NCBI RefSeq assembly: GCF_024519435.1
Contig: NZ_JALJRZ010000001.1
Span: forward strand, 930,001-994,000
Source: Terrabacter sp. Ter38
Lineage (GTDB): Bacteria > Actinomycetota > Actinomycetes > Actinomycetales > Dermatophilaceae
DNA: 64,000 nucleotides
Direction: 5' to 3'
This document shows, in pieces, positions 1 to 64,000 of this stretch (the stretch's first letter is position 1; each line of letters opens with the position of its first letter). Below the pieces are notes generated by a model. That model was not told where the DNA came from, ran no database searches, and saw nothing but the letters and a program-made list of their open reading frames with translations. Made by a program: the position numbers and the translations under genes.

Positions 1-1224
1 GCGACCCTGTGGCTCGACGAGCAGACGACGCTGGCCCCCCCCGCCTGGCGTGCGACCGGCCTGAGCCGCGCCGAGTGGGTCGAGGCGACGATGCCGCGCT
101 GGTTCGAGCTCATCGAGCCCGTCTCCGACGGCGTCACCGCCGCGACGTCCGACGCCATGCGCAAGCAGGTCGGCGAGCTCGGCCCGGAGGCCTTCGGCGA
201 TGCCATGCCCGAGGGACTGCCGGAGGGCTTCGACCCGCGGCAGATGGTCGAGCAGTGGGCGCCGATGCTCGGCAACCTCAGCCGCCAGATGTTCTCGGCC
301 CAGCTCGGCCAGGCCGTCGGCACGCTCGCCACCGAGGTCGTGACCGGCACCGAGGTCGGCCTCCCCCTCACCGAGCCGGGCGTCGTCGCCCTGCTTCCCG
401 GCAACGTCGCCGAGCTCGCCGAGTCGCTCGAGATCGACATCGCGCAGGTGCGCCTCTACCTCGCGGTCCGCGAGGCGGCTCGCGTCCGCCTCTTCTCCGA
501 GGTGCCGTGGCTCGGGCCGCAGCTGCTCTCGGCGGTCTCCGACTACGCCCGCAACATCACGATCGACACCGACGCCATCGAGTCGGCCCTGTCGACGATC
601 GACCCCTCGGACCCCGAGGCGCTGCGCACGGCCCTGCAGGGCAACCTCTTCCGGCCGCAGCCGACGCCTGCCCAGCGCGCCGCGCTCGACCGGCTCGAGA
701 CGCTCCTCGCCCTGGCCGAGGGCTGGGTCGACCACGTGACCGACCGCACGACGGCCCGGCACCTGCCGCTGTCGGCGGCCCTGGCCGAGACGATCCGCCG
801 GCGCCGGGTGGGCGGAGCGGCTCAGAAGACGTTCGCCGGGCTCGTCGGGCTCGAGCTGCGCCCGCGCCGGCTGCGCGACGCCGCGAACCTCTGGGCCGCG
901 CTGGAGAGCGCGGGCGGCGCGACGCTCCGCGACGGCCGCTGGGCCCACCCGGACCTCGCCCCCACGTCGGCCGACCTCGACGACCCGATCGGCTACGTCG
1001 AGCGGGCGACCGGCACCTCCGCGACGGGCGCGCTGCCCGAGGGCGGAGACAACCTGGGGTCGGACCTCGACTCCGTGCTCCAGGGCATCCTCGAGGAGGC
1101 CGACCGCGAGCGCGGAACCGACCCAGGCACAGGCACCGGCACCGGTGCGGCCGACGGGGACGACGGCGACACCAGCGGTGACAGCGACGGCGACGGCGAC
1201 ACCAGCGCCGGCCCGCAGCGGTGA
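1..1224 (+). CDS. Zincin-like metallopeptidase family protein (Zincin_2 / TIGR03624-type), 5' end cut
   Basis: The reading frame is open from base 1 and its first residues in the window (WLDEQTTL, then SRAEWVEATMPRWFELIEP) match the conserved N-terminal part of the actinobacterial zincin-like family whose M. tuberculosis member is encoded near whiB7. The start codon lies left of the window. Further conserved stretches are ALAEGWVDHV and QKTFAGLVGLELRPRRLRDAANLW. I see no HEXXH motif in the visible part, so peptidase activity is not shown; it is a family name only. The last ~45 residues are a Gly/Asp/Thr-rich acidic tail, probably disordered. The stop overlaps the following NUDIX gene (GTGA), which implies translational coupling. 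Confidence 0.8.
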   Translation, partial: ATLWLDEQTTLAPPAWRATGLSRAEWVEATMPRWFELIEPVSDGVTAATSDAMRKQVGELGPEAFGDAMPEGLPEGFDPRQMVEQWAPMLGNLSRQMFSAQLGQAVGTLATEVVTGTEVGLPLTEPGVVALLPGNVAELAESLEIDIAQVRLYLAVREAARVRLFSEVPWLGPQLLSAVSDYARNITIDTDAIESALSTIDPSDPEALRTALQGNLFRPQPTPAQRAALDRLETLLALAEGWVDHVTDRTTARHLPLSAALAETIRRRRVGGAAQKTFAGLVGLELRPRRLRDAANLWAALESAGGATLRDGRWAHPDLAPTSADLDDPIGYVERATGTSATGALPEGGDNLGSDLDSVLQGILEEADRERGTDPGTGTGTGAADGDDGDTSGDSDGDGDTSAGPQR

Positions 1225-1850
1225 CGGGGGCACGCCGCCCTCCGGAGCAGCCGGACCCGCGCGGGTCCCACCGGCCCCTCGACGGGCCGGACGGGACCGC
1301 CTGGCGCCGGCTGCACGACGACGCCGTCGCTCGGCTGGAGTCGTGGGTGGCACCGGACGAGGAGCAGGAGCGCCTGCGCACGGAGTTCCTCCACCACCTC
1401 CACACCCACCCGGACGCGATGAGCAAGGCCGGACCGCCGGCACACCTCACGGGCAGCGTCATCGTGCTCGACGACGACGGCGACGCCGCTCTGCTGACCC
1501 TGCACCGCCGGGCCCGGGCATGGTTCCAGTTCGGCGGACACTTCGAGCCGGGCGACGCGACGGTGTGGCACGCGGCCACTCGTGAGGCGCGTGAGGAGTC
1601 GGGCATAGCGGACATCACGGCCTTTCCGGAGATCGCGCAGCTCGATCGGCATCTTCTTTCCGGAGATTTCGGCAGGTGCCGTGAGCACCTCGACATCCGC
1701 TTCGCGGCGCGTACTCCGAGGTCGACGGAGTCGACGGTCAGCACCGAGTCGATCGACGTCCGGTGGTGGCCGGTGGACGCCCTCCCCGAGGGGACGCGAG
1801 AAGACCTGCGCCCCCTCGTGGACGCCGGTCTGAGACTGCGCCGGCGCTGA
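1221..1850 (+). CDS. NUDIX hydrolase
   Basis: This 209-aa protein starts at a GTG that overlaps the previous stop by 4 nt. It contains a NUDIX box read as GGHFEPGD followed by REAREESGI. The usual first Glu is Asp and the spacing is one residue longer, a variant I associate with actinobacterial NUDIX proteins of this context. The REXXEE metal-binding core is intact, so it should hydrolyse a nucleoside diphosphate-linked substrate with Mg2+; which one cannot be told. The C-terminal DVRWWPVDALPEG is a typical NUDIX end. It is coupled to the zincin-like gene and converges on a YgjP-type gene. Confidence 0.85.
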   Translation: MTGARRPPEQPDPRGSHRPLDGPDGTAWRRLHDDAVARLESWVAPDEEQERLRTEFLHHLHTHPDAMSKAGPPAHLTGSVIVLDDDGDAALLTLHRRARAWFQFGGHFEPGDATVWHAATREAREESGIADITAFPEIAQLDRHLLSGDFGRCREHLDIRFAARTPRSTESTVSTESIDVRWWPVDALPEGTREDLRPLVDAGLRLRRR

Positions 1851-1924
1851 CCGAACGGCCGGTGCGTGGGACGTCGTCACGGCATACGTGGTCGTCTGCC
1901 GTCAGGCGGAGCGTGTCGTGGCGT

Positions 1925-2476
1925 TCACTCGTCACTGAGGTCGAGGCCGGCGGCGGCCGAGACGCCCTGGAGGTAGCCGCGGGCCCGCTCGAGACGCGGG
2001 TACCCCTGCAGCAGGGCCCAGAACTCCGCACCGTGCCCCGGCTGCAGCAGGTGGGCCAGCTCGTGGAGCAGGACGTAGTCGACGACCCAGCTCGGCATGC
2101 CACGGAGCTTGTCGGACAAGCGAATCGAGCCCTCGGCCGGAGTGCACGAACCCCAACGGGAGTTCTGGTTGGAGACCCAGCGCACGCTCGCGGGAACCGC
2201 GCGTCCGCCGAGGTGCTCGCGCGACAGGGCGAGCGCGCGTTGCTCGAGGTCGCCGTCAGTGCGCTGGCGTCGCTGCTCGGACGCGGCCACTCGCGCCACC
2301 ATGGTGCGCACCCACTCCCCCTCCTCGGCGCGGCTCATCCGCGCCGGGACGAGGACGACGAGACGTCCCTCCTGGCGATAGGCCGACACGGTGCGGCGAC
2401 GCTTGGCACTGCGGCGGACCTCGACGGTCACCCCGTCGACCACCGTGTGCACCACCTCGCGTCGCACCGTCGCCAT
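1925..2476 (-). CDS. YgjP-like (DUF45/WLM) metallopeptidase-domain protein
   Basis: The protein (183 aa) carries the family core NQNSRWGSC followed by VDYVLLHELAHLLQPGHG, in which HELAH is the zinc-binding helix and the downstream His is the third ligand. The SRWGSC segment is diagnostic of the YgjP/DUF45 group. Its physiological substrate is unknown; relatives are found near restriction or repair genes but also alone. I chose ATG 2476 because the protein then begins with the conserved VRREVVHTVVDGV-type segment. An in-frame ATG at 2548 has GAGGT directly abutting it, which is poor spacing. It converges on the NUDIX gene. Confidence 0.8.
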   Translation of the reverse strand: MATVRREVVHTVVDGVTVEVRRSAKRRRTVSAYRQEGRLVVLVPARMSRAEEGEWVRTMVARVAASEQRRQRTDGDLEQRALALSREHLGGRAVPASVRWVSNQNSRWGSCTPAEGSIRLSDKLRGMPSWVVDYVLLHELAHLLQPGHGAEFWALLQGYPRLERARGYLQGVSAAAGLDLSDE

Positions 2477-2608
2477 GAGGGCAGGGTAGGCCAGCACGGC
2501 GACAACGGTCCGGAGCACGGGGCCGACACGGCCGCGTTCGCGCGTCATACCTCATCGCGGACGGGCGCGCCAAGCGGGGATGAGCATGATTTCGTGCTCA
2601 GCGTGCCT

Positions 2609-2614
2609 TAGGGT
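2609..2614 (+). promoter_or_regulatory. Putative -10 box for the DUF5679 gene
   Basis: TAGGGT lies 52 nt before the ATG at 2666 in an otherwise GC-rich gap. Only the -10 hexamer is recognisable; no convincing -35. Confidence 0.4.
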
Positions 2615-2665
2615 TGAACGAGTCGAGGCACCCGTCGGATGGGTGCCATCTACAAGGAGACATCA

Positions 2666-2827
2666 ATGGCTGACGAGACCTACAAGGGCGAGTTCTACTG
2701 CGTGAAGTGCAAGGAGAAGCGCGAGGCCGAGGGCAAGGTTGTCGTTTCTGACAACGGTCGCCGCATGGCCAAGGGACAGTGCCCCGTCTGTGGCACGAAC
2801 CTCAACCGCATTCTGGGCAAGGCCTGA
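2666..2827 (+). CDS. DUF5679-type small zinc-ribbon protein
   Basis: This is a 53-aa protein beginning MADETYKGEFYCVKC. It has a CVKC pair near the start and a CPVC pair near the end, which should bind one zinc ion, and it ends in GTNLNRILGKA. Small proteins of this form are widely conserved in actinobacteria and annotated DUF5679; no function is established. ATG 2666 is chosen because AAGGAGA lies 7 nt upstream; an in-frame ATG at 2639 lacks a Shine-Dalgarno. The gene stands alone, with its own -10 box and a strong hairpin after the stop. Confidence 0.85.
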   Translation: MADETYKGEFYCVKCKEKREAEGKVVVSDNGRRMAKGQCPVCGTNLNRILGKA

Positions 2828-2861
2828 CCAGGTCGCGGCGGCGTCGCTGACGTCGCAGATC

Positions 2862-2893
2862 GAGGGGGCGGGACCACACGGTCTCGCCCCCTC
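2862..2893 (+). terminator. Intrinsic terminator-like hairpin after the DUF5679 gene
   Basis: A 14-bp stem with one mismatch (GAGGGGGCGGGACC, 4-nt loop, then its complement) starts 34 nt after the stop. It lacks a clear U-run, as is usual for high-GC actinobacterial terminators. Confidence 0.6.
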
Positions 2894-3076
2894 GCGCGTA
2901 CCCACCTCGAACCGGCCCAGGGCGACTCACCGCTGGACGACGCCCGACCGGAGACGTCAGGCCCTCGGACGGCCCGTCAGAGGCTGTGGACGACGATCAC
3001 GACCACACCCGGGCGGCTGCGAGCCTGACGACCGAGGGTGGCGCACGCTGGTGGCGCCACCGGGTCTGGAGGTCCG

Positions 3077-4051
3077 ATGTCCGCTGCTGCCGTCCCACCC
3101 CACCCCCGCGTGCCCGTGTGGCTGCGTCCGCTGACGAGACGACACGGGGAGGTCCAGTTCGGCGTGCTCCCGGGCGGTCCGGTCGTCACGGGGGTCAGCG
3201 ACACCGAGGCCGACCTGCTCGCCCACCTCGACGGCACCCTCCCCCTCGTCCTGACCGAGCGCGTGGCGGCCGACGCGGGCATCCCTCCCGCACGATGGCG
3301 TGCGTTGCTCGAGCTCGTCGCCGAGCTCGGCGTGCTCACCGACCGGCTCCCGACGGGGACGTCGATCTCCGGCGCTGCCCGCGCAGCACGCGTCAGCGCC
3401 ACCGGGCGGGTCGTCGTCGACGGCTGTGGGCACGTCGCAACCGACATCGCCGAGGCCGTGGCGCACGCCGGCGCGACCGTCGTGCACGGCCGCACCGCGG
3501 TCGACAGATCGGTCGCCGCGCCGCTCCGTCCACGACCGGACCTCGTCGTCCTCGTGGGGTCGCCCGTCGTCGACCCTCGTCGTGGCGACCTCTGGCTGCG
3601 TCACGGCGTGCCGCACCTGCCCGTGGCTCCGGCCGGACCCCGTACGGTGATCGGCCCACTCGTGGACGGCTCCCCCGCCGCGCCGTGCCTGTGGTGCCTC
3701 GACCGCCACCGGACCGACCGCGACGACGCGTGGCCGACGCTGATGAGCCAGGCGATGCCGACCCGGGCCCTCGCGCCGGCCGGGTCGCCGGAGGGCGAGC
3801 ACGACGGCCTCGCTCCGGGCCTGTCCCATCTCGTCGTCGGCAGCGTGACCCTCCTCGTCAACGGGGTCCTCGAGGGCCACCCTCCTCCGCCGGGGGTCTC
3901 GGTCGAGGTGAGCCCACCGTGGCCGCGGATGGACCACCGGCGCTGGCCGACGCACCCGCTCTGCCCGTCGCACCCTGCCTCAGGCGGCACGAGCGGCCCC
4001 GTCGGCGCGCAGCCGGGCCCCAGGGACGCATCGCTCCGTCGGGGCGCGTGA
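3077..4051 (+). CDS. Orphan cyclodehydratase/ThiF-like (TOMM leader-binding type) protein
   Basis: The 324-aa product resembles proteins annotated as bacteriocin-biosynthesis cyclodehydratase domain or TOMM leader-binding proteins. These keep the ThiF/E1-like fold but lack the YcaO partner. Visible support is the Rossmann-like GRVVVDGCGHVATDIAEAV at about residues 114-132, a second strand set DLVVLVGSPVVDP, and CLWCLDRHR, which could bind zinc with another site. No precursor peptide, YcaO or dehydrogenase gene is nearby, so a role in RiPP synthesis is unlikely. In the syntenic mycobacterial locus a similar hypothetical gene precedes the ABC1 kinase gene. ATG 3077 has GGAGG 5 nt upstream. Confidence 0.6.
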   Translation: MSAAAVPPHPRVPVWLRPLTRRHGEVQFGVLPGGPVVTGVSDTEADLLAHLDGTLPLVLTERVAADAGIPPARWRALLELVAELGVLTDRLPTGTSISGAARAARVSATGRVVVDGCGHVATDIAEAVAHAGATVVHGRTAVDRSVAAPLRPRPDLVVLVGSPVVDPRRGDLWLRHGVPHLPVAPAGPRTVIGPLVDGSPAAPCLWCLDRHRTDRDDAWPTLMSQAMPTRALAPAGSPEGEHDGLAPGLSHLVVGSVTLLVNGVLEGHPPPPGVSVEVSPPWPRMDHRRWPTHPLCPSHPASGGTSGPVGAQPGPRDASLRRGA

Positions 4052-4110
4052 CCGGCTTCCGGCCCAAGGCTGGACAGATGGTCTGGCGCACCCGCCCCGG
4101 CGGGTACACA

Positions 4111-4116
4111 TAGAGT
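4111..4116 (+). promoter_or_regulatory. Putative -10 box upstream of the AarF-like gene
   Basis: TAGAGT in the sequence ACACATAGAGTCG lies 106 nt before GTG 4223. The preceding gene ends at 4051, so the kinase could have its own promoter. No clear -35. Confidence 0.35.
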
Positions 4117-4222
4117 CGAGGGTGGGCTCGACCCGCCGCCGCGCGATGCTGTCTCGTTCCCCGGCGCCGGGCCGACCGCTCGCGCCCGCGCATGACCGTC
4201 GACCCGCCCGAGGAGGTGCGCC

Positions 4223-5554
4223 GTGACCGACCTGCCACGCAAGGCCGTCGTACGCTCGGCCAAGCTCGCCTCGGTGCCGCTCGGTTTTGCCGGCCGGACC
4301 GCGCTCGGCCTCGGCAAACGGCTCGGCGGTCGGCCCGCGGAGGTCGTAGCCGCCGAGCTGCAGGCCCGCACGGCGCAGCAGCTCTTCCAGGTCCTCGGCG
4401 AGCTCAAGGGCGGCGCCATGAAGTTCGGGCAGGCGCTCTCGATCTTCGAGGCCGCCCTGCCCGAGGACCTCGCCGTCCACTACCGGGTCATGCTGACGAA
4501 GCTGCAGGACAGTGCCCCGCCGATGCCGACGACCTCCGTGCACGGCGTGCTCCGTGCCCAGATGGGCACACGGTGGCGCAGCAGGTTCGAGTCCTTCGAC
4601 GATCATCCCGTGGCCTCCGCGTCGATCGGGCAGGTGCACCGGGCCGTCTGGAGGGACGGTCGCGACGTCGCGGTGAAGATCCAGTACCCCGGCGCCGGCG
4701 CCGCCCTGATGAGTGACATCCGACAGATCAGCCGGGTCGCGAAGGTCGCGGCGAGCTGGGTGCCCGGCATCGAGCTCGGGCCGATCCTCGACGAGCTGCG
4801 CGACCGGATGGCCGAGGAGCTCGACTACCGCCTCGAGGCCGAGTCCCAGGCGACCTTCGCGGCCGCCTTCGACGGCGACCCGGACTTCGCCGTGCCGCAT
4901 GTCGTCGACGGCCGCGAGCACGTCATCGTCTCGGAGTGGCTCGACGGGCTCCCCCTCTCTCGGATCATCGCCGAGGGCACCCAGGAGCAGCGCGACACCG
5001 CCTCGCAGCTCTACCTGCGCTTCCTGCTCGCGGGGCCCGCACGAGCGGGGCTGCTGCACGCCGACCCGCACCCCGGCAACTTCCGCATGACGCCCGACGG
5101 GCGCCTGGGCGTCATCGACTTCGGGGCCGTGAACCGGCTTCCGAACGGCATGCCGCCCGAGATCGGGCCGCTGCTCACCACCGGCCTCGAGGGCAGCGCC
5201 GAGGACGTCCTCGAGGGTCTCCGTGGGATCGGCTTCGTCAAGGACAACATCGACCTCGACCCCCAGCGACTGCTCGCCTACCTCGAGCCCTTCATGGCGC
5301 CGTTCCGCACCGACACGTTCACCTTCAGTCGGGACTGGCTCCGGGGTGTCTTCGCGCACATCAACGACCCGCGCCAGCCCAACTACGCGGTCGCCTACAA
5401 GCTCAACCTGCCGCCGGAGTACCTCCTCATCCACCGGGTGTGGGGTGGCGGGATCGGCGTGCTCAGCCAGCTCGGCGGCACGGTCCACGGGCGCGCCATC
5501 GTCGACGAGCTGCTCCCCGGTGCGGACCTGCCGCCGGTGGGCGACGCCGACTGA
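4223..5554 (+). CDS. ABC1/AarF/UbiB-family atypical kinase
   Basis: The 443-aa protein has the ABC1 family signature GGAMKFGQALS (KxGQ motif, replacing the ordinary glycine-rich start), VASASIGQVHRA, the VKIQYP lysine segment, HADPHPGNF (catalytic loop) and VIDFGAVNRLP (metal-binding DFG-like). All ABC1 catalytic residues are present. Members of this family are ATPases/kinases linked to isoprenoid-quinone biosynthesis and lipid homeostasis. The mycobacterial orthologue next to whiB7 has been tied to antibiotic tolerance. GTG 4223 has GGAGGTG 5 nt upstream. It converges on the whiB7 cluster. Confidence 0.9.
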   Translation: MTDLPRKAVVRSAKLASVPLGFAGRTALGLGKRLGGRPAEVVAAELQARTAQQLFQVLGELKGGAMKFGQALSIFEAALPEDLAVHYRVMLTKLQDSAPPMPTTSVHGVLRAQMGTRWRSRFESFDDHPVASASIGQVHRAVWRDGRDVAVKIQYPGAGAALMSDIRQISRVAKVAASWVPGIELGPILDELRDRMAEELDYRLEAESQATFAAAFDGDPDFAVPHVVDGREHVIVSEWLDGLPLSRIIAEGTQEQRDTASQLYLRFLLAGPARAGLLHADPHPGNFRMTPDGRLGVIDFGAVNRLPNGMPPEIGPLLTTGLEGSAEDVLEGLRGIGFVKDNIDLDPQRLLAYLEPFMAPFRTDTFTFSRDWLRGVFAHINDPRQPNYAVAYKLNLPPEYLLIHRVWGGGIGVLSQLGGTVHGRAIVDELLPGADLPPVGDAD

Positions 5555-5607
5555 GGGACGCCGTTCGGGCGACTGCGCGGACGTTCGCGCTCACACGGCC
5601 CTGCTCG

Positions 5608-5826
5608 TCACCACCAGACGGGGTCGAGCTTGCTCTCGATCGAGCGGAGGTTCTCGCGGCTGCAGCGCTCGCAGCTCCACGTGGTGCGACCGGCGTCGGT
5701 CCCTCGGCTCCAGGTGAGCCGGGCCGCGGTCTGTTCCTCGGGCGGCGGGGTCGTGCCGCAGCCGGAGCAGACGAGGGTCTCGTCACGGGCAGCGGCATCG
5801 GTGGCCGCATCGGTAGAAGTGTTCAC
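5608..5826 (-). CDS. Small zinc-ribbon protein, hypothetical
   Basis: This 72-aa protein has two CxxC pairs, CSGCG near residue 20 and CERC near residue 53, that would form one zinc ribbon. It ends in LDPVWW. I do not recognise a named family. GTG 5826 is supported by GGGAG 7 nt upstream. It lies downstream of the whiB7 group on the same strand but beyond a strong hairpin, so it is probably transcribed separately. Its position next to AarF and whiB7 suggests a conserved local gene of unknown role. Confidence 0.6.
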   Translation of the reverse strand: MNTSTDAATDAAARDETLVCSGCGTTPPPEEQTAARLTWSRGTDAGRTTWSCERCSRENLRSIESKLDPVWW

Positions 5827-5961
5827 GGGGTTCTCCCTTCTCCTCCTTCGAGTATCCGCCGATCGAGGCGCCGTTCGTGGCGCCACGCGGGATCGCGGGT
5901 CGGACGGGAGGGTCGGGACGACTGGTTCAGGAACGGAGCACGCTGCCCCGGACGTGCGGAA

Positions 5962-5989
5962 CCGCGGGTGACGTGCGCGTCACCCGCGG
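5962..5989 (-). terminator. Hairpin ending the whiB7 transcription unit
   Basis: A perfect 12-bp stem (CCGCGGGTGACG, loop TGCG) lies 50 nt after the small ORF downstream of whiB7 and upstream of the zinc-ribbon gene. It is symmetric, so it could also stop transcription on the other strand. Confidence 0.65.
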
Positions 5990-6039
5990 CTCGCTCACTC
6001 GATTCAGTTGTCCTGCAACGCGCCCCGAGGCGCGGTCGT

Positions 6040-6174
6040 TCACTTCTCGCTGTGGCGTCGACTGGCGCGGATCTCCTGGGCGATCAGCCGGGCGCTGCGA
6101 CGGATGCCGCTGCGTTCCTGGCGCTGACTGCGCTGGTTGATCCGGTCGCGAGCCAGCATCTCGAGCTGGTTCAT
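6040..6174 (-). CDS. 44-aa basic small protein downstream of whiB7
   Basis: A short frame begins MNQLEMLARDRINQRSQRQE and ends HSEK. It is supported by AGGAGA 5 nt before ATG 6174, by G or C at the third position in 38 of 44 codons, and by its place 74 nt after the whiB7 stop and before a strong terminator. The peptide is Arg-rich (11 of 44) and predicted to be a single amphipathic helix. I know of no named family; RNA or DNA binding, or assisting WhiB7, are possibilities only. Confidence 0.6.
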   Translation of the reverse strand: MNQLEMLARDRINQRSQRQERSGIRRSARLIAQEIRASRRHSEK

Positions 6175-6248
6175 GACGATCTCCTGGTCTGTGGAAAGGG
6201 TTGCTGTCGGGGGCCGTTGGCGTCTGGGTCATGCGTGGTCACGCAGGC

Positions 6249-6536
6249 TCAGGCAGCCACGGGGTGCTTGCGCGGACGGCCGCGGGGCCGCTTGCGAGCC
6301 ACGATGGCGCCCTGGACGAGCAGCTGCCCGCCCCAGACTCCCCACGGCTCCTGGCGCTCGAGGGCGCCGGCGAGGCACTGGACGCGCGCCGGGCAGAGCC
6401 CGCAGAGCGTCTTGGCGAACTCGACGTCCTCGGGTCGCTCGGCGAACCAGAGCTCCGCGTCGTAGTCGCGGCACGGAATGGTCTCGCCGACCTGCTCCGC
6501 CTCGGTTCTCATGTCGATCAGTTCGCTCAGCTGCAT
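6249..6536 (-). CDS. whiB7: WhiB7 transcriptional regulator (iron-sulfur, AT-hook)
   Basis: The 95-aa protein has the four WhiB cysteines (C22, C45, C48, C54) that bind a 4Fe-4S cluster, the GVWGG turn at residues 66-70, and a C-terminal AT-hook RPRGRPRK at 83-90. The AT-hook plus the ABC1 kinase and uvrD2 neighbours identify it as WhiB7/WblC rather than another Wbl protein. WhiB7 binds the primary sigma factor and activates intrinsic antibiotic-resistance genes, including its own gene. ATG 6536 has GGAGGTGA 5 nt upstream; longer in-frame starts lie in the leader and lack this. Regulation is probably by attenuation in the upstream leader. Confidence 0.93.
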   Translation of the reverse strand: MQLSELIDMRTEAEQVGETIPCRDYDAELWFAERPEDVEFAKTLCGLCPARVQCLAGALERQEPWGVWGGQLLVQGAIVARKRPRGRPRKHPVAA

Positions 6537-6682
6537 CGTTCTCACCTCCATCTCCTGGGCGCCCGTGGTGGGGTGCCCCTGCTCACTCGTGTCTGGTCTG
6601 GCCCGAAGACCTGCACCGGTGGTGCGCGTCTCGGTCCTGCTGCTCGGCATCCGGGGAGTCATCTGTGTCCCTGATCTGTCAG

Positions 6683-6698
6683 GCACCCGGTCGGGTGC
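6683..6698 (-). other. Leader hairpin between attenuator and whiB7
   Basis: GCACCC and GGGTGC enclose a 4-nt loop. It lies in the 287-nt stretch between the upstream ORF and whiB7. A further perfect 7-bp hairpin (CCGGGGA/TCCCCGG) is at 6742-6757. Both could compete with or protect the terminator. Confidence 0.4.
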
Positions 6699-6767
6699 TG
6701 TTCTGGCGGTGTCGGTCATGCGGTGCGGGAGCGGCATCCGGCCGGGGAACTCCCCGGGAAACACGAA

Positions 6768-6800
6768 GGCCGCGGACCCGGTGATGTCGGGTTCGCGGCC
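6768..6800 (-). terminator. Candidate whiB7 leader attenuator (intrinsic terminator)
   Basis: Read on the minus strand, a 13-bp stem with one mismatch and a 7-nt loop is followed by TTCGTGTTT. It starts 23 nt after the stop of the 87-aa upstream ORF and lies 231 nt before the whiB7 ATG, the arrangement expected for uORF-controlled attenuation. Confidence 0.65.
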
Positions 6801-6823
6801 TGGAGGTGAGGCTTCTGGTCTGG

Positions 6824-7087
6824 TCAGACCGGTGGCCTCCCAGAGCGGGAGCGAACGACATCGAAGGTCTTGTAGGAGCGGGCGAACGTGAGGCCGGCGA
6901 CCGAGACGTCTCCCTGGATCGGAGCGCGGAAGTCGGCGACGCGGCCGCCCATGACGGCGGCGATGGACACAGTGGTCCCCTGCTCCGGAGCGTGCGTGGC
7001 CGCCAGGCGGACATCGCCGGTGGTCGGCCGCAGACGCACGGAAAGGACGCAGGAGACTGCGTTCATCGTCATCGTGGTGTTGTCCAT
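6824..7087 (-). CDS. 87-aa upstream ORF in the whiB7 leader
   Basis: The frame begins MDNTTMTMNAVSCVLS and is supported by GAGGAGGT 7 nt before ATG 7087 and by strongly GC-biased third positions, so it is very likely translated. I recognise no domain. It follows a WhiB7-type promoter and is followed immediately by a terminator hairpin, so it sits where mycobacteria and Streptomyces carry a shorter whiB7/wblC uORF. It may act in cis through ribosome stalling or slowing, encode a functional protein, or both. An in-frame start at 7114 is less well supported. Confidence 0.65.
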   Translation of the reverse strand: MDNTTMTMNAVSCVLSVRLRPTTGDVRLAATHAPEQGTTVSIAAVMGGRVADFRAPIQGDVSVAGLTFARSYKTFDVVRSRSGRPPV

Positions 7088-7157
7088 CAGGCCGACCTCC
7101 TCACTTCTGCTCACGGGCCCCAGCTGGCCACCGAGACCACTGGGCTTGACTTCGTCA

Positions 7158-7218
7158 AGGGTACGCGTGCGCCTCGCGGGCGAACAACTGATTTAACGAA
7201 GTTTTCCGAACTTATTTT
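7158..7218 (-). promoter_or_regulatory. Candidate WhiB7-autoregulated promoter
   Basis: On the minus strand TTGTTC (7187-7182) and TACCCT (7163-7158) are separated by 18 nt. Directly upstream of the -35 is an AT-rich tract (7189-7218, including TTAAATCA and CAAAATAAG), which is exceptional in this GC-rich window. WhiB7-dependent promoters are known to carry an AT-rich element just upstream of the -35 for the AT-hook. The leader to the whiB7 ATG would be about 615 nt. A 6-bp palindrome CTTGAC-TTC-GTCAAG spans the predicted start of transcription. Confidence 0.6.
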
Positions 7219-7230
7219 GCGCGAATGCCT

Positions 7231-9372
7231 CTACCCCGCGGATTCCTTTGCCGCAGAACGGCTTTCGATGAGTTCTTGCGGATCGGCGCCGGCCAGGATG
7301 GCGAGGACGTCGCTGCCGTACTGGTCGAGCTTCCGCGCGCCGACGCCGCTGATGACCGACAGACCACCTTCGTCGGAGGGCGCGTGCTCGGCGATCGCGG
7401 TGAGCGTCGCGTCGGTGAAGACGACGAATGCCGGCACGCTCGCCTCGCGCGCGACGGCGCGGCGCCACGTGCGCAGCCGCTCGAACGTCTCCTCGTCGTA
7501 GGTGGGCGGACAGTCGTCGCAGCGGCCGGTCTTGCGCTGCGCCGCGGAGACGAGCTCGGCGCCACAGCCGCGGCAGTGCGCGAGCGGCGCCACCTTCGGC
7601 GCGGACCGCTTGGACCCGCCCGACCTCGCTTCGCTGCGCGCACCCTGGCCGAGGATGTCGGCCGCCGGCGCCAGGAACCGCGAGACGCGGCGCGTGGCCC
7701 GGGCTCCGGGCGTGCGGGCACCGGACCACGACAGGAAGAGCTGCTTGCGGGCGCGCGTGAGCCCGACGTAGAGCAGGCGCCGCTCCTCCTCGACAGCGTC
7801 GGGGCCCTCGGCCATCGAGATGGGCATGAGGCCGTCGGAGGCGCCGACCAGGAAGACGGTGTCCCACTCCAGGCCCTTGGCGGCGTGCAGGCTGGCGAGC
7901 GTCACGCCCTGCACGGTCGGGGCATGCTGCTCGGCCGCCCGCCGCTCGAGCTCGGCGACGAGCTCGGGCAGCCGGGCCTCCGGAGCCGCTGCGGCGATGT
8001 CGTCGGCGAGCGTCGCGAGCGCGGTCAGCGACTCCCACCGCTCACGGGTGGCCCCGCTACCGGACGGGGGCTCGTGCGACCAGCCCGCGCCGGTGATGAC
8101 GTCGCGGGTGATCTCACCGAGCGGCTTCTCGCCGTCGTCGCTCCGGGCGGCGCCGCGCAGGAGCAGGACGGCGTCGCGCACCTCCTTGCGGGCGAAGAAG
8201 CGGTCGCCACCCCGCACGAGGTAGGCAACCCCGGCGTCCGTGAGAGCCGACTCGAACGCCTCGGACTGGGCGTTGGTGCGAAAGAGGACGGCGATCTCGG
8301 CCGCCTCGTGGCCGCCCGCGACGAGCGTGCGGATACGGTCGGCGACCGCGGCAGCCTCAGCCGGGTCGTCGGGATGGCTCGTCAGCTCCGGCGCGGGACC
8401 CGGCTCGGACTGCGCGAGGAGGCGCACCGCCCCGTCGCGCGCCGCCTGGGTGCCCGACGCGACGATGGTGTTGGCGAGCCCGACGATCTGCGGTGTGGAG
8501 CGGTAGTTGCGCACGAGGCGCACGACCTGCGCGCCCGGGAACCGCTGGGGGAAACCGACGAGGTGTCGCGGGCTGGCCCCGGTGAAGGAGTAGATCGTCT
8601 GGGCCGGGTCGCCGACGACGCAGAGGTCCTTGCGCTCCCCCAGCCACTGGTCGAGGAGCCGCTGCTGGAGGTCGTTGACGTCCTGGTACTCGTCGACGAC
8701 GAACTGGCGGTACTGGCCGCGCACGGTGCGGGCGATGTCTTCGCGCTCGTCGAGGATGCCGACGGTCAGGAGCAGGACGTCCTCGAAGTCGATGACGCCG
8801 CGGCGCTGCTTGACGTCCTCGTACGCCTCGAAGAGGCGTGCCATGGCCGTGAGGTCGAGGCCCGGAGGCTCACGGCGCTGCTCACGCGCGCGGGCGGCGT
8901 ACGACTGCGGCGTCAGCAGGTTGACCTTGGCCCACTCGATCTCGGCGGCGAGGTCGCGGACGGTGGTGCGGTCGAACTGCATGCGCAGCCGGCTCGCGGC
9001 CTCGGCGACGGCCGCCGCCTTGTGGCTCATCACCTCGGGGGCCGCGCCGCCGATGGCCTGCGGCCAGAAGAAGTGCAGCTGCCGCAGCGCAGCGGCGTGG
9101 AACGTGCGGGCTTGGACGCCCTGCACCCCGAGCCCGCGCAGGCGCGTGCGCATCTCGCCCGCGGCGCGGGCCGTGAAGGTCAGCGCGAGCACCCGCTGCG
9201 GCTGCTGCGCACCCGAGTGGACGGCATACGCGATGCGGTGGGTGATGGCGCGCGTCTTGCCCGTGCCGGCACCCGCGAGGATGCACAGGGGGCCCGGCGG
9301 GGCCATCGCGACCTCGCGCTGCTCCGGGTCGAGCCCGGCGAGGATCTCGTCGGCGGACGGTACTGCGCTCAG
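7231..9372 (-). CDS. uvrD2: ATP-dependent DNA helicase UvrD2, SF1 with HRDC domain
   Basis: The protein has the N-terminal LAGLDPEQREVA, Walker A GAGTGKT, Walker B VDEYQDVN, GDPAQTIYSF, NYRST and the C-terminal helicase motifs. After these comes the UvrD2-specific four-cysteine module (CRGCG ... CDDC) and a C-terminal HRDC domain starting near SVISGVGARKLDQYG. UvrD2 is a 3'-5' helicase in genome maintenance, essential in mycobacteria. The conserved N-terminus extends upstream of the first ATG (9306), but no ATG, GTG or TTG is available there. A CTG at 9372 overlaps the ppk2 stop (CTGA) and gives the usual family length (713 aa). I annotate from that CTG; the ATG at 9306 would delete the Q-motif. 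Confidence 0.88.
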   Translation of the reverse strand: MSAVPSADEILAGLDPEQREVAMAPPGPLCILAGAGTGKTRAITHRIAYAVHSGAQQPQRVLALTFTARAAGEMRTRLRGLGVQGVQARTFHAAALRQLHFFWPQAIGGAAPEVMSHKAAAVAEAASRLRMQFDRTTVRDLAAEIEWAKVNLLTPQSYAARAREQRREPPGLDLTAMARLFEAYEDVKQRRGVIDFEDVLLLTVGILDEREDIARTVRGQYRQFVVDEYQDVNDLQQRLLDQWLGERKDLCVVGDPAQTIYSFTGASPRHLVGFPQRFPGAQVVRLVRNYRSTPQIVGLANTIVASGTQAARDGAVRLLAQSEPGPAPELTSHPDDPAEAAAVADRIRTLVAGGHEAAEIAVLFRTNAQSEAFESALTDAGVAYLVRGGDRFFARKEVRDAVLLLRGAARSDDGEKPLGEITRDVITGAGWSHEPPSGSGATRERWESLTALATLADDIAAAAPEARLPELVAELERRAAEQHAPTVQGVTLASLHAAKGLEWDTVFLVGASDGLMPISMAEGPDAVEEERRLLYVGLTRARKQLFLSWSGARTPGARATRRVSRFLAPAADILGQGARSEARSGGSKRSAPKVAPLAHCRGCGAELVSAAQRKTGRCDDCPPTYDEETFERLRTWRRAVAREASVPAFVVFTDATLTAIAEHAPSDEGGLSVISGVGARKLDQYGSDVLAILAGADPQELIESRSAAKESAG

Positions 9373-10208
9373 GAGCTATCACCCTTCGAGGTGGCCAGCA
9401 CGCTCGCGGCGTGGTCCGGCACGTAGTTCTGCTCGTGCTGCGGCGGGCGCTCGTAGCCACGCGGAGCGGGGCGCTCGGGCACGGGCGGCACGACGGGCGC
9501 CACCGCGGCGTGCGGGATGGAGCTGAGCAGGTGGTGCATGACGTTGACCCGCGAGCGCCGCTTGTCCTCCGACTCGACGACGTGCCACGGCGCCCAGTCG
9601 GTGCTCGTCGCGGCCATCATGACGTCCTTGGCCTCGGAGTAGTCCTCCCACCGGGTGATGGACTCGAGGTCCATCGGCGAGAGCTTCCACTGGCGCATGG
9701 GGTCCTTGGCGCGGCTGCGGAACCGGCGCTCCTGCTCGACGTCGGAGACGCTGAACCAGTACTTGCGCAGGACGACTCCGTCATCGACGAGCATCTGCTC
9801 GAAGAGCGGCGCCTGCTCGAGGAAGCGGGCGAACTGCTCGTCGGTGCAGAAGCCCATGACCCGCTCGACGCCGGCGCGGTTGTACCAGGACCGGTCGAAG
9901 AGCACGATCTCGCCGGCAGCGGGCAGGTGGGCGATGTAGCGCTGGAAGTACCACTGCGTCCTCTCGCGGTCGGTCGGCGCCGGGAGGGCCGCGATCCGGG
10001 CGACGCGAGGGCTGAGGTACTCGGTGATCCGCTTGATCGCCGACCCCTTGCCGGCGGCGTCACGCCCCTCGAAGACGACGACGACCCGCTGACCCGTCGC
10101 ACGCACCCACTCCTGGAACGCGACGAGCTCGGCCTGCAGTCGACGGACCTCGGTCTCGTAGACGTCGAGGTCCATCCTCGGGGATCGTTTTGCGCCGCGC
10201 TTGGCCAT
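9369..10208 (-). CDS. ppk2: Polyphosphate kinase 2 (PPK2 family)
   Basis: The 279-aa protein has the PPK2 Walker A GRDAAGKGSAIKRI, the lid arginines, and Walker B FDRSWYNRAGVERVMGF. It uses polyphosphate to phosphorylate nucleotides (or the reverse); the short single-domain form suits a nucleoside-diphosphate acceptor, but I cannot fix the class. A Pro/Glu-rich tail of ~40 residues follows the kinase domain. ATG 10208 has AAGGA 8 nt upstream. Its stop overlaps the likely CTG start of uvrD2, so the two are translationally coupled. In the mycobacterial locus I recall no ppk2 at this point, so it looks inserted between uvrD2 and mycoredoxin. Confidence 0.9.
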   Translation of the reverse strand: MAKRGAKRSPRMDLDVYETEVRRLQAELVAFQEWVRATGQRVVVVFEGRDAAGKGSAIKRITEYLSPRVARIAALPAPTDRERTQWYFQRYIAHLPAAGEIVLFDRSWYNRAGVERVMGFCTDEQFARFLEQAPLFEQMLVDDGVVLRKYWFSVSDVEQERRFRSRAKDPMRQWKLSPMDLESITRWEDYSEAKDVMMAATSTDWAPWHVVESEDKRRSRVNVMHHLLSSIPHAAVAPVVPPVPERPAPRGYERPPQHEQNYVPDHAASVLATSKGDSS

Positions 10209-10291
10209 GGGGTCATCCTTGCACCGAGGGACGACGCCCGTGGGAGCCGTCCCCACCACCACGCACGACGTCGCGACACGAGTAGGAACCG

Positions 10292-10561
10292 ATGCCCCAG
10301 TCCACGCAGGTCACGCCCGACGAGGGCTCGATCACGATGTTCACGACGACGTGGTGCGGCTACTGCACACGCCTCAAGGGCCAGCTGACCCGCGAGGGCG
10401 TGCCGTTCACCGAGATCGACCTCGAGGCCAATCCCGAGCACGTCGACTTCGTCGAGCACGTCAACGGCGGCAACCGCACGGTCCCGACCGTCGTCTTCCC
10501 CGACGGCTCGGCCGCGACGAACCCCTCGCTCGCCGAGGTCCGTTCGCGCCTCGCGAGCTGA
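10292..10561 (+). CDS. mrx1: Mycoredoxin (glutaredoxin-like)
   Basis: This 89-aa protein has the thioredoxin-fold active site CGYC (Cys22/Cys25), the cis-proline segment NRTVPTVVFPDGS and a C-terminal helix. Mycoredoxins reduce mycothiol mixed disulfides in actinobacteria. CGYC, the size and the location between uvrD2 and nudC match mycoredoxin-1 (Rv3198A type). It is divergent from ppk2, with about 80 nt between their starts, and converges on nudC. Confidence 0.88.
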   Translation: MPQSTQVTPDEGSITMFTTTWCGYCTRLKGQLTREGVPFTEIDLEANPEHVDFVEHVNGGNRTVPTVVFPDGSAATNPSLAEVRSRLAS

Positions 10562-10580
10562 CGGGTCGCACCGACCGGGC

Positions 10581-11603
10581 TCAGAAGCTCGTCCGCGTGC
10601 CCGGCTCGACGACGGACTCGACCGTCTGGCCCAGCCAGTGCTCGATGATCCGCTTGGCGATCGAGATGCCGCTCGGCGTGCGGATCGAGCCGTCGCGGAG
10701 CAGGTCGCGGTACTCCTCACGGCTCACCCAGCGCGCCTCGGCCATCTCGACGGGGTCGATCGTCAGCTCGGTCTCGCGCGTCGTCGCCTGGAAACCGATC
10801 ATCACCGACGAGGGGAACGGCCACGGCTGGTTGCCGAGGTAGCGCGCCGCCTCGACGGAGATGCCGACCTCCTCGGCGACCTCGCGGGCGACCGCGGACT
10901 CGAACGACTCCCCCGGCTCGACGAAGCCGGCGAGCACGGAGAAACGCCCCTCGGGCCAGTGCGCCCCCCGCCCCAGCAGCAGCCGGTCGTCGGGGTCGAC
11001 GACCGACATGATGACCGCCGGGTCGGTGCGCGGGTAGTGCTCGCTGCCCTCGCGCTCGCAGCGCCGCACCCAGCCACCCTGCCGGGGCTCGGTCGGCGCA
11101 CCGCAGCGTGGGCAGAAGCGGTGCGTCGCGTGCCAGTTGGCGAGCGCCAGCGCGGTGGTGAAGACGCCTGCGTCGCGGGGTGCGAGCGCCTCGCCGGCCT
11201 GCCGCAGGGTGAGCCAGCCGTCGGGCCGCCGGTCGGGGTCGTCGACCCCGTCTGCGTCGTCCGTCGAGACGACACCCACGTATGCCCTCCCGTCGCCGTC
11301 GCGACCGAGGTGCAGTCCGAGCCGGGCGTGGTCCTCGGGCTCGGGCGCGCGCAGGACGAGCGTCAGCCCGTCGTCACCGGCGCCCTCGGCGCCCGCTGCA
11401 CCTCCTGCACCTCCTGCACCGGCTGCACCGGCTGCACCGAGGGCCGACACCTGCATGCGGTCACCGCGGACCTCGGCGACCCGGGTCTGCGGGTCGTCGA
11501 GCAGCTCGGTGAGGACCTCGGGTCGCCGACGCTCGAGCGCCACCCGGTCCAGGGAGCTGCGCGAGAGCGCGAGGTCGGCCAGGGTCTCGTCCGTCACTGC
11601 CAC
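10581..11603 (-). CDS. nudC: NADH pyrophosphatase NudC
   Basis: The 340-aa enzyme has an N-terminal NUDIX-like domain, a zinc ribbon beginning CPRCGAPTEP, the NUDIX box GFVEPGESFESAVAREVAEEVGI in canonical spacing, and the NudC-specific NQPWPFPSS motif downstream. It hydrolyses NADH/NAD and can remove NAD caps from RNA. The fourth zinc cysteine is not evident after RRCEREGSEHYPR. An Ala/Gly run of ~20 residues, encoded by 9-bp repeats, is inserted in the N-terminal domain. GTG 11603 lies 7 nt after a TAGGGT -10, so the mRNA is probably leaderless; GTG 11597 is an alternative. Confidence 0.9.
   Translation of the reverse strand: MAVTDETLADLALSRSSLDRVALERRRPEVLTELLDDPQTRVAEVRGDRMQVSALGAAGAAGAGGAGGAAGAEGAGDDGLTLVLRAPEPEDHARLGLHLGRDGDGRAYVGVVSTDDADGVDDPDRRPDGWLTLRQAGEALAPRDAGVFTTALALANWHATHRFCPRCGAPTEPRQGGWVRRCEREGSEHYPRTDPAVIMSVVDPDDRLLLGRGAHWPEGRFSVLAGFVEPGESFESAVAREVAEEVGISVEAARYLGNQPWPFPSSVMIGFQATTRETELTIDPVEMAEARWVSREEYRDLLRDGSIRTPSGISIAKRIIEHWLGQTVESVVEPGTRTSF
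11396..11440. repeat. 9-bp tandem repeat inside nudC
   Basis: About five copies of TGCACCNNC (variants CTC, GGC, GAG) encode an Ala/Gly-rich insertion in the N-terminal domain of NudC. This is a likely length-variable site. Confidence 0.65.
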
Positions 11604-11610
11604 GCGACCC

Positions 11611-11616
11611 ACCCTA
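11611..11616 (-). promoter_or_regulatory. Leaderless -10 box for nudC
   Basis: TAGGGT ends 7 nt before GTG 11603, putting the transcription start at or next to the start codon. Confidence 0.5.
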
Positions 11617-11708
11617 GGCGGCGAGCCGGCGCCGGCGCCCGGGTGTCGAGCCTGCGGCGAACCGACCGGCGCGGGCGTCGCCTCCCACGCTCGGCGCGCC
11701 GCTCGACC

Positions 11709-11714
11709 TACGGT
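11709..11714 (+). promoter_or_regulatory. Leaderless -10 box for the APH-fold gene
   Basis: TACGGT ends 6 nt before GTG 11721. It is divergent from the nudC promoter, about 95 nt apart. Confidence 0.5.
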
Positions 11715-11720
11715 GGACCT

Positions 11721-13199
11721 GTGACGCGCAGCCCCCTCTTCCTCGCCGCCTTGGCGAGCTCGGCCGTGCCGGGCCTCGACCCGGTGACGGTGGAGGGTGT
11801 CCCGGGCCGTCCCGGCGACCTCTTCGAGATCGCCTACGTCCAGGACAGCCAGGACCGGCGCTGGGTCGTCAAGGCGCCGTGCACCTCGGCGGCCGGCGCG
11901 ATGCTCGACGACATCTCCGCGCTCTCCGGCCTGCTCGGGCGGCGGCTCGACGTGGCCATGCCGATGGTCCGCGGCTTCGCCCAGGTACCGGAGGGCCGAG
12001 CGGCCGTCTACCTGCGCGTCCCCGGTCGGCCCCTCGACTTCGCCGGGCTCCGCCCGGGCCCCCTGACGGCGGAGGTGGGTCGCACCCTCGCGCACATCCA
12101 CAACGTCGAGCACCTCCTCTACGAGGAGGCTGGGCGACCCACGTACGACGCCGAGGCCTACCGCCGCCGCCAGCTCTCCGAGCTCGACCGGGCCGCCGCG
12201 ACGGGGCACGTGCCCACCGGGCTCCTCACGCGTTGGGAGCACGCGCTCGAGGACGTCTCGCTGTGGCGCTTCGCCCCCAGCACCGTCCACGGCACCTTCA
12301 CCGGGGAGAACGTCCTCGCGTCGTTCGACGACGATGACGACTCGTCGAGCGGTCATGTGCGTGGCGTCCTGGCCTGGGAGGCCAGCCGCGTCGGCGACCC
12401 GGCGGACGACTTCGCCGAGCTCGCCCGTCTCGCGCCGGCCGAGACACTCGATGCCGTGCTCGAGGCCTACGCCGAGTCGCGCATCGAGCGACCCGACGTG
12501 CACCTCGTGCGCCGAGCCCGCCTCGCGGCCGAGATGGCGCCGTTGCGGACCCTGCTCCACGCTCTCGCCTCGGGGCAGCTCGACGTCGTCGAGCGCACGG
12601 CCGATGAGCTGCGCGCCCTCGACGGCCGGGTCGAGGACGACGACCGCCGTCACGCGCAGGAGGACGCCGAGCGCAGCGAGCGCACCCGACAGGCCCGGGT
12701 GCGCGCCGCCGCGGTCCTCGACCCCGACGACCCCGAGCGGCCTGAGCCCGAGTGGGACGCCACCCAGCCGCACGTGCCCTTCCCCATGCTCGGCGAGACA
12801 CAGGCCATCTCGATGACCTCCCTGCTCGACGAGCCGCAGGCCCCCGCCGACGAGACCGCCGACGAGACCGCCGACGAGACCGCCGGGGACGCCGAGTCGC
12901 CCACGCCGTCGCAGGAGACCTCGGATGCGGCGCCGGGTGACGTCGTCGTCGACGACGTGGCGCCGGGCCTCGGTCACGCGGCTGAGCCGGAACCGTCCCC
13001 GTGGCCCGACGAGACCGTCGAGGAGTCCCAGTCGGTCCCTCTGACGGCCGCGGACGCCGACGCGTCCACCTTCGAGATCGACGAGGTCGAGGCCCTGCCC
13101 GAGGACGCCGACGGCGTGCTCGACCTGCATGAGGGCGCCTCCGACTTCGTGCCGGTGGAGCACCGTCCCGACCACCCCGCCCACGACGCGCGGAGCTGA
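11721..13199 (+). CDS. APH-fold protein lacking catalytic aspartates (putative pseudokinase) with acidic tail
   Basis: The first ~310 residues follow the aminoglycoside-phosphotransferase fold: a Lys in WVVKAP (K51), a brenner-like VHGTFTGENVL (190-199) and VLAWEASRVGDPADDFAEL (216-234). Active APH enzymes have HGDxxxxN and a DxG/DW metal Asp. Here the catalytic Asp is Thr192 and the metal Asp is Ala218, so phosphotransfer should be lost although the fold and GDPADD remain. The last ~180 residues are acidic, low-complexity and contain three DETA repeats. The gene lies between nudC and adnB, where related actinobacteria also carry a poorly described phosphotransferase-like gene. A regulatory or scaffold role is inference. 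Confidence 0.7.
   Translation: MTRSPLFLAALASSAVPGLDPVTVEGVPGRPGDLFEIAYVQDSQDRRWVVKAPCTSAAGAMLDDISALSGLLGRRLDVAMPMVRGFAQVPEGRAAVYLRVPGRPLDFAGLRPGPLTAEVGRTLAHIHNVEHLLYEEAGRPTYDAEAYRRRQLSELDRAAATGHVPTGLLTRWEHALEDVSLWRFAPSTVHGTFTGENVLASFDDDDDSSSGHVRGVLAWEASRVGDPADDFAELARLAPAETLDAVLEAYAESRIERPDVHLVRRARLAAEMAPLRTLLHALASGQLDVVERTADELRALDGRVEDDDRRHAQEDAERSERTRQARVRAAAVLDPDDPERPEPEWDATQPHVPFPMLGETQAISMTSLLDEPQAPADETADETADETAGDAESPTPSQETSDAAPGDVVVDDVAPGLGHAAEPEPSPWPDETVEESQSVPLTAADADASTFEIDEVEALPEDADGVLDLHEGASDFVPVEHRPDHPAHDARS
12849..12884. repeat. 12-bp tandem repeat, three copies
   Basis: Three identical copies of GACGAGACCGCC encode DETA repeats in the acidic tail of the APH-fold protein. Confidence 0.9.
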
Positions 13200-13214
13200 C
13201 CGGCCCGGGCCGGT
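13199..13214. terminator. Palindrome between convergent genes
   Basis: The 16-bp perfect palindrome ACCGGCCCGGGCCGGT begins at the stop of the APH-fold gene and lies 48 nt from the adnB stop. It may act as a bidirectional terminator, although it has no loop or U-run. Confidence 0.35.
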
Positions 13215-13261
13215 GGGACGACGGGGCCACCCGGCCGGGACGGGACGCTCACCCGAGCGGG

Positions 13262-16200
13262 TTACTCGGGGAGGGTGCGGAGCAGGTCGACGAGGGCGGC
13301 CTCGCCCGGGAGGTCGGGACGCACCGTGACGCCCTCTCCCGCGTAGTAGAACGCCGCGTCGACGAGCGAGGGGTCGACACCGCGCAGCCGGGCGAAGGCG
13401 ACGGCATACGCCCCGAGCTGGAGGGCACGCACCGTCGCGTCGCGCCCGGTCGGCCTGGCACCCGTCTTCCAGTCGACGACCGTCCAACCGCCGTCGTCGC
13501 GGGGGAAGACGGCGTCGACCCGACCGCGGACGGCGATCCCGTCGATGACCGTCTCGATCGACAGCTCGATCTCCTCGGGGATGCGGTCGGCCCACTCGCT
13601 GGCGAGGAAGCGCTCCTTCATGGCGTCCAGGTCGCCGTCGTCGGCCGCCCCTTCGTCGGCGCTGCCGGGTAGGTCGAGCAGGTCGACGAACGCGGCGCGC
13701 GAGTAGTGCTCCTCGATCCACGCGTGGAAGGCTGTGCCCTGCCGCGCGGCGACGGCCGGCGGGCTCGGCATGGGGCGCCGCAAGGACATGGCGAACGCCT
13801 CTGCGTCCCGGGCCAGCGAGACGACCGCGGAGGCCGACAGGTGGCGCGGGACGTCGACGACGGACTCATCACGAGACCGTCGGGCCGCCTGCTCGGCGAG
13901 CAGGATGCGGAGGTCGTCGACGCGCGGATCGCCTTGCGGCACAGTGGGACCCGCGTCGACGAGGGTGGCGATCCGTCGGTGCGCGTCGAGCAGGCCGGCG
14001 CGCCTCTGCCCCATCGGGTCGTGCGGCCACAGCTGTGAGATCGGGACGGCCAGGTGCGGGTTGGTCGGTGCCGACGCCTGGCCCTTGTCGTCGAGGACCG
14101 GCTCGGGGTCCGGCGCCCAGGCGGTGCGCACGACGGACCCTGGCAGGGTCTCCTCGACCTCGGTCAGGAAGCGCGACGGCACCGACAGCGTCTTCTTCGC
14201 CGCACCCCAGAGATGGGTCGTCAGGAGCATCGAGGCGCGCGCACGGGTCAGCGCGACGTACGCGAGACGCCGCTCCTCGGCCACTGCATGCCGTCCGCCG
14301 TCGAGGACGAACGCGTCGATGGCGGCGCTCAGCGCCTTGCGGTCGGGCACGCCGCGCCAGTCGAGGTGCGGCAGGCCGGCACGGTCACCGCGCAGGTCGT
14401 AGGGCAGCGAGTCGAGCCCGATGAGCCAGCCCTTGTCCTTGACGTCCCCCGAGCAGGCGAATGCCGTGGGCTCGCTGTGGGCGACGGGCGCCACCGCGGT
14501 CGCGCCGTGCGCCGGGAAGACACCCTCGACGAGCGTCGGGACCGCGACGACGTCCCACTCGAGGCCCTTGGCCGCGTGCACGGTCAGGACCTGGACGGCG
14601 TCGGCGTCGGACTCGGTGTGGACGGCGTCGAGGCCGCGCTCCTGGTCGCGGGCGGCGTCGAGCCAGCTGAGGAAGCCGGACAGGGTCGGCCGGTCGGCGG
14701 TCGTGGCGTAGCGCGCCGCGACGTCGGCGAAGGCGTCGAGGTGCACGCGTGCGGTCGAGGCCGTGTGCTCGGGACGTGAGAGCACCTCGATGTCGAGCCC
14801 GATGGCGACCTCGGCCTCGGCGACGAGGTCGACGAGGGGCAGGGCCGTGAGCCGACGCAGCCGCCGCACGACGTCGCCCAGGTCGTGCAGCCGGGCCAGC
14901 GCCTCGTCGCCGATGCGGGCGCCGTCGCGCCCGGTCCAGCCGGGGCGAGGCAGGTCGTCGAGGGCCTCGACGAGCGTGGCGGTGTCTGCGCTGTCGGCCG
15001 CGAGGTCCGAGCCTCGGCGGTCGTCGGCTGACGCCTCGGCCTCATCGGCACTCGCCGCCTCCGTCACGCCGTCGTCCGCAGGAGCGGCGTCACCCGTGGG
15101 TGGCTCGCCTCCGGAGGTCCCCGACCCCGGCCTCCCCGGCGCGACGGTTGCGCCGGCCCCCGCCCGGTCGGGTGCGGTCGACGTGGGGGTCCCGGCTCGC
15201 GGCGTCCGCTGGTGCAGCTCACGCGCCCACGCCCACAGCCCGGCCAGGTCGGCCGCGCCGAGGCGCACGACTGGCCCGGTCAGCAGGCGCATCAGCTGGT
15301 CTCCGCGGCTGGGATCCTGCACCACCCACAGGGCGGCGACGAGGTCGCTGACCTCGGGCGTGACGAGCAGGCCACCGAGGCCGACGACCTCGACGGGCAG
15401 CTGGCGGCGGCGAAGCGCCTCGAGGACGACGGGGAAGGTCGAGCGCCGCCGGCACAGCACGGCGGCGCTGCGGCCGGTGCGCCGGCCGCTCGGGCTGAAC
15501 CAGTGCGCGGCGATCCAGGCGGCGAGGTGGTCGGCCTCCTCCTCGGCGGTCTCGAGTCGAGCCACCTCGATCGTCCCGACCCCCGCGCCGGGCCGCGGTC
15601 GCAGCGGCCGCACGTGCTCCGTCGCGAGCGGCGCGGCGACGGCGTTGGCCGCGTCGAGGATGACCGAGTCGTTGCGCCAGCTGGTCGACAGCGGCAGGAC
15701 GTCAGCGGGGCCCTCGTCGCCGCCGAACTCGGACGGGAAGCGCAGCAGCGTGGTCGCGCTCGCGCCGCGCCAGCCGTAGATCGACTGGTTGGGGTCGCCG
15801 ACGGCGGTGAGCGCCACCCCGGGGTGGTGGAAGAGCGAACGCAGCAGCTCGAGCTGCGCCTCCGACGTGTCTTGGAACTCGTCGAGCAGCACGGCCCGGA
15901 ACCGCTCGCGCTCGATCTCACCGACAGCCGGCACCGACCGGGTGAGCCGGGCCGCGATGGCCATCTGGTCGGCGAAGTCGAGGGACTCGCGCTCGCGCTT
16001 GAGGGCGAGGAAGGCCTCGACGATCGGCAGCACCGTGCGGCGCTCGCGCAGGACGGCGATCGCGTCTCGCGCGGCGGTGAGCGACCCCCGGCCCTCACCG
16101 TCGGGCAGGGCGTCGAGGCGCGTGAGCACGGCGTCGAGGTGGTCCATCACCTCGGCGGGCGTGCGCACGTGCTCTGCCATCTCGCCCGCGAGCGCCATGA

Positions 16201-16753
16201 CGGCCTGGATGACCGTCGCCTCGCTCTTGACGACGTCGTCCATCGGCCCGTCCCAGCGTGACACCGCCTCGGCCGCGAGCTGCCACGCCCCGGCCTCGGT
16301 GAGGATGCGGAACTCCGGCTCGATGCCCACCCGGAGGGCGTGCTCGCGGACGAGCCGGCCGGCATACGCGTGGTAGGTGGAGACGGTGGGCGTGCCGCCG
16401 AGCACCTCGGCACCCGTGCCGTCGTCGGCGGGCGGCGTCCAGATGCCGGCCCGCTCGAGACCACGCAGGCGCTTGGCGATGCGCTGGGAGAGCTCGGCCG
16501 CAGCCTTGCGGGTGAAGGTGAGGCCCAGCACCTGGTCGGGGTCGACGAGGCCGTTGGCGACGAGCCAGACGACCCGGGCCGCCATCGTCTCGGTCTTGCC
16601 CGAGCCTGCACCGGCGACGACGAGCAGGGGGCGGGCGCCCGCCTCGATGACGGCGGCCTGCTCGGGGGTGGGCGGCGGCATCTCGAGCGCCGCGGCGATG
16701 TCGAGAGCGCTGTGGCGCATCGTCGTCTCCGGGCGTGCCTCGGTCGTCGTCAC
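13262..16753 (-). CDS. adnB: AdnB subunit of the AdnAB helicase-nuclease
   Basis: The 1163-aa protein has an N-terminal SF1A motor (Walker A VAGAGSGKTETM, Walker B VLLDEFQDT, GDPNQSIYGW, VHAAKGLEWDVV, YVALTRAR) and a C-terminal RecB-like nuclease (GRVDAVFPRDDGG ... VVDWKTG). AdnAB is the actinobacterial end-resection machine working in double-strand-break repair. As the second gene after adnA it corresponds to AdnB, the lead ATPase motor. An Ala/Asp/Thr-rich stretch of roughly 90 residues interrupts the middle and is probably a disordered insertion. GTG 16753 overlaps the adnA stop (GTGA). Confidence 0.9.
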   Translation of the reverse strand: MTTTEARPETTMRHSALDIAAALEMPPPTPEQAAVIEAGARPLLVVAGAGSGKTETMAARVVWLVANGLVDPDQVLGLTFTRKAAAELSQRIAKRLRGLERAGIWTPPADDGTGAEVLGGTPTVSTYHAYAGRLVREHALRVGIEPEFRILTEAGAWQLAAEAVSRWDGPMDDVVKSEATVIQAVMALAGEMAEHVRTPAEVMDHLDAVLTRLDALPDGEGRGSLTAARDAIAVLRERRTVLPIVEAFLALKRERESLDFADQMAIAARLTRSVPAVGEIERERFRAVLLDEFQDTSEAQLELLRSLFHHPGVALTAVGDPNQSIYGWRGASATTLLRFPSEFGGDEGPADVLPLSTSWRNDSVILDAANAVAAPLATEHVRPLRPRPGAGVGTIEVARLETAEEEADHLAAWIAAHWFSPSGRRTGRSAAVLCRRRSTFPVVLEALRRRQLPVEVVGLGGLLVTPEVSDLVAALWVVQDPSRGDQLMRLLTGPVVRLGAADLAGLWAWARELHQRTPRAGTPTSTAPDRAGAGATVAPGRPGSGTSGGEPPTGDAAPADDGVTEAASADEAEASADDRRGSDLAADSADTATLVEALDDLPRPGWTGRDGARIGDEALARLHDLGDVVRRLRRLTALPLVDLVAEAEVAIGLDIEVLSRPEHTASTARVHLDAFADVAARYATTADRPTLSGFLSWLDAARDQERGLDAVHTESDADAVQVLTVHAAKGLEWDVVAVPTLVEGVFPAHGATAVAPVAHSEPTAFACSGDVKDKGWLIGLDSLPYDLRGDRAGLPHLDWRGVPDRKALSAAIDAFVLDGGRHAVAEERRLAYVALTRARASMLLTTHLWGAAKKTLSVPSRFLTEVEETLPGSVVRTAWAPDPEPVLDDKGQASAPTNPHLAVPISQLWPHDPMGQRRAGLLDAHRRIATLVDAGPTVPQGDPRVDDLRILLAEQAARRSRDESVVDVPRHLSASAVVSLARDAEAFAMSLRRPMPSPPAVAARQGTAFHAWIEEHYSRAAFVDLLDLPGSADEGAADDGDLDAMKERFLASEWADRIPEEIELSIETVIDGIAVRGRVDAVFPRDDGGWTVVDWKTGARPTGRDATVRALQLGAYAVAFARLRGVDPSLVDAAFYYAGEGVTVRPDLPGEAALVDLLRTLPE

Positions 16754-19700
16754 AGGGCGTCTCCCTCGGGCTGGACGGGGCACGACGACCGCACCGGGCA
16801 CGTCTCGCAGGCCTTGCCCTGCGCAGCCCGGAACTCGGCCGCCCCCATCCCCTCGGCCGTCTCCTGAACGAGCGTCCGTGCCCACGTCGGGTCGTCGCTG
16901 CTCGCGAGGGGCGGCTGTGGCAGCACGCTCGGCTTGAGTCCGGAGAGCCCTCCCTTGCCGATGAAGGCGAGCGCCGCCCCGGCACTGCGGTCTCCGAGCG
17001 CGGGGAACCCACCTTCCTCGACGGCCACCTGGTAGGCCCCGAGCTGGCCGTGGTGGGCCAGCTCGGCCTTGGTCGGCTTGGACTTGCCGGTCTTGAGGTC
17101 GACGATGCGCAGGCGGCCCTCGGCGTCGCGCTCGATGCGGTCGACGCGCCCGGCCACGACGGCGCGCCCCACCTCGACCCGGAAGTCGGACTCGATCCCG
17201 ACGCGCTCCCAGTCGCGCTCGGCGGCGGACCGGTAGGCCACGAACCGCGCCACCATGTCGTGCGCCTCCTGGTGGGTGCGGTCGGTGACCCAGCCGGGCT
17301 TGAGCCCGAGGCGTCCCCACCGTGCGTCGACCTCGTGCTTCAGCTCCTCGAGCGGCGCGTCGGGCAGCTCGGCGACGATGTCGTGGACGAAGGTGCCGAC
17401 GGAGGCTGCGCCGAGGGAGACGCCCTCGCCACCGACCGACGTGAGGAACCAGCGCAGCCCGCACTCGGCGAAGTAGGTGACCTTCGACGGCGACACGGGC
17501 ACGGGCTCGTCGGGTCGGCGCACGGGACGCTCGCTCGTGACCGACCGGAGCGCCCACCACGAGGTCGGGTCGGCCCCGCGCACGCCCTCGCGCGCCGCGG
17601 CGGCGAGCAGGTTGAGGGCCGGCTCGGCGACGCCGGGGTCGGGGCTGACGGCCTCGCGCCTCAGCTCTCCGACGAGCCCCGGCAGGGTCATGGTGCGCGC
17701 CACCTCGGAGTGCGGGCGCACCTCGTCGGCCAGACGCGTCGTGGCAGGCGGGTCGACGAGGTCGAGGTAGACCGACGGCTGCTCGTCCTCGTTGCCGACG
17801 GCAGTGACCACCAGCCGCTCGGTGGCGCGGGTGACGGCGACGAGGAAGAGGCGCGTCTCGTCGTAGCGCACCGCGGCCTGGGCGGCGCGGAAGCCGAGCG
17901 GCCGCTGGGCGACGACGTCGACGAGGTCCTCGGACCCGAGGACCGAGCCGCGCAGGCGCAGGTCGGGCCACACGCCCTCCTGCACGCCCGCGACGACGAC
18001 GATGCGCCACTCCCGGCCCGCGGCGGTCTGCGGCGTCAGCAGCGCGACCCGGCCACCGGACTGACCGCCGACGAGCAGGGTGTCGCCGGGGACGTCCTGG
18101 CCCTGGATGTGCTCGAGGAACTTGTCGGGGCCGGCGGTCGGCAGCCGGTCGACGAAGGCGCCCGCCGCGTCGAAGAGCGCGAGCACGGCGTCGAGATCGC
18201 GGTCGGCCCGCTCGCCCGACGTGCCTCCGGAGAGCGCCTGCCGCCGCCACCCGTCGGCAACCCCCGCGCCCTGCCAGATGGCCCACAGCACGGACTCGGC
18301 CGTGACCCCGCGCGCCCACCGGCCGTCGTCGGCGACGCGCGCCGCCGCGGCACCGGCGGCGAGCGCCGTCGCGATGCGTTCGGCGGCCCGCGCTGTCGAC
18401 CCCAGCATCCGGGCGCGGGGCTGCGACTGGAGCAGCTCGGCGAGCAGCTCGTCGCTGGACCGCCCACCGCCGGAGGCGAGCTCGTCCTGTCGCAGCAGCC
18501 ATCGCAGGCGCCGCAGCCCGACGGTGTCGCTCCCGCCGACGGGGGACAGCACGAGGTCGGCGGCCCGCACGGCGTCGATGACGTGGGTGTCGCCGCGGTG
18601 CTCGGCGCGGGCGATGGCGATGCTCTCGTCGAGCAGGTGCAGCAGCGGGCGCACCGCGCTCTCGTCGCGGACCGGAGTCTCGGCGCTGCCGGCCTGGACC
18701 GGCACCCCGGCCTGCCCGAGCAGGCGACGCATCGCGTCGGCGCGGCCCGATCCGCGCACGATGACGGCCATGTCGGTCCAGGGCACGCCCTCGACGAGGT
18801 GCGCCCGGCGCAGCAGCGCCGCGACGTGAGCCGTCTCCTGCGCGGCGGAGCGCAGCAGGGCGACCTCGACGGTGCCGCGCGACGGGTCTCCGGTCGCGGA
18901 CGTCATCCGGCGTTGCTCGCCGCCGCCGAGCGCCCCGATGCGCCGCGAGACGCGGTCGGCCACCCCCATCATGTCCGTGCCGAGCCGGTGGGACCGATCG
19001 AGCACGACGGTCTCACTGAGACCCTCACCGGCGTCGTCGATGAGATCGAAGAGCCCGCCGACGAAGCGGGGGTCGCGGCCACTCCCCGCGAGGTCGCTCC
19101 AGCCATCGGCGAGGAAGCGCGGGTCGGCGCCGCGGAAGGTCTGGACGGCGACGTCGGGGTCGCCGAGGAGGACGACCCGAGGGCCACCCGCACGGGCGAC
19201 GACGCGCAGCAGCCGCGCCGCTGCCGACGTCAGCTCCTGGGCCTCGTCGACGACGACGAGGCGGATGCGCTCGTGGAGCCGGTCGAGTGCCGACGGGTCG
19301 TCGTCGAGCAGCTCGGCCACCGCGGTGAGCACCCAGGCGGGGTCGTAGGAGCCGTGCCGGCTGAACGAGGTGACCTGGTCGTACTCGCGCAGCACGTGCG
19401 CCGCGGCAGCCCACTCGGGCCGCTCGTGCTCGTCGGCGAGGCGAGCGAGACCGTCGGGGCCCTGCCCCAGCTCGACCGAGCGCATGAGCAGGTCGCGCAG
19501 CTCGTTGCGGAAGCCGCGGGTCGTCAGCGCCTCGCGCAGCTGCTCGGGCCACACCGGCCCGCGCACCTCTCCCGAGGCGTGCCCGGCGAGCAGGTCGCGC
19601 AGGATGACGTCCTGCTCGGGGCCGTTGAGCAGCCGAGGCGATGGGTCGCCGCGCAGCGCCGCCTCGGCCCGGAGCACTCCGAAGCCGAAGGCCTGCCACG

Positions 19701-19986
19701 TCCGCGCGAGCGACTCGGTGGACGTGCCGCCGAGCCGCGCCGTGACCTGCTGGCGCAGCTCGCCGGCCGCGCTCCGGCTCGAGGTGAGCACGAGGCACGA
19801 GTCGGCCCGCAGGCCCTGCCGGCGCACGGCGTCGACGACGAGCTCGACCGCGAGGGTCGACTTGCCGGTGCCCGGCCCGCCGAGGACACGCAGCACCCGG
19901 GCCGAGGAGTCGAGCGCGGCCTGCTGCCGCTCGCCGAGCCGCACCTGCGCCGGGACGAGAGCGGGAGCTCGACGGAGGATGACCAC
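16750..19986 (-). CDS. adnA: AdnA subunit of the AdnAB helicase-nuclease
   Basis: The 1078-aa protein has a diverged SF1 motor (Walker A GGPGTGKST, VVVDEAQELT) and a C-terminal nuclease (AGRVDRIERDAEG ... VDLKTGKSK). Four cysteines, one in ECGLRWF and three in CETCPVRSSC, match an Fe-S cluster that pins the nuclease fold. It pairs with AdnB, encoded directly downstream with a 4-nt overlap. The start is GTG 19986; the following VILRRAPALVPAQVRLGERQQAALD-type N-terminus suits the family. No clear SD, so it may be leaderless. Confidence 0.9.
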   Translation of the reverse strand: MVILRRAPALVPAQVRLGERQQAALDSSARVLRVLGGPGTGKSTLAVELVVDAVRRQGLRADSCLVLTSSRSAAGELRQQVTARLGGTSTESLARTWQAFGFGVLRAEAALRGDPSPRLLNGPEQDVILRDLLAGHASGEVRGPVWPEQLREALTTRGFRNELRDLLMRSVELGQGPDGLARLADEHERPEWAAAAHVLREYDQVTSFSRHGSYDPAWVLTAVAELLDDDPSALDRLHERIRLVVVDEAQELTSAAARLLRVVARAGGPRVVLLGDPDVAVQTFRGADPRFLADGWSDLAGSGRDPRFVGGLFDLIDDAGEGLSETVVLDRSHRLGTDMMGVADRVSRRIGALGGGEQRRMTSATGDPSRGTVEVALLRSAAQETAHVAALLRRAHLVEGVPWTDMAVIVRGSGRADAMRRLLGQAGVPVQAGSAETPVRDESAVRPLLHLLDESIAIARAEHRGDTHVIDAVRAADLVLSPVGGSDTVGLRRLRWLLRQDELASGGGRSSDELLAELLQSQPRARMLGSTARAAERIATALAAGAAAARVADDGRWARGVTAESVLWAIWQGAGVADGWRRQALSGGTSGERADRDLDAVLALFDAAGAFVDRLPTAGPDKFLEHIQGQDVPGDTLLVGGQSGGRVALLTPQTAAGREWRIVVVAGVQEGVWPDLRLRGSVLGSEDLVDVVAQRPLGFRAAQAAVRYDETRLFLVAVTRATERLVVTAVGNEDEQPSVYLDLVDPPATTRLADEVRPHSEVARTMTLPGLVGELRREAVSPDPGVAEPALNLLAAAAREGVRGADPTSWWALRSVTSERPVRRPDEPVPVSPSKVTYFAECGLRWFLTSVGGEGVSLGAASVGTFVHDIVAELPDAPLEELKHEVDARWGRLGLKPGWVTDRTHQEAHDMVARFVAYRSAAERDWERVGIESDFRVEVGRAVVAGRVDRIERDAEGRLRIVDLKTGKSKPTKAELAHHGQLGAYQVAVEEGGFPALGDRSAGAALAFIGKGGLSGLKPSVLPQPPLASSDDPTWARTLVQETAEGMGAAEFRAAQGKACETCPVRSSCPVQPEGDAL

Positions 19987-20151
19987 CGGAGGATTCCATC
20001 ACGCCCGACCGACACCCGCGCACGACCCGAGGGCGAATGCCGTCCGCCCCGCCCCGCCGCAGCGGACACGCCCAGTCGTCCACCGGCGAGGACCCGGGCC
20101 CTCGGTGACCCGACCGGGACCAGCCGCCCGCGGCGTGAGCGGGCACGCGAA

Positions 20152-20183
20152 GGGCCCGGGACGGCATACGCCGTCCCGGGCCC
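20152..20183 (-). terminator. Strong hairpin after katG
   Basis: A perfect 14-bp stem GGGCCCGGGACGGC with loop ATAC lies 20 nt after the katG stop. The loop and stem together contain the recurrent octamer CGGCATAC. The remaining ~170 nt up to adnA show no gene. Confidence 0.75.
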
Positions 20184-20202
20184 CGCGCAGTGCGTCAGTC
20201 CC

Positions 20203-22458
<2,256 letters not shown>

Positions 22459-22890
22459 TCAGGAGGCGGCGGCCTCGGCGGCGCACGCAGGACAGATGCC
22501 CCAGTACGTCACCTCGGCCTCGTCGATGACGAATCCGTGGGGGTCGGATGCCGTGAGGCAGGGGGCGTGGCCGACCGCGCAGTCGACGTCGCCGATGGCA
22601 CCGCACGAACGGCACACGACATGGTGGTGGTTGTCGCCCACGCGCACCTCGTAGCGGGCGACGGAGCCCGTCGGCTGGATGCGGCGCACGAGACCGGTGT
22701 CGGTGAGGGCGCGCAGGACGTCGTAGACGGCTTGGTGCGACACGTCGCCGGCGACCTCGCGGACTCGGCGGATGACCGTGTCGGTGTCGGTGTGCGGGTG
22801 GTCGTGCAGGACCGAGAGGACGGCGACGCGCTGGCGCGTCACCCGAAGACCCGCCTCGCGCAGCTGCACCTCGACGTCGGTTCCGGTCAT
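22459..22890 (-). CDS. furA: FurA, Fur-family redox/iron repressor of katG
   Basis: This 143-aa Fur-family protein has an N-terminal winged helix (GLRVTRQRVAVLSVL, recognition helix near VSHQAVYDVLRAL), the His-rich NHHHVVCRSCG site and a C-terminal CPAC pair, giving structural and regulatory metal sites. In actinobacteria FurA represses its own operon with katG and is released by peroxide. ATG 22890 fits the family N-terminus; a longer in-frame start at 22980 would add 30 residues crossing the operator and is rejected. Confidence 0.93.
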   Translation of the reverse strand: MTGTDVEVQLREAGLRVTRQRVAVLSVLHDHPHTDTDTVIRRVREVAGDVSHQAVYDVLRALTDTGLVRRIQPTGSVARYEVRVGDNHHHVVCRSCGAIGDVDCAVGHAPCLTASDPHGFVIDEAEVTYWGICPACAAEAAAS

Positions 22891-22906
22891 GTCCCGAGTC
22901 TTCCGC

Positions 22907-22929
22907 CCTTTCTGGAACAAATCAAGTCT
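22907..22929 (-). promoter_or_regulatory. FurA operator/promoter
   Basis: On the minus strand GACTTGATTTGTTCCAGAAA precedes furA by 17 nt. It resembles the AT-rich FurA-binding element (TTGA-N5-TTCCAGAAA) known upstream of furA-katG in mycobacteria and Streptomyces, and is the most AT-rich spot nearby. Confidence 0.7.
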
Positions 22930-22991
22930 TTGTCCGTGCCGGAGGGACGGTGGGGCCAGGCCCGGGTCGGCGATCGTCATGCCGCACCGGT

Positions 22992-23744
22992 TCAGCCTGC
23001 GACGACCTCGACCTCGAAGCCCTCGCCGCTCTCGAGGTAGGCGGCATAGTGCTGCGGGCCACCGGCATGTGGGTGTGTGTCTGCGAACATCAGCGTCCAG
23101 CCGCCCTCGCCGCAGGCGTCGACGAGCGCGTCGACCTCGGCGCGCGAACCGCCATGGAAGGCAAGGTGGTTCAGGCCCGCACGGGTGCGCTCATGGCGTC
23201 CGGAGACGACGTCGGGGCCGGCCTCGACGACGACGTAGAGGGAGCCGAGCTCCCACGCCTGGCCGTGCCCCCAGTCGTCACCGAGGTGGTAGCCCAGCCG
23301 CCCCAGCAGCCAGCCCCACTCGCGCGTGGCCGCGGCGATGTCGTCGACCCAGATCTCGACGTGGTGCAAGCCGCCGCGCGGTCCCGCTCCCCCCGCTCCC
23401 CCCGCTCCCCCGGCTGCACCGGACGCTGCCGGCGCCGCACCGAAGTCCCAGCGTGCCCGTCCCATGTCGGCGCGGCCACCCTCGACGAGCCCGCCCACCA
23501 TGGGCGTCCCCTCGGCCCGCCAGTGCTCGAGGGCCTCGTCCTCGAGGCCCTGCGGCGGCCGACCGTCGGACCGGATGACCCGCCACCACGGCAGGTCGGA
23601 CCCGTAGCGGCTCATCACGGTGCCCACCGTGCGCGGACCCATGCCACCGAGTCGCTTGGCGATGTCGCCGTAGGCGAGCACCCGCCCCTCGGGGATGGTC
23701 GCGACGAGGTCGAGCACGCGCTCGGCGTGGTCCTCCAGCGGCAC
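22992..23744 (-). CDS. Alkyltransferase-like (ATL/MGMT-fold) protein fused to a VOC (glyoxalase) domain
   Basis: Residues 1-95 form an O6-alkylguanine-transferase-like DNA-binding domain (RVLAYGDIAKRLGGMGPRTVGTVM ... LPWWRVIRSDG). The alkyl-acceptor PCHRV is replaced by PWWRV, so the cysteine is absent as in ATL proteins, which flag alkylated guanine for nucleotide-excision repair. Residues ~103-123 are an Ala/Gly linker. Residues ~125-250 form a VOC domain (GGLHHVEIWVDDI, LNHLAFHG, GFEVEVV). The mycobacterial syntenic gene encodes only the ATL part. GTG 23744 lies 10 nt after the moeZ stop with AGAGGA upstream. Confidence 0.8.
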   Translation of the reverse strand: MPLEDHAERVLDLVATIPEGRVLAYGDIAKRLGGMGPRTVGTVMSRYGSDLPWWRVIRSDGRPPQGLEDEALEHWRAEGTPMVGGLVEGGRADMGRARWDFGAAPAASGAAGGAGGAGGAGPRGGLHHVEIWVDDIAAATREWGWLLGRLGYHLGDDWGHGQAWELGSLYVVVEAGPDVVSGRHERTRAGLNHLAFHGGSRAEVDALVDACGEGGWTLMFADTHPHAGGPQHYAAYLESGEGFEVEVVAG

Positions 23745-23754
23745 GGGCGTCCTC

Positions 23755-24933
23755 TCAGTACTCGGGTTGGCTCGGGTCGATCTCCCGGAGGTAGGCGAGT
23801 ATGCCGCCCTCGACGTTCGCGACGTCCGTGAGCCCCGCGCGGAGGGCGAGCCGCGTCGCCTCGGCCGAGCGGCCACCCACCTTGCAGTGGATGAGCACCC
23901 TTCTGTCCGTGGGCAGCTCGTCGAACGCCTCCCCGGAGCGGAAGCGGTCGAGGTGAATCGCGATGGCGCCGGGGATCGAGGCGATGGCCCGCTCCTCGTC
24001 GCCGCGGACGTCGACGAGCAGAGGCGGATCAGCGGCGGCGAGCTCGCCCACCATGTCGTGGACGGTGACCGTCGGCAGGTCGCCCTCGTCGTGGGCGGCC
24101 GCTCCCGGCACGCCGCAGAACTCGACGTAGTCGATGAGCTCGGTGACGGTCGGCTCGTCGCCGCAGACCGGGCACCCGGGGTCGGCCCGGACCGTCAGGG
24201 TGTCCCAGGTCTGGCGCAGCGCGTCGTGGACCACGAGCCGGCCGACGAGCGGCTCGCCGATGCCGAGCAGGAGCTTGATCGCCTCGGTCGACTGGATCGA
24301 CCCGATGGCGGCGCACAGGACCCCGAGCACGCCGCCCTCGGCGCAGCTCGGCACCGAGCCCGGCGGCGGCGGCTCGGGGAAGACGCACCGGTAGCACGGC
24401 CCCTGACCGGCCCACCACACCGAGACCTGGCCATCGAAGCGGAGGATCGAGCCCCACACGTGCGGCTTGCCGAGCATGACGCAGGCGTCGTTGACGAGGT
24501 AGCGGGTCGGGAAGTTGTCGGTGCCGTCGACGACGAGGTCGTAGTCGCCGATGATCCCCAGCGCATTGGCCGAGTCGAGCGCGACGTCGTGCCGGACCAC
24601 CTCGACGTGCGGGTTGACGCGGTGGACGGCCGCCTCCGCGGACTCGGTCTTGAGTCGGCCGATGTCGGCGTCGGAGTGGATGACCTGACGGTGCAGGTTG
24701 GTGAGGTCCACGACGTCGGCGTCGACGACCCCGATGGTGCCGACCCCTGCCGCGGCCAGGTAGAGCAGCGCGGGCGACCCGAGGCCACCGGCACCGACGA
24801 CGAGCACCCGGGCGGCGGCAAGGCGCTCCTGCCCGTCGCGGCCCACGTCGGGCAGCAGCACGTGGCGGGCGTACCTCGTCGTCTCGGCCTTGCTGAGCGC
24901 CCGACCCGTCTTGACCAGCGGATCCGTCGACAT
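23755..24933 (-). CDS. moeZ: MoeZ, adenylyltransferase/sulfurtransferase
   Basis: The 392-aa protein has an E1-like adenylation domain (GAGGLGSPALLYLAAAGVG, DNFPTRYLVND), two zinc CxxC pairs (CYRC and CPVC) and a C-terminal rhodanese domain with active-site loop IHCKVGGRS. It activates and sulfurates ubiquitin-like sulfur carriers for molybdopterin, thio-template or cysteine synthesis. One Ile codon here is ATA inside GGCATACTC, unusual in this GC-rich gene. A TACGGT -10 ends 6 nt before ATG 24933, so the transcript is probably leaderless. It is divergent from tetR. Confidence 0.93.
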   Translation of the reverse strand: MSTDPLVKTGRALSKAETTRYARHVLLPDVGRDGQERLAAARVLVVGAGGLGSPALLYLAAAGVGTIGVVDADVVDLTNLHRQVIHSDADIGRLKTESAEAAVHRVNPHVEVVRHDVALDSANALGIIGDYDLVVDGTDNFPTRYLVNDACVMLGKPHVWGSILRFDGQVSVWWAGQGPCYRCVFPEPPPPGSVPSCAEGGVLGVLCAAIGSIQSTEAIKLLLGIGEPLVGRLVVHDALRQTWDTLTVRADPGCPVCGDEPTVTELIDYVEFCGVPGAAAHDEGDLPTVTVHDMVGELAAADPPLLVDVRGDEERAIASIPGAIAIHLDRFRSGEAFDELPTDRRVLIHCKVGGRSAEATRLALRAGLTDVANVEGGILAYLREIDPSQPEY

Positions 24934-24939
24934 GCCCTC

Positions 24940-24959
24940 ACCGTACTGCTCGGTATGGT
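24940..24959. promoter_or_regulatory. Divergent moeZ/tetR promoters
   Basis: On the minus strand TACGGT (24945-24940) is the moeZ -10. On the plus strand TATGGT (24954-24959) is the tetR -10, leaving a ~70-nt leader. The two boxes lie 8 nt apart, so one bound regulator could control both. Confidence 0.5.
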
Positions 24960-25034
24960 GGGACGGACACGGTCGTCTGCGGGGGCGGACGCCGAGGACC
25001 GACGAGCGACGCGCCCACAGCGAAGAGGATCCGC

Positions 25035-25727
25035 ATGGCAGACGAGACCACCCCGCCGGGCCGCGGCCAGCGGCTGCCCCGATCGGAGCGGCGCGCCCAG
25101 CTGCTCGACGCCGCGCTCGGCGTCTTCGTCGAGAACGGCTACCACGCTGCCGCGATGGACGACATCGCCGCGCGGGCCGGGGTGTCCAAGCCGGTGCTCT
25201 ACCAGCACTTCCCCGGCAAGCTCGAGCTCTACCTCGCGCTCATCGACCAGCACACGGGCGAGCTCGAGCAGCTCGTCCGCGACGCCCTGGCCCTCTCGGA
25301 CAACAAGGCCCGCATCAACACCATGACGCGCGCCTACTTCGACTTCGTCGGGCAGGAGGGCGCGGCGTTCCGACTCATCTTCGAGTCCGACCTCGCCAAC
25401 GAGCCCGAGGTGCGCCGGCGCCTCGACCAGATCGACCTCACGTGCGCCCAGGCGATGGCCGAGATCATCCGCAGCGAGACCTCGATGGACCAGGATGAGG
25501 CCGTCCTCGTCGGCGTGGCCTTCGTCGGCCTGGCGCAGACGTCGGCCCGTCACTGGCTGACCCACGAGGCGACACTCTCCAAGGAGACGGCCGTCCGCCT
25601 CACCGCCGCGCTGATCCGCCGCGGCTTCGGTGCGTTCCCGGTCGTCGGACGGGGCGAGGGCCGCGGCGACGAGAGCGACAGGCCCGGCGGCGCGGCCAGG
25701 GAATCGGTCGGCACGCCGGCTCGTTAA
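25035..25727 (+). CDS. TetR-family transcriptional regulator
   Basis: The 230-aa protein has the TetR helix-turn-helix (QLLDAALGVFVENGYHAAAMDDIAARAGVSKPVLYQHF at about residues 22-60) and a long all-helical ligand domain ending in a charged Gly/Arg tail. The ligand is unknown. The corresponding gene next to moeZ and DUF3107 in mycobacteria is also a TetR regulator. It is divergent from moeZ, and its stop codon overlaps the -10 box of the following gene. Confidence 0.9.
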   Translation: MADETTPPGRGQRLPRSERRAQLLDAALGVFVENGYHAAAMDDIAARAGVSKPVLYQHFPGKLELYLALIDQHTGELEQLVRDALALSDNKARINTMTRAYFDFVGQEGAAFRLIFESDLANEPEVRRRLDQIDLTCAQAMAEIIRSETSMDQDEAVLVGVAFVGLAQTSARHWLTHEATLSKETAVRLTAALIRRGFGAFPVVGRGEGRGDESDRPGGAARESVGTPAR

Positions 25728-25757
25728 GGTGACGACAGGACGCGGTCGACCGCGTCC
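25725..25757 (+). promoter_or_regulatory. -10 box and +1 palindrome for the DUF3107 gene
   Basis: TAAGGT (25725-25730) overlaps the tetR stop codon. The 20-bp perfect palindrome GGACGCGGTCGACCGCGTCC (25738-25757) begins at the predicted transcription start, so the mRNA would carry a 5'-terminal hairpin. Confidence 0.45.
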
Positions 25758-25783
25758 ACCAGCACTGAGAAAGCAGGTTTGAC

Positions 25784-26005
25784 GTGGAGGTCCGCATCGG
25801 CGTGCAGAACGTGGCACGCGAGATCACCTTCGAGACGACCCAGAGCAGCGACGAGATCTTCGCCGCCGTCAAGGCGTCGCTCGGCTCCGAGGCCCTCGAG
25901 CTGACCGACGACAAGGGCGGTCGCATCATGGTCCCGTCCGCCTCGATCGGTTACGTGACGACAGGTGCCGAGCGCAAGTCGGGCGTCGGCTTCGGCGCTC
26001 ACTGA
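25784..26005 (+). CDS. DUF3107 small protein
   Basis: This 73-aa protein (MEVRIGVQNVAREITFETTQ ... GFGAH) matches the DUF3107 family conserved across actinobacteria (M. tuberculosis Rv3208A, TB9.4, in the same context). Function is unknown. It starts at GTG 25784 with a GCAGG SD. It follows tetR by 56 nt but has its own -10 and a 5' hairpin. Confidence 0.9.
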   Translation: MEVRIGVQNVAREITFETTQSSDEIFAAVKASLGSEALELTDDKGGRIMVPSASIGYVTTGAERKSGVGFGAH

Positions 26006-26102
26006 ACTCACTGACCACGCCGGGGGACGACCCGCCGACAGTCCCGGTACCGCCACGGCGACCGCCGTGTGACCTGCCGGACGCCACCGCCCGAGACGGG
26101 CT

Positions 26103-26159
26103 GCCGGGCACGACGAGGGCCGCCGACCACCACGGCCGGCGGCCTTCGTCATGCCCGGC
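26103..26159. terminator. Long bidirectional terminator hairpin
   Basis: A 23-bp stem (GCCGGGCACGACGAGGGCCG at its start) with two wobble positions and an 11-nt loop ends DUF3107 transcription. The rest of the 286-nt gap to the next gene holds only an SD and no other evident signal. Confidence 0.75.
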
Positions 26160-26291
26160 GGGCCCGCGTCCCGACACGACCTCCATCGGGGTGTGGCCCG
26201 GAGCGATCATGCGGGTACAAGGTGGAGGAACGAGCCCGGATCGCCGGGTCGTCGCCGCCCGCCCTGCGGGCTCGAAGGAGGAAGCGTAGAC

Positions 26292-26564
26292 ATGATCGGA
26301 ACCATCCTTGCCGCCCTCGTCGCGGGTGCGATCGTGGGACCGCTCGCCCGACTGGTGCTCCCCGGGAAGCAGGACATGAGTGTCCTGCTCACCGTCATCC
26401 TCGGTGCCATCGGCTCCCTGATCGGCGCGTTCATCTACTACAAGGCCACCGGTGTCAGCGACACCAAGGGGATCGACTGGATCTCCGGCCTCATCGGCGT
26501 CGTCGTCGCAGCCGCACTCATCGTCGGCTACGGCATGATCACCGGCAACCGCCAGACGCGCTGA
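26292..26564 (+). CDS. GlsB/YeaQ/YmgE-family membrane protein, copy 1
   Basis: The 90-aa protein has three hydrophobic helices and the family signature ALVAGAIVGPLARLVLPGKQ with GAIGSLIGAF. These small stress-associated inner-membrane proteins are related to transglycosylase-associated protein YmgE; their biochemical role is unclear. ATG 26292 has AGGAGGA 10 nt upstream. A paralogue follows at 26758, separated by ~190 nt without a gene. Confidence 0.88.
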   Translation: MIGTILAALVAGAIVGPLARLVLPGKQDMSVLLTVILGAIGSLIGAFIYYKATGVSDTKGIDWISGLIGVVVAAALIVGYGMITGNRQTR

Positions 26565-26757
26565 CGCTTTCCGACGGGCTCCCGACCCGGGTCGCCTGTC
26601 CCCTTCGTCCCCTTCGCGCGCGAATCCTCCTGGAATTGGCAGACGCCACATCCACCACACCAGCCCCACGCGATGGGACATTGATCTCGTCGCATGTGTT
26701 GTCCGCACCCCTCGCGGACCAAGCGGCCGCCCCCGCGGCGGCCAGAAGGAGCGTCAC

Positions 26758-27021
26758 ATGATCGGAACAATCATCGGGGCCATCATCGTCGGTGCCATCA
26801 TCGGTGCACTCGGCCGCCTCATCCTCCCCGGCAAGCAGAACATCTCGCTCGTCGTGACGATCCTCATCGGCATCGTCGCCAACGTCATCGTGACGTTCGT
26901 CGTGCGTCAGCTCGGCTACTCCAACAACTCGGGCATCGCGTGGATCCCGCTGATCCTCGGCGCCATCGTGGCGGCGATCATCATCGTTCTCTACGGGCGC
27001 ATGAGCCACAAGTCGGTCTGA
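26758..27021 (+). CDS. GlsB/YeaQ/YmgE-family membrane protein, copy 2
   Basis: This 87-aa paralogue begins MIGTIIGAIIVGAIIGALG and keeps the RLILPGKQN loop, with three transmembrane helices. It differs from copy 1 across most helices, so the duplication is old. AAGGAG lies 6 nt before ATG 26758. A perfect hairpin follows the stop. Confidence 0.88.
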   Translation: MIGTIIGAIIVGAIIGALGRLILPGKQNISLVVTILIGIVANVIVTFVVRQLGYSNNSGIAWIPLILGAIVAAIIIVLYGRMSHKSV

Positions 27022-27033
27022 CCGACCGCACGA

Positions 27034-27071
27034 CCGAAAGGGCCCGACCGCGCGCGGTCGGGCCCTTTCGG
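27034..27071. terminator. Bidirectional intrinsic terminator
   Basis: A perfect 17-bp stem (CCGAAAGGGCCCGACCG) with a 4-nt loop lies 12 nt after the second GlsB gene and between it and the convergent ferritin-like gene. It is followed by TTTCGG. Confidence 0.85.
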
Positions 27072-27162
27072 CATGTGGGCCCGGCGCATGGCGTATGCCG
27101 TGTCGACCGGTCGCGGGCACTGCGGCCTTCGTCGGATGGCCGGCAGGGCGGCATACGCCCCC

Positions 27163-27891
27163 TCACGCCGACAAGCCGAGACGCTCCATCCGGCGGGAGT
27201 GCTCGTCGGTGAGGCGGGCGAACATCCGGCCGAGCTCGGCGAGGTCCGCCCCGGCTCGCCCCGGGGCCCCCACGAGGATGCTTGCGAGGGCGTCGCGCTC
27301 GACGCCGACGCGCTGGGCCTGGGTGATGGCTTCCCCGACGAGGCGACGGCCCCAGAGCGCGAGCCGGCCGGCGAGTCGCGGGTCGGCGGCGATGGCCTCG
27401 CGCACGACGGTGACCGCGAAGTCGGCCTGACCGGTGTCCTCGAGGACGCTGACGACGAGCGAGCGGGTGTCCTCGTCGACGTACCGCGAGATCTCGCGGT
27501 AGAAGTCCTGGGCGATGCCCTCGCCGACGTAGGCCTTGACGAGTCCCTCGAGGAAGTCGGAGGCGGCCGTGCGCTCGTGGAAGGCGTCGACGGCCGCCAC
27601 GAAGGGCTCCATGGCCGACTCCGGCTCGACGCCGAGGGACTGGAGGCGCTCGGTGAGCACGGAGTAGTTCTTCAGCTCGTGGGCGGCGAGGACGGCGAGC
27701 GCCGACTTGTGACGCAGCGTGGGCGCGAGCTCGGCGTCCTTGGCCAGCTGGCTGAAGGCACGCAGCTCGCCGTACGCGAGCGCCCCGAGCAGGTCCGTGA
27801 CAGCAGCGAGGTAGCCCGGCTCGTCGATGCTCTCCTCGAGGCTCGCACCGTCTGTGTCGACGTGGAGGCCGGGCGTCGCGTCGTCGCTCAT
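27163..27891 (-). CDS. Ferritin-like fold protein (Rv3210c type)
   Basis: The 242-aa protein is all-helical and matches the ferritin-like/hydroxylase-like proteins found beside rhlE in actinobacteria. Possible di-iron ligands are Glu in YGELRAFSQLAKDAE, the ExxH-like HELKNYSVL, and a later EGIAQDFYREISRY. I cannot confirm a complete metal site. ATG 27891 lies 6 nt after a TAGATT -10, so the message is probably leaderless. It is divergent from rhlE. Confidence 0.75.
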   Translation of the reverse strand: MSDDATPGLHVDTDGASLEESIDEPGYLAAVTDLLGALAYGELRAFSQLAKDAELAPTLRHKSALAVLAAHELKNYSVLTERLQSLGVEPESAMEPFVAAVDAFHERTAASDFLEGLVKAYVGEGIAQDFYREISRYVDEDTRSLVVSVLEDTGQADFAVTVVREAIAADPRLAGRLALWGRRLVGEAITQAQRVGVERDALASILVGAPGRAGADLAELGRMFARLTDEHSRRMERLGLSA

Positions 27892-27897
27892 GCGCCC

Positions 27898-27903
27898 AAT
27901 CTA
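27898..27903 (-). promoter_or_regulatory. Leaderless -10 box for the ferritin-like gene
   Basis: TAGATT ends 6 nt before ATG 27891. Confidence 0.5.
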
Positions 27904-27937
27904 GTGAAGGAGTTCGGGCGTTCTGCCCGCATGCCGG

Positions 27938-27943
27938 TAGACT
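27938..27943 (+). promoter_or_regulatory. -10 box of the DEAD-box helicase gene
   Basis: TAGACT in GGTAGACTGGG lies 193 nt before ATG 28136. The resulting ~185-nt untranslated leader is long, as for many cold-inducible DEAD-box mRNAs; no other gene lies in this gap. Confidence 0.5.
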
Positions 27944-28135
27944 GGGCTTGACAACTCGGTGCCCGGTCGGCCCGATGGTTTGCCCAGATGGTGCTCGCGG
28001 AGTCCCCGCGCACCGGTGGAGCCCGCACCGCGTCCATGCAGTGCGAGAGCCACCCACCGTCCCTGACAGTCTCCGATCGGCCCGTCACGCGCCACTGAGC
28101 TCCCGCACCGTCGGGGTGCTCGTGCCGATCGAGAG

Positions 28136-30016
28136 ATGCCCATGACCCAGCCCCACGAGACCCCCGCCGACGCGGGGGTCGCCACGGACGCGCCCGAGCC
28201 CACCGTCGCCGAGACGGTCGCGGACACGGCTCCCGAGGCCCCCACCGAGACGGCCGAGCCGCTCACCCCCGCGGCCGAGGAGCCGGTCGCCCCCGAGCTG
28301 ACCTTCGCCGACTTCGACGTCCACCCCGACATCGTCGCCTCGCTCGCCGAGCACGGGATCGTCCACCCCTTCCCCATCCAGGCGATGACCCTTCCGGTCG
28401 CCCTCGGTGGCCACGACATCATCGGCCAGGCCAAGACCGGCACCGGCAAGACCCTCGGGTTCGGCGTGCCGATCCTCAACCGCGTCCTCGCCCCCGGCGA
28501 CGCCGGCTTCGACGAGCAGGCCCGTCCGGGCAAGCCGCAGGCCCTTGCCGTCGCCCCGACGCGCGAGCTCGCGGTCCAGGTGGCGAGCGACCTCGAGCGG
28601 GCCGGTCGCAAGCGCGGCGTCCGCGTCCTCACCGTCTACGGCGGCCGCGCCTACGAGCCGCAGATCGAGGCCCTCAAGAAGGGCGTCGAAGTCGTCGTCG
28701 GCACGCCCGGCCGACTCATCGACCTGGCCAAGCAGGGCCACCTCGACCTGTCGCAGGCGCGCACCGTCGTGCTCGACGAGGCCGACGAGATGCTCGACCT
28801 CGGCTTCCTGCCGGACGTCGAGACCCTCATGTCGCTGACGCCGGCCTCGCGCCAGACGATGCTCTTCTCCGCGACGATGCCGGGGGCCATCGTGGCCCTC
28901 GCCCGCCGCTACATGTCCCAGCCGACGCACATCCGCGCCATGGGCGACGAGAACGAGAACGCCCACACGGTCAAGGCCGTCGAGCAGTTCGTCTACCGGG
29001 CGCACGCCATGGACAAGGTCGAGATGCTCTCGCGCATGCTCCAGGCCAACGGCCGCGGCCTGACGATCATCTTCAGCCGCACCAAGCGCACCGCCGCCAA
29101 GGTGTCCGACGAGCTCGTCGAGCGTGGCTTCGCGGCTGCCGCGATCCACGGCGACCTCGGTCAGGGTGCTCGCGAGCAGGCGCTGCGCGCCTTCCGCAAC
29201 GGCAAGGTCGACATCCTCGTCGCCACCGACGTCGCGGCCCGAGGCATCGACGTCGAGAACGTCACGCACGTCATCAACTACCAGTGCCCCGAGGACGAGA
29301 AGACCTACCTGCACCGCATCGGCCGCACGGCCCGCGCCGGCAACACCGGTGTCGCGGTGACCTTCGTCGACTGGGACGACCTGCACCGCTGGGCGCTCAT
29401 CAACAAGACGCTCGACCTCGGCATCCCCGAGCCGCAGGAGACCTACTCCAGCTCCGACCACCTCTACAGCGACCTCGACATCCCCACCGACGCCAAGGGC
29501 CGCCTGCGTCGCTCGCAGCAGACGCTCGCGGGCCTCGGTGCCGAGGAGATCGAGGACCTCGGCGAGACGGGCAAGCGCCACGGCAAGTCCGGCGCGGGCG
29601 CCGGAGCGGGTCGCGGCGACCGTGACCGAACTGAGCGCAGTGACCGAGGTGACCGTGGAGGCGACCGCGGGCGCTCGCGCTCCGACCGCAGCCGCGGCGA
29701 CGCGGAGGTCAACGCGTCGTCCGACTCGTCCGGCCCCTCCGACGCCGGTGAGACGCCGGCTGCCGAGGGTGGCGAGAGCCGCCCCCGTCGCAGCCGCAAC
29801 CGCCGCCGTACCCGTGGTGCCGGCGCTGCGGCCGCCGGTGCCGCAGGCGAGGCCGATGGCTCCCAGTCGTCGGCTCCTGCCGGCAACGGTCCCGACGGCG
29901 GGTCCGAGGCCGCCGAGGGTGGCTCGCGTCCGCCGCGCCGTCGCCGTCGTGGCGGTGCCGGACGCAGTGGTGGCGGTCGCGGCGAGTCTGCGCCCGCGAC
30001 GGCCGCTGCAGAGTGA
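28136..30016 (+). CDS. rhlE: DEAD-box RNA helicase (RhlE type)
   Basis: The 626-aa protein has an acidic N-terminal ~55 residues, a helicase core with AKTGTGKT, PTRELAVQV, DEADEMLDLGF, SAT, TDVAARGIDV and HRIGRTARAG, and a C-terminal Arg/Gly/Asp/Ser-rich tail of ~150 residues (RGDRDRTERSDRGDRGGDRG and similar) suited to RNA binding. It remodels RNA in ribosome assembly or decay. The location beside the ferritin-like gene matches M. tuberculosis rhlE. ATG 28142 is an equally possible start. Confidence 0.92.
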   Translation: MPMTQPHETPADAGVATDAPEPTVAETVADTAPEAPTETAEPLTPAAEEPVAPELTFADFDVHPDIVASLAEHGIVHPFPIQAMTLPVALGGHDIIGQAKTGTGKTLGFGVPILNRVLAPGDAGFDEQARPGKPQALAVAPTRELAVQVASDLERAGRKRGVRVLTVYGGRAYEPQIEALKKGVEVVVGTPGRLIDLAKQGHLDLSQARTVVLDEADEMLDLGFLPDVETLMSLTPASRQTMLFSATMPGAIVALARRYMSQPTHIRAMGDENENAHTVKAVEQFVYRAHAMDKVEMLSRMLQANGRGLTIIFSRTKRTAAKVSDELVERGFAAAAIHGDLGQGAREQALRAFRNGKVDILVATDVAARGIDVENVTHVINYQCPEDEKTYLHRIGRTARAGNTGVAVTFVDWDDLHRWALINKTLDLGIPEPQETYSSSDHLYSDLDIPTDAKGRLRRSQQTLAGLGAEEIEDLGETGKRHGKSGAGAGAGRGDRDRTERSDRGDRGGDRGRSRSDRSRGDAEVNASSDSSGPSDAGETPAAEGGESRPRRSRNRRRTRGAGAAAAGAAGEADGSQSSAPAGNGPDGGSEAAEGGSRPPRRRRRGGAGRSGGGRGESAPATAAAE

Positions 30017-30064
30017 CGCCGCGGCGTCGAGCCGCATCGGCTGACGTCGCACCCAGCACGTGAG

Positions 30065-30106
30065 AGGCCCGGGCGGCCGACACCAGTCGGTGTCCCGCTC
30101 GGGCCT
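30065..30106 (+). terminator. Terminator after the DEAD-box helicase gene
   Basis: AGGCCCGGGCGG and CCGCTCGGGCCT form a stem with one wobble, enclosing a second small stem (ACACC/GGTGT), ending TTCG. It is 48 nt after the stop. Confidence 0.65.
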
Positions 30107-30184
30107 TCGTGCACCCCGAGGCCGCCGGGGCGCCCGGTCGGGTCCACGCTGCGGTCAGTGCGAGTCAGCCTCGTGCGCGGCTCC

Positions 30185-30190
30185 TACGCT
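30185..30190 (+). promoter_or_regulatory. -10 box for the PPOX gene
   Basis: TACGCT lies 32 nt before ATG 30223, leaving a ~25-nt leader that includes AGGAGG. Confidence 0.5.
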
Positions 30191-30222
30191 GGTGCGAGAC
30201 GCCCGTACCGAGGAGGCCACCC

Positions 30223-30789
30223 ATGAAGCTGCACGATCGCATCGACGAGCGCCTGCGCGCCTTCATCGAGGCGCAGCACCTCTTCTTCGTCGCGACGGCC
30301 CCGCTCGCCTCCGACGGGCACGTCAACCTCTCCCCCAAGGGCCTCGCCGGCACCTTCGCGGTGCTCGGCGAGCACGAGGTCGCCTACCTCGACCTCACGG
30401 GAAGCGGCTCCGAGACCGTGGCACACCTGCGCGAGAACGGTCGCATCACCGTCATGTTCTGCGCGTTCGAGGGGCCGCCGAACATCGTGCGGCTGCACGG
30501 GACCGGTCGCTACGTGACGCTGGGCGAGAGCGAGTTCGACTCGTACCGTGGGCTCTTCGCTGAACACCCCGGTGCACGGGGCGTCGTCGTCATCGACGTC
30601 GAGCGCGTCTCCGACTCGTGCGGCTATGCTGTCCCGTTCATGAGTCACGAGAGCGATCGGGACCTGCTGACCCGGTGGGCGGGCAACCGGGGTGACGAGG
30701 GTCTGGCGACCTACCGCGCGACGAAGAACGCGGCGTCCATCGACGGCCTCCCCGCCCTCGGCCCGGCCGGCGACCCCGCCTCGGCCTGA
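30223..30789 (+). CDS. Pyridoxamine 5'-phosphate oxidase-family (flavin-binding) protein
   Basis: The 188-aa protein has the split-barrel PPOX fold: HLFFVATAPLASDGHVNLSPKG, TGSGSETVAHLRENGRITVMFCAFEG and IVRLHGTGR are the typical FMN- or F420-binding strands. The substrate cannot be told; relatives are annotated as general flavin-dependent oxidoreductases. ATG 30223 has AGGAGG 6 nt upstream. It stands alone between two terminators. Confidence 0.85.
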   Translation: MKLHDRIDERLRAFIEAQHLFFVATAPLASDGHVNLSPKGLAGTFAVLGEHEVAYLDLTGSGSETVAHLRENGRITVMFCAFEGPPNIVRLHGTGRYVTLGESEFDSYRGLFAEHPGARGVVVIDVERVSDSCGYAVPFMSHESDRDLLTRWAGNRGDEGLATYRATKNAASIDGLPALGPAGDPASA

Positions 30790-30804
30790 CCCAGCCCCTG
30801 ACGG

Positions 30805-30873
30805 CAACACACCGTGAAGGTCACAACACCCCGGGATCGGATCCCGGGGTGTTGTGACGTGCTCGGTGTGTTG
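30805..30873. terminator. Extended double inverted repeat between convergent genes
   Basis: An inner perfect 19-bp arm (GTCACAACACCCCGGGATC, 1-nt centre) is flanked by an outer perfect 9-bp arm (CAACACACC / GGTGTGTTG) across short unpaired 6-nt spacers. It is almost certainly a bidirectional terminator but is unusually large. Confidence 0.8.
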
Positions 30874-30896
30874 CGAGGACGCCGGGTCGTCGGGCC

Positions 30897-31943
30897 TCAG
30901 GCGTTGATCGTCGCGGTGTCGATGACGAAGCGGTAGCGCACGTCGCCGGCCACGACGCGGTCGTAGGCCGCGTCGACCTCGTCGGCCGAGATCGTCTCGA
31001 CCGACGCGCCGATGCCGTGCTCCGCACAGAAGGCCAGCATCTCGGCGGTCGCGGGGATGCCGCCGATGTTCGAGCCGGCCACGACGCGGCTGCCGCCGAC
31101 GACGGCACCCGGGGCGAAGTCGTAGTTGCCCGTGGGCAGCCCGACGTTGGCGATGACACCGAGCGGGCGCAGCAGGCCGATGTAGGTCTGCATCGGCAGG
31201 TCGGCGCTCACCGTGTTGATGATGATGTCGAAGGTCCCCTTGAGGCCCTTGAGGACACCCTCGTCGCCGGTCGCGACGTAGTGCGTCGCGCCGAGCGCCT
31301 CGCCGTCGCCCTTCTTGGCGTCGGTGCGGCTGAGCACGCTGACCTCGGCGCCCATGGCGGCGGCGAGCTTGACGGCCATGTGGCCCAGGCCGCCGAGCCC
31401 GATGACGGCGACCTTCTTGCCGGGGCCGGCGCCCCAGCGCTTGAGCGGGGACCACACGGTGATCCCGGCACAGAGCAGCGGGGCGGCGACGTCGAGCTCG
31501 ATGCCGTCGGGGATGCCGACGGCGAAGCGCTCGGAGACGACGACCTGCTGGGCGTATCCACCCTTGGTCGGCTCGCCGTCGTAGCCCGTGCCGTTGTAGG
31601 TCATGACCGCGCCCTTGGAGCAGAACTGCTCCTCGCCGTCCTTGCAGAACTCGCACTCGCCGCACGAGTCGACCATGCAGCCGACACCGACGCGGTCGCC
31701 GACCTGGTACTTCGTGACACCGTCACCGACGGCGGACACGACACCGGCGATCTCGTGGCCGGGGACCATGGGGAAGGTCGCGCTGCCCCACTCCTCGCGG
31801 ACCTGGTGGATGTCGCTGTGGCAGATGCCCGCGAACTTGATGTCGATGAGGACGTCGTCGTCTCGCAGGTCGCGGTGCTCGACGGTCCTGGCCTCGAAGG
31901 CGGCTCCGGCGCTCGGTGCGACCAGTGCGGGGGTGGAAATCAA
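30897..31943 (-). CDS. Zinc-dependent NAD(P) alcohol dehydrogenase (CAD/YahK type)
   Basis: The 348-aa enzyme has the catalytic zinc ligands in GICHSDIH and PGHEIAG, the structural zinc lobe CGECEFCKDGEEQFC, and the Rossmann motif GLGGLGHMAVKLAAAMGAEV. The insert following the zinc lobe (YNGTGYDGEPTKGGYAQ) is typical of cinnamyl-alcohol-type NADP(H) aldehyde reductases. TTG 31943 is preceded by AAGGAGAA, the best SD in the gap; the upstream ATG would add a basic segment outside the family. Confidence 0.9.
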   Translation of the reverse strand: MISTPALVAPSAGAAFEARTVEHRDLRDDDVLIDIKFAGICHSDIHQVREEWGSATFPMVPGHEIAGVVSAVGDGVTKYQVGDRVGVGCMVDSCGECEFCKDGEEQFCSKGAVMTYNGTGYDGEPTKGGYAQQVVVSERFAVGIPDGIELDVAAPLLCAGITVWSPLKRWGAGPGKKVAVIGLGGLGHMAVKLAAAMGAEVSVLSRTDAKKGDGEALGATHYVATGDEGVLKGLKGTFDIIINTVSADLPMQTYIGLLRPLGVIANVGLPTGNYDFAPGAVVGGSRVVAGSNIGGIPATAEMLAFCAEHGIGASVETISADEVDAAYDRVVAGDVRYRFVIDTATINA

Positions 31944-32045
31944 GGGGATTCTCCTTCGTGGTGGGTGGCGACGCCTCAGGTGCAGCGCGCCCTCACCACG
32001 GTTCATTCCCCGTCGGCGGGTCCCGTCGAACGTCCGGGACGTGCG

Positions 32046-32840
32046 TCACAGCCTCGCGAGCAGGGAGGCGGCGACGTCGCGGTAGGCCTGCGCGCCCTTG
32101 GACGTGCGGGCCGTCGTGAGAATGGAGCGGCCGACGGCGGGCGCCTCCGCGAAGCGCACGGTCTTGGGGATCGGCGGCTCGAGGACGGGCAGGTCGTAGC
32201 GCTCCCCCACGTCGGCGAGCACCTCGCGCGCGTGGTTGCTGCGACCGTCGAAGAGGGTCGGCAGGATGCCCCACACCTCGAGGTCGCGGTTGAGGATCTT
32301 CTGGACGTCGGCGACGGTGTCGAGCAGCTGTCCGACGCCGCGGTGGCTGAGCATCTCGCACGGCATCGGGATGATGAGGGCGTCGGCGGCCGTGAGCGCG
32401 TTGAGCGTCAGCACCCCGAGGCTCGGCGAGCAGTCGAGCAGCACGACGTCGTATGCCGTGTCGGCGCCTTCGAGGGCCGAGCGCAGGACGTACTCGCGAC
32501 CGGGTCGCGGGAGCAGCATGGCCTCGGCGCCGGCGAGGTCGATCGTCGATGGCACGAGGTCGATGCCCTCCTCGCACGTGACGACGACGTCACCGAGCTC
32601 GGCGGAGCCGGTGAGGACGTCGTGGATCGATCGCTCGACCGTGTCGGGGTCGACGCCCAGCGAGAAGGTGAGGCAGGCCTGCGGGTCGAGGTCGACGAGG
32701 AGGACGCGCTGCCCGAGCTCGGCGAGCGCGGCGCCGATGCTCGCGACCGACGTCGTCTTGGCGACGCCGCCCTTCTGGTTGGCCAGGGCCACGACGGTCG
32801 GTGCTCTCTTCACGTCGCTGATGCGGCTGCGGGTCCCCAT
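32046..32840 (-). CDS. ParA/Soj-like ATPase (orphan)
   Basis: The 264-aa protein has the deviant Walker A NQKGGVAKTT, the switch VDLDPQACLT and LLDCSPSLG. No parB-like gene or centromere repeat is adjacent, so it is an orphan of the chromosomal ParA family. The position after rhlE matches the Soj/ParA-related gene of the mycobacterial locus. Its cargo is unknown. ATG 32840 is chosen over 32924 because family similarity starts near APTVVALANQKGG. The 239-nt gap upstream holds no recognisable gene. Confidence 0.88.
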   Translation of the reverse strand: MGTRSRISDVKRAPTVVALANQKGGVAKTTSVASIGAALAELGQRVLLVDLDPQACLTFSLGVDPDTVERSIHDVLTGSAELGDVVVTCEEGIDLVPSTIDLAGAEAMLLPRPGREYVLRSALEGADTAYDVVLLDCSPSLGVLTLNALTAADALIIPMPCEMLSHRGVGQLLDTVADVQKILNRDLEVWGILPTLFDGRSNHAREVLADVGERYDLPVLEPPIPKTVRFAEAPAVGRSILTTARTSKGAQAYRDVAASLLARL

Positions 32841-33079
32841 GCCCGACAGTGTGTCAGGCGCGGGGGCCCGGGATGAACAGGACGTCCGTCGTGCTCCGCA
32901 GGTCGCGGACGTCCACCTCGTCACCGTTCACCGGGGGTGGCCTTCAGGACCCCCGTCAGCCCTCGAGGTGCATAGGCCCTGCGGATCGACGACAGGTCTG
33001 GCATGGCACGACGGAAACGACCACGGCGTCGGTAGGCGCTGACGCCGGCATCGCCGGTCGGAGCTCCCCTGCGACGAGG

Positions 33080-33769
33080 TCAGAAGGCCGAGATCGTTCG
33101 TGGGGCGCGCTCGGAGCGTGACAGGGCCGACACCAGGGCTCCCTGACCGTGCCGGCGCGCGGCCAGTCGGGTCAGCAGGGCCACGACGGGCGCGAGCACC
33201 TCGTCGGGCAGCGTCGGGGCGGTGAAGCCGACGCTCGCGGCGACGTCCTCACCGTGGACGACGACCTCCATCATCCGGCCGGTGAGGAAGTCGTCGCGGC
33301 GCAGCGCCCAGCCCGTCCACGGGATGAGGACGGCTCGGCCGGCGTCCTGGTCGGCGAGCACGGCAGGCAGCTCGTCCCGCGCCGCGACGACCCGCCTGAG
33401 GACGACGTCGCGGCCGTCCCCGGCCTGCTCGTCGCTCCCGGACCGGATGGCGACGTTGACGTCGTCGTCGAGGCCGCCAGACACCCATGCCGACCGCGCG
33501 TAGTGCTCGTCGAGCGCGATGGCGTCGGTCACGGGGTCGGCCCGCAGCAGGGTCAGGGCCGTGATGGGCTGGCTCGCCAGGTGGGCGACGAGTCCGCCGA
33601 CGCTCCACTCGGGCAGCGCGCTCGGCCGGTGCCAGGCGGCGGCGACGTCGTCCCGGGACAGGATGGCGATGACGTGGTCGGTGGCCGCGAGGAACGCCGG
33701 CCTCAGGTCGCGCTCGGGTGCGGACCGGGTGGTGGGCTCAGTGGTGGGCTCAGTGGTGGGCTCAGGCAC
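33080..33769 (-). CDS. DinB/MPI-like (maleylpyruvate isomerase N-terminal) helical-bundle protein
   Basis: The 229-aa protein matches actinobacterial TIGR03083-type proteins: WSVGGLVAHLASQP and GRMMEVVVHGEDVAASVG supply the His, Glu and His that would bind a divalent metal in the four-helix bundle. Members may be mycothiol-dependent transferases; substrate unknown. The N-terminus is a TTEP repeat encoded by three 12-bp units. GTG 33769 overlaps the RecB-family gene by 8 nt, in another frame. Confidence 0.75.
   Translation of the reverse strand: MPEPTTEPTTEPTTRSAPERDLRPAFLAATDHVIAILSRDDVAAAWHRPSALPEWSVGGLVAHLASQPITALTLLRADPVTDAIALDEHYARSAWVSGGLDDDVNVAIRSGSDEQAGDGRDVVLRRVVAARDELPAVLADQDAGRAVLIPWTGWALRRDDFLTGRMMEVVVHGEDVAASVGFTAPTLPDEVLAPVVALLTRLAARRHGQGALVSALSRSERAPRTISAF
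33729..33764. repeat. 12-bp tandem repeat, three copies
   Basis: Three copies of GTGGTGGGCTCA span the junction of the RecB-family gene stop and the MPI-like gene start and encode TTEP repeats. Copy-number change would not shift frame. Confidence 0.9.
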
Positions 33770-34646
33770 CGTCGCGCTCCGGTGGGGTCGTCTCGTAGCC
33801 GGCAGGCTCGAGGCCGGCCCAGTCGGACTTCTCGGGGCCCATCTGCTGGCCCTCGGGGCAGTGCGCGCGGAAGTCGCACCACGAGCAGATCGCGGAGGTG
33901 CGGGGCGCGAACCTCGTCGACTCGACGCCGAGCTCCTTGAACTCGGCGTCGGCCCGGCGCAGGTCGGAGGCGATCGACTCGGCCTCGGCGATCTTGCGCG
34001 CGAGGGACTCGTCGGTGTGCTCGTGCGCGGCGATCGTGCCGGAGGGCACGTGGTGCAGCTCGACCCGGTGGCACGGCCGGCGGAACATCCGGGAGGCCGC
34101 GACGGCATACAACGCGAGGGGCAGCGAGGTGCGCGCGTCGTCGTCGGTGGGGACCTGGCGGCCCGTCTTGTAGTCGACGACGACGAGCTCGCCCTCGCGG
34201 TCGTCGAGGCGGTCGATGCGGCCGGTGATGGCGACCTCGTCGGTCTTGAGCGAGACGCTGCGCTCGATGCCGACGGGCTGGTTGTCGCGGTCGCTGGAAC
34301 GGAGGTAGTCGGTGACGGCGTCGCGGACCCGAAGCCGCCACCCGGCGGACTGCTCGGGGTCACGGAAGCCGACGTCGATCCACGACGAGCGGACGAGCTC
34401 CGCGACGCCGGCCGGCGTCCGCTGGCCCACCGGGAGGTCCCAGAAGTCGCGAAGCGCGTTGTGGGTCGCGATGCCGACCGAGGTGTGGGCGCGCTGGGGG
34501 CGCGCCTGCGGGCGTGGTCGGTCGAGGTACTGCATGCGGTAGCGCCGCGGGCAGTCGAGCCAGGCGAGCAGCCGCGACGGCGAGCCGGTGTAGAGCGGCG
34601 TGGGCATGCCCGCGAAGGTCGTCTGCTCAGCCGGTCCCGTCGTCAC
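33762..34646 (-). CDS. RecB-family PD-(D/E)XK exonuclease with Fe-S cluster
   Basis: The 294-aa single-domain nuclease has GRIDRLDDREGELVVVDYKTG (metal Asp and the D/E-x-K) and four cysteines, one in LDCPRRYRM and three in CSWCDFRAHC, matching the Cas4/AddB-type 4Fe-4S nuclease arrangement. No helicase is fused. It is likely involved in DNA repair; actinobacteria carry it as a stand-alone gene. It overlaps the MPI-like gene. Confidence 0.88.
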   Translation of the reverse strand: MTTGPAEQTTFAGMPTPLYTGSPSRLLAWLDCPRRYRMQYLDRPRPQARPQRAHTSVGIATHNALRDFWDLPVGQRTPAGVAELVRSSWIDVGFRDPEQSAGWRLRVRDAVTDYLRSSDRDNQPVGIERSVSLKTDEVAITGRIDRLDDREGELVVVDYKTGRQVPTDDDARTSLPLALYAVAASRMFRRPCHRVELHHVPSGTIAAHEHTDESLARKIAEAESIASDLRRADAEFKELGVESTRFAPRTSAICSWCDFRAHCPEGQQMGPEKSDWAGLEPAGYETTPPERDGA

Positions 34647-34701
34647 GCCGACACCCTACGACCCGCCCGCGACATCCAGCCGACGACATCCCCAGCCCCG
34701 G

Positions 34702-35640
34702 TCAGTGGGCGCTGGCGGCGACGCGGTCGAGGCGTGCCGCGGCGGCCCGGAACTCGCGCTCGAGGTCGTCGACGACGTCGGCGACCGGGTTCACCGACCG
34801 GATGCTCTGGAGCCCCTGCCCGGCCGACCACAGCTGCGACCACTTCTTCGCCGGTGACTCGGCCGCGTCGTAGCTGCGAACCCCGTCGTGCACGAGGTGG
34901 TCGGGGTCGAGCCCGTGAGCCTGAAGGCTCGGCCGGAGCCAGGACGCGTCGGCTCCCGTGATGCCGTCGCTGACGACGAGGTCGTCGGGGCCGTGCGCGA
35001 CGACCATCAGCTTGTAGTCGTCGGCGGCTCGGCTCTCCGTCGTCGCGAGGAAGCGGGTGCCCATGTAGACGAGGTCGGCGCCGCCGGCCACGGCGCCCGC
35101 GACGCCGGCGCCGTCCGCGATGCCCCCGCCCACGGTGACGAGACCGTCGAAGAGGTCACGCACTGCGGACACGAAGGCGAAGGGCGACAGGTGCCCGGTG
35201 TGTCCCCCGGCCCCCGCGCTGATGCAGGCGAGGCCGTCGACGCCCGCCGCGATCGCCTTGCGGGCGAGGACGAGGTCGATGACGTCGGCCACGACGAGCC
35301 CGCCGTAGGCCTTGACCGTGTCGATGACGGGACGCGGCGAGCCGAGGGCGGTGATGACGACGGGCGGCCGGTGCTCCGCGACGAGGGCGAGGTCGTCGGC
35401 CAGACGCGTGTTGCTCCGGTGCGTGACGAGGTTGACCGCCCACGGAGCGTCGCCCGCGCCCGACGCGATGGCCGCGAGCCACTCGTCGAGCTGTTCGGGC
35501 GTGCGGCAGTTCTGCGTCGGGAACGCACCGAGGATCCCCGCGCGGGCCGCGGCGACGACGAGCTCGGGCCCCGAGACGAGGAACATCGGCGCCGCCACCA
35601 CGGGTAGCCGCAGCGCCGCGAGCAGCTCCTGCGGCGTCAC
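34702..35640 (-). CDS. Nitronate monooxygenase-family flavoprotein
   Basis: The 312-aa TIM-barrel protein begins LLAALRLPVVAAPMFLVSGPELVVAA and has SAGAGGHTGHLSPFAFV (FMN phosphate and catalytic region) and YMGTRFLATTESRA, the NMO/2-nitropropane dioxygenase signatures. Relatives include 2-enoyl reductase-like proteins, so nitronate may not be the true substrate. GTG 35640 overlaps the acyl-CoA synthetase stop (GTGA), making it the last gene of the five-gene cluster. Confidence 0.85.
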   Translation of the reverse strand: MTPQELLAALRLPVVAAPMFLVSGPELVVAAARAGILGAFPTQNCRTPEQLDEWLAAIASGAGDAPWAVNLVTHRSNTRLADDLALVAEHRPPVVITALGSPRPVIDTVKAYGGLVVADVIDLVLARKAIAAGVDGLACISAGAGGHTGHLSPFAFVSAVRDLFDGLVTVGGGIADGAGVAGAVAGGADLVYMGTRFLATTESRAADDYKLMVVAHGPDDLVVSDGITGADASWLRPSLQAHGLDPDHLVHDGVRSYDAAESPAKKWSQLWSAGQGLQSIRSVNPVADVVDDLEREFRAAAARLDRVAASAH

Positions 35641-37412
35641 CCGGTCGCCCCCGGAATCCCTGCTGCGCCACCGCCGGGGAGCTCGCGGACCGCGGGCGCA
35701 TCCGGTTGCCGCAGCAGCCGCTTGAGCACCTTGCCGACGGGGTTGCGGGGCAGCTCCTCGCGCACCTCGAGCCGCTCGGGCAGCTTGAACGAGGCGATGC
35801 TCCGCTCGCGCAGCCAGGCCACGAGCGACTCGAGTGTCAGCGACTCCCCGGGTCGCAGCACGACGACGGCCGCGACGCGCTCGCCCAGCCGCTCGTCCGG
35901 GTCGCCGATGACGGCGACGTCGGCGACGGCCGGGTGGTCGGCGATGAGGCCCTCGAGCTCGGCCGGGGCGATGTTCATGCCGCCACGGATCACCTGGTCG
36001 CGGGCCCGGTCGAGGTAGCGGAGGAACTGCCCGCGTTCCCCGGCGATCTCGAAGAGGTCCCCGGTGCGCAGGTAGCCCCTGTCGTCGAAGGGGCTCGGCA
36101 GGTCCTCGCCGTGGAGGTAGCCGGCAAAGACGCTCGGACCGCTGATGTGCAGCTCCCCGGGGTGGCCGGGCTCGGTGACGTCCTCGCCCGTCACGATGTC
36201 GACGAGCCTGGTGTCGGTCCACTCGCCGGCCCGGGTCGACCACGTGACTCCCGGCGCTCCGAACCGCGGGAAGAACTGCGCGCGATCGTCGGGGTCGGGG
36301 AAGTCGACGGGGCTCGAGAGCAGGCCGATCCCCTCGTTGGACCCGAAGAAGTTGATGACACTGATGCCGTGCCGTTCCTGCCAGCCGCGCACCATCGCCG
36401 GCTGCAGCGGCGCCGAGCCGGAGCCGATGCGGGTCAGGCTGCTGATGTCGACCGTCGCCATGAGCGCCTCGTTGCCGAGCAGCATCCACAGCAGCGCGGG
36501 AGGGGCGCACGTGTAGGTGGCGCGCTCGACGGCGACCTGACCGAGGAACGTCGGCAGGTCGAAGGGGTGGTGCTGCACGAGGACGCAACCGGTGAGCAGC
36601 CACGGCAGGAACATCCCGCTGATGCCGGCCATGTTGATCATGGGGAAGGGGTTGAGCAGCACGTCGTCGACCGTCACCTGCGGCGCCTCGGTGGTCGCGA
36701 CGCCGACGGCGAGCCAGTCCATGTGGCAGCGCGGCACGCCCTTGGGCGCGCTCTCGGTGCCCGACGTCCAGCAGATCGTCACAGCGTCGTTGGCCTCGTT
36801 GGGGTCGGCGGCGGCGCGTGCCTCGACGGCCTCGCGGTCCTCGTCCGTCGCGGGACCGGGGTGCCACACGCGGACGCCGATGGGCACGTCGGCCGTCTCC
36901 TCCTGGGGGCCGTACGCGATGACGGCCCGCACCGACTCCACCAGCCCGAGCGCCGTGGCCGCGTCCACGGCGAGGGCCCGGTCGCCGAACCGGGCGCTGC
37001 CGATGTAGGCCGTCACGCCGGCCCTCGCGCACATGGCGGCCACCTCGCGCTCGCGCAGCTGCACGGGCATCGGCGACACCACGACGCCGAGGCGCCAGGC
37101 CGCGAGGTAGACCTCGACGAGCTCGACGGAATTGGCGAGCTGGACCCCGACCACGTCACCTCGGACGAGCCCGAGCGACAGCAGCCGCGCCGCGAGGGCC
37201 GTGACCTCGTCGTCGAGCTCGCGCCACGTCAGCCGTCGCGGCGTCGAGCCCAGCAGCGACTCGCGGTTGGCGGGGTCGACGACGGCGAGGGCGTCACCGC
37301 GGGCGCGCACCCGGTCGGCGAAGAGCCCGTCAAGGGTGTCCTCGCCCCACCAGCCCCTGGCCCGGTAGTCAGCGACCTTCTCCGGCGCGTGCAGTCCCCG
37401 TGCGTTCGCCAT
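35637..37412 (-). CDS. Acyl-CoA synthetase (AMP-forming)
   Basis: The 591-aa ANL-family enzyme has TICWTSGTESAPKGVP (P-loop), YLRTGD, DQVIRGGMNIAPAELE and the catalytic lysine in PRNPVGKVLKRLL. It activates a carboxylic acid to its CoA thioester. The N-terminal WWGEDTLDGLF and PFPMINMAG resemble synthetases for cyclohexane, cinnamate or related acids, but specificity cannot be read. ATG 37412 has AAGGAGTG 7 nt upstream. It lies between the double-HxlR gene and the NMO gene. Confidence 0.88.
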   Translation of the reverse strand: MANARGLHAPEKVADYRARGWWGEDTLDGLFADRVRARGDALAVVDPANRESLLGSTPRRLTWRELDDEVTALAARLLSLGLVRGDVVGVQLANSVELVEVYLAAWRLGVVVSPMPVQLREREVAAMCARAGVTAYIGSARFGDRALAVDAATALGLVESVRAVIAYGPQEETADVPIGVRVWHPGPATDEDREAVEARAAADPNEANDAVTICWTSGTESAPKGVPRCHMDWLAVGVATTEAPQVTVDDVLLNPFPMINMAGISGMFLPWLLTGCVLVQHHPFDLPTFLGQVAVERATYTCAPPALLWMLLGNEALMATVDISSLTRIGSGSAPLQPAMVRGWQERHGISVINFFGSNEGIGLLSSPVDFPDPDDRAQFFPRFGAPGVTWSTRAGEWTDTRLVDIVTGEDVTEPGHPGELHISGPSVFAGYLHGEDLPSPFDDRGYLRTGDLFEIAGERGQFLRYLDRARDQVIRGGMNIAPAELEGLIADHPAVADVAVIGDPDERLGERVAAVVVLRPGESLTLESLVAWLRERSIASFKLPERLEVREELPRNPVGKVLKRLLRQPDAPAVRELPGGGAAGIPGATG

Positions 37413-37520
37413 GGCTCGGCACTCCTTCGTGGGTCGGCGTGTGGTGGTCACTGCGGGATGTCCGTGTGCGTGAGCTGCCTTGCAGCGGAAGGTCTTTCGT
37501 CTCGGAGCGGTTGCGCGCAC

Positions 37521-38525
37521 CTACCGGTCGGACCGGCGGCGCGCGCGTGGCACGACCTCGATGTCGCTGCCATGGAGGTCGGCCGAGCACTGGTCACAGG
37601 CCAGTGCGACGGCGAGCGGGGCCCCGCACGGCACGTGCTGCTGGACGAGCGCGGGACCCTCCTCGGCGGCATACCAGTGGTGCGCCCAGTCGATGGCCAC
37701 GGCGACCACCGGGTAGAAGGCGTGGCCCTTGTCGGTGAGGTGGTACTCGGCGCGGCCGTCGGCACCGCCCGTCCGACGACCCCTGGGCTCGAGCACGCCG
37801 ATGTCGCAGAAGGCGCGCAGCCGCTCGGCGACGAGGCTCGGCGGCGCGCCGAGGGCCTCCTCGAAGTCACCGAAGCGCGTCAGGCCCCGTAAGGAGGCAC
37901 CGATGAGGGCGGAGGACCACCGGTTGCCGAAGATCGCCATCGTCTCGGGGAAGAGTCCTGCGGAGCTCCGGTCCACGCGGGGGTCGGAGCGCCTTCGCGT
38001 CGTCGACTCCGGGACGGACCGCTCCCACGAGCCGCTCTGTCCCCACTCGGCGTGGACGTCGGCGGAGCGCACGACCTCGCGGCAGCCCGTGCACGTCAGG
38101 ACCGGTGCGAAGTTCTGGCCGCAGAGCGCGTGGCGCATCGCCGGCAGGGTCGCGGCATGCCGCGGCACCCAGCGTCGCTCCCAGTCCCAGATCGCGATGG
38201 TGACCGGCCACAGCCCTCGGCCCCGCTGCGTGAGGACGTACTCGGCCCGCACCGGCCGGTCCTGGTAGACGACGCGGCGCAGCAGTCCCTCGCGCTCCAT
38301 CGTCGCGAGTCGGGAGGTGAGGACGGCGTTCGAGATGGCGACCTCGTCGAGGAACTGGCCGTAGCGGGTCGTGCCGCGCAGCGCCCGCTGGAGGATGAGG
38401 AGGGTCCACTCGTCGCCGAGCAGCCCGAGCATGCGGCCGATGGCGTTGGTCGACCCGGGATCGAGCCGGGTGGGCACGGTGCCGGGGTCGACGTCGTCGA
38501 CCACCGGCTCAGAGACCGATCGCAT
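37521..38525 (-). CDS. Tandem double HxlR-family transcriptional regulator
   Basis: The 334-aa protein contains two complete HxlR winged-helix domains: the first around NAIGRMLGLLGDEWTLLILQ ... PVTIAIWDWERRW, the second around ETMAIFGNRWSSALIGASLR ... PVVAVAIDWAHHWY. Each is followed by a cysteine pair (CTGC; CDQC). HxlR regulators are normally ~110-aa homodimers, so this is an internal duplication that could act as a pseudo-dimer. It overlaps the oxygenase gene by 17 nt and is likely the regulator of this catabolic cluster. GTG 38504 is an alternative start. Confidence 0.85.
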   Translation of the reverse strand: MRSVSEPVVDDVDPGTVPTRLDPGSTNAIGRMLGLLGDEWTLLILQRALRGTTRYGQFLDEVAISNAVLTSRLATMEREGLLRRVVYQDRPVRAEYVLTQRGRGLWPVTIAIWDWERRWVPRHAATLPAMRHALCGQNFAPVLTCTGCREVVRSADVHAEWGQSGSWERSVPESTTRRRSDPRVDRSSAGLFPETMAIFGNRWSSALIGASLRGLTRFGDFEEALGAPPSLVAERLRAFCDIGVLEPRGRRTGGADGRAEYHLTDKGHAFYPVVAVAIDWAHHWYAAEEGPALVQQHVPCGAPLAVALACDQCSADLHGSDIEVVPRARRRSDR

Positions 38526-40026
38526 CCGCTGCCGTGTCCGCCGTGCTCCACCGTCGCAGCTCCGCACCGGGGGCCCACGTCGAGTGGGTGCCGCTCGAGA
38601 TCCGCTCGGGCAGCCGGAGCTTGCAGACCGGCCCGTCGGAGACCCGAGCCGCGTCGAACACGACGCAGTAGGAGGCGTCGTCGTTCATGTCGGTCGTCAG
38701 GGTGACGAGGTAGCCGTCGTCCTCGGCGGCGCTCCCGACGCGCGGCGCCATCGCGGTCTCGCTGCCGAAGACGTTGTCTCCGAAGGAGAATCGCTCCTCC
38801 GTACCTGAGTGGAGGTCGTGCTTGACGAGACCGTCGAAGAGGAACCACGCGGGCTTGCCGGTCGCGGCGTAGGCATACCGGTACTTCCCGCCGGCGTAGG
38901 CGCCGTTCATCATGCCGAACTCGGTGATGCTGTCGGAGAGCGGCGACTCGGTCACGAGGCCGGTGCGGAGGTTGAGCCGCCAGCGGTGCAGGCGTGCTTG
39001 CATGCGGTCGAGGGCGAGGAAGCGGAAGGCCCGCTCCCACCGGTTGCCCATGCCGTTGTCCTGCGGCTCGGGGTCGCCCTGGAAGAAGCCGTCGAGGACG
39101 ATCTCGTCGCCGTCCTCGTAGGCGTTGACGAAGTGCAGGACGTACGTCGGGTCGGCCTCGAACCACCGGATGTCGCTCGTCTGCCCGCGCCGCGGGATGA
39201 CGGCGAAGCGGCTCGGCATGTCGCGGTGGAAGCGCGCGACGTGTGCGCCCTTGGCGAGGGCTTCCGGCTCCCAGAAGAGCGGGAAGTCACCCAGGACCAC
39301 GTAGTTCTCGGTGAAGGCCATGTCGTGCGGCAGTCTCGGCCCGGGCAGCGGCACGTCGACGTAGTGGACGAGGTCGTCCGCCTCGTCGACGACGCCGTAG
39401 TGCATGTACGGCGCCTCCTTGCTGTAGTTGAAGAAGAGGAGCTCGCCCGTGCGGTCGTCGACCTTCGGGTGCGCCGAGACCCCCCAGTCGAAGGGGAAGC
39501 GGCCGTTCCACGTCGCCTTGCCGAGGGTCTCGGCCGACATCGGGTCGACGCGGTAGAGGTCGCCGCACTGGTAGAAGCTCGTCAGGGCCGTACCGCGGTG
39601 GACGATGACGTCGGTCGAGGACGCGTCCTTCATCTGGCGGCGGGCACCCCAGCCGTCCTCGCGGAGTGAGAGGTAGGGCGGTTCGGCGAGACCGGCCCAC
39701 AGAGACTGTCCTGCCTCCTGCTCGGCGAGAAAGCCGTCGGTGCGCACGAACCGGTTGCGGTAGAAGGCTTTTCCGTCACGGAAGCCGACGACGTGGACCA
39801 TCCCGTCGCCATCGAACGGGTGGTAGTGCTTGAGCGAGGGGTGGACGGGGTTCTCCGTGTTCCGGAGGTAGACGCCATCGAGGTCGGCGGGCACCTCGCC
39901 CTCGACGACGTCGAGGTCGTCCGCCCTCCACTCGGTCGTCTGCGGCTGCCACGGACCGGTGCGGTAGGGATGGTCGTCTTCCGCGGGCAGGGTCGAGAGC
40001 ATCCGACCGACGATGTCGACATCCAT
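38509..40026 (-). CDS. Carotenoid/lignostilbene-cleavage oxygenase (RPE65 family)
   Basis: The 505-aa protein has the seven-bladed propeller non-haem iron signatures. The His ligands lie in VSAHPKVDDRTGELLFF, LPHDMAFTENYVVLGDFPL, LHFVNAYEDGDEIVLDGF and a C-terminal GTHSTWAPGAEL, so all four are present. The family cleaves conjugated double bonds of carotenoids or stilbenes. Neighbouring acyl-CoA ligase and thiolase argue for degradation of an aromatic or isoprenoid compound rather than pigment synthesis. ATG 40026 has AAGGAGAC 4 nt upstream. Confidence 0.9.
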   Translation of the reverse strand: MDVDIVGRMLSTLPAEDDHPYRTGPWQPQTTEWRADDLDVVEGEVPADLDGVYLRNTENPVHPSLKHYHPFDGDGMVHVVGFRDGKAFYRNRFVRTDGFLAEQEAGQSLWAGLAEPPYLSLREDGWGARRQMKDASSTDVIVHRGTALTSFYQCGDLYRVDPMSAETLGKATWNGRFPFDWGVSAHPKVDDRTGELLFFNYSKEAPYMHYGVVDEADDLVHYVDVPLPGPRLPHDMAFTENYVVLGDFPLFWEPEALAKGAHVARFHRDMPSRFAVIPRRGQTSDIRWFEADPTYVLHFVNAYEDGDEIVLDGFFQGDPEPQDNGMGNRWERAFRFLALDRMQARLHRWRLNLRTGLVTESPLSDSITEFGMMNGAYAGGKYRYAYAATGKPAWFLFDGLVKHDLHSGTEERFSFGDNVFGSETAMAPRVGSAAEDDGYLVTLTTDMNDDASYCVVFDAARVSDGPVCKLRLPERISSGTHSTWAPGAELRRWSTADTAADAIGL

Positions 40027-40076
40027 CCGGGTCTCCTTGGCTCGCAGTGGTTTCCGTGGTTCGGGGAGTTTCGCCG

Positions 40077-41327
40077 TCAATGGGCGACGGCGCCGACCAC
40101 GAGGCTGACGGTGGTGGCGGTGCTGCCCCCGAAGTTGAGCGTGCCGAAGGTGCGGGCACCCTCGACCTGGTAGTCGCCGGCCGTGCCGCTCACCTGCTTG
40201 GCCGCGTCGACGAGCATGCGTATGCCGCTGGCTCCCACGGGGTGCCCGCCGCCGATGAGCCCACCGCTCGGGTTGATGGGCAGGCGACCACCCATGGCGA
40301 TCGAGCCGTCCTCGACGGCCTTCCACGACTCCCCCGGGCCGGTGAGCCCGATGTGGTCGATGGCGAGGTACTCGGTCGGGGTGAAGCAGTCGTGGACCTC
40401 GAAGCCGTCGAGATCCTCGAGGGTGACGTGGGCCCGGTCGAACGCGTCGGTGACGGCCCGGCGCACGTGGGGCAGGACGTAGAGCTCGTCGCGGTCGCGG
40501 TCGAGCTTCTGCCGGAGACCGAGGCCGACGGTGCGGTGGCCCCAGCCCTCGATGCGCGCGATGGGTCGGCGTCCCGGGTGGTCACGGAGCCAGGCGTCGG
40601 AGACGAGGACCACCCCGGCGGCCCCGTCGGTGACCTGGCTGCAGTCGTAGCGGCGGATGCGGCCCTCGACGACGGGGTTCCGCGTCTCGTCCGTGGCGTC
40701 GGGACCGGTGAGGTCCGGGACGTCCCATCCGCGCGTCTGGGCGTTGGGGTTGCGCCGGGCGTTCGCGAGGTTGAGCGATGCGATGGCGCGCAGGTGGGCA
40801 TCGTCGAGACCGTGGCGCCGGTCGTACTCGTCGGCGATGGCGCTGAAGACGTGCGGCCACATGAAGCGGGCGCCCTCACCGTCGTGCCCCACCCAGGCGG
40901 CGGCGCCGAGGTGCGTGGCTGCCTCGTCGCCGGGCACGGTCTTCTCGAGCTCGACGCCGAGGACGAGGGCGCAGTCGTAGTGCCCGGCCCGGAGGTCGGC
41001 CATGGCGGCGAGCAGGGCCACCCCGCCCGATGCGCACGCGGCCTCGTGCCGCGCGGCGGGCAGGCCCCAGAGGTCGGGACGGACCGTCGCCGGCATGGCA
41101 CCGAGGTGCCCCTGTCCGGTGAAGAGCTGCCCGAAGGCGTTGCCGACGTGGATGACCTCGACGTCTGCCGCCCCGGTGTGGCTCGCCTCGAGGGTGCGGT
41201 CGACGATCTCGCCGACGAGGTCGGAGACGTCTCGACCCTCGCGGGTCAGGTGGCGCGCGAAGTCCGTCTGCGAGCCACCGAGCACCCAGACCCCCGTCGG
41301 GGAGGTGCTCGTGCTGCCGACCGTCAT
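40077..41327 (-). CDS. Thiolase-family acetyl-CoA acetyltransferase (SCP-x-like)
   Basis: The 416-aa protein has the nucleophile in HEAACASGGVALLAA, HDCFTPTEYLAI, and the catalytic His in NPSGGLIGGGHPVGASG, with a C-terminal FGGSTATTVSLVV in place of the classical CxGxG. This belongs to the SCP-x-type group that acts in beta-oxidation of branched or cyclic side chains. ATG 41327 has GGAGG 6 nt upstream. It is the first gene of the cluster with oxygenase, HxlR and CoA ligase. An Ile codon in SGIRML is ATA inside GGCATAC. Confidence 0.88.
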   Translation of the reverse strand: MTVGSTSTSPTGVWVLGGSQTDFARHLTREGRDVSDLVGEIVDRTLEASHTGAADVEVIHVGNAFGQLFTGQGHLGAMPATVRPDLWGLPAARHEAACASGGVALLAAMADLRAGHYDCALVLGVELEKTVPGDEAATHLGAAAWVGHDGEGARFMWPHVFSAIADEYDRRHGLDDAHLRAIASLNLANARRNPNAQTRGWDVPDLTGPDATDETRNPVVEGRIRRYDCSQVTDGAAGVVLVSDAWLRDHPGRRPIARIEGWGHRTVGLGLRQKLDRDRDELYVLPHVRRAVTDAFDRAHVTLEDLDGFEVHDCFTPTEYLAIDHIGLTGPGESWKAVEDGSIAMGGRLPINPSGGLIGGGHPVGASGIRMLVDAAKQVSGTAGDYQVEGARTFGTLNFGGSTATTVSLVVGAVAH

Positions 41328-41382
41328 GTCCGCCTCCGCTCCCGACGCCGCCGTCGGTGCCCAGCCTTGCCCTTCTCCGGGC

Positions 41383-41406
41383 ACGGTACTACAACTAGCA
41401 GAGTGA
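41383..41406. promoter_or_regulatory. AT-rich candidate operator/promoter between two thiolase genes
   Basis: ACGGTACTACAACTAGCAG is distinctly AT-rich within the 169-nt divergent gap. It contains -10-like TAGTAC and TACCGT on the minus strand. It is the natural binding place for the cluster's HxlR regulator, but no clean inverted repeat is seen. Confidence 0.35.
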
Positions 41407-41496
41407 CTCGCCGGGTGCGATGAGCCGATCCGGCCCCGGGCCGGGCGACCGGGAGCGGGGGTCCCCACGCTCCGGCAGGACCGATCGGGAGGATGC

Positions 41497-42726
41497 ATGG
41501 GCGACGTCGACGACGCATACGTCCTCGACGTCGTACGCACGCCGCGCGGTCGTGCCTCCGCCCGTGGGTCGCTGCACGGCCTCACCGCCATCGACCTCGT
41601 CGTGCACCTCCAACAGGCCCTCGTCGAACGCACCGGGATCGACCCGGAGCGCGTCGACGACGTGACGCTGGGCTGCGCGACCCAGGTCGACGAGCAGGGT
41701 GCGGACCTCGCCCGCACCGCCTCCCTCGTCGCCGGCTGGGGCGCGTCCGTCCCGGGCGTCACCCTCAACCGCTTCTGCGCGTCCGGCATCGACGCCGTCG
41801 GCCAGACCGCCGCCCGGGTGCGCGCAGGCGACCTCGCGCTGGCCGTCGCCGGGGGCGTCGAGAGCGTCTCGCGCGTGCCGATGTTCGCCGACCGCGGCGC
41901 GCTGTATGCCGACCCGGCCCTCGTGCGCCGTCTCGGCTCGGTCCACATGGGCATCGCTGCAGACCTCAACGCGACGCTCGAGGGCTTCACCCGCGAGCAG
42001 CTCGACGCCTATGCCCTCGAGACGCAGTCCAAGGCGACCCGGGCCCGCGCGGAGGGCGCCTTCGCCCGGTCGCTCGTCCCGGTACCGGCCGACGACCGCG
42101 GCCCCGGCCTCGACCACGACGAGCTCGTCCGGCCCGGCACGACCGCCGAGTCGCTGGCGACCCTGGCGCCCGCCTTCGCGCAGCTGGGTGCCGACGGCCA
42201 GGACGCCATCGCGCTCGCGGCTGCGAACGGCATACGCCCCCTCGACCGGATCGCGCACCTTCACACGGTGGGCACGTCCCCGGCCGTCGCAGACGCCGCA
42301 GCGCTCGTGCTCGTCGGCTCGGCGCGCGCCGCCCGGACGACAGGTCTCGTGCCGCGGGCGCGGATCGTCTCGGCCGCCTCGACGGCGGTGGACCCCGTCG
42401 TCATGCTCACCGCCGGGCAGTCGGCCGTGGAGCAGGTGCTCGCCCGGGCCGGTTTGTCTCCCAAGGACATCGACGTCTTCGAGTTCGCCGAAGCCTTCTC
42501 GGCCCTGTGTCTCCGCTTCCGTCGCGACCTCGACGCCGGGCCGGACCGGATGAATCCTGACGGCGGCACCATGGCGATGGGCCACGCCTTCGGCGCCACC
42601 GGAGCGATCCTCGTGGGCCAGTGCGTCGAGGCGCTGGAGCGTCGCGGTGGGCGCTGGGGCGTCGCGGCCGTCAGCGGTGCCGCCGGCCTCGGCACGGCCG
42701 TGCTCGTCGAGCGCGTCGACGGCTGA
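41497..42726 (+). CDS. FadA-like thiolase with altered second-cysteine motif
   Basis: The 409-aa protein has the nucleophilic Cys in NRFCASGIDAVGQTA and the catalytic His in GGTMAMGHAFGATGA. The NEAF motif reads AEAF, and the C-terminal CxGGGxG loop reads SGAAGLG, so the base cysteine is Ser and the Asn is Ala. Either this is a subfamily with adjusted chemistry or activity is reduced. Family placement is acetyl-CoA C-acyltransferase. It is divergent from the SCP-x-like thiolase cluster and probably co-regulated. Confidence 0.82.
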   Translation: MGDVDDAYVLDVVRTPRGRASARGSLHGLTAIDLVVHLQQALVERTGIDPERVDDVTLGCATQVDEQGADLARTASLVAGWGASVPGVTLNRFCASGIDAVGQTAARVRAGDLALAVAGGVESVSRVPMFADRGALYADPALVRRLGSVHMGIAADLNATLEGFTREQLDAYALETQSKATRARAEGAFARSLVPVPADDRGPGLDHDELVRPGTTAESLATLAPAFAQLGADGQDAIALAAANGIRPLDRIAHLHTVGTSPAVADAAALVLVGSARAARTTGLVPRARIVSAASTAVDPVVMLTAGQSAVEQVLARAGLSPKDIDVFEFAEAFSALCLRFRRDLDAGPDRMNPDGGTMAMGHAFGATGAILVGQCVEALERRGGRWGVAAVSGAAGLGTAVLVERVDG

Positions 42727-42746
42727 GCGGCCAGGCGCTTCGGCCG

Positions 42747-43361
42747 TCAGCCCTCGCCGTTGACGAACGCCCGCACCGAGTCGGCGACCATCTGCACGGC
42801 GATCGCCGACAGCAGCAGCCCGGCGATGCGGGTGAGCAGCATCGTGCCGCTCTCACGCAGCAGTCGGCGCACCTGCCCGGCGAAGCGGAGCACGAGGTAG
42901 ACGACGAGCATCGCCCCGACGAGGGCGGAGCCGACGGCGACGTACGCCCCGGTCGTGTCCGAGCCCTGCACCGCGAGCATCGTCGCGACGATGGCGCCCG
43001 GACCCGCGAGGAGCGGCGTCCCGAGCGGCACGAGGGCCACGTTGACGCCTGCGTCGGCGAGCGAGTCGGACTCCTTGCCGGTCAGCAGCTCGAGCGCGAC
43101 GAGGAGCAGGAGCAGGCCGCCGGCCCCTTGGAGCGCGGCGATCGAGATGTGGAGGTAGTCGAGGATGCTCTTGCCGAAGAGCGCGAACATCCCGATGACG
43201 AAGACGGCGACGAGCGAGGCACGACGGGCCGCGACGTGGCGCTGGACCCTGGTCAGCGAACCGGTCAGGGCGAGGAAGATCGGCACTGCGCCGGGCGGGT
43301 CGAGGATGACGACCAGGGTGATGAAGGTGCTGAGGAAGACGGTCGTGTCGAAGACGCTCAC
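42747..43361 (-). CDS. MarC-family integral membrane protein
   Basis: The 204-aa protein has about six transmembrane helices and the family signature LVVILDPPGAVPIFLALTG near residue 17, with VPLGTPLLAGPGAI in the second half; the two halves are inverted repeats. Function is unknown despite the multiple-antibiotic-resistance name. GTG 43361 overlaps the PHP gene stop (GTGA). Confidence 0.9.
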   Translation of the reverse strand: MSVFDTTVFLSTFITLVVILDPPGAVPIFLALTGSLTRVQRHVAARRASLVAVFVIGMFALFGKSILDYLHISIAALQGAGGLLLLLVALELLTGKESDSLADAGVNVALVPLGTPLLAGPGAIVATMLAVQGSDTTGAYVAVGSALVGAMLVVYLVLRFAGQVRRLLRESGTMLLTRIAGLLLSAIAVQMVADSVRAFVNGEG

Positions 43362-44248
43362 GGCCTGATGACCTCCGTGGCCCCGCTCGAGGCTGCCTCG
43401 ATCGCGTCGAGCACCTCGAGGGTCGTCGTGTTCTCGGCGAGGCGGTTGCGCTTGCCCTCGCCGTGGTAGTCGCTCGAGCCCGTGAGCAGCAGGCCGAGCC
43501 TGTCGGCGAGCGCCGTCGCCCGCGCGACCTCCTCGGGGCCGTGGTCGCGGTGGTGCGCCTCGAGCCCTACGAGCCCGGCATCGCGCATCCGCTCGACGAG
43601 GGCGTCGTCGAGGCCGCCCGAGCGCGTGCGTGTGAAGGGGTGCGCGATGACCGGCACCCCGCCCGCTGCCCGGACGAGCTCGACCGCGCGTACGGGGTCG
43701 GGCGCGTAGTGGCCGACGTAGTAGGGCGAGTCGTCGCCGAGCCACGAGCGGAACGCCTCGTCGCGGTGCCGGATCGTGCCGTTGGCGATGAGGGCGTCGG
43801 CGATGTGGGGGCGTCCCGGGGTGGCACCGGGGCCGACCTGCGCGAGCACCTCGTCGTAGCCCAGGGGTATGCCGTCCGCCGCCATGAGCGCGACCATCCG
43901 TTCGAGACGCGTCGAGCGGGAGTCGCGGGCGCGGGCGAGCTCGTCCCGGAGCGGCCGGTCGTCGGCGTCGGGGAGGTAGCCGAGCAGGTGGATCGAGGAG
44001 TGGCGCCAGGCGCACGAGATCTCGATGCCGCGCACGAGCGTCACACCGTGGACACGCGCTGCGTCGGCGGCCTCGGCCCAGCCGCCGACCGTGTCGTGGT
44101 CGGTGATGGCGAGGACGTCGACGCCGGCCGTGGCTGCAGCGGCGACGAGCTCGGTCGGCGTCTCCGTGCCGTCGCTGACCGCCGAGTGGGCGTGCAGGTC
44201 GATGACCGGGCGTGGGTGCCCTGCACTGTCGGTCCCGGTCGGAGTCAC
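43358..44248 (-). CDS. PHP-domain phosphoesterase (RNase AM / nucleoside 3',5'-bisphosphatase type)
   Basis: The 296-aa protein has all PHP metal motifs: IDLHAHSAVSDGTETP, ITDHDT, RGIEISC, VIAHPF and TGSSDYHGEGK. Proteins of this length act as 3',5'-nucleotide phosphatases or as 5'-3' exoribonucleases (RNase AM). GTG 44248 lies 6 nt after TACGCT, so translation is probably leaderless; an upstream in-frame start at 44287 would precede the promoter. It is coupled to marC. Confidence 0.88.
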   Translation of the reverse strand: MTPTGTDSAGHPRPVIDLHAHSAVSDGTETPTELVAAAATAGVDVLAITDHDTVGGWAEAADAARVHGVTLVRGIEISCAWRHSSIHLLGYLPDADDRPLRDELARARDSRSTRLERMVALMAADGIPLGYDEVLAQVGPGATPGRPHIADALIANGTIRHRDEAFRSWLGDDSPYYVGHYAPDPVRAVELVRAAGGVPVIAHPFTRTRSGGLDDALVERMRDAGLVGLEAHHRDHGPEEVARATALADRLGLLLTGSSDYHGEGKRNRLAENTTTLEVLDAIEAASSGATEVIRP

Positions 44249-44254
44249 GCCCCA

Positions 44255-44260
44255 AGCGTA
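44255..44260 (-). promoter_or_regulatory. Leaderless -10 box for the PHP gene
   Basis: TACGCT ends 6 nt before GTG 44248. Confidence 0.5.
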
Positions 44261-44326
44261 GGGGCGTCCGCGGGCCGCCTCGGCCACGCCCTGTCCGTGC
44301 CCGTGAGCGTCCGGTCACCCTTGCTG

Positions 44327-44353
44327 GCAACCTTTGCGGTGCACGGCCCGTAG
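44327..44353 (+). promoter_or_regulatory. Candidate ECF-type autoregulated promoter
   Basis: GCAACC (44327-44332), a 16-nt spacer and CGTAG (44349-44353) fit an ECF sigma promoter (AAC in the -35, CGT in the -10) located 33 nt before the sigma gene start. Confidence 0.45.
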
Positions 44354-44386
44354 GTAGGGCATGACGAGCAGGGACAGGGGAACGAC

Positions 44387-44965
44387 GTGAGCCGACGCAG
44401 CGCTGCGCGCGATGCCGACTTCACGGCCTTCATGGAGCAGGCCGGACCGGCGCTGCTGCGCACGGCGTGGCTGCTGACGGGTGACCACCACAAGGCTCAG
44501 GAGCTGACCCAGGCCTCGCTCGTGAAGACCTACGTCGCGTGGCCGAGGGTCCGCGAGGGCGAGGCACTGGCGTACGCCCGCCGGATCCTCGTCAACCACC
44601 GCACCGACGTGTGGCGCGCGACGCGACGCGAGCTGACGACCGACACCCCGCCGGAGACGCCCGGAGGGCGGACCCGGCGCGACGCGGTCGGGACGAGCGA
44701 CGACCGCGACCTCGTCGTGCGCCTGCTGCGCACGCTCCCGGAGCAGCAGCGCACCGTCGTCGTCCTGCGCTACTACACCGACCTGTCCGAGCAGGCCACG
44801 GCCGACGTGCTCGGCATCTCGGTCGGCGCCGTCAAGAGCGCCGGCTCGCGCGGCCTCGCCTCCCTCCGCACGGCTCTGGCCGCCACGCACAGCGCCGAGG
44901 CACCTGACGCAGCCCCGCCCACCGAGACCCATGACCGCACCGATGCAGGCAGGAGCGCCCGATGA
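44387..44965 (+). CDS. ECF sigma factor (SigE-family, Streptomyces type)
   Basis: The 192-aa protein has sigma region 2 (DFTAFMEQAGPALLRTAWLLTGDHHKAQELTQASLVKTY) and region 4 (TLPEQQRTVVVLRYYTDLSEQATADVLGISVGAVKSAGSRG). It lacks SnoaL or other C-terminal domains. A Thr/Asp-rich tail follows. GTG 44387 has AGGGGA upstream. It overlaps the next gene by ATGA, so the partner membrane protein is co-translated, the usual sigma/anti-sigma layout. Confidence 0.92.
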   Translation: MSRRSAARDADFTAFMEQAGPALLRTAWLLTGDHHKAQELTQASLVKTYVAWPRVREGEALAYARRILVNHRTDVWRATRRELTTDTPPETPGGRTRRDAVGTSDDRDLVVRLLRTLPEQQRTVVVLRYYTDLSEQATADVLGISVGAVKSAGSRGLASLRTALAATHSAEAPDAAPPTETHDRTDAGRSAR

Positions 44966-46104
44966 ATGCAGCACCGGACACAGACGTCAGGGCGGCGCTG
45001 GCCGACGCGGCTCACGTCACGGGCCTGGCCTTCGATCCCGAGACCGTGCTGACGCGGGGACGGCGCGTCGTGCGCCGGCGCCGCGTCGCGACCACCGGCC
45101 TCGTCGCTGCCGCCGTCGCCGGCATCGCCGTCGTCGCGGTCGAGCTGGGCACGGGCCAGCCCCGCGCCCTCCCGGCCGGCCCCACGACCACGAACGGTGT
45201 GGTGACCGACGCCCCCCTGGTCCTCGACGGCACGACCTTCGACGCCGGTCTGCCCCGGGTCGGGGCCGGCGTGACGGTGGACGTGTCTCCGACGGGTGCC
45301 GGTCAGGTCGTCGAGCGGTGGGAGCTGTCCGACGGTGCTGAGGTCCTGCGCACCGTGGTGCGCACCGTTCCGGCGACGCCCCTCGGTCGAGCGAGCTTCC
45401 TCATGCCGTCCGAGTCCGGCCAGCCGGGCGTGGTCTACGGCTACGCCCTCACCGGAGCCGAGGGGCCCGAGACCGGCTACGCCATGGCCCAGCTCGTGAC
45501 CGCGCCGGCCCTGGCGACGGGTGGAGCCGGGAGCAGCCGGGGCACGCTCAGCGACCCGACGAGCAGGAAGGCTGTCGGGTCCGTCTTCCGCAGCGACCTG
45601 GGCTCCACCGACCCCGAGCAGGTGATCGGGATCATCTGGAGCCGGACCCGGCCGACCACCACCGCGACACCCGCCGTCGACTGGCTCGCCGACGGCGCCG
45701 CCCTGCGTAGGGGGCGGGCGGGAGGCGTGGACGCGGCCGTGGTCACCGTGAGCGCGCGGACGTCGGTCCTGCTGTGGCGCGACGGCGAGCGTTTCGGCTT
45801 CGGTCGGCGCAGCGGCCCCCTCGCCCTGAAGGACGCCGGCAGTCTGCAGGTCGGGGTCGAGCCGCACTCGGTTGCCGCGCCCGGCACGGAGCACGACCTC
45901 GCCGTCGGGTGGGTGACTGCCGGACCGATCGCCCTGACCTCGACCGACCCGGCCGACGCCTTCACGGTCTCCTACGGCCAGCCGGTCGGCGGACGCACCC
46001 CGTTCGTGGCGAGGTCGACCCAGTCCGAGGTCAAGGGCACGGTCACGGTGACCGGCGGGGGCGAGACGCAGAAGGTCGCGTCGTGGGAGTTCCCTAGCTC
46101 CTGA
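44962..46104 (+). CDS. Single-pass membrane protein coupled to ECF sigma (putative anti-sigma or sensor)
   Basis: The 380-aa protein has a ~42-residue N-terminal cytoplasmic part (FDPETVLTRGRRVVRRRRVATTG), one transmembrane helix (LVAAAVAGIAVVAVELG) and a ~310-residue beta-rich extracytoplasmic domain I do not recognise. The zinc anti-sigma HxxxCxxC motif is absent. The short cytoplasmic part could still bind the sigma factor. ATG overlaps the sigma stop. A hairpin terminator follows. Confidence 0.7.
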   Translation: MNAAPDTDVRAALADAAHVTGLAFDPETVLTRGRRVVRRRRVATTGLVAAAVAGIAVVAVELGTGQPRALPAGPTTTNGVVTDAPLVLDGTTFDAGLPRVGAGVTVDVSPTGAGQVVERWELSDGAEVLRTVVRTVPATPLGRASFLMPSESGQPGVVYGYALTGAEGPETGYAMAQLVTAPALATGGAGSSRGTLSDPTSRKAVGSVFRSDLGSTDPEQVIGIIWSRTRPTTTATPAVDWLADGAALRRGRAGGVDAAVVTVSARTSVLLWRDGERFGFGRRSGPLALKDAGSLQVGVEPHSVAAPGTEHDLAVGWVTAGPIALTSTDPADAFTVSYGQPVGGRTPFVARSTQSEVKGTVTVTGGGETQKVASWEFPSS

Positions 46105-46118
46105 TGTCGCGCCTCCGT

Positions 46119-46153
46119 GGAGGTCTTCCGGCACCTGGTGCCGGGAGATCTCC
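46119..46153. terminator. Terminator between sigma operon and maoC
   Basis: A 16-bp stem (GGAGGTCTTCCGGCAC) with two wobble pairs and a 3-nt loop lies 14 nt after the stop of the membrane protein and 16 nt from the convergent maoC stop. Confidence 0.8.
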
Positions 46154-46169
46154 ACTCAACCCACGTGGG

Positions 46170-46724
46170 TCAGGACTGGCCGGGTGCCTCGGGAGCGGCC
46201 TCGCGGCCGGGCCAGTTCTTGTCGGGCACCGGCACGGGGCGGCCGGGCTGCTCGCCGCCTCGGGCCTCGAGGTAGTTCTCCTTGGGCACCATGACCTTGC
46301 GCCGGAAGATGCACACCACGGTGCCGTCCTGCTTGTAGCCGATCGTCTCGACGTGCACGACGCCGCGGTCGTCCTTCGAGGTCGACTCCCACTTGTCGAG
46401 CACGGTCGTCTCGCCGTAGATCGTGTCGCCGTGGAAGGTCGGCGCGACGTGGCGCAGCGACTCGATCTCGAGGTTGGCGATGGCCTTGCCCGACACGTCC
46501 GGCACCGACATGCCGAGGAGCAGCGAGTAGACGTAGTTGCCGACGACGACGTTCTGCCCGAACTGTGTCGACCCCGCGGCGTAGTGGGTGTCGAGGTGGA
46601 GCGGGTGGTGGTTCATCGTCAGCAGGCAGAAGAGGTGGTCGTCGTACTCCGTGACCGTCTTGCCGGGCCAGTGCCGGTAGACCGCACCGACCTCGAACTC
46701 CTCGTAGCTGCGTCCGAACTGCAT
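46170..46724 (-). CDS. MaoC-family dehydratase
   Basis: The 184-aa hotdog-fold protein has the hydratase motif region LTMNHHPLHLDTHYA and GQNVVVGNYVYSLLLGMSV. It is the long single-domain group that includes mesaconyl-CoA hydratase-like enzymes; the substrate is likely an enoyl-CoA. ATG 46724 has AGGAG 5 nt upstream. It is followed on the same strand by nothing co-transcribed, and a hairpin separates it from thrE-like upstream. Confidence 0.85.
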   Translation of the reverse strand: MQFGRSYEEFEVGAVYRHWPGKTVTEYDDHLFCLLTMNHHPLHLDTHYAAGSTQFGQNVVVGNYVYSLLLGMSVPDVSGKAIANLEIESLRHVAPTFHGDTIYGETTVLDKWESTSKDDRGVVHVETIGYKQDGTVVCIFRRKVMVPKENYLEARGGEQPGRPVPVPDKNWPGREAAPEAPGQS

Positions 46725-46793
46725 GCCCGCTCCTCGTCGAAGGTGGTCACCCGGCCCCGCTGGGACGAGCGGCTCCCAGCCTGCCGGAGCGGG

Positions 46794-46819
46794 CGGCATA
46801 CGCCCATGGTCGTATGCCG
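46794..46819. terminator. Hairpin made of two inverted CGGCATACG copies
   Basis: CGGCATACG and CGTATGCCG pair perfectly around an 8-nt loop, 10 nt after the stop of the ThrE-like gene. It is both a probable terminator and an inverted pair of the recurrent octamer. Confidence 0.55.
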
Positions 46820-46828
46820 TGTGCTTGC

Positions 46829-48373
46829 TCACGCCTGCGCGTCCGCGTCGCTCGTGGCAGCGAGGTCGCTCGTCTCGGAGAGCACCGGCGCGGTGCTGCC
46901 GGGCGCGTCGGGGTCGGGGTCGGCGGGGAGGGTCGCGCCGGCGGCGGGACGCGGCCGCACGCCCTGGCTCTTGGCGACGAGCAGGCTCGCGAAGTACGTG
47001 CCGAGCGAGACGCCCGCGGCGAGCCCGAGGCCGAGCCCGAAGGCCAGCAGGAGCGTCGGCACGCCGACCGCGAACCCGTTGCCGTCGGGGTTCGTGACGA
47101 TCTGCGAGATGCCCTCGTAGGCCATCCGGCCTGGCAGCAGCGGCACGATCGCGGCCGTCGTGACGGCGAGCGCAGAGATGGTCAGGTGCCGGGCGACGAG
47201 CCGGGCCGCGAAGCCGATGACGAGCGCGGCCGTCGCCGACGCGCTCACCGCGCCGAGCTGCAGCAGCCGTTCCCCCAGCGCGAGGACGGCCCAGCCGAGG
47301 CCGCCCGCGACCCCGGCCACGGCGACCGCACGGCCGCTGGCGTAGGACATGACGGCGAACGAGACGGCGATGGTGACGGCGCAGACGACCTGCACGACGA
47401 CGTCGTCGCTGAGCAAGGTCTGCGAGCTGATCGCGATCGGGTAGTCGAGCCGGTTGCCGAGGGAGAGCACGACGGAGATGCCGACCGCGATGCCGAGCGA
47501 GAGCACGATCACCTCGAAAGCCCGCGCGCCGGCCGTGACGTAATAGCCCTCGAGGGCGTCCTCGGCGGCGCCGACGACCGACAGTCCCGAGAGCAGCAGG
47601 ACGATGCCCGACGCGACGACGAGCGACGGCGACACGTCGCCGACGAAGGTCATGCCGGCCGACTGGGCCACGACGACGAGCGTCGCCACCGCGGTCGGGA
47701 TGGCCGCGCCCACGCACTGCGCGAAGAAGGCCGCGACGCCCGCCCCCGTGAGCCAGCTGAGGACACGGCCGACGACGGTCGCGGTGAGGAAGCTGAGCAG
47801 GATGATGAACGGCCCCGCCCCGACGAGGCCGGCGGCACCCGCGGCGAGCGCACCACCGGCGACGGTGACGAGCCAGCGGCGGTAGGGGTGCGGGGCCGTG
47901 ATGACCGAGTCGAAGCGCACCCGGGCCTCGTCGACCGGCACCGGGTCCTGCGAGAGGTCGACGATGAGCCCGCGGAGGCGCTCGAGCCGCGTGTAGTCCT
48001 GGACGCGGAACCGCACGATGCGCATCACGGTGATCGGGTCGGCGTTCGGGCCGCGGTGGTAGGAGACGGTGACCGACGTGTAGGTGACGTCGACGTGCAC
48101 CGAGCTGAGGCCGTACGCCTTGGTCAGGGTGAGCACGGTCGCCGTGACGTCCGCAGCGGCCGCACCGGTGGCGATCATCGCGACGCCGGCGCGCATGGCG
48201 AGGTCGATGACGGCCTGGGCGGTCACCGAGTCGACCCCGTCCGGTGTCGTCCAGATGGGGATCTCGTCGGTCGGCGGCCCACTCGGTCTCATGGCCCGCC
48301 GGGTGCTGGCCCTCAGCGAGGGCAGGCTCCGGTGGGCGGTGGTCGGCCGGGCGGGTCGGTCGGTGCGGGCCAC
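46829..48373 (-). CDS. Threonine/serine exporter, ThrE family
   Basis: The 514-aa protein has an N-terminal cytoplasmic ThrE domain (AVIDLAMRAGVAMIATGAAAADVTATV; VHVDVTYTSVTVSYHRG) followed by about ten transmembrane helices, including LPGRMAYEGISQIVTN, as in the fused DUF1212-DUF3815 exporters. It exports small amino acids. GTG 48373 lies 6 nt after TACGGT, consistent with a leaderless start; ATG 48292 is an alternative that loses 27 residues. It is divergent from the aminopeptidase gene. Confidence 0.88.
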   Translation of the reverse strand: MARTDRPARPTTAHRSLPSLRASTRRAMRPSGPPTDEIPIWTTPDGVDSVTAQAVIDLAMRAGVAMIATGAAAADVTATVLTLTKAYGLSSVHVDVTYTSVTVSYHRGPNADPITVMRIVRFRVQDYTRLERLRGLIVDLSQDPVPVDEARVRFDSVITAPHPYRRWLVTVAGGALAAGAAGLVGAGPFIILLSFLTATVVGRVLSWLTGAGVAAFFAQCVGAAIPTAVATLVVVAQSAGMTFVGDVSPSLVVASGIVLLLSGLSVVGAAEDALEGYYVTAGARAFEVIVLSLGIAVGISVVLSLGNRLDYPIAISSQTLLSDDVVVQVVCAVTIAVSFAVMSYASGRAVAVAGVAGGLGWAVLALGERLLQLGAVSASATAALVIGFAARLVARHLTISALAVTTAAIVPLLPGRMAYEGISQIVTNPDGNGFAVGVPTLLLAFGLGLGLAAGVSLGTYFASLLVAKSQGVRPRPAAGATLPADPDPDAPGSTAPVLSETSDLAATSDADAQA

Positions 48374-48379
48374 TCCCAG

Positions 48380-48385
48380 ACCGTA
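48380..48385 (-). promoter_or_regulatory. Leaderless -10 box for the thrE-like gene
   Basis: TACGGT ends 6 nt before GTG 48373. The box overlaps a GTATGCC motif. Confidence 0.45.
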
Positions 48386-48508
48386 TGCCACCGCCGTGGT
48401 CCCGGGGGTACCCCACCGGGGTGCCCGGCGGGAGCGGGACGGGCCGTACGCGGGCGCGGGGAAACCTGGTTCGGCGGTGCCCGTGCCGCGTGGCACCATG
48501 GCGGGGTG

Positions 48509-50053
48509 ATGAGTGAAGAGCAGAAGACCTCTCCGAGCCGCAAGCGCCCGACGACCGACGAGTTCCGGGCCTTCGTCGCGACAGGGTGGGCACCGCGCGA
48601 CACCGGGGTGACCCCCCGGGCCGAGGTCGCCGACCACGCAGCCCGCCGCCGTGACGCCGTCAGTGCCGCCTTCCCCGGTGAGCGCCTCGTCGTCCCGGCC
48701 GGCGGCCTCAAGGTGCGCAGCAACGACTGCGACTACGTCTTCCGTCCGCACAGCGCCTTCGCGCACCTGACGGGCCTGGGCAGCGACCGCGAGCCCGACG
48801 CCGTGCTCGTGCTCGAGCCCCGCGCCTCCGCCGACGGCGAGGCCGGCGACGGGCACGAGGCCGTTCTCTACTTCCGACCGCTCGCCGACCGCGACACCGA
48901 GGAGTTCTTCGGCGACTCGCGCTACGGCGAGTTCTGGGTCGGGGCCCGCCCCACCCTCGCCGACGTCGAGTCCGAGCTCGGCGTCACGGCCCGTCACATC
49001 GACGAGTTCGGTGAGGCCGTCGGCAAGGACGCCGGCCAGGTGACGATCCGCGTCGTGCGCGACGCCGACGCCGAGGTCGCGACCCGCGTCGACAAGGCCC
49101 GCGCCGCCGCGGCCGAGACGCAGGAGTCCGCCGAGGCCGAGGCCCGCGTCGACCGCCAGCGGGAGGCCGACGAGCAGCTCGCTGCGTTCCTCTCGACGCT
49201 CCGCTTCGTCAAGGACGAGTGGGAGGTCGAGCAGATGCGCGACGCCGTCGACGGCACCCACAAGGGCTTCGACGCCGTCATCGCCGACCTGCCCGAGGCG
49301 GTCCGCCGCGGCCGCGGCGAGCGCTGGGTCGAGGGCGTCTTCGGCCTGCACGCCCGCCACCACGGCAACGGTGTCGGCTACGACTCGATCTGCGCCAGCG
49401 GCGACCACGCCAACACGCTGCACTGGATCAAGAACACCGGCGACATCAAGGACGGCGACCTGCTGCTCCTCGACGCCGGCGTCGAGGTCGACTCGCTCTT
49501 CACCGCCGACATCACCCGCACCCTGCCGGTGAGCGGCACCTTCACCGACGCGCAGCGCAAGATCTACGACGCCGTGTACGCCGCCCAGGAGGCCGGCATC
49601 GCGGCCTGCAAGCCGGGCAACAGGTTCAGCGACGTCCACGCCGCGGCCATCCGGGTCATCGCCGAGCACCTCCACGAGTGGGGTCTGCTCCCCGAGGGCG
49701 TCGACGTCGAGGGCACGCTCGACGCCGACCACGGTCAGCACCACCGCCGCTGGATGGTGCACGGCACGAGCCACCACCTCGGCATCGACGTCCACGACTG
49801 CGCGCTCGCGACCCGCGAGGAGTACTCCGACGCCGAGCTGAAGCCCGGGATGGTCCTCACCGTCGAGCCGGGCCTCTACTTCAAGGCCGACGACGAGCTC
49901 GTCCCGGACGAGTTCCGCGGCAACGGCGTGCGCATCGAGGACGACATCCTCATCACCGAGGACGGCTGCGAGAACCTCTCGGCCGCCATGCCGCGCAGCT
50001 CCGACGAGGTCGAGCAGTGGATCGCCCGCATCTGGGGCGGCGCCAAGGCCTGA
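48509..50053 (+). CDS. pepP: Xaa-Pro aminopeptidase (aminopeptidase P)
   Basis: The 514-aa enzyme has an N-terminal creatinase-like domain (~residues 45-230) and a C-terminal pita-bread M24 domain. All five metal ligands are visible: Asp in LLLLDAGVE and TADITRT, His in VHGTSHHLGIDVHD, Glu in LTVEPGLY and in VRIEDDI. It removes N-terminal residues before proline. ATG 48509 directly follows an in-frame GTG; either could start. It is divergent from thrE. Confidence 0.94.
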   Translation: MSEEQKTSPSRKRPTTDEFRAFVATGWAPRDTGVTPRAEVADHAARRRDAVSAAFPGERLVVPAGGLKVRSNDCDYVFRPHSAFAHLTGLGSDREPDAVLVLEPRASADGEAGDGHEAVLYFRPLADRDTEEFFGDSRYGEFWVGARPTLADVESELGVTARHIDEFGEAVGKDAGQVTIRVVRDADAEVATRVDKARAAAAETQESAEAEARVDRQREADEQLAAFLSTLRFVKDEWEVEQMRDAVDGTHKGFDAVIADLPEAVRRGRGERWVEGVFGLHARHHGNGVGYDSICASGDHANTLHWIKNTGDIKDGDLLLLDAGVEVDSLFTADITRTLPVSGTFTDAQRKIYDAVYAAQEAGIAACKPGNRFSDVHAAAIRVIAEHLHEWGLLPEGVDVEGTLDADHGQHHRRWMVHGTSHHLGIDVHDCALATREEYSDAELKPGMVLTVEPGLYFKADDELVPDEFRGNGVRIEDDILITEDGCENLSAAMPRSSDEVEQWIARIWGGAKA

Positions 50054-50075
50054 GCGCCTGACCGACGATCCCCCA

Positions 50076-50106
50076 CCTGACCGAACGCCGCGTTCGGTGT
50101 GTCAGG
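50076..50106. terminator. Terminator between convergent pepP and lipoprotein genes
   Basis: CCGAAC and GTTCGG with flanking CCTGA/TCAGG form an interrupted stem 23 nt after the pepP stop. Confidence 0.5.
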
Positions 50107-50113
50107 AGGAGGG

Positions 50114-51319
50114 TCACTTCGTCATCGGGATCTCGGTCGGGACCTCGGTCGGGATCTCGGTCGGGGTCGCGGGCTCGATGCCCGTGCTGCCGGTGGACCC
50201 ACCGCCGGCGGGGCCCGGGACCTCGGAGGTCGCCGGGACGTCGGGCGGCGAGGGCACGACCGAGCCGTCCGACGACACCGAGCCGTTCGGGTCGGGGGCC
50301 GGGATCGGCGGGCTCCACTGCTCGACGAGGTCGAGGACGGAGCCCGCGTCCTGGGACTCGAGGCCCGAGCCGAGCACCGAAGGCGTGCAGCCCGGGTCGA
50401 CGTTGATGCGCACCGGCGGCCCGGCGGCATACGCGAGCACCAGCGCGAACCGCCCGTCGCTCGCCTTGTCCGAGCCCTGGCAGGTGTGCCCAGTCGGTCG
50501 TGTCGGCAGGACACGGAGCGCCGCGGTGAGCTCGGCCGACTGGGCCGCGTCGAGCCGAGTCGCCTTCACGGTGCCGTCCGCGGCGTCACGGCACACCGTC
50601 ACGGTCGGGTCGCCGTCGGGAGCCAGGCTCCGGTCGTCGCCGAGGCGTCCCCACGACGCCCGGTTGCAGGCGACGACGTCGGCGGCGGCCGGAGGGGCGC
50701 GCGTGCCGAACATCTGGTCGAGCACCACCGCCGGGCCGGGACCCGACCGGAAGTCGCCGTTCGTCGACGTCGAGCAGGCGTTCGCGTCGGCCAGCGCGCT
50801 GACCCACACGATCGCGTCACCGTAGGCCGCCCCGACGAGGTATGCCGTCTCGTTGCCGGCCATCAGCGTGCACACCCCGGGCCCACCCGTGACCCGCGGC
50901 GACCAGGTCATCGCCTCCACGAGCGCCTCCCGTTGACCGACGCTCGCGACGGTGCGCTTCGCCAGACGGAACGGGGCCGAGAGCGGCTTCCTGATGTCGG
51001 CGGTCGGGTAGCCGCACACGACGACCGAGGCCGGGTCGCGGTCGGGCAGAAGCCGAGCCGCACCGTCGACGCCCTGCGGCTTCTGCGGGACGGCCGCGGG
51101 CTTCGACAGGTCGACGGAACCGACCGACTGGGGGCACCGGAGCGCACCGTCGGCCTCGACGGGCTGGCCGGTGACCGGCCGGACCGGGCCGGTCGCGAGT
51201 GACGTCTCTCCCGGCTGGGGCGCGGTGGTGGTGCCGCACGCGACGAGCGCGAGCGCGGCGGCCGCGCCGGTCAGGAGGACGCGGCCGACGGCATACGGGC
51301 GGGGCCTTCGGGACTGCAT
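50114..51319 (-). CDS. Secreted lipoprotein, hypothetical
   Basis: The 401-aa protein has a signal peptide with lipobox LVAC (Cys28), so it should be lipid-anchored on the outer face of the membrane. The mature part has two similar halves, each with several cysteines (CPQSVGS, VVVCGYP, ACSTS, VVACNRA, TVCRDAADG, HTCQGS), suggesting internal duplication and disulfides. I know of no named domain. The C-terminus is Pro/Ser/Thr-rich and ends in PTEIPTEVPTEIP repeats. It lies upstream of nothing obviously related. Confidence 0.7.
   Translation of the reverse strand: MQSRRPRPYAVGRVLLTGAAAALALVACGTTTAPQPGETSLATGPVRPVTGQPVEADGALRCPQSVGSVDLSKPAAVPQKPQGVDGAARLLPDRDPASVVVCGYPTADIRKPLSAPFRLAKRTVASVGQREALVEAMTWSPRVTGGPGVCTLMAGNETAYLVGAAYGDAIVWVSALADANACSTSTNGDFRSGPGPAVVLDQMFGTRAPPAAADVVACNRASWGRLGDDRSLAPDGDPTVTVCRDAADGTVKATRLDAAQSAELTAALRVLPTRPTGHTCQGSDKASDGRFALVLAYAAGPPVRINVDPGCTPSVLGSGLESQDAGSVLDLVEQWSPPIPAPDPNGSVSSDGSVVPSPPDVPATSEVPGPAGGGSTGSTGIEPATPTEIPTEVPTEIPMTK
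50127..50162. repeat. 12-bp tandem repeat, three copies plus a degenerate fourth
   Basis: GGGATCTCGGTC, GGGACCTCGGTC and GGGATCTCGGTC encode the PTE(I/V) repeats at the C-terminus of the lipoprotein. Confidence 0.85.
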
Positions 51320-51388
51320 CGGGCGCTCCTTTGTCGGGGATCCGTCACCCGGAAGGACACGTGGGCGAGCGCTTTCGTTGCAGCTGCG

Positions 51389-51991
51389 TCAGCCGGCGGG
51401 AGGCGGCGGGCCCGGCTGGTCCGGACTCGACGGCTGCATCGGCGGCGAGGTCGGAGTGACGGGGGCGATGCCGGTGCCCGCCCGGCCACCGACGTCGATA
51501 CCCGCGTCGGCCAGGATCTGGCGACCCTGCTGGGCGAACTTGTGCTCGCAGAAGACCTCGTAGCGCGTCGCGACGACCTGGCTGACCGACGAGAAGTCGC
51601 GCGCACCCCGGGTGAAGGCGTAGCCGACTAGCGACCAGATGAGGCCGAAGACGGCGCCGTAGAGGGCGGTGGAGAGCAGCAGGGTCAACGGGTTCGAGGG
51701 GCGGGAGAAGAGCGAGAGGATCAGGCCCACGAAGAGCCCGAGCCACACGCCGGAGAGCAGACCGCCGAGGGCGACACGTCCCCACGTGAGGCGTGCGGTC
51801 ACCCGCTCCATCTGCTTGAGGTCGGTGCCGACGATGAGGCAGTTCTCGACGGGGAACTGGTTGTCGGACAGCGTGTCCACGGCCTTCTGCGCGTCGACGT
51901 ACTGCTCGAACACACCCAGCGACATGGGGTACTCCAGAGAGAGTGTCGCGAATCCCTGGCGTCCCCCCGGACCCTTCGGTTGCAGGCTCAT
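51389..51991 (-). CDS. General stress protein 17M-like membrane protein
   Basis: The 200-aa protein has the GSP17M-like domain (QKAVDTLSDNQFPVENCLIVGTDLKQMERVT) and then two transmembrane helices (ALGGLLSGVWLGLFVGLILSLF; LLSTALYGAVFGLIWSLVGYAF), followed by a Pro-rich tail. Function is unknown; related genes respond to stress. ATG 51991 with AGGA upstream is preferred; ATG 51925 has a GGAG and is possible. Confidence 0.85.
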   Translation of the reverse strand: MSLQPKGPGGRQGFATLSLEYPMSLGVFEQYVDAQKAVDTLSDNQFPVENCLIVGTDLKQMERVTARLTWGRVALGGLLSGVWLGLFVGLILSLFSRPSNPLTLLLSTALYGAVFGLIWSLVGYAFTRGARDFSSVSQVVATRYEVFCEHKFAQQGRQILADAGIDVGGRAGTGIAPVTPTSPPMQPSSPDQPGPPPPAG

Positions 51992-52030
51992 ACGTCCATC
52001 CTCGCATCCCCGCCCGGAGGAGAGGGGCCC

Positions 52031-53230
52031 TCAGGCCTTGAGCTTGTAGTCCTCGACGAGGCGGCGGCCGATGATCATCCGCTGGATGTCGGCCGTGCCT
52101 TCCCCGATGAGCAGCATCGGCGCCTCACGGTAGAGGCGCTCGATCTCGTACTCCTTGGAGTAGCCGTAGCCGCCGTGGATCCGGAAGCTGTCCTCGACGA
52201 CCTGCGAGCAGTACTCAGACGCAAGGTACTTCGCCATGCCGGCCTCGAGGTCGTTGCGTTGGCCGGAGTCCTTCTTCCGGGCGGCCTTGACCATCATCTC
52301 GTGCGCGGCCTCGACCTTGACGGCCATGTCGGCGAGGCGGAAGAGGACGGCCTGGTGGTCGACGATCTTCTTGCCGAAGGTCTCGCGCTGCTGGGCGTAG
52401 GAGATGCCGAGCTCGAAAGCCCTTCTCGCGACACCACATCCGCGCGCAGCGACGTTGACACGGCCGACCTCGACGCCGTCCATCATCTGGTAGAAGCCTT
52501 TGCCCGGCTCGCCACCGAGGATCTGCGCGTCGGTGGTGCGGTGCCCGTCGAAGATGAGCTCCGTCGTGTCGACGCCCTTGTAGCCCATCTTGTCGATCTT
52601 GCCGGGCACCGTGACGCCCTGGGCGGTCTCGCCGAGGCCCGACTCCTTGTCGACGAGGAAGGTCGTCATGTTCTTGTAGACGGAGTCGGCCCCGGTGTCG
52701 GTCTTGACGAGGACGGCGACGAGGTTGGCCGAACCACCGTTGGTCAGCCACATCTTCTGCCCGGTGATCGACCACTCGCCGTCGTCGCCCTTGACGGCCT
52801 TGGTCTTGATGGCGGCCACGTCCGAGCCGCAGCCCGGCTCGCTCATCGAGAACGCCCCCCGGATCTCGCCCGTCGCCATCTTGGGCAGGTAGTGCTGCTT
52901 CTGCTCCTCGGTGCCGTGCTGGAGCACCATGTACGCGACGATGAAGTGGGTGTTGATGATGCCGCTGACGCTCATCCAGCCGCGCGCGATCTCCTCGACG
53001 CAGAGGGCGTAGGTCAGCAGGGACTCGCCGAGACCGCCGTACTCCTCGGGGATCATCAGTCCGAAGATCCCCATCTCCTTCATCCCGTCGACGATGGCCT
53101 GCGGGTACTCGTCCCGGTGCTCGAGCTCCGTGGCGACAGGGATGATCTGCTCCTCGACGAACTCACGAACGAGCTTGATCAGCTCGGTCTGCTCCTCGGT
53201 GAGGCCGTCGGTCTGCTGCAGTCGGGACAT
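52031..53230 (-). CDS. Acyl-CoA dehydrogenase
   Basis: The 399-aa flavoprotein has the FAD/substrate loops (AFSMSEPGCGSDVAAIKT; WLTNGGSANLVAVL), a helical C-terminal domain (RQETFGKKIVDHQAV) and DSFRIHGGYGYSKEYEIERLYREAPMLLIGEGTADIQ, in which IHGGYGY and the downstream Glu of EGT fit the catalytic base region. It oxidises a (probably short-chain or branched) acyl-CoA. ATG 53230 has AAGGTGG upstream. It stands between the GSP17M-like gene and the caspase cluster. Confidence 0.93.
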   Translation of the reverse strand: MSRLQQTDGLTEEQTELIKLVREFVEEQIIPVATELEHRDEYPQAIVDGMKEMGIFGLMIPEEYGGLGESLLTYALCVEEIARGWMSVSGIINTHFIVAYMVLQHGTEEQKQHYLPKMATGEIRGAFSMSEPGCGSDVAAIKTKAVKGDDGEWSITGQKMWLTNGGSANLVAVLVKTDTGADSVYKNMTTFLVDKESGLGETAQGVTVPGKIDKMGYKGVDTTELIFDGHRTTDAQILGGEPGKGFYQMMDGVEVGRVNVAARGCGVARRAFELGISYAQQRETFGKKIVDHQAVLFRLADMAVKVEAAHEMMVKAARKKDSGQRNDLEAGMAKYLASEYCSQVVEDSFRIHGGYGYSKEYEIERLYREAPMLLIGEGTADIQRMIIGRRLVEDYKLKA

Positions 53231-53343
53231 GCTCGGATCGCCACCTTGCGTCTGGGCTCTCGGACAACTGCGATCGAGTATGCCGTCGCGCCGGGCACGC
53301 GGTCAGCGCGCCCGCGTGTGAGTGTCGACACCTGTGCGTTGGG

Positions 53344-54213
53344 TCACCAGGGGTAGAGGAAGGCACCCCGTCCCGCCGACTTCGGACCCTCGAGCATCGA
53401 GCTCTGGCTGAAGCCCTGCTCCTTCAGCGCGGTCGACACTGCCGACGTCAAGGCCCGCCGGCTCCGGCCGGGGTCGCGGGTGAGCTCGTCGAGGAAGACG
53501 TGGGTGAAGGCCCCGTTGGGGCGCCCGTCGAACGTCGCGTCCCTCGCGGTCTGATCGGGACGGCACGCCGAGTGGACGACCGCCCGCAGGGGCACCGACC
53601 GGTAGGGGCGGCGCCGGGCGTCGGCCTCTCGACGCGGGGCCGCCGGAGCGAGCCGTCGGGCCAGACCGGTCTGCACGGGGCTCGGCAAGAAGCGCGGGCG
53701 GCCCTGGGCCGGGCCGCCCGCGCCGGAGCCAGCGGGCCCCTCGACGTCCCTCAGGCCGGTGCCGCTGTGGCACGTGTCGAGCAGCACCTCGAGCAGCACC
53801 CCGCGGGGCACGCTGCCCATGAGGTCGCGCAACTCGTCGTCGAGGATGATGGTGTCGCGGTCCCAGCCGTCGGCGCCGGCCCGCAGGTCGGCGCAGGCCA
53901 ACGCCTCGTCGAGGCCGTCCGGCTCGTCGTCGACGTCGCCCGGCAGGTTCGGCACCTGGACTCCGTGGGTCGAGATGCTGAAGACGACCGTGTCGCCTGG
54001 ACGCGATGCGGACACGAGGCGGGTGAGCCGCGACCACACCGCTTCCTTGGTCGCCTTCCGGTCAGAGAGCACGACGATGTCGGAGGCCACGAAGTGCAGC
54101 GCGGTGAGCGACCCGGCCATGTCATGGGCGTCGTTGACGCAGCCGCGCAGCCACGCCGTCTCGGGTAGAGACGCGAACTCGTTGATGCCGACGCACAGGG
54201 CGGACCGTGTCAC
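53344..54213 (-). CDS. Metacaspase-like (peptidase C14) protease, distal copy
   Basis: The 289-aa protein is almost entirely caspase fold. Catalytic His83 lies in SISTHGVQVP and Cys148 in LLDTCHSGTG. Between them DDEPDGLDEALACAD is the acidic loop of metacaspases that can bind calcium. ACRPDQTARDATFDG and NGAFTHVFLDEL complete the core. The segment 155-215 is Arg/Pro-rich and diverged from its neighbour, a possible self-cleavage linker. No adaptor domain or signal peptide is present. GTG 54213 lies 22 nt after the stop of the proximal copy. A terminator-like CACGCG/CGCGTG stem lies beyond the stop. Confidence 0.9.
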   Translation of the reverse strand: MTRSALCVGINEFASLPETAWLRGCVNDAHDMAGSLTALHFVASDIVVLSDRKATKEAVWSRLTRLVSASRPGDTVVFSISTHGVQVPNLPGDVDDEPDGLDEALACADLRAGADGWDRDTIILDDELRDLMGSVPRGVLLEVLLDTCHSGTGLRDVEGPAGSGAGGPAQGRPRFLPSPVQTGLARRLAPAAPRREADARRRPYRSVPLRAVVHSACRPDQTARDATFDGRPNGAFTHVFLDELTRDPGRSRRALTSAVSTALKEQGFSQSSMLEGPKSAGRGAFLYPW

Positions 54214-54235
54214 GGCGCGGCCAGGCCCGTTGCGT

Positions 54236-55111
54236 TCACCACAGCTGTCCGAAGGCGACCTTCTTGGCCTTGACCGGGCCCTCGAGCGTCGAGCGCTGGC
54301 TGAAGTCGCCGTCCTTGAGCCCGGCCGTCACGGTGCGGAGCAGATCGGTGCGGGACGCCGTCGGGCTGGCCTTCATGGCCTTGAGGAAGAGGTAGGTGAA
54401 GGCCCCGTTGGAGCGGCCCTCGAACGTCGCGTCCGACGCCGTCTGGTTGGGCTTGCACGCCGCGAAGAGGACGGGCTTCGAGGCCGTGGCGCGGCTCTTC
54501 GTCAGCTCGACGAGGGCCTTGCGGTCGACGGTGCGCACGGGCGTGACGGCCCGGATGGACCGGGTCTGCTCGAGACCTCGAGGAGTCGGCGGCGGAAGGT
54601 AGCGCGGCTTGCGGCCGAGGAGCTGCGCCTGGAGGATCTCGTCGAGGTCCTTGAGGCCGGTCCCGCTGTGGCACGTGTCGAGCAGCACCTCGAGCAGGAC
54701 ACCGGAGGGCACCCGGGTGAAGAGGTCACGCAGCTCGTCGTCGACGATGACGGTGTCGCGGTCCCACTGGTCGCCCTTCTGACGGATGTCGTGGCACGCG
54801 AAGGCCTCGTCGAGACCGTCCGGCTCGTCGTCGCCACCGGGCTCGTTGGGCACCTGCGTGCCGTGGCTGGAGAAGGTGAAGATCAGGTGGTCGCCGGCCT
54901 TCGCGGTGTCGACGAGCGTCGTCAGGGCCGTCATCACGGCCTTCTTCGTCGCGCCGGCATCGGTGAGCACCGTCGTCGCGCGGGCCGTGAAGCCGAGGGG
55001 CCGCAGCGCCTTGGAGATGTCGTTCGCGTCGTTGACGCAGCCGTTGAGCCAGCTCGTCTGCGGCAGCGACTCGAACTCGTTGATCCCCACGCACAGAGCC
55101 CTGCTTGCCAT
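54236..55111 (-). CDS. Metacaspase-like (peptidase C14) protease, proximal copy
   Basis: The 291-aa protein parallels the distal copy throughout: His83 in FSSHGTQVPNE, acidic DDEPDGLDEAFACHD, Cys147 in LLDTCHSGTG, then AACKPNQTASDATFEG and NGAFTYLFLKAM. The region between residues 155 and 215 differs from the other copy and is Lys/Arg-rich, a likely processing site. Both proteases are bare catalytic domains, so regulation should come from a partner. ATG 55111 has AAGGAA upstream. It begins 61 nt after the CHAT gene stop on the same strand. Confidence 0.92.
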   Translation of the reverse strand: MASRALCVGINEFESLPQTSWLNGCVNDANDISKALRPLGFTARATTVLTDAGATKKAVMTALTTLVDTAKAGDHLIFTFSSHGTQVPNEPGGDDEPDGLDEAFACHDIRQKGDQWDRDTVIVDDELRDLFTRVPSGVLLEVLLDTCHSGTGLKDLDEILQAQLLGRKPRYLPPPTPRGLEQTRSIRAVTPVRTVDRKALVELTKSRATASKPVLFAACKPNQTASDATFEGRSNGAFTYLFLKAMKASPTASRTDLLRTVTAGLKDGDFSQRSTLEGPVKAKKVAFGQLW

Positions 55112-55172
55112 GGCCGTTCCTTCCTTCTCGGAACCCCTCGGGTGAGCGGGTTCGACTGGGATGTATGCCGTT

Positions 55173-58100
55173 TCACACTGTCTCGAGGACCGCGTCGGGT
55201 CTCGCGTACACGACGTAGGCGAGCCAGGTCGGGTCGCCCGCGTCCCGCGCGGCCGCCCGGGCGAGCGCACTCGCCCGGGACATCTGCGTGCCCTTGAGCA
55301 GCTCCTCGTACAGCGTCTCGACGAAGACCCGAGCCGGCTCCTCCTGGACGGACCACAGGCACGAGACGAAGGCCGACGCTCCGGCGTCGAGGAACGCCTT
55401 GGCGAAGCCGCCCACCGTCGTGAAGAGCTCGCCGGACCGTCCGGTCTGGCAGGCGTTGAGGACGACGATGGGACCGACGCTGTCGGGTCCGGTCCAGTCG
55501 AGGTTCTGGGAGACGTCGGTCGAGCTGAGGTACTGCTCGCGCACGGCGGAGCCGCGCCGCTGGCCCTTGAGCAGCACCTTCGCCTCGGCGATGTCGTCGG
55601 AACGTGCCGCCCCGTGGCCCGAGAAGTGAAGCAGGTCGAAACCGCCGCCGCGCAGGAGCCGCTCGACGCCGTTCGGGGTGGCCGTCACGGCCTTGGCGCC
55701 GAACCGGTCCTTGAGGTAGCCGGCCTCGGCCGCACCGACGTCGTTCTTGAACATCGGGTTGGCGTAGACGGGACAGATCGACCGTGCGTGGCCCCGGCGC
55801 ACGCGGACGGCCCGGGGCGGGAAGCTCCCGAGCTGCCAGCGCACGAGCCCACCGGAGGCCAGGAAGCGTGGAGTGGCGCCACGCTTGCCCCGAGCGGGCT
55901 TGAGGTGGACGAGCTCCCACGGCACGAACGGCTCGTCGGTGTAGACGATGAGGTCGTGCACGAGGTCGCGGTGCTCCCAGAGGTAGGCCTGCATGTCCTC
56001 GGGAAAGAACTGGTCGAAGAGCATGGTGCCGGTGTTCTGCAGCTGCGACATCCGCTGGCGCGACGTGAGGTCGGGATCCTTGATGACCCGCTCCACCTCG
56101 GCGATCCGGTCGCGCACGAACTCGTCGCGCCCGAGGATCGGCGCCGACTCGAAGACCCGCTCGACCTCGCCCGGCACGAGCCGGAGCGCATAGCTGTAGA
56201 CGCGCTCACCCGTGACCCGCCGGCACTCGACGATGTCGAGGCAGGGCAGACCGTCGAGCTCTGGGGCGTCGATGCCGGCGTGGACCGTGGCGGTGACGGG
56301 CGTCGGGGCGACCATCCCCGCAGCGGCTGCGGTCGACTCCAGGGTGACCGTGGCGACGGGCACCCAGCCCTGTCGCAGGACGACGGAGACGCCGACAGGC
56401 CCGGGCGCCAGGGCACGCACCCGGAAGGTCAGCTCGCTGGCCCAGTCGCCGCTCGGCAGGCCGAAGACCTTGGCGTCGGTCTCGAGGACCTGCACGTTGT
56501 CCTTGGCGTAGACCTGCACGCTGATCGGGCGCTCGGCGTCGACGTGGACCGTCCTCGAGACGTGAACCGTGCCCTCCGTCGGTGCCAGCGTCTGCCGTGC
56601 CAGCCGGACCCGCACCGTGGCGTCGGCACCCGGGGACACCGTGGAGGGCATCTCCGCCGCGAGCTCGGCCTCCGTCGTGCCCTCGAGAGGACTCGTGGGT
56701 CCAGCGCTCGGCGGCTTCATCCGGTCGCGGCGTGCCACCTTCTTCGCCGTCGCCTTCTTCGCCGTCGCCTTCTTCGCCGTCGCCCTCTTGGCCGTCGCCG
56801 TCTTCGCCGTCGCGCCCCTGCCGCCCGCCATCGACGGCGGCTCCGCCCGGGGGCCGGTGGATGGTCGCGCCGGCGGGCGGGCATCCGTGCCCGGAGGCCT
56901 GGTCGCGGACGGCGGACGGGCGGCCGTCGGCGGTCGGGCTGCGGTGGTCGGCGCGTCCACCTCGGCCATCTCGAGTCCACGCTCGTCACCACCGCCGTCG
57001 GCGCCGAGCACCGGACCCGCGGTCATCCACCCGGGCAGGTGCGCCTCCTCGTCGGACGCGCCGAGCCCGAGCGGCAGCCACTGCGAGATCGCGCCGATGA
57101 CCGAGAGCTGTGAGAAGTAGTTGACGTGGTAGACGACGTCGTTGGTGCCGAGGGCGAACGTGTCCCGCACGTAGCCGCCGCTCGGTAGGCCGATCGCCGA
57201 CATCGATTCGGTGTCGACGACGAGGTCGTTGCGCCCCTTGAAGATCCCGTCGACGAATCCCTCGGCGAGACGGACCGCGAGCTCGCGGGGGAACTCGGGC
57301 GGGTTGTGGTGGTCGTCGAAGAGGGACACGTGGAAGTCGGACGAGACGACGTACCAGCTCGTCCCGGGCCGGGGCTGGCCCGGCTGGTCCTCGTTGAGGG
57401 TCGTGACGAAGGGCCCGTCGGGCGTCATGGCGGCGAGGCCGGGCACGCCGTCGTTGCCGGCGGCGTACGACACGAGGTACTTCACGAGCGCGCCGACGCC
57501 ACGGACGACACCGCTGACCACGGCTGCGAAGGGGGCACCACCGGGCACGAGCGAGAGACCGGCCGCGGTCACCATGACGAGGTTCGTGTAGAGGTCGACG
57601 AGGTCGTGCCAGCGCTCGGGGTCGGCGAGGTGGGTGCCGCCGTTGGTGGAGGCCACGAAGACGATGGAGTCGACGGCGACGCGCAGTCCCGCACCCGGCA
57701 GCACCGACTCGACGAACGACCGCGTGACCAGCCCGCCGCGGCTGTGCGTGATGACGTCGAGGACGAGCTCGCCGTCGTGGGGCGCGAGCAGCGCGAGCAG
57801 GTCGCGGGCGTTGCGCTCCGGGTCGACGCTCAGCGTGCGGTGGTCGAAGCCGATGACGGCGTCGTACGCGGACACGAGGGTGTCGACGAAGCCCTCCGCG
57901 CCGGGTGTGACGGCGAGAGCCCCGAAGGCGCTGGTCGTCGAGGAGAACGTGCCGTGGACGAGGAGCAGGACCCGTGCCGCACGGTCCGTGGGGAGACCCA
58001 CCTCCGCGAGCGAGCCGACCGGCTTCCACGCGTCGAGTGCTCCCCCCGTGACGTGGACGAGCCCGGTGCGCACGCCTGACTCGAGTCGCTCGACGACCTT

Positions 58101-58646
58101 GTCGACGATGACGGGCGCCGCGAAGCGCAGCACGATCGCCTGGAGAACGCCGTGGGCGAGGTCGCCGAGCAGCCCGCGGTCGGCCGCTGCCGCGCCAGGT
58201 CCGTCGAGGCCTCGTGATCGCGGGCGCGGACGCCGCGGGCGCTCCGGTTGCACCGACAGGGCGAACGACACCGTGCGGGGGCCGGGGTCGATCGACCGCG
58301 TGCGCTCGGCAGCGTCGACCGGCAGGTGCCACGAGTAGACCCCGTCGCGTTCGAGCAGGACGACGGCGTCGTTGCCGGCCGGCACATCGACGTCGAGCTT
58401 CACGGTGGCCGCCCTGTTGGCCGGCGCCGGACCACCAAGATCGCGAGATCGCTGTGGTGTCAGGTCGATTCGATCGACGACCACGAAGTCGTCGGTGCGC
58501 AGGGCCTCGACGAGGGCGGCCCGCTCGGCCGCCCGCCGGTCGCCGGTCGGCAGATCCCTGTCGGTGCGGTCGGTCGCGGCGGACGCGTCGTAGCCGCGGG
58601 GCGCGCGCACGCGCACCGCTCCCCCACCGAAGGACGCGGACGGCAT
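55173..58646 (-). CDS. Alpha/beta-hydrolase - CHAT protease fusion protein
   Basis: The 1157-aa protein has several parts. Residues ~1-215 include a beta-rich segment and a Pro/Arg linker. Residues ~220-545 are an alpha/beta hydrolase of the lipase/PGAP1 kind, with oxyanion HG (231-232), nucleophile Ser302 in ITHSRGG, likely Asp474 in NDLVVD and His507 in VVYHVNY. Residues ~565-645 are a Pro- then Lys/Ala/Thr-rich linker with five repeats. Residues ~675-775 look like a beta-sandwich. Residues ~880-1157 are a CHAT caspase-like protease with His1011 in HFSGHGAA and Cys1066 in LNACQTGRSGE. It is probably the first gene of an operon with two metacaspases. ATG 58646 has GGAGGGAG upstream. There is no signal peptide, so it should act in the cytoplasm. 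Confidence 0.9.
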   Translation of the reverse strand: MPSASFGGGAVRVRAPRGYDASAATDRTDRDLPTGDRRAAERAALVEALRTDDFVVVDRIDLTPQRSRDLGGPAPANRAATVKLDVDVPAGNDAVVLLERDGVYSWHLPVDAAERTRSIDPGPRTVSFALSVQPERPRRPRPRSRGLDGPGAAAADRGLLGDLAHGVLQAIVLRFAAPVIVDKVVERLESGVRTGLVHVTGGALDAWKPVGSLAEVGLPTDRAARVLLLVHGTFSSTTSAFGALAVTPGAEGFVDTLVSAYDAVIGFDHRTLSVDPERNARDLLALLAPHDGELVLDVITHSRGGLVTRSFVESVLPGAGLRVAVDSIVFVASTNGGTHLADPERWHDLVDLYTNLVMVTAAGLSLVPGGAPFAAVVSGVVRGVGALVKYLVSYAAGNDGVPGLAAMTPDGPFVTTLNEDQPGQPRPGTSWYVVSSDFHVSLFDDHHNPPEFPRELAVRLAEGFVDGIFKGRNDLVVDTESMSAIGLPSGGYVRDTFALGTNDVVYHVNYFSQLSVIGAISQWLPLGLGASDEEAHLPGWMTAGPVLGADGGGDERGLEMAEVDAPTTAARPPTAARPPSATRPPGTDARPPARPSTGPRAEPPSMAGGRGATAKTATAKRATAKKATAKKATAKKVARRDRMKPPSAGPTSPLEGTTEAELAAEMPSTVSPGADATVRVRLARQTLAPTEGTVHVSRTVHVDAERPISVQVYAKDNVQVLETDAKVFGLPSGDWASELTFRVRALAPGPVGVSVVLRQGWVPVATVTLESTAAAAGMVAPTPVTATVHAGIDAPELDGLPCLDIVECRRVTGERVYSYALRLVPGEVERVFESAPILGRDEFVRDRIAEVERVIKDPDLTSRQRMSQLQNTGTMLFDQFFPEDMQAYLWEHRDLVHDLIVYTDEPFVPWELVHLKPARGKRGATPRFLASGGLVRWQLGSFPPRAVRVRRGHARSICPVYANPMFKNDVGAAEAGYLKDRFGAKAVTATPNGVERLLRGGGFDLLHFSGHGAARSDDIAEAKVLLKGQRRGSAVREQYLSSTDVSQNLDWTGPDSVGPIVVLNACQTGRSGELFTTVGGFAKAFLDAGASAFVSCLWSVQEEPARVFVETLYEELLKGTQMSRASALARAAARDAGDPTWLAYVVYARPDAVLETV
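56739..56813. repeat. 15-bp tandem repeat, five copies
   Basis: Three identical CTTCTTCGCCGTCGC units and two variants encode KATAK-type repeats in the linker of the hydrolase-CHAT protein. The linker resembles Lys/Ala-rich histone H1-like tails and could bind nucleic acid or be length-variable. Confidence 0.9.
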
Positions 58647-58685
58647 ACCTGGGCTCCCTCCGAGACGTCTCCCCTGCTCCTTGCC

Positions 58686-58691
58686 ACGGTA
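58686..58691 (-). promoter_or_regulatory. -10 box of the CHAT-caspase operon
   Basis: TACCGT lies 39 nt before ATG 58646. It sits in the ~250-nt gap divergent from the RIO kinase; no clear -35. Confidence 0.4.
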
Positions 58692-58842
58692 GAGGTGAAC
58701 GGGGTGCTCGGTGATACAGATCGCGGCAAACGCCTCGAACGCGGCGCGGATTCAATTCTGTTGCGCCGGACCCGCTCGATGCGCCAGTCTCGTCGCGAGC
58801 ACAGCGGCACACGGCCGCGTGCCAGGACCCAAGGAGGGTGAC

Positions 58843-58953
58843 ATGACCATCACGGCCCCGGGCATGCCCGCCCACATCTCTTCTTCCTTGGAGTTCTCTT
58901 GTCATCCAACGCTTTTCACGACGACGACCTCTCGGTCGTCGAGACCCGACTGA
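58843..58953 (+). CDS. 36-aa upstream ORF overlapping the RIO kinase start
   Basis: The frame MTITAPGMPAHISSSLEFSC... begins after AAGGAGGGTGAC, a near-perfect SD 5 nt from ATG 58843, and ends inside the kinase gene, overlapping it by 55 nt in another frame. The second half is rich in codons rare in this window (TCT, TTG, TGT, CAT, CCA, CTT). It may be a leader peptide coupling or limiting translation of the kinase, which itself starts at a weak TTG. Confidence 0.5.
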   Translation: MTITAPGMPAHISSSLEFSCHPTLFTTTTSRSSRPD

Positions 58954-59807
58954 CCGCTCGGCGCACCCTCGGCCTCGACGACGAGCAGTACGCGGTCGAC
59001 ACCGACCCCGGCGGCCCTCCCGAGGGCGACCGGTGGTCGAGCTGGGACGGAGCCACCCACGGCCCGAAGCCGCGCCCCGACTGGGTCATCACCGACCTCG
59101 GCGCGGTCGAGGCCGACCTCGGGGTGCTCAAGACCGGCAAGGAGGCGGACGTCCACCTCGTTCGACGGTGGGTGCCCGGAACCTCCGACCGGGACGTGCT
59201 CATGGCCGGCAAGCGCTACCGGTCGAGCAAGCACCGCATGTTCCACCGTGACTCGGGATACCTCGAGGGGCGGCGCGTGCGGAAGTCGCGCGAGACCCGG
59301 GCCATGCGGACGCGCACCGCGTTCGGAAAGGAGCTGATCAGCGGCCTCTGGGCCTTCGCCGAGTTCGAGACGCTGGTCCGCCTCTGGCACGAGGGGCTTC
59401 CGGTGCCCTACCCGGTGCAGATGTCCGACGACGAGATGCTGATGGAGTTCATCGGCACCCCCGACGGGCAGGCCGCGCCGCGGCTGGCCCAGGTGCGTCC
59501 GGACCCGGAGCTGCTACCGGTGCTCTTCGAGCAGCTGCGTGAGGCGATGCTGCGGCTCGCCGAGCTCGGCTGGGCGCACGGTGACCTCTCCCCGTACAAC
59601 GTGCTGCTCGAAGGCGAGGGGGACGACGCGCGGCTCGTCCTCATCGACTGGCCGCAGGTCGTCGACGTCATCGGCAACCCGCACGGGCCGGAGTTCCTCG
59701 AGCGCGACGCACACAACATGTGTGACTGGTTCACCCGTCGTGGGTATGCGGTCGACGAGGGCCTGCTCTTCGGGGACCTCATCGCGGCGGCGACGTCGCG
59801 GTGGTGA
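58899..59807 (+). CDS. RIO-type serine kinase/ATPase
   Basis: The 302-aa protein has the RIO1-like nucleotide loop VLKTGKEADVHLV (residues 77-89), MAGKRYR, the hinge LMEFIG, the catalytic loop HGDLSPYN (227-234) and the metal-binding IDWPQ (Asp250). All catalytic residues are present. Bacterial RIO proteins are poorly characterised. The start is TTG 58899 with GGAG 7 nt upstream; an overlapping uORF has the stronger SD. It is divergent from the CHAT-caspase operon, so co-regulation is possible, but RIO genes also occur elsewhere. Confidence 0.88.
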   Translation: MSSNAFHDDDLSVVETRLTARRTLGLDDEQYAVDTDPGGPPEGDRWSSWDGATHGPKPRPDWVITDLGAVEADLGVLKTGKEADVHLVRRWVPGTSDRDVLMAGKRYRSSKHRMFHRDSGYLEGRRVRKSRETRAMRTRTAFGKELISGLWAFAEFETLVRLWHEGLPVPYPVQMSDDEMLMEFIGTPDGQAAPRLAQVRPDPELLPVLFEQLREAMLRLAELGWAHGDLSPYNVLLEGEGDDARLVLIDWPQVVDVIGNPHGPEFLERDAHNMCDWFTRRGYAVDEGLLFGDLIAAATSRW

Positions 59808-59842
59808 GGACGCCCGTCGTCACACCGAAGGGCCATGGACCA

Positions 59843-59877
59843 GATGGAGGCCACCCGTTCGTGGGGCGGCCTCCATC
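59843..59877. terminator. Bidirectional terminator between RIO and nitroreductase genes
   Basis: GATGGAGGCC and GGCCTCCATC form a perfect 10-bp stem 35 nt after the kinase stop, between convergent genes. Confidence 0.75.
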
Positions 59878-59897
59878 GTCCGTGCGGGCGCTCTCGG

Positions 59898-60587
59898 TCA
59901 GTCGGTGAGGAAGTCCGCCGGGTGGCCGAACTTCCCGGAGTGGACGAACGCCTCGAGCGGCAGGCGGGACCGGGGCAGCCGCGCCCGCGCCAGCACCCAG
60001 TCCGGCATCTGGCCGTCGTCGTCCGGGCCGGCGGGCAGTCCGAGGGCGATGCCCGTCGTGACCGCCCAGTGCGGCGGCACGGCGAACCGCTCCGTCGCCG
60101 CCGCGTGGTCGAAGCCGCCGAACTGACGCACCTGCAGGCCCATCGAGCGCGCCTGCACGGTGATGTGGGCGACCGCCTGCCCGAGGTCGAACATCGCGTA
60201 GTCGCTGTAGGCGAGCTCGTGGTCCTCGTCGGTCGCGACCTGGTGCAGCGTCAGGATGATCGCCGAGGCGGACGGCGCCCACACCTGGTTCGCCGACGAG
60301 AGGACCTCGACCATGGCGGCGTGGGTGTCGTCGCCGCGCCGGCCGACGATGAAGCCCCAGGGCTGCGAGTTGCCGGCCGACGGCGACCACCGCGCGGCCT
60401 CGAGGATCGCGCGCAGGGCGTCGGGGCCGAGGACGTGCGAGCGGTCGTAGACCATGACGCTCTCGCGGTCGCGCAGCAGGGGCGTCAGCGTCTCCGGCTG
60501 CGCCGTCGGCGCCAAGGGAACCGCGGGCGTATGCCGTCCGCTGACCACCGTCTCGTCGCTCACGTCTCGATCGCCGTCCTCACGCAC
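59898..60587 (-). CDS. Nitroreductase-family flavoprotein
   Basis: The 229-aa protein has the nitroreductase fold: RESVMVYDRSHVL, ARWSPSAGNSQPWGFIVGRR (FMN phosphate contact), and AMFDLGQAVAHITVQARSMGLQVRQFGGF (dimer helix). It reduces quinones or nitro compounds using NAD(P)H; the physiological substrate is unknown. GTG 60587 gives the longest frame; GTG 60563 is as likely. Confidence 0.88.
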   Translation of the reverse strand: MREDGDRDVSDETVVSGRHTPAVPLAPTAQPETLTPLLRDRESVMVYDRSHVLGPDALRAILEAARWSPSAGNSQPWGFIVGRRGDDTHAAMVEVLSSANQVWAPSASAIILTLHQVATDEDHELAYSDYAMFDLGQAVAHITVQARSMGLQVRQFGGFDHAAATERFAVPPHWAVTTGIALGLPAGPDDDGQMPDWVLARARLPRSRLPLEAFVHSGKFGHPADFLTD

Positions 60588-60673
60588 TCGTCAACCATCC
60601 CTCAGCCCGGTGTCTTCCCGGCCCGGGTGTGCGCGGCACCACGCCGGTGGCCGACGGACCGGCGGGCGGCACG

Positions 60674-63022
<2,349 letters not shown>

Positions 63023-63222
63023 CTGCTGGCCCACGCCTGGTCCAACGTGCGAGGCGGTCAGAGTGTCCCCCGGCGAACGAAGCCGATGGGCAGACTGAAG
63101 GAAGCCAGCGCGGGGCGCCGTCCCGGGAGCGCATCGCCGCGCCGACCACACCGCTCGGGGCGGTTCCCGTATGCCGGGTGCGTCCCGGCGCGCGTCGCCC
63201 CGTCGAGAGGCCGCCTGAGTCC

Positions 63223-63228
63223 TACGCT
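63223..63228 (+). promoter_or_regulatory. Leaderless -10 box for the esterase gene
   Basis: TACGCT ends 6 nt before ATG 63235. Confidence 0.5.
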
Positions 63229-63234
63229 CCCCGC

Positions 63235-64000
63235 ATGTCCTCCGACACCGGGCCGTCTCGACGCGTCGTCCTGCTCGCGGCGCTCGGGCTGGCGACGGCG
63301 ACGACCGGGTTCGGCGGCTGCTCCGCCACGGACGGGCCGATCCCCAGCGAGGGGGTGCTCTCGAACCACTTCGGCGTCGAGGCCCCGCGCTGGCGGCTGG
63401 CCGTGCCCCGCGCGAGCCGACCGCGTGGCCTCGTCGTGGCGCTGCACGGTTTCGGAGGGGGCGCCGATGACGCGTTCAACCTCGGTTTCGGCGATGCCGT
63501 CGAGCCCACGAGGATGGCGCTGGTCTCCGTCGACGGGGGCAACAGCTACTGGCACCCACGCCGCGACGGCAGCGACACCGGGGCCATGGTCCGTGACGAG
63601 CTCGTGCCGATGGCGCTCGAGGCCTGCAGGCTGCCGCCCTCGTCGCCGGTCGTCCTGCTCGGGTGGTCGATGGGCGGCTTCGGTGCGCTCCTCATCGCGA
63701 GCGAGCTCGGGCGTCCTCGCGTCAGCGGCGTCGTCGCCGCGAGCGCGGCGCTCTGGCGGAAGGGCAGCGAGACGCCTGCCCGGGCCTACGACGGGCGGGC
63801 CGACTTCGACCGGCACTCGGTCTTCAACCGACTGGACCGGCTGCGGGGCATTCCGGTGAGGCTCGACTGCGGCGCAGCCGACCCGTTCATCGCCGCGAAC
63901 CGCCTTCTGGCCCAGCGCCTTCCGGGCAGCGAGGCCCACTTCACCCCGGGTGGTCACGACGACGACTTCTGGAGGGGCAACATCAGCGCCGAGATGACGT
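63235..64000 (+). CDS. Secreted alpha/beta-hydrolase esterase, 3' end cut by window
   Basis: The frame is open from ATG 63235 to the last base (255 codons) with no stop. It begins MSSDTGPSRRVVLLAALGLA with a twin-arginine-like start and a possible atypical lipobox FGGC (Cys29). The hydrolase core has the oxyanion segment LHGFGGGADDAF, nucleophile elbow GWSMGGFG, the acid in DCGAADPF and the His in GGHDDDFW, so the catalytic triad is complete before the cut. It resembles predicted esterases/feruloyl-esterase-like proteins. Only a few residues are probably missing. Confidence 0.85.
   Translation, partial: MSSDTGPSRRVVLLAALGLATATTGFGGCSATDGPIPSEGVLSNHFGVEAPRWRLAVPRASRPRGLVVALHGFGGGADDAFNLGFGDAVEPTRMALVSVDGGNSYWHPRRDGSDTGAMVRDELVPMALEACRLPPSSPVVLLGWSMGGFGALLIASELGRPRVSGVVAASAALWRKGSETPARAYDGRADFDRHSVFNRLDRLRGIPVRLDCGAADPFIAANRLLAQRLPGSEAHFTPGGHDDDFWRGNISAEMT

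Follow-up and report, generated by a model that had tools for sequence, protein, structure and literature searches.

In the VMAP ternary conflict systems a caspase domain always comes with a neighbouring alpha/beta-hydrolase gene, according to excerpts of Kaur et al. (2020, PMC7159879). In canu, a caspase activates a pro-nuclease and disordered insertions gate this effector (excerpts of PMC12799240). CHAT proteases, for their part, belong to regulated-proteolysis modules such as Craspase, with its TPR-CHAT protein Csx29, and the fungal two-gene clusters of CHAT and gasdermin (excerpts of PMC10028731 and PMC10197012). Csx29 cuts Csx30 between residues 427 and 429, and deletion of M427 abolished this cleavage (excerpts of PMC10028731).

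The locus described here, from a soil actinobacterium, encodes a hydrolase-CHAT protein (abhCHAT) and two metacaspase-like proteases (MC1 and MC2). It is similar to the VMAP systems in that a caspase-superfamily protease neighbours an alpha/beta-hydrolase gene and in that TCAD7 is found on one related CHAT partner. However, its three proteins contain neither MoxR nor vWA domains (Pfam), and its hydrolase is fused to CHAT, a domain to which the excerpts of PMC7159879 make no reference; moreover, the search for a VMAP-C protein gave zero matches in its own genome (G000). It resembles canu in that a protease of the caspase family is encoded next to an effector enzyme, here putatively latent, and in that disordered segments would do the gating, although the effector is here an alpha/beta-hydrolase and not an MBL-fold nuclease (Pfam found none in the three proteins) and CHAT is fused to it as a second protease. 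Like Craspase and the fungal clusters it would place CHAT in a module of regulated proteolysis, but CHAT lies here in cis with the hydrolase, and the three proteins have no TPR, Cas or gasdermin matches in Pfam, which separates them from Craspase. The original prediction knew of no described system with exactly these three genes; the statement has to be narrowed for the pairing of hydrolase and caspase, which is already published for VMAP systems, whereas a VMAP-independent version with CHAT was not found in print among the matches listed in the open-access literature. In that literature we found no paper naming DUF7379, DUF7362, DUF7363 or TCAD7.

Architecture of the locus

The three genes are consecutive co-directional ORFs of the window (the whole stretch of 64,000 nucleotides that was analysed), with intergenic gaps of 61 nt between abhCHAT and MC1 and 22 nt between MC1 and MC2 (Table 1). 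Both this arrangement and the catalytic residues named in the original prediction were recovered, and the residues (S302/D474/H507, H1011/C1066, H83/C147 of MC1 and H83/C148 of MC2) are conserved among the orthologues. Because dN/dS between the window and its relative L007 is 0.14 for abhCHAT, 0.145 for MC1 and 0.36 for MC2, none of the three is a chance ORF. A scan of the locus with sigma-70 and simple-terminator patterns detected no promoter or terminator, and we claim no operator from the alignment of the upstream regions.

Table 1. Features of the locus, in window coordinates
Feature	Coordinates	Strand	Description
abhCHAT	55173..58646	-	DUF7362 / alpha-beta-hydrolase (DUF7379) / linker / DUF7363 / CHAT; 1157 aa, ATG start
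DUF7362	58122..58625	-	N-terminal domain, residues 8-175; Pfam
Alpha/beta-hydrolase domain	57060..58079	-	Residues 190-529; Ser302 (codon 57741-57743), Asp474, His507
Hypervariable linker	56658..57065	-	Residues 528-663; low confidence in AlphaFold2 model
Short linear motif	56961..56981	-	R556-G-L-E-M560-A-E (R-x-L-x-M); candidate metacaspase cleavage or docking site
Ala/Thr/Lys-rich repeat	56727..56813	-	Part of linker, about residues 612-640; missing in some orthologues
DUF7363	56340..56657	-	Residues 664-769; predicted all-beta; Pfam
CHAT region	55176..55961	-	Residues 896-1157; His1011 (codon 55614-55616), Cys1066 (codon 55449-55451)
MC1	54236..55111	-	Metacaspase-like C14 protease; 291 aa, ATG start; H83/C147
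MC2	53344..54213	-	Fast-evolving tandem duplicate of MC1; 289 aa, GTG start; H83/C148

Pfam already defines all the domains of abhCHAT (DUF7379, DUF7362, DUF7363 and CHAT). The domain that follows DUF7362 is an alpha/beta-hydrolase of the DUF7379 family by profile match (238 bits over residues 227-418, cut-off 33), fold and Ser-Asp-His triad; it contains hydrophobic windows at about residues 349-392 and is predicted to be of lipase or esterase type. The C-terminal part belongs to CHAT (PF12770) by its match over residues 988-1132 (77.5 bits against a cut-off of 24) together with the His/Cys dyad. DUF7362 exceeded its cut-off in 1 of 296 genomes of the phylum sample (the own genome only) and in 2 of 297 of the order sample, the second being G023 of the same family. 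Weak matches were seen in G501, G540, G607 and G676, and those of G501, G540 and G607 were rejected as ORFs opposite what is, judged by sequence, an apparent fatty-acid oxidation gene. The AlphaFold2 model of the whole abhCHAT was of low confidence (mean pLDDT 48.5).

Both metacaspases belong to Peptidase_C14 (81.8 bits for MC1 and 76.3 for MC2, with a Pfam cut-off of 21.4), and they carry the dyad and S1-pocket-type residues, which in MC1 are C25, D28, S81 and D145. The GCxND, S[ST]HG and DTCHSG motifs are present in all of the 31 C14 rows aligned, at places corresponding to Cys92, Asp95, Ser156 and Asp211, the pocket residues of TbMCA2 (excerpts of PMC4357240), and the metacaspase is predicted to cleave after Arg or Lys. 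The solved metacaspases, yeast Mca1 (4f6o) and TbMCA2 (4afr), have similar motifs (GCxND, SxHG and DxCHSG), and the sequence comparison matched the p20 part of both and also the p10 part of 4f6o; in contrast to these, the C14 protein is here encoded beside the hydrolase-CHAT protein or, in three genomes, fused to it. MC1 and MC2 fall outside the EACC1-associated caspases (NF047832), scoring 31 and 23.4 bits against a curated cut-off of 140.

Pairing and inheritance of the genes

A metacaspase is adjacent or fused to abhCHAT in all of the 18 unique orthologues. This count omits L010, a short contig that starts at MC1 and has no abhCHAT part, and L075, a hydrolase-type relative (46% identity over residues 43-526) without CHAT or C14, with which it would become 18 of 19. 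In three orthologues (L017, L067 and L018) the metacaspase is fused in frame: the proteins of L017 (1529 aa) and L067 (1525 aa) contain all five domains, and that of L018 (929 aa) has DUF7362, hydrolase and C14 and has lost CHAT, possibly through an assembly slip. The hydrolase triad is conserved in 18/18 rows, the CHAT dyad in the 17 that bear CHAT (all except L018), and the C14 dyad in 31/31, a number obtained with a score limit of 150 that leaves the more distant C14 ORFs of L020-L022 (79-82 bits) outside. The adjacency, the fusions, the common insertion site and the recurrence elsewhere show hydrolase, CHAT and C14 to be parts of one evolving unit, and the possibility that the grouping arose by chance, against which the original prediction had set a comparison with other genomes, did not withstand it. 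The same comparison did not bear out the trio as the conserved set, since MC2 occurs in just 2 of the 18 loci, the window and L007 (from the genome that also appears as L070). What is conserved is the pair of abhCHAT and one metacaspase, and MC2 is a lineage-specific extra copy and not a core part.

The operon is flanked by genes for a RIO kinase and an acyl-CoA dehydrogenase (ACAD), and in 7 of the 8 operon-free Intrasporangiaceae stretches examined the site is empty, with RIO head to head with the acyl-CoA dehydrogenase gene. The full-length locus has a patchy distribution (15 of 60 family genomes, with DUF7379 matches down to 1e-16 considered). The empty sites make it probable that the pair arrived as a unit, and it was then probably inherited under purifying selection. 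RIO itself was considered as a functional partner and is not supported, because it is present in 41 of 59 family genomes with or without the operon and, at operon-free sites, is the neighbour of ACAD.

Related modules and the question of defence

The same domains were found in other arrangements in distant bacteria. A C14-hydrolase lies beside CHAT in L078 (genome G047) and on a plasmid of Anabaena sp. 90, a hydrolase gene is near C14 and CHAT-TPR genes in L101, and hydrolase-CHAT fusions occur in Ruegeria, Paracoccus, L079 and L100. In six further loci a separate hydrolase gene is found beside a CHAT gene, so the two need not be joined and then cut in every lineage. The CHAT partner carries TCAD7 above the cut-off in one of these six (L076) and just below it in another (L096), and not in the other four; MoxR, vWA and VMAP were absent from the 25 of 97 Pfam families listed for their neighbourhoods (58 of 86 called ORFs). 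At L075 and L098, both with strong DUF7379 matches, no CHAT or C14 partner is seen, and neither the CHAT nor the C14 query matched in L102 and L103, whose DUF7379 matches are of 1e-9 to 1e-10.

As to defence, no island was seen near the operon among the window ORFs scanned against PADLOC (50 of the 51 called, with MC1 trimmed to its own start, and 25 of 116 families listed). The listed families comprise RTasHel, GajB and DpdF models, with one or two ORFs each, and a generic caspase model with two. One GajB-type ORF (16750-19986), which encodes a UvrD-helicase/PD-(D/E)XK protein and lies about 33 kb away from the operon, was the only one to match at 1e-10 among 10 ORFs scanned singly, six of them near the operon. 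No gasdermin was found in the three proteins (Pfam), in the six near neighbours (PADLOC) or among the 25 of 116 PADLOC families listed for the whole window. As the neighbours are ordinary and the site is fixed, a role in phage defence is not favoured.

The linker and a possible order of proteolysis

We tentatively favour, at somewhat less than even likelihood, a self-contained module in which the hydrolase is gated by proteases. In it, a hydrolase with an intact triad would be tethered through a disordered linker to the CHAT protease, with the metacaspase supplied by the downstream gene. A signal would reach the CHAT half or DUF7362/DUF7363 and turn the proteases on; the metacaspase would then cleave abhCHAT at the linker's R-x-L-x-M (R556 of the window), and the hydrolase so released might attack lipid or another ester, with the cell being stopped or killed. 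The metacaspase would thus act upstream of the hydrolase. The part of the original prediction in which the metacaspase releases the hydrolase draws some support from this motif and from the S1-pocket-type residues of the metacaspase.

R[DGE][LI]xM is present in 14 of the 18 orthologue linkers, and in 9 of 12 when one member of each close group is kept; in 3000 shuffles, which ignore relatedness, the mean was 0.018 and the maximum 1 of 12. R..L..M was also the top-ranked spaced triple of the linkers by the measure used, and in the seven of 18 linkers with at most five basic residues the Arg of R[DGE][LI] makes up 11 of the 20 such residues. The exceptions are L017 and L018, which have no motif, and L074 and L060, which have no Met in it. 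The window's own linker contains 21 basic residues, and therefore one Arg need not be special there. Arg/Lys-rich segments, which the original prediction had proposed as the target, are not supported as a general one: several orthologues with a metacaspase have no Lys-rich linker part, and a Lys-rich linker as conserved target was discarded on finding zero Lys in the linkers of L014, L016, L019, L060 and L061, all of which have a metacaspase.

The order of the steps could also be a different one, with CHAT acting first on the linker, cutting the chain to which it belongs (for instance behind the Met of the motif) and/or activating the metacaspase, which would be the executioner on many cell proteins while the hydrolase serves as a regulator or lipid sensor. 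In 17 of 18 orthologues CHAT and hydrolase share one polypeptide, which would make cis-cleavage sterically easy. The motif conserves Met besides Arg, and the cutting of Csx30 by Csx29 was lost on deletion of M427 (excerpts of PMC10028731). Nevertheless, L018 has hydrolase and C14 without CHAT (unless its assembly has slipped), and the invariance of the hydrolase triad in 18/18 argues for catalysis and not for regulation only; we regard this order as rather unlikely. A possibility that we rate as unlikely, but slightly less so, is a chromosomal module of homeostasis or development, devoted to protein or lipid turnover under stress and not to death or immunity. It would agree with the fixed site inherited under purifying selection, with the ordinary neighbours and lack of a defence-island signal among the ORFs scanned, and with a review that argues for a contribution of metacaspases and orthocaspases to homeostasis (excerpts of PMC5756287), but not so easily with the patchy presence and arrival by insertion, nor with the surroundings of the plasmid relatives, drawn from 5 of 17 plasmid records. 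In Hymenobacter a recombinase gene adjoins the CHAT and hydrolase-like genes, and DNA methyltransferase and helicase genes follow farther along; the Anabaena stretch contains AbiEii-type toxin and integrase genes, and in Ruegeria the adjoining gene encodes a SIR2-AAA ATPase.

The locus might instead be a reduced, stand-alone derivative of a VMAP/MoxR/vWA protease-hydrolase pair that still works together with a MoxR-vWA switch from another locus of the genome. The rule of caspase-hydrolase pairing in VMAP systems (excerpts of PMC7159879) and the TCAD7 ('ternary complex associated domain 7') of L076 and L096 speak for such an origin, which we nonetheless consider improbable given the VMAP-C search and the fact that none of seven sampled VMAP stretches, which may lack caspases, matched our home-made hydrolase and C14 profiles. 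That the genes are unrelated neighbours kept together by synteny only, as the flanking RIO and acyl-CoA dehydrogenase genes and the spread of RIO regardless of the operon might suggest, is extremely improbable in view of the in-frame fusions in three genomes, the insertion at a common site, between RIO and ACAD, and the co-occurrence of the same domains in other phyla.

Returning to the protease-gated hydrolase, its most specific form would be a new execution system, for which we see a limited chance: a caspase-activated lipase, in which the CHAT half would inhibit a lipase-type hydrolase until the metacaspase, cutting at a dedicated R-x-L-x-M site, sets it free. Two caspase-related proteases would act in series without NLR, gasdermin or nuclease, and the same device would recur, in modular variants, as the related hydrolase-CHAT-C14 sets of actinobacteria, cyanobacteria, alphaproteobacteria and bacteroidetes. 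If the metacaspase does unlock a lipase-like enzyme, a further type of caspase-executed effector would be added in bacteria to the pore-formers and nucleases, and the natural split, paired and fused versions would make the order of the proteolytic steps directly testable. Furthermore, the conserved motif amounts to a single-residue prediction, and testable roles would follow for DUF7379, DUF7362 and DUF7363.

Finally, a resemblance between the linker motif and the p20-p10 loop of the metacaspase was set aside, because the basic residue is not constant, and a second conserved stretch of the linker, a W-M-T pattern, is present in 6 of 12 linkers.

Gene set and conserved unit

The three-gene observation of the original prediction was right, as the ORFs, the intergenic gaps (61 nt between abhCHAT and MC1, 22 nt between MC1 and MC2) and the Pfam domains were all confirmed. 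The genome that contains the operon (G000) has 4.83 Mb; judged by MC1, the named relatives closest to it belong to Terrabacter and Terracoccus (Intrasporangiaceae). The generic caspase model of PADLOC matched both metacaspases, while abhCHAT, the hydrolase-CHAT protein, gave just two weak BovA matches of about 10 bits, and the EACC1-type caspase model of NCBIfam scored far below its cut-off.

Coordinates of the operon genes and of the other features discussed (no prefix: window; L-prefix: locus fetched separately)
Feature	Position	Strand	Description
abhCHAT	58646-55173	minus	Pfam order DUF7362 - DUF7379 - DUF7363 - CHAT
MC1	55111-54236	minus	Pfam Peptidase_C14
MC2	54213-53344	minus	Pfam Peptidase_C14
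36-aa ORF	58843-58953	plus	starts MTITAPGMPAHIS
MC2 of L007	L007:8899-9771		second metacaspase
Hydrolase-C14 fusion	L018:6096-8885		in frame
~546-aa protein	L027:8836-10476	minus	HEVTH motif
Hydrolase and astacin-like genes	L075:8750-11876		overlapping
Hymenobacter plasmid row	L081:2835-9275		TerB-family, CHAT, hydrolase-like, CHAT
Second C14 and CHAT genes	L137:6753-10655		own genome (G000:C51)

MC1 relatives came from 24 loci, and strong DUF7379 loci of relatives were fetched as well. Counting duplicate copies of the same genome once, there were 18 abhCHAT orthologues including the window; this set did not take in L010, a short contig starting at MC1, or the hydrolase-type relative L075, which has neither CHAT nor C14. 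In all 18 a metacaspase is located downstream of abhCHAT or fused to it, and the RIO kinase gene (RIO) lies on one flank, with further called ORFs intervening at some loci. The acyl-CoA dehydrogenase gene (ACAD) is on the opposite flank in 17, the contig of L016 ending before that point. A second metacaspase is present only in the window and in L007 (2/18). Judged by the refuting condition that the original prediction itself set, its linkage claim holds, the conserved unit being a pair rather than a trio; there is good support for hydrolase, CHAT and C14 being functionally linked. Of 60 family genomes (own genome counted), 15 carry the full-length locus, as do none of 38 other genomes of the order; the sole genus member without it, G002, is 74% complete.

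In the tree, MC2 falls on a long branch inside a clade that has support and unites 12 metacaspases of Terrabacter and its close relatives; the forks adjacent to MC2 are weakly resolved. Between the window and L007 it changes faster than MC1 (dN/dS 0.36 versus 0.145), the values for abhCHAT, ACAD and RIO being 0.14, 0.04 and 0.155. In the alignment, the last ~50 codons of the L007 MC2 are closer to MC1 than to the window MC2, probably a product of gene conversion between tandem copies.

Ten more MC1 relatives (L020-L029; nine from Arthrobacter, one from Cryobacterium) showed no abhCHAT match within the 8 kb fetched on each side, so this metacaspase type does not depend on abhCHAT everywhere. 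They are found near a conserved ~546-aa protein that had no Pfam match in two examples and carries an HEVTH motif resembling that of zinc metallopeptidases.

Catalytic residues, fusions and the abhCHAT linker

The hydrolase triad (Ser302, Asp474 and His507) is conserved in 18/18 rows, CHAT His1011 and Cys1066 in all 17 CHAT-bearing rows, and the C14 His and Cys in 31/31 rows, MC2 copies and Arthrobacter relatives among them; three C14 ORFs below 150 bits stood outside this last count. The catalytic residues of TbMCA2 are His158 and Cys213. The motifs GCxND, S[ST]HG and DTCHSG, present in all 31 C14 rows, match by spacing Cys92, Asp95, Ser156 and Asp211 of that protein, which are described as pocket residues (PMC4357240). 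MC1 also matches the yeast metacaspase Mca1 across the p20 and p10 parts and, given this match and the retained pocket residues, the metacaspases are predicted to cleave after Arg or Lys.

All five domains occur in one open frame in L017 (Humibacillus xanthopallidus DSM 21776, 1529 aa; L065 is the same locus) and L067 (1525 aa). L018, from H. xanthopallidus KV-663, has a 929-aa frame with DUF7362, DUF7379 and C14 and no CHAT. Because its junction lies within Thr/Ala/Lys repeats, the frame may reflect a natural deletion mediated by these repeats, or else a slip in the assembly.

Cleavage among the operon members had also been proposed. The linker (window residues 528-663) is 38 to 137 residues long in the orthologues except L018 (24) and varies in composition too; the Lys-rich repeat of the window linker proved not to be general. 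R[DGE][LI]xM is found in 14 of 18 linkers, as against a mean of 0.03 and a maximum of 2 proteins in 2000 shuffles that ignore relatedness. L061 and L067 contain it twice and L016 three times, giving 18 copies in total, and nowhere outside the linker do these proteins match it. With one member per close group it was present in 9/12, compared with a mean of 0.018 and a maximum of 1 in 3000 shuffles; for R[DGE][LI] the figures were 11/12, mean 0.844 and maximum 5, relatedness being again ignored. By the measure used, R..L..M (8/12) ranked top among all spaced residue triples, followed by W-M-T patterns (6/12). The motif had no match in L017 and L018, and lacks the Met in L074 and L060. Seven of the 18 linkers have five or fewer basic residues; of the 20 such residues that these seven contain together, 11 are the Arg of R[DGE][LI]. 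The simplest reading of these sequences is that the motif is a candidate cleavage or docking site. Gating by cleavage there is a specific and testable proposal, to which we give somewhat less than an even chance.

Insertion site

RIO is present in 41 of 59 sampled family genomes; 33 of these 41 have no known abhCHAT locus, and 14-kb stretches were fetched for eight of these 33. RIO and ACAD adjoin head to head in seven, whose stretches contain no abhCHAT or C14 match; ACAD was not found in the stretch of the eighth (L106). Where present, the operon sits between RIO and ACAD. The simplest reading of this gene order is that the pair arrived as a unit and was then inherited vertically, and other lineages may have lost it.

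The 36-aa ORF in the window has a good ribosome-binding site and overlaps the start of RIO. A similar short ORF lies 5' of RIO in L006, L008, L009, L014 and L065 and a less similar one in the operon-free L106-L110, L112 and L113; none was seen before RIO in L061 and L111. The window ORF may specify a leader peptide for RIO.

Related arrangements elsewhere

VMAP proteins with a caspase domain are reported always to have an adjoining alpha/beta-hydrolase gene, and joint operation has been suggested (Kaur et al. 2020). The genome carrying our operon has no VMAP-C match. In Canu loci, a caspase has been experimentally shown to activate a latent effector (PMC12799240). Among the matches listed from the open-access literature, no publication dealt with a hydrolase-CHAT-metacaspase unit.

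At 19 of 20 strong DUF7379 loci of relatives (E 1e-16 or better), CHAT and/or C14 is in the same or next gene, although these are not independent cases because 15 of them belong to the orthologous family. At the remaining locus, L075, the DUF7379-type hydrolase gene has no adjoining CHAT or C14 and overlaps with a following astacin-like metallopeptidase gene, whose product is possibly an alternative protease partner. In a sample of 396 phylum genomes, six of seven other strong DUF7379 loci had CHAT and/or C14 placed likewise, the exception being L098.

The arrangements vary. A C14-hydrolase fusion stands beside CHAT in L078 and beside CHAT-TPR on an Anabaena sp. 90 plasmid. CHAT precedes a hydrolase gene in L076, L077, L095, L096, L097 and L099, with TCAD7 on the CHAT protein above the cut-off in L076, slightly below it in L096 and not seen in the other four. 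L079 and L100 encode hydrolase-CHAT-TPR-S fusions, hydrolase-CHAT occurs in Paracoccus and in Ruegeria (in the latter next to a SIR2-AAA protein), and in L101 a hydrolase gene at the contig end is convergent with C14 and CHAT-TPR genes. A Hymenobacter plasmid has in a row a TerB-family gene and two CHAT genes that enclose a gene whose hydrolase match is below threshold; a recombinase gene comes next, and DNA-methyltransferase and helicase genes lie farther along. The plasmid arrangements were drawn from 5 of 17 plasmid records with a match. Finally, in the own genome a second C14 gene, of 275 aa, is followed after 3 nt by a CHAT gene of 1023 aa, and close relatives of this C14 were found in G036 (77%) and G029 (73%) among 30 genomes searched.
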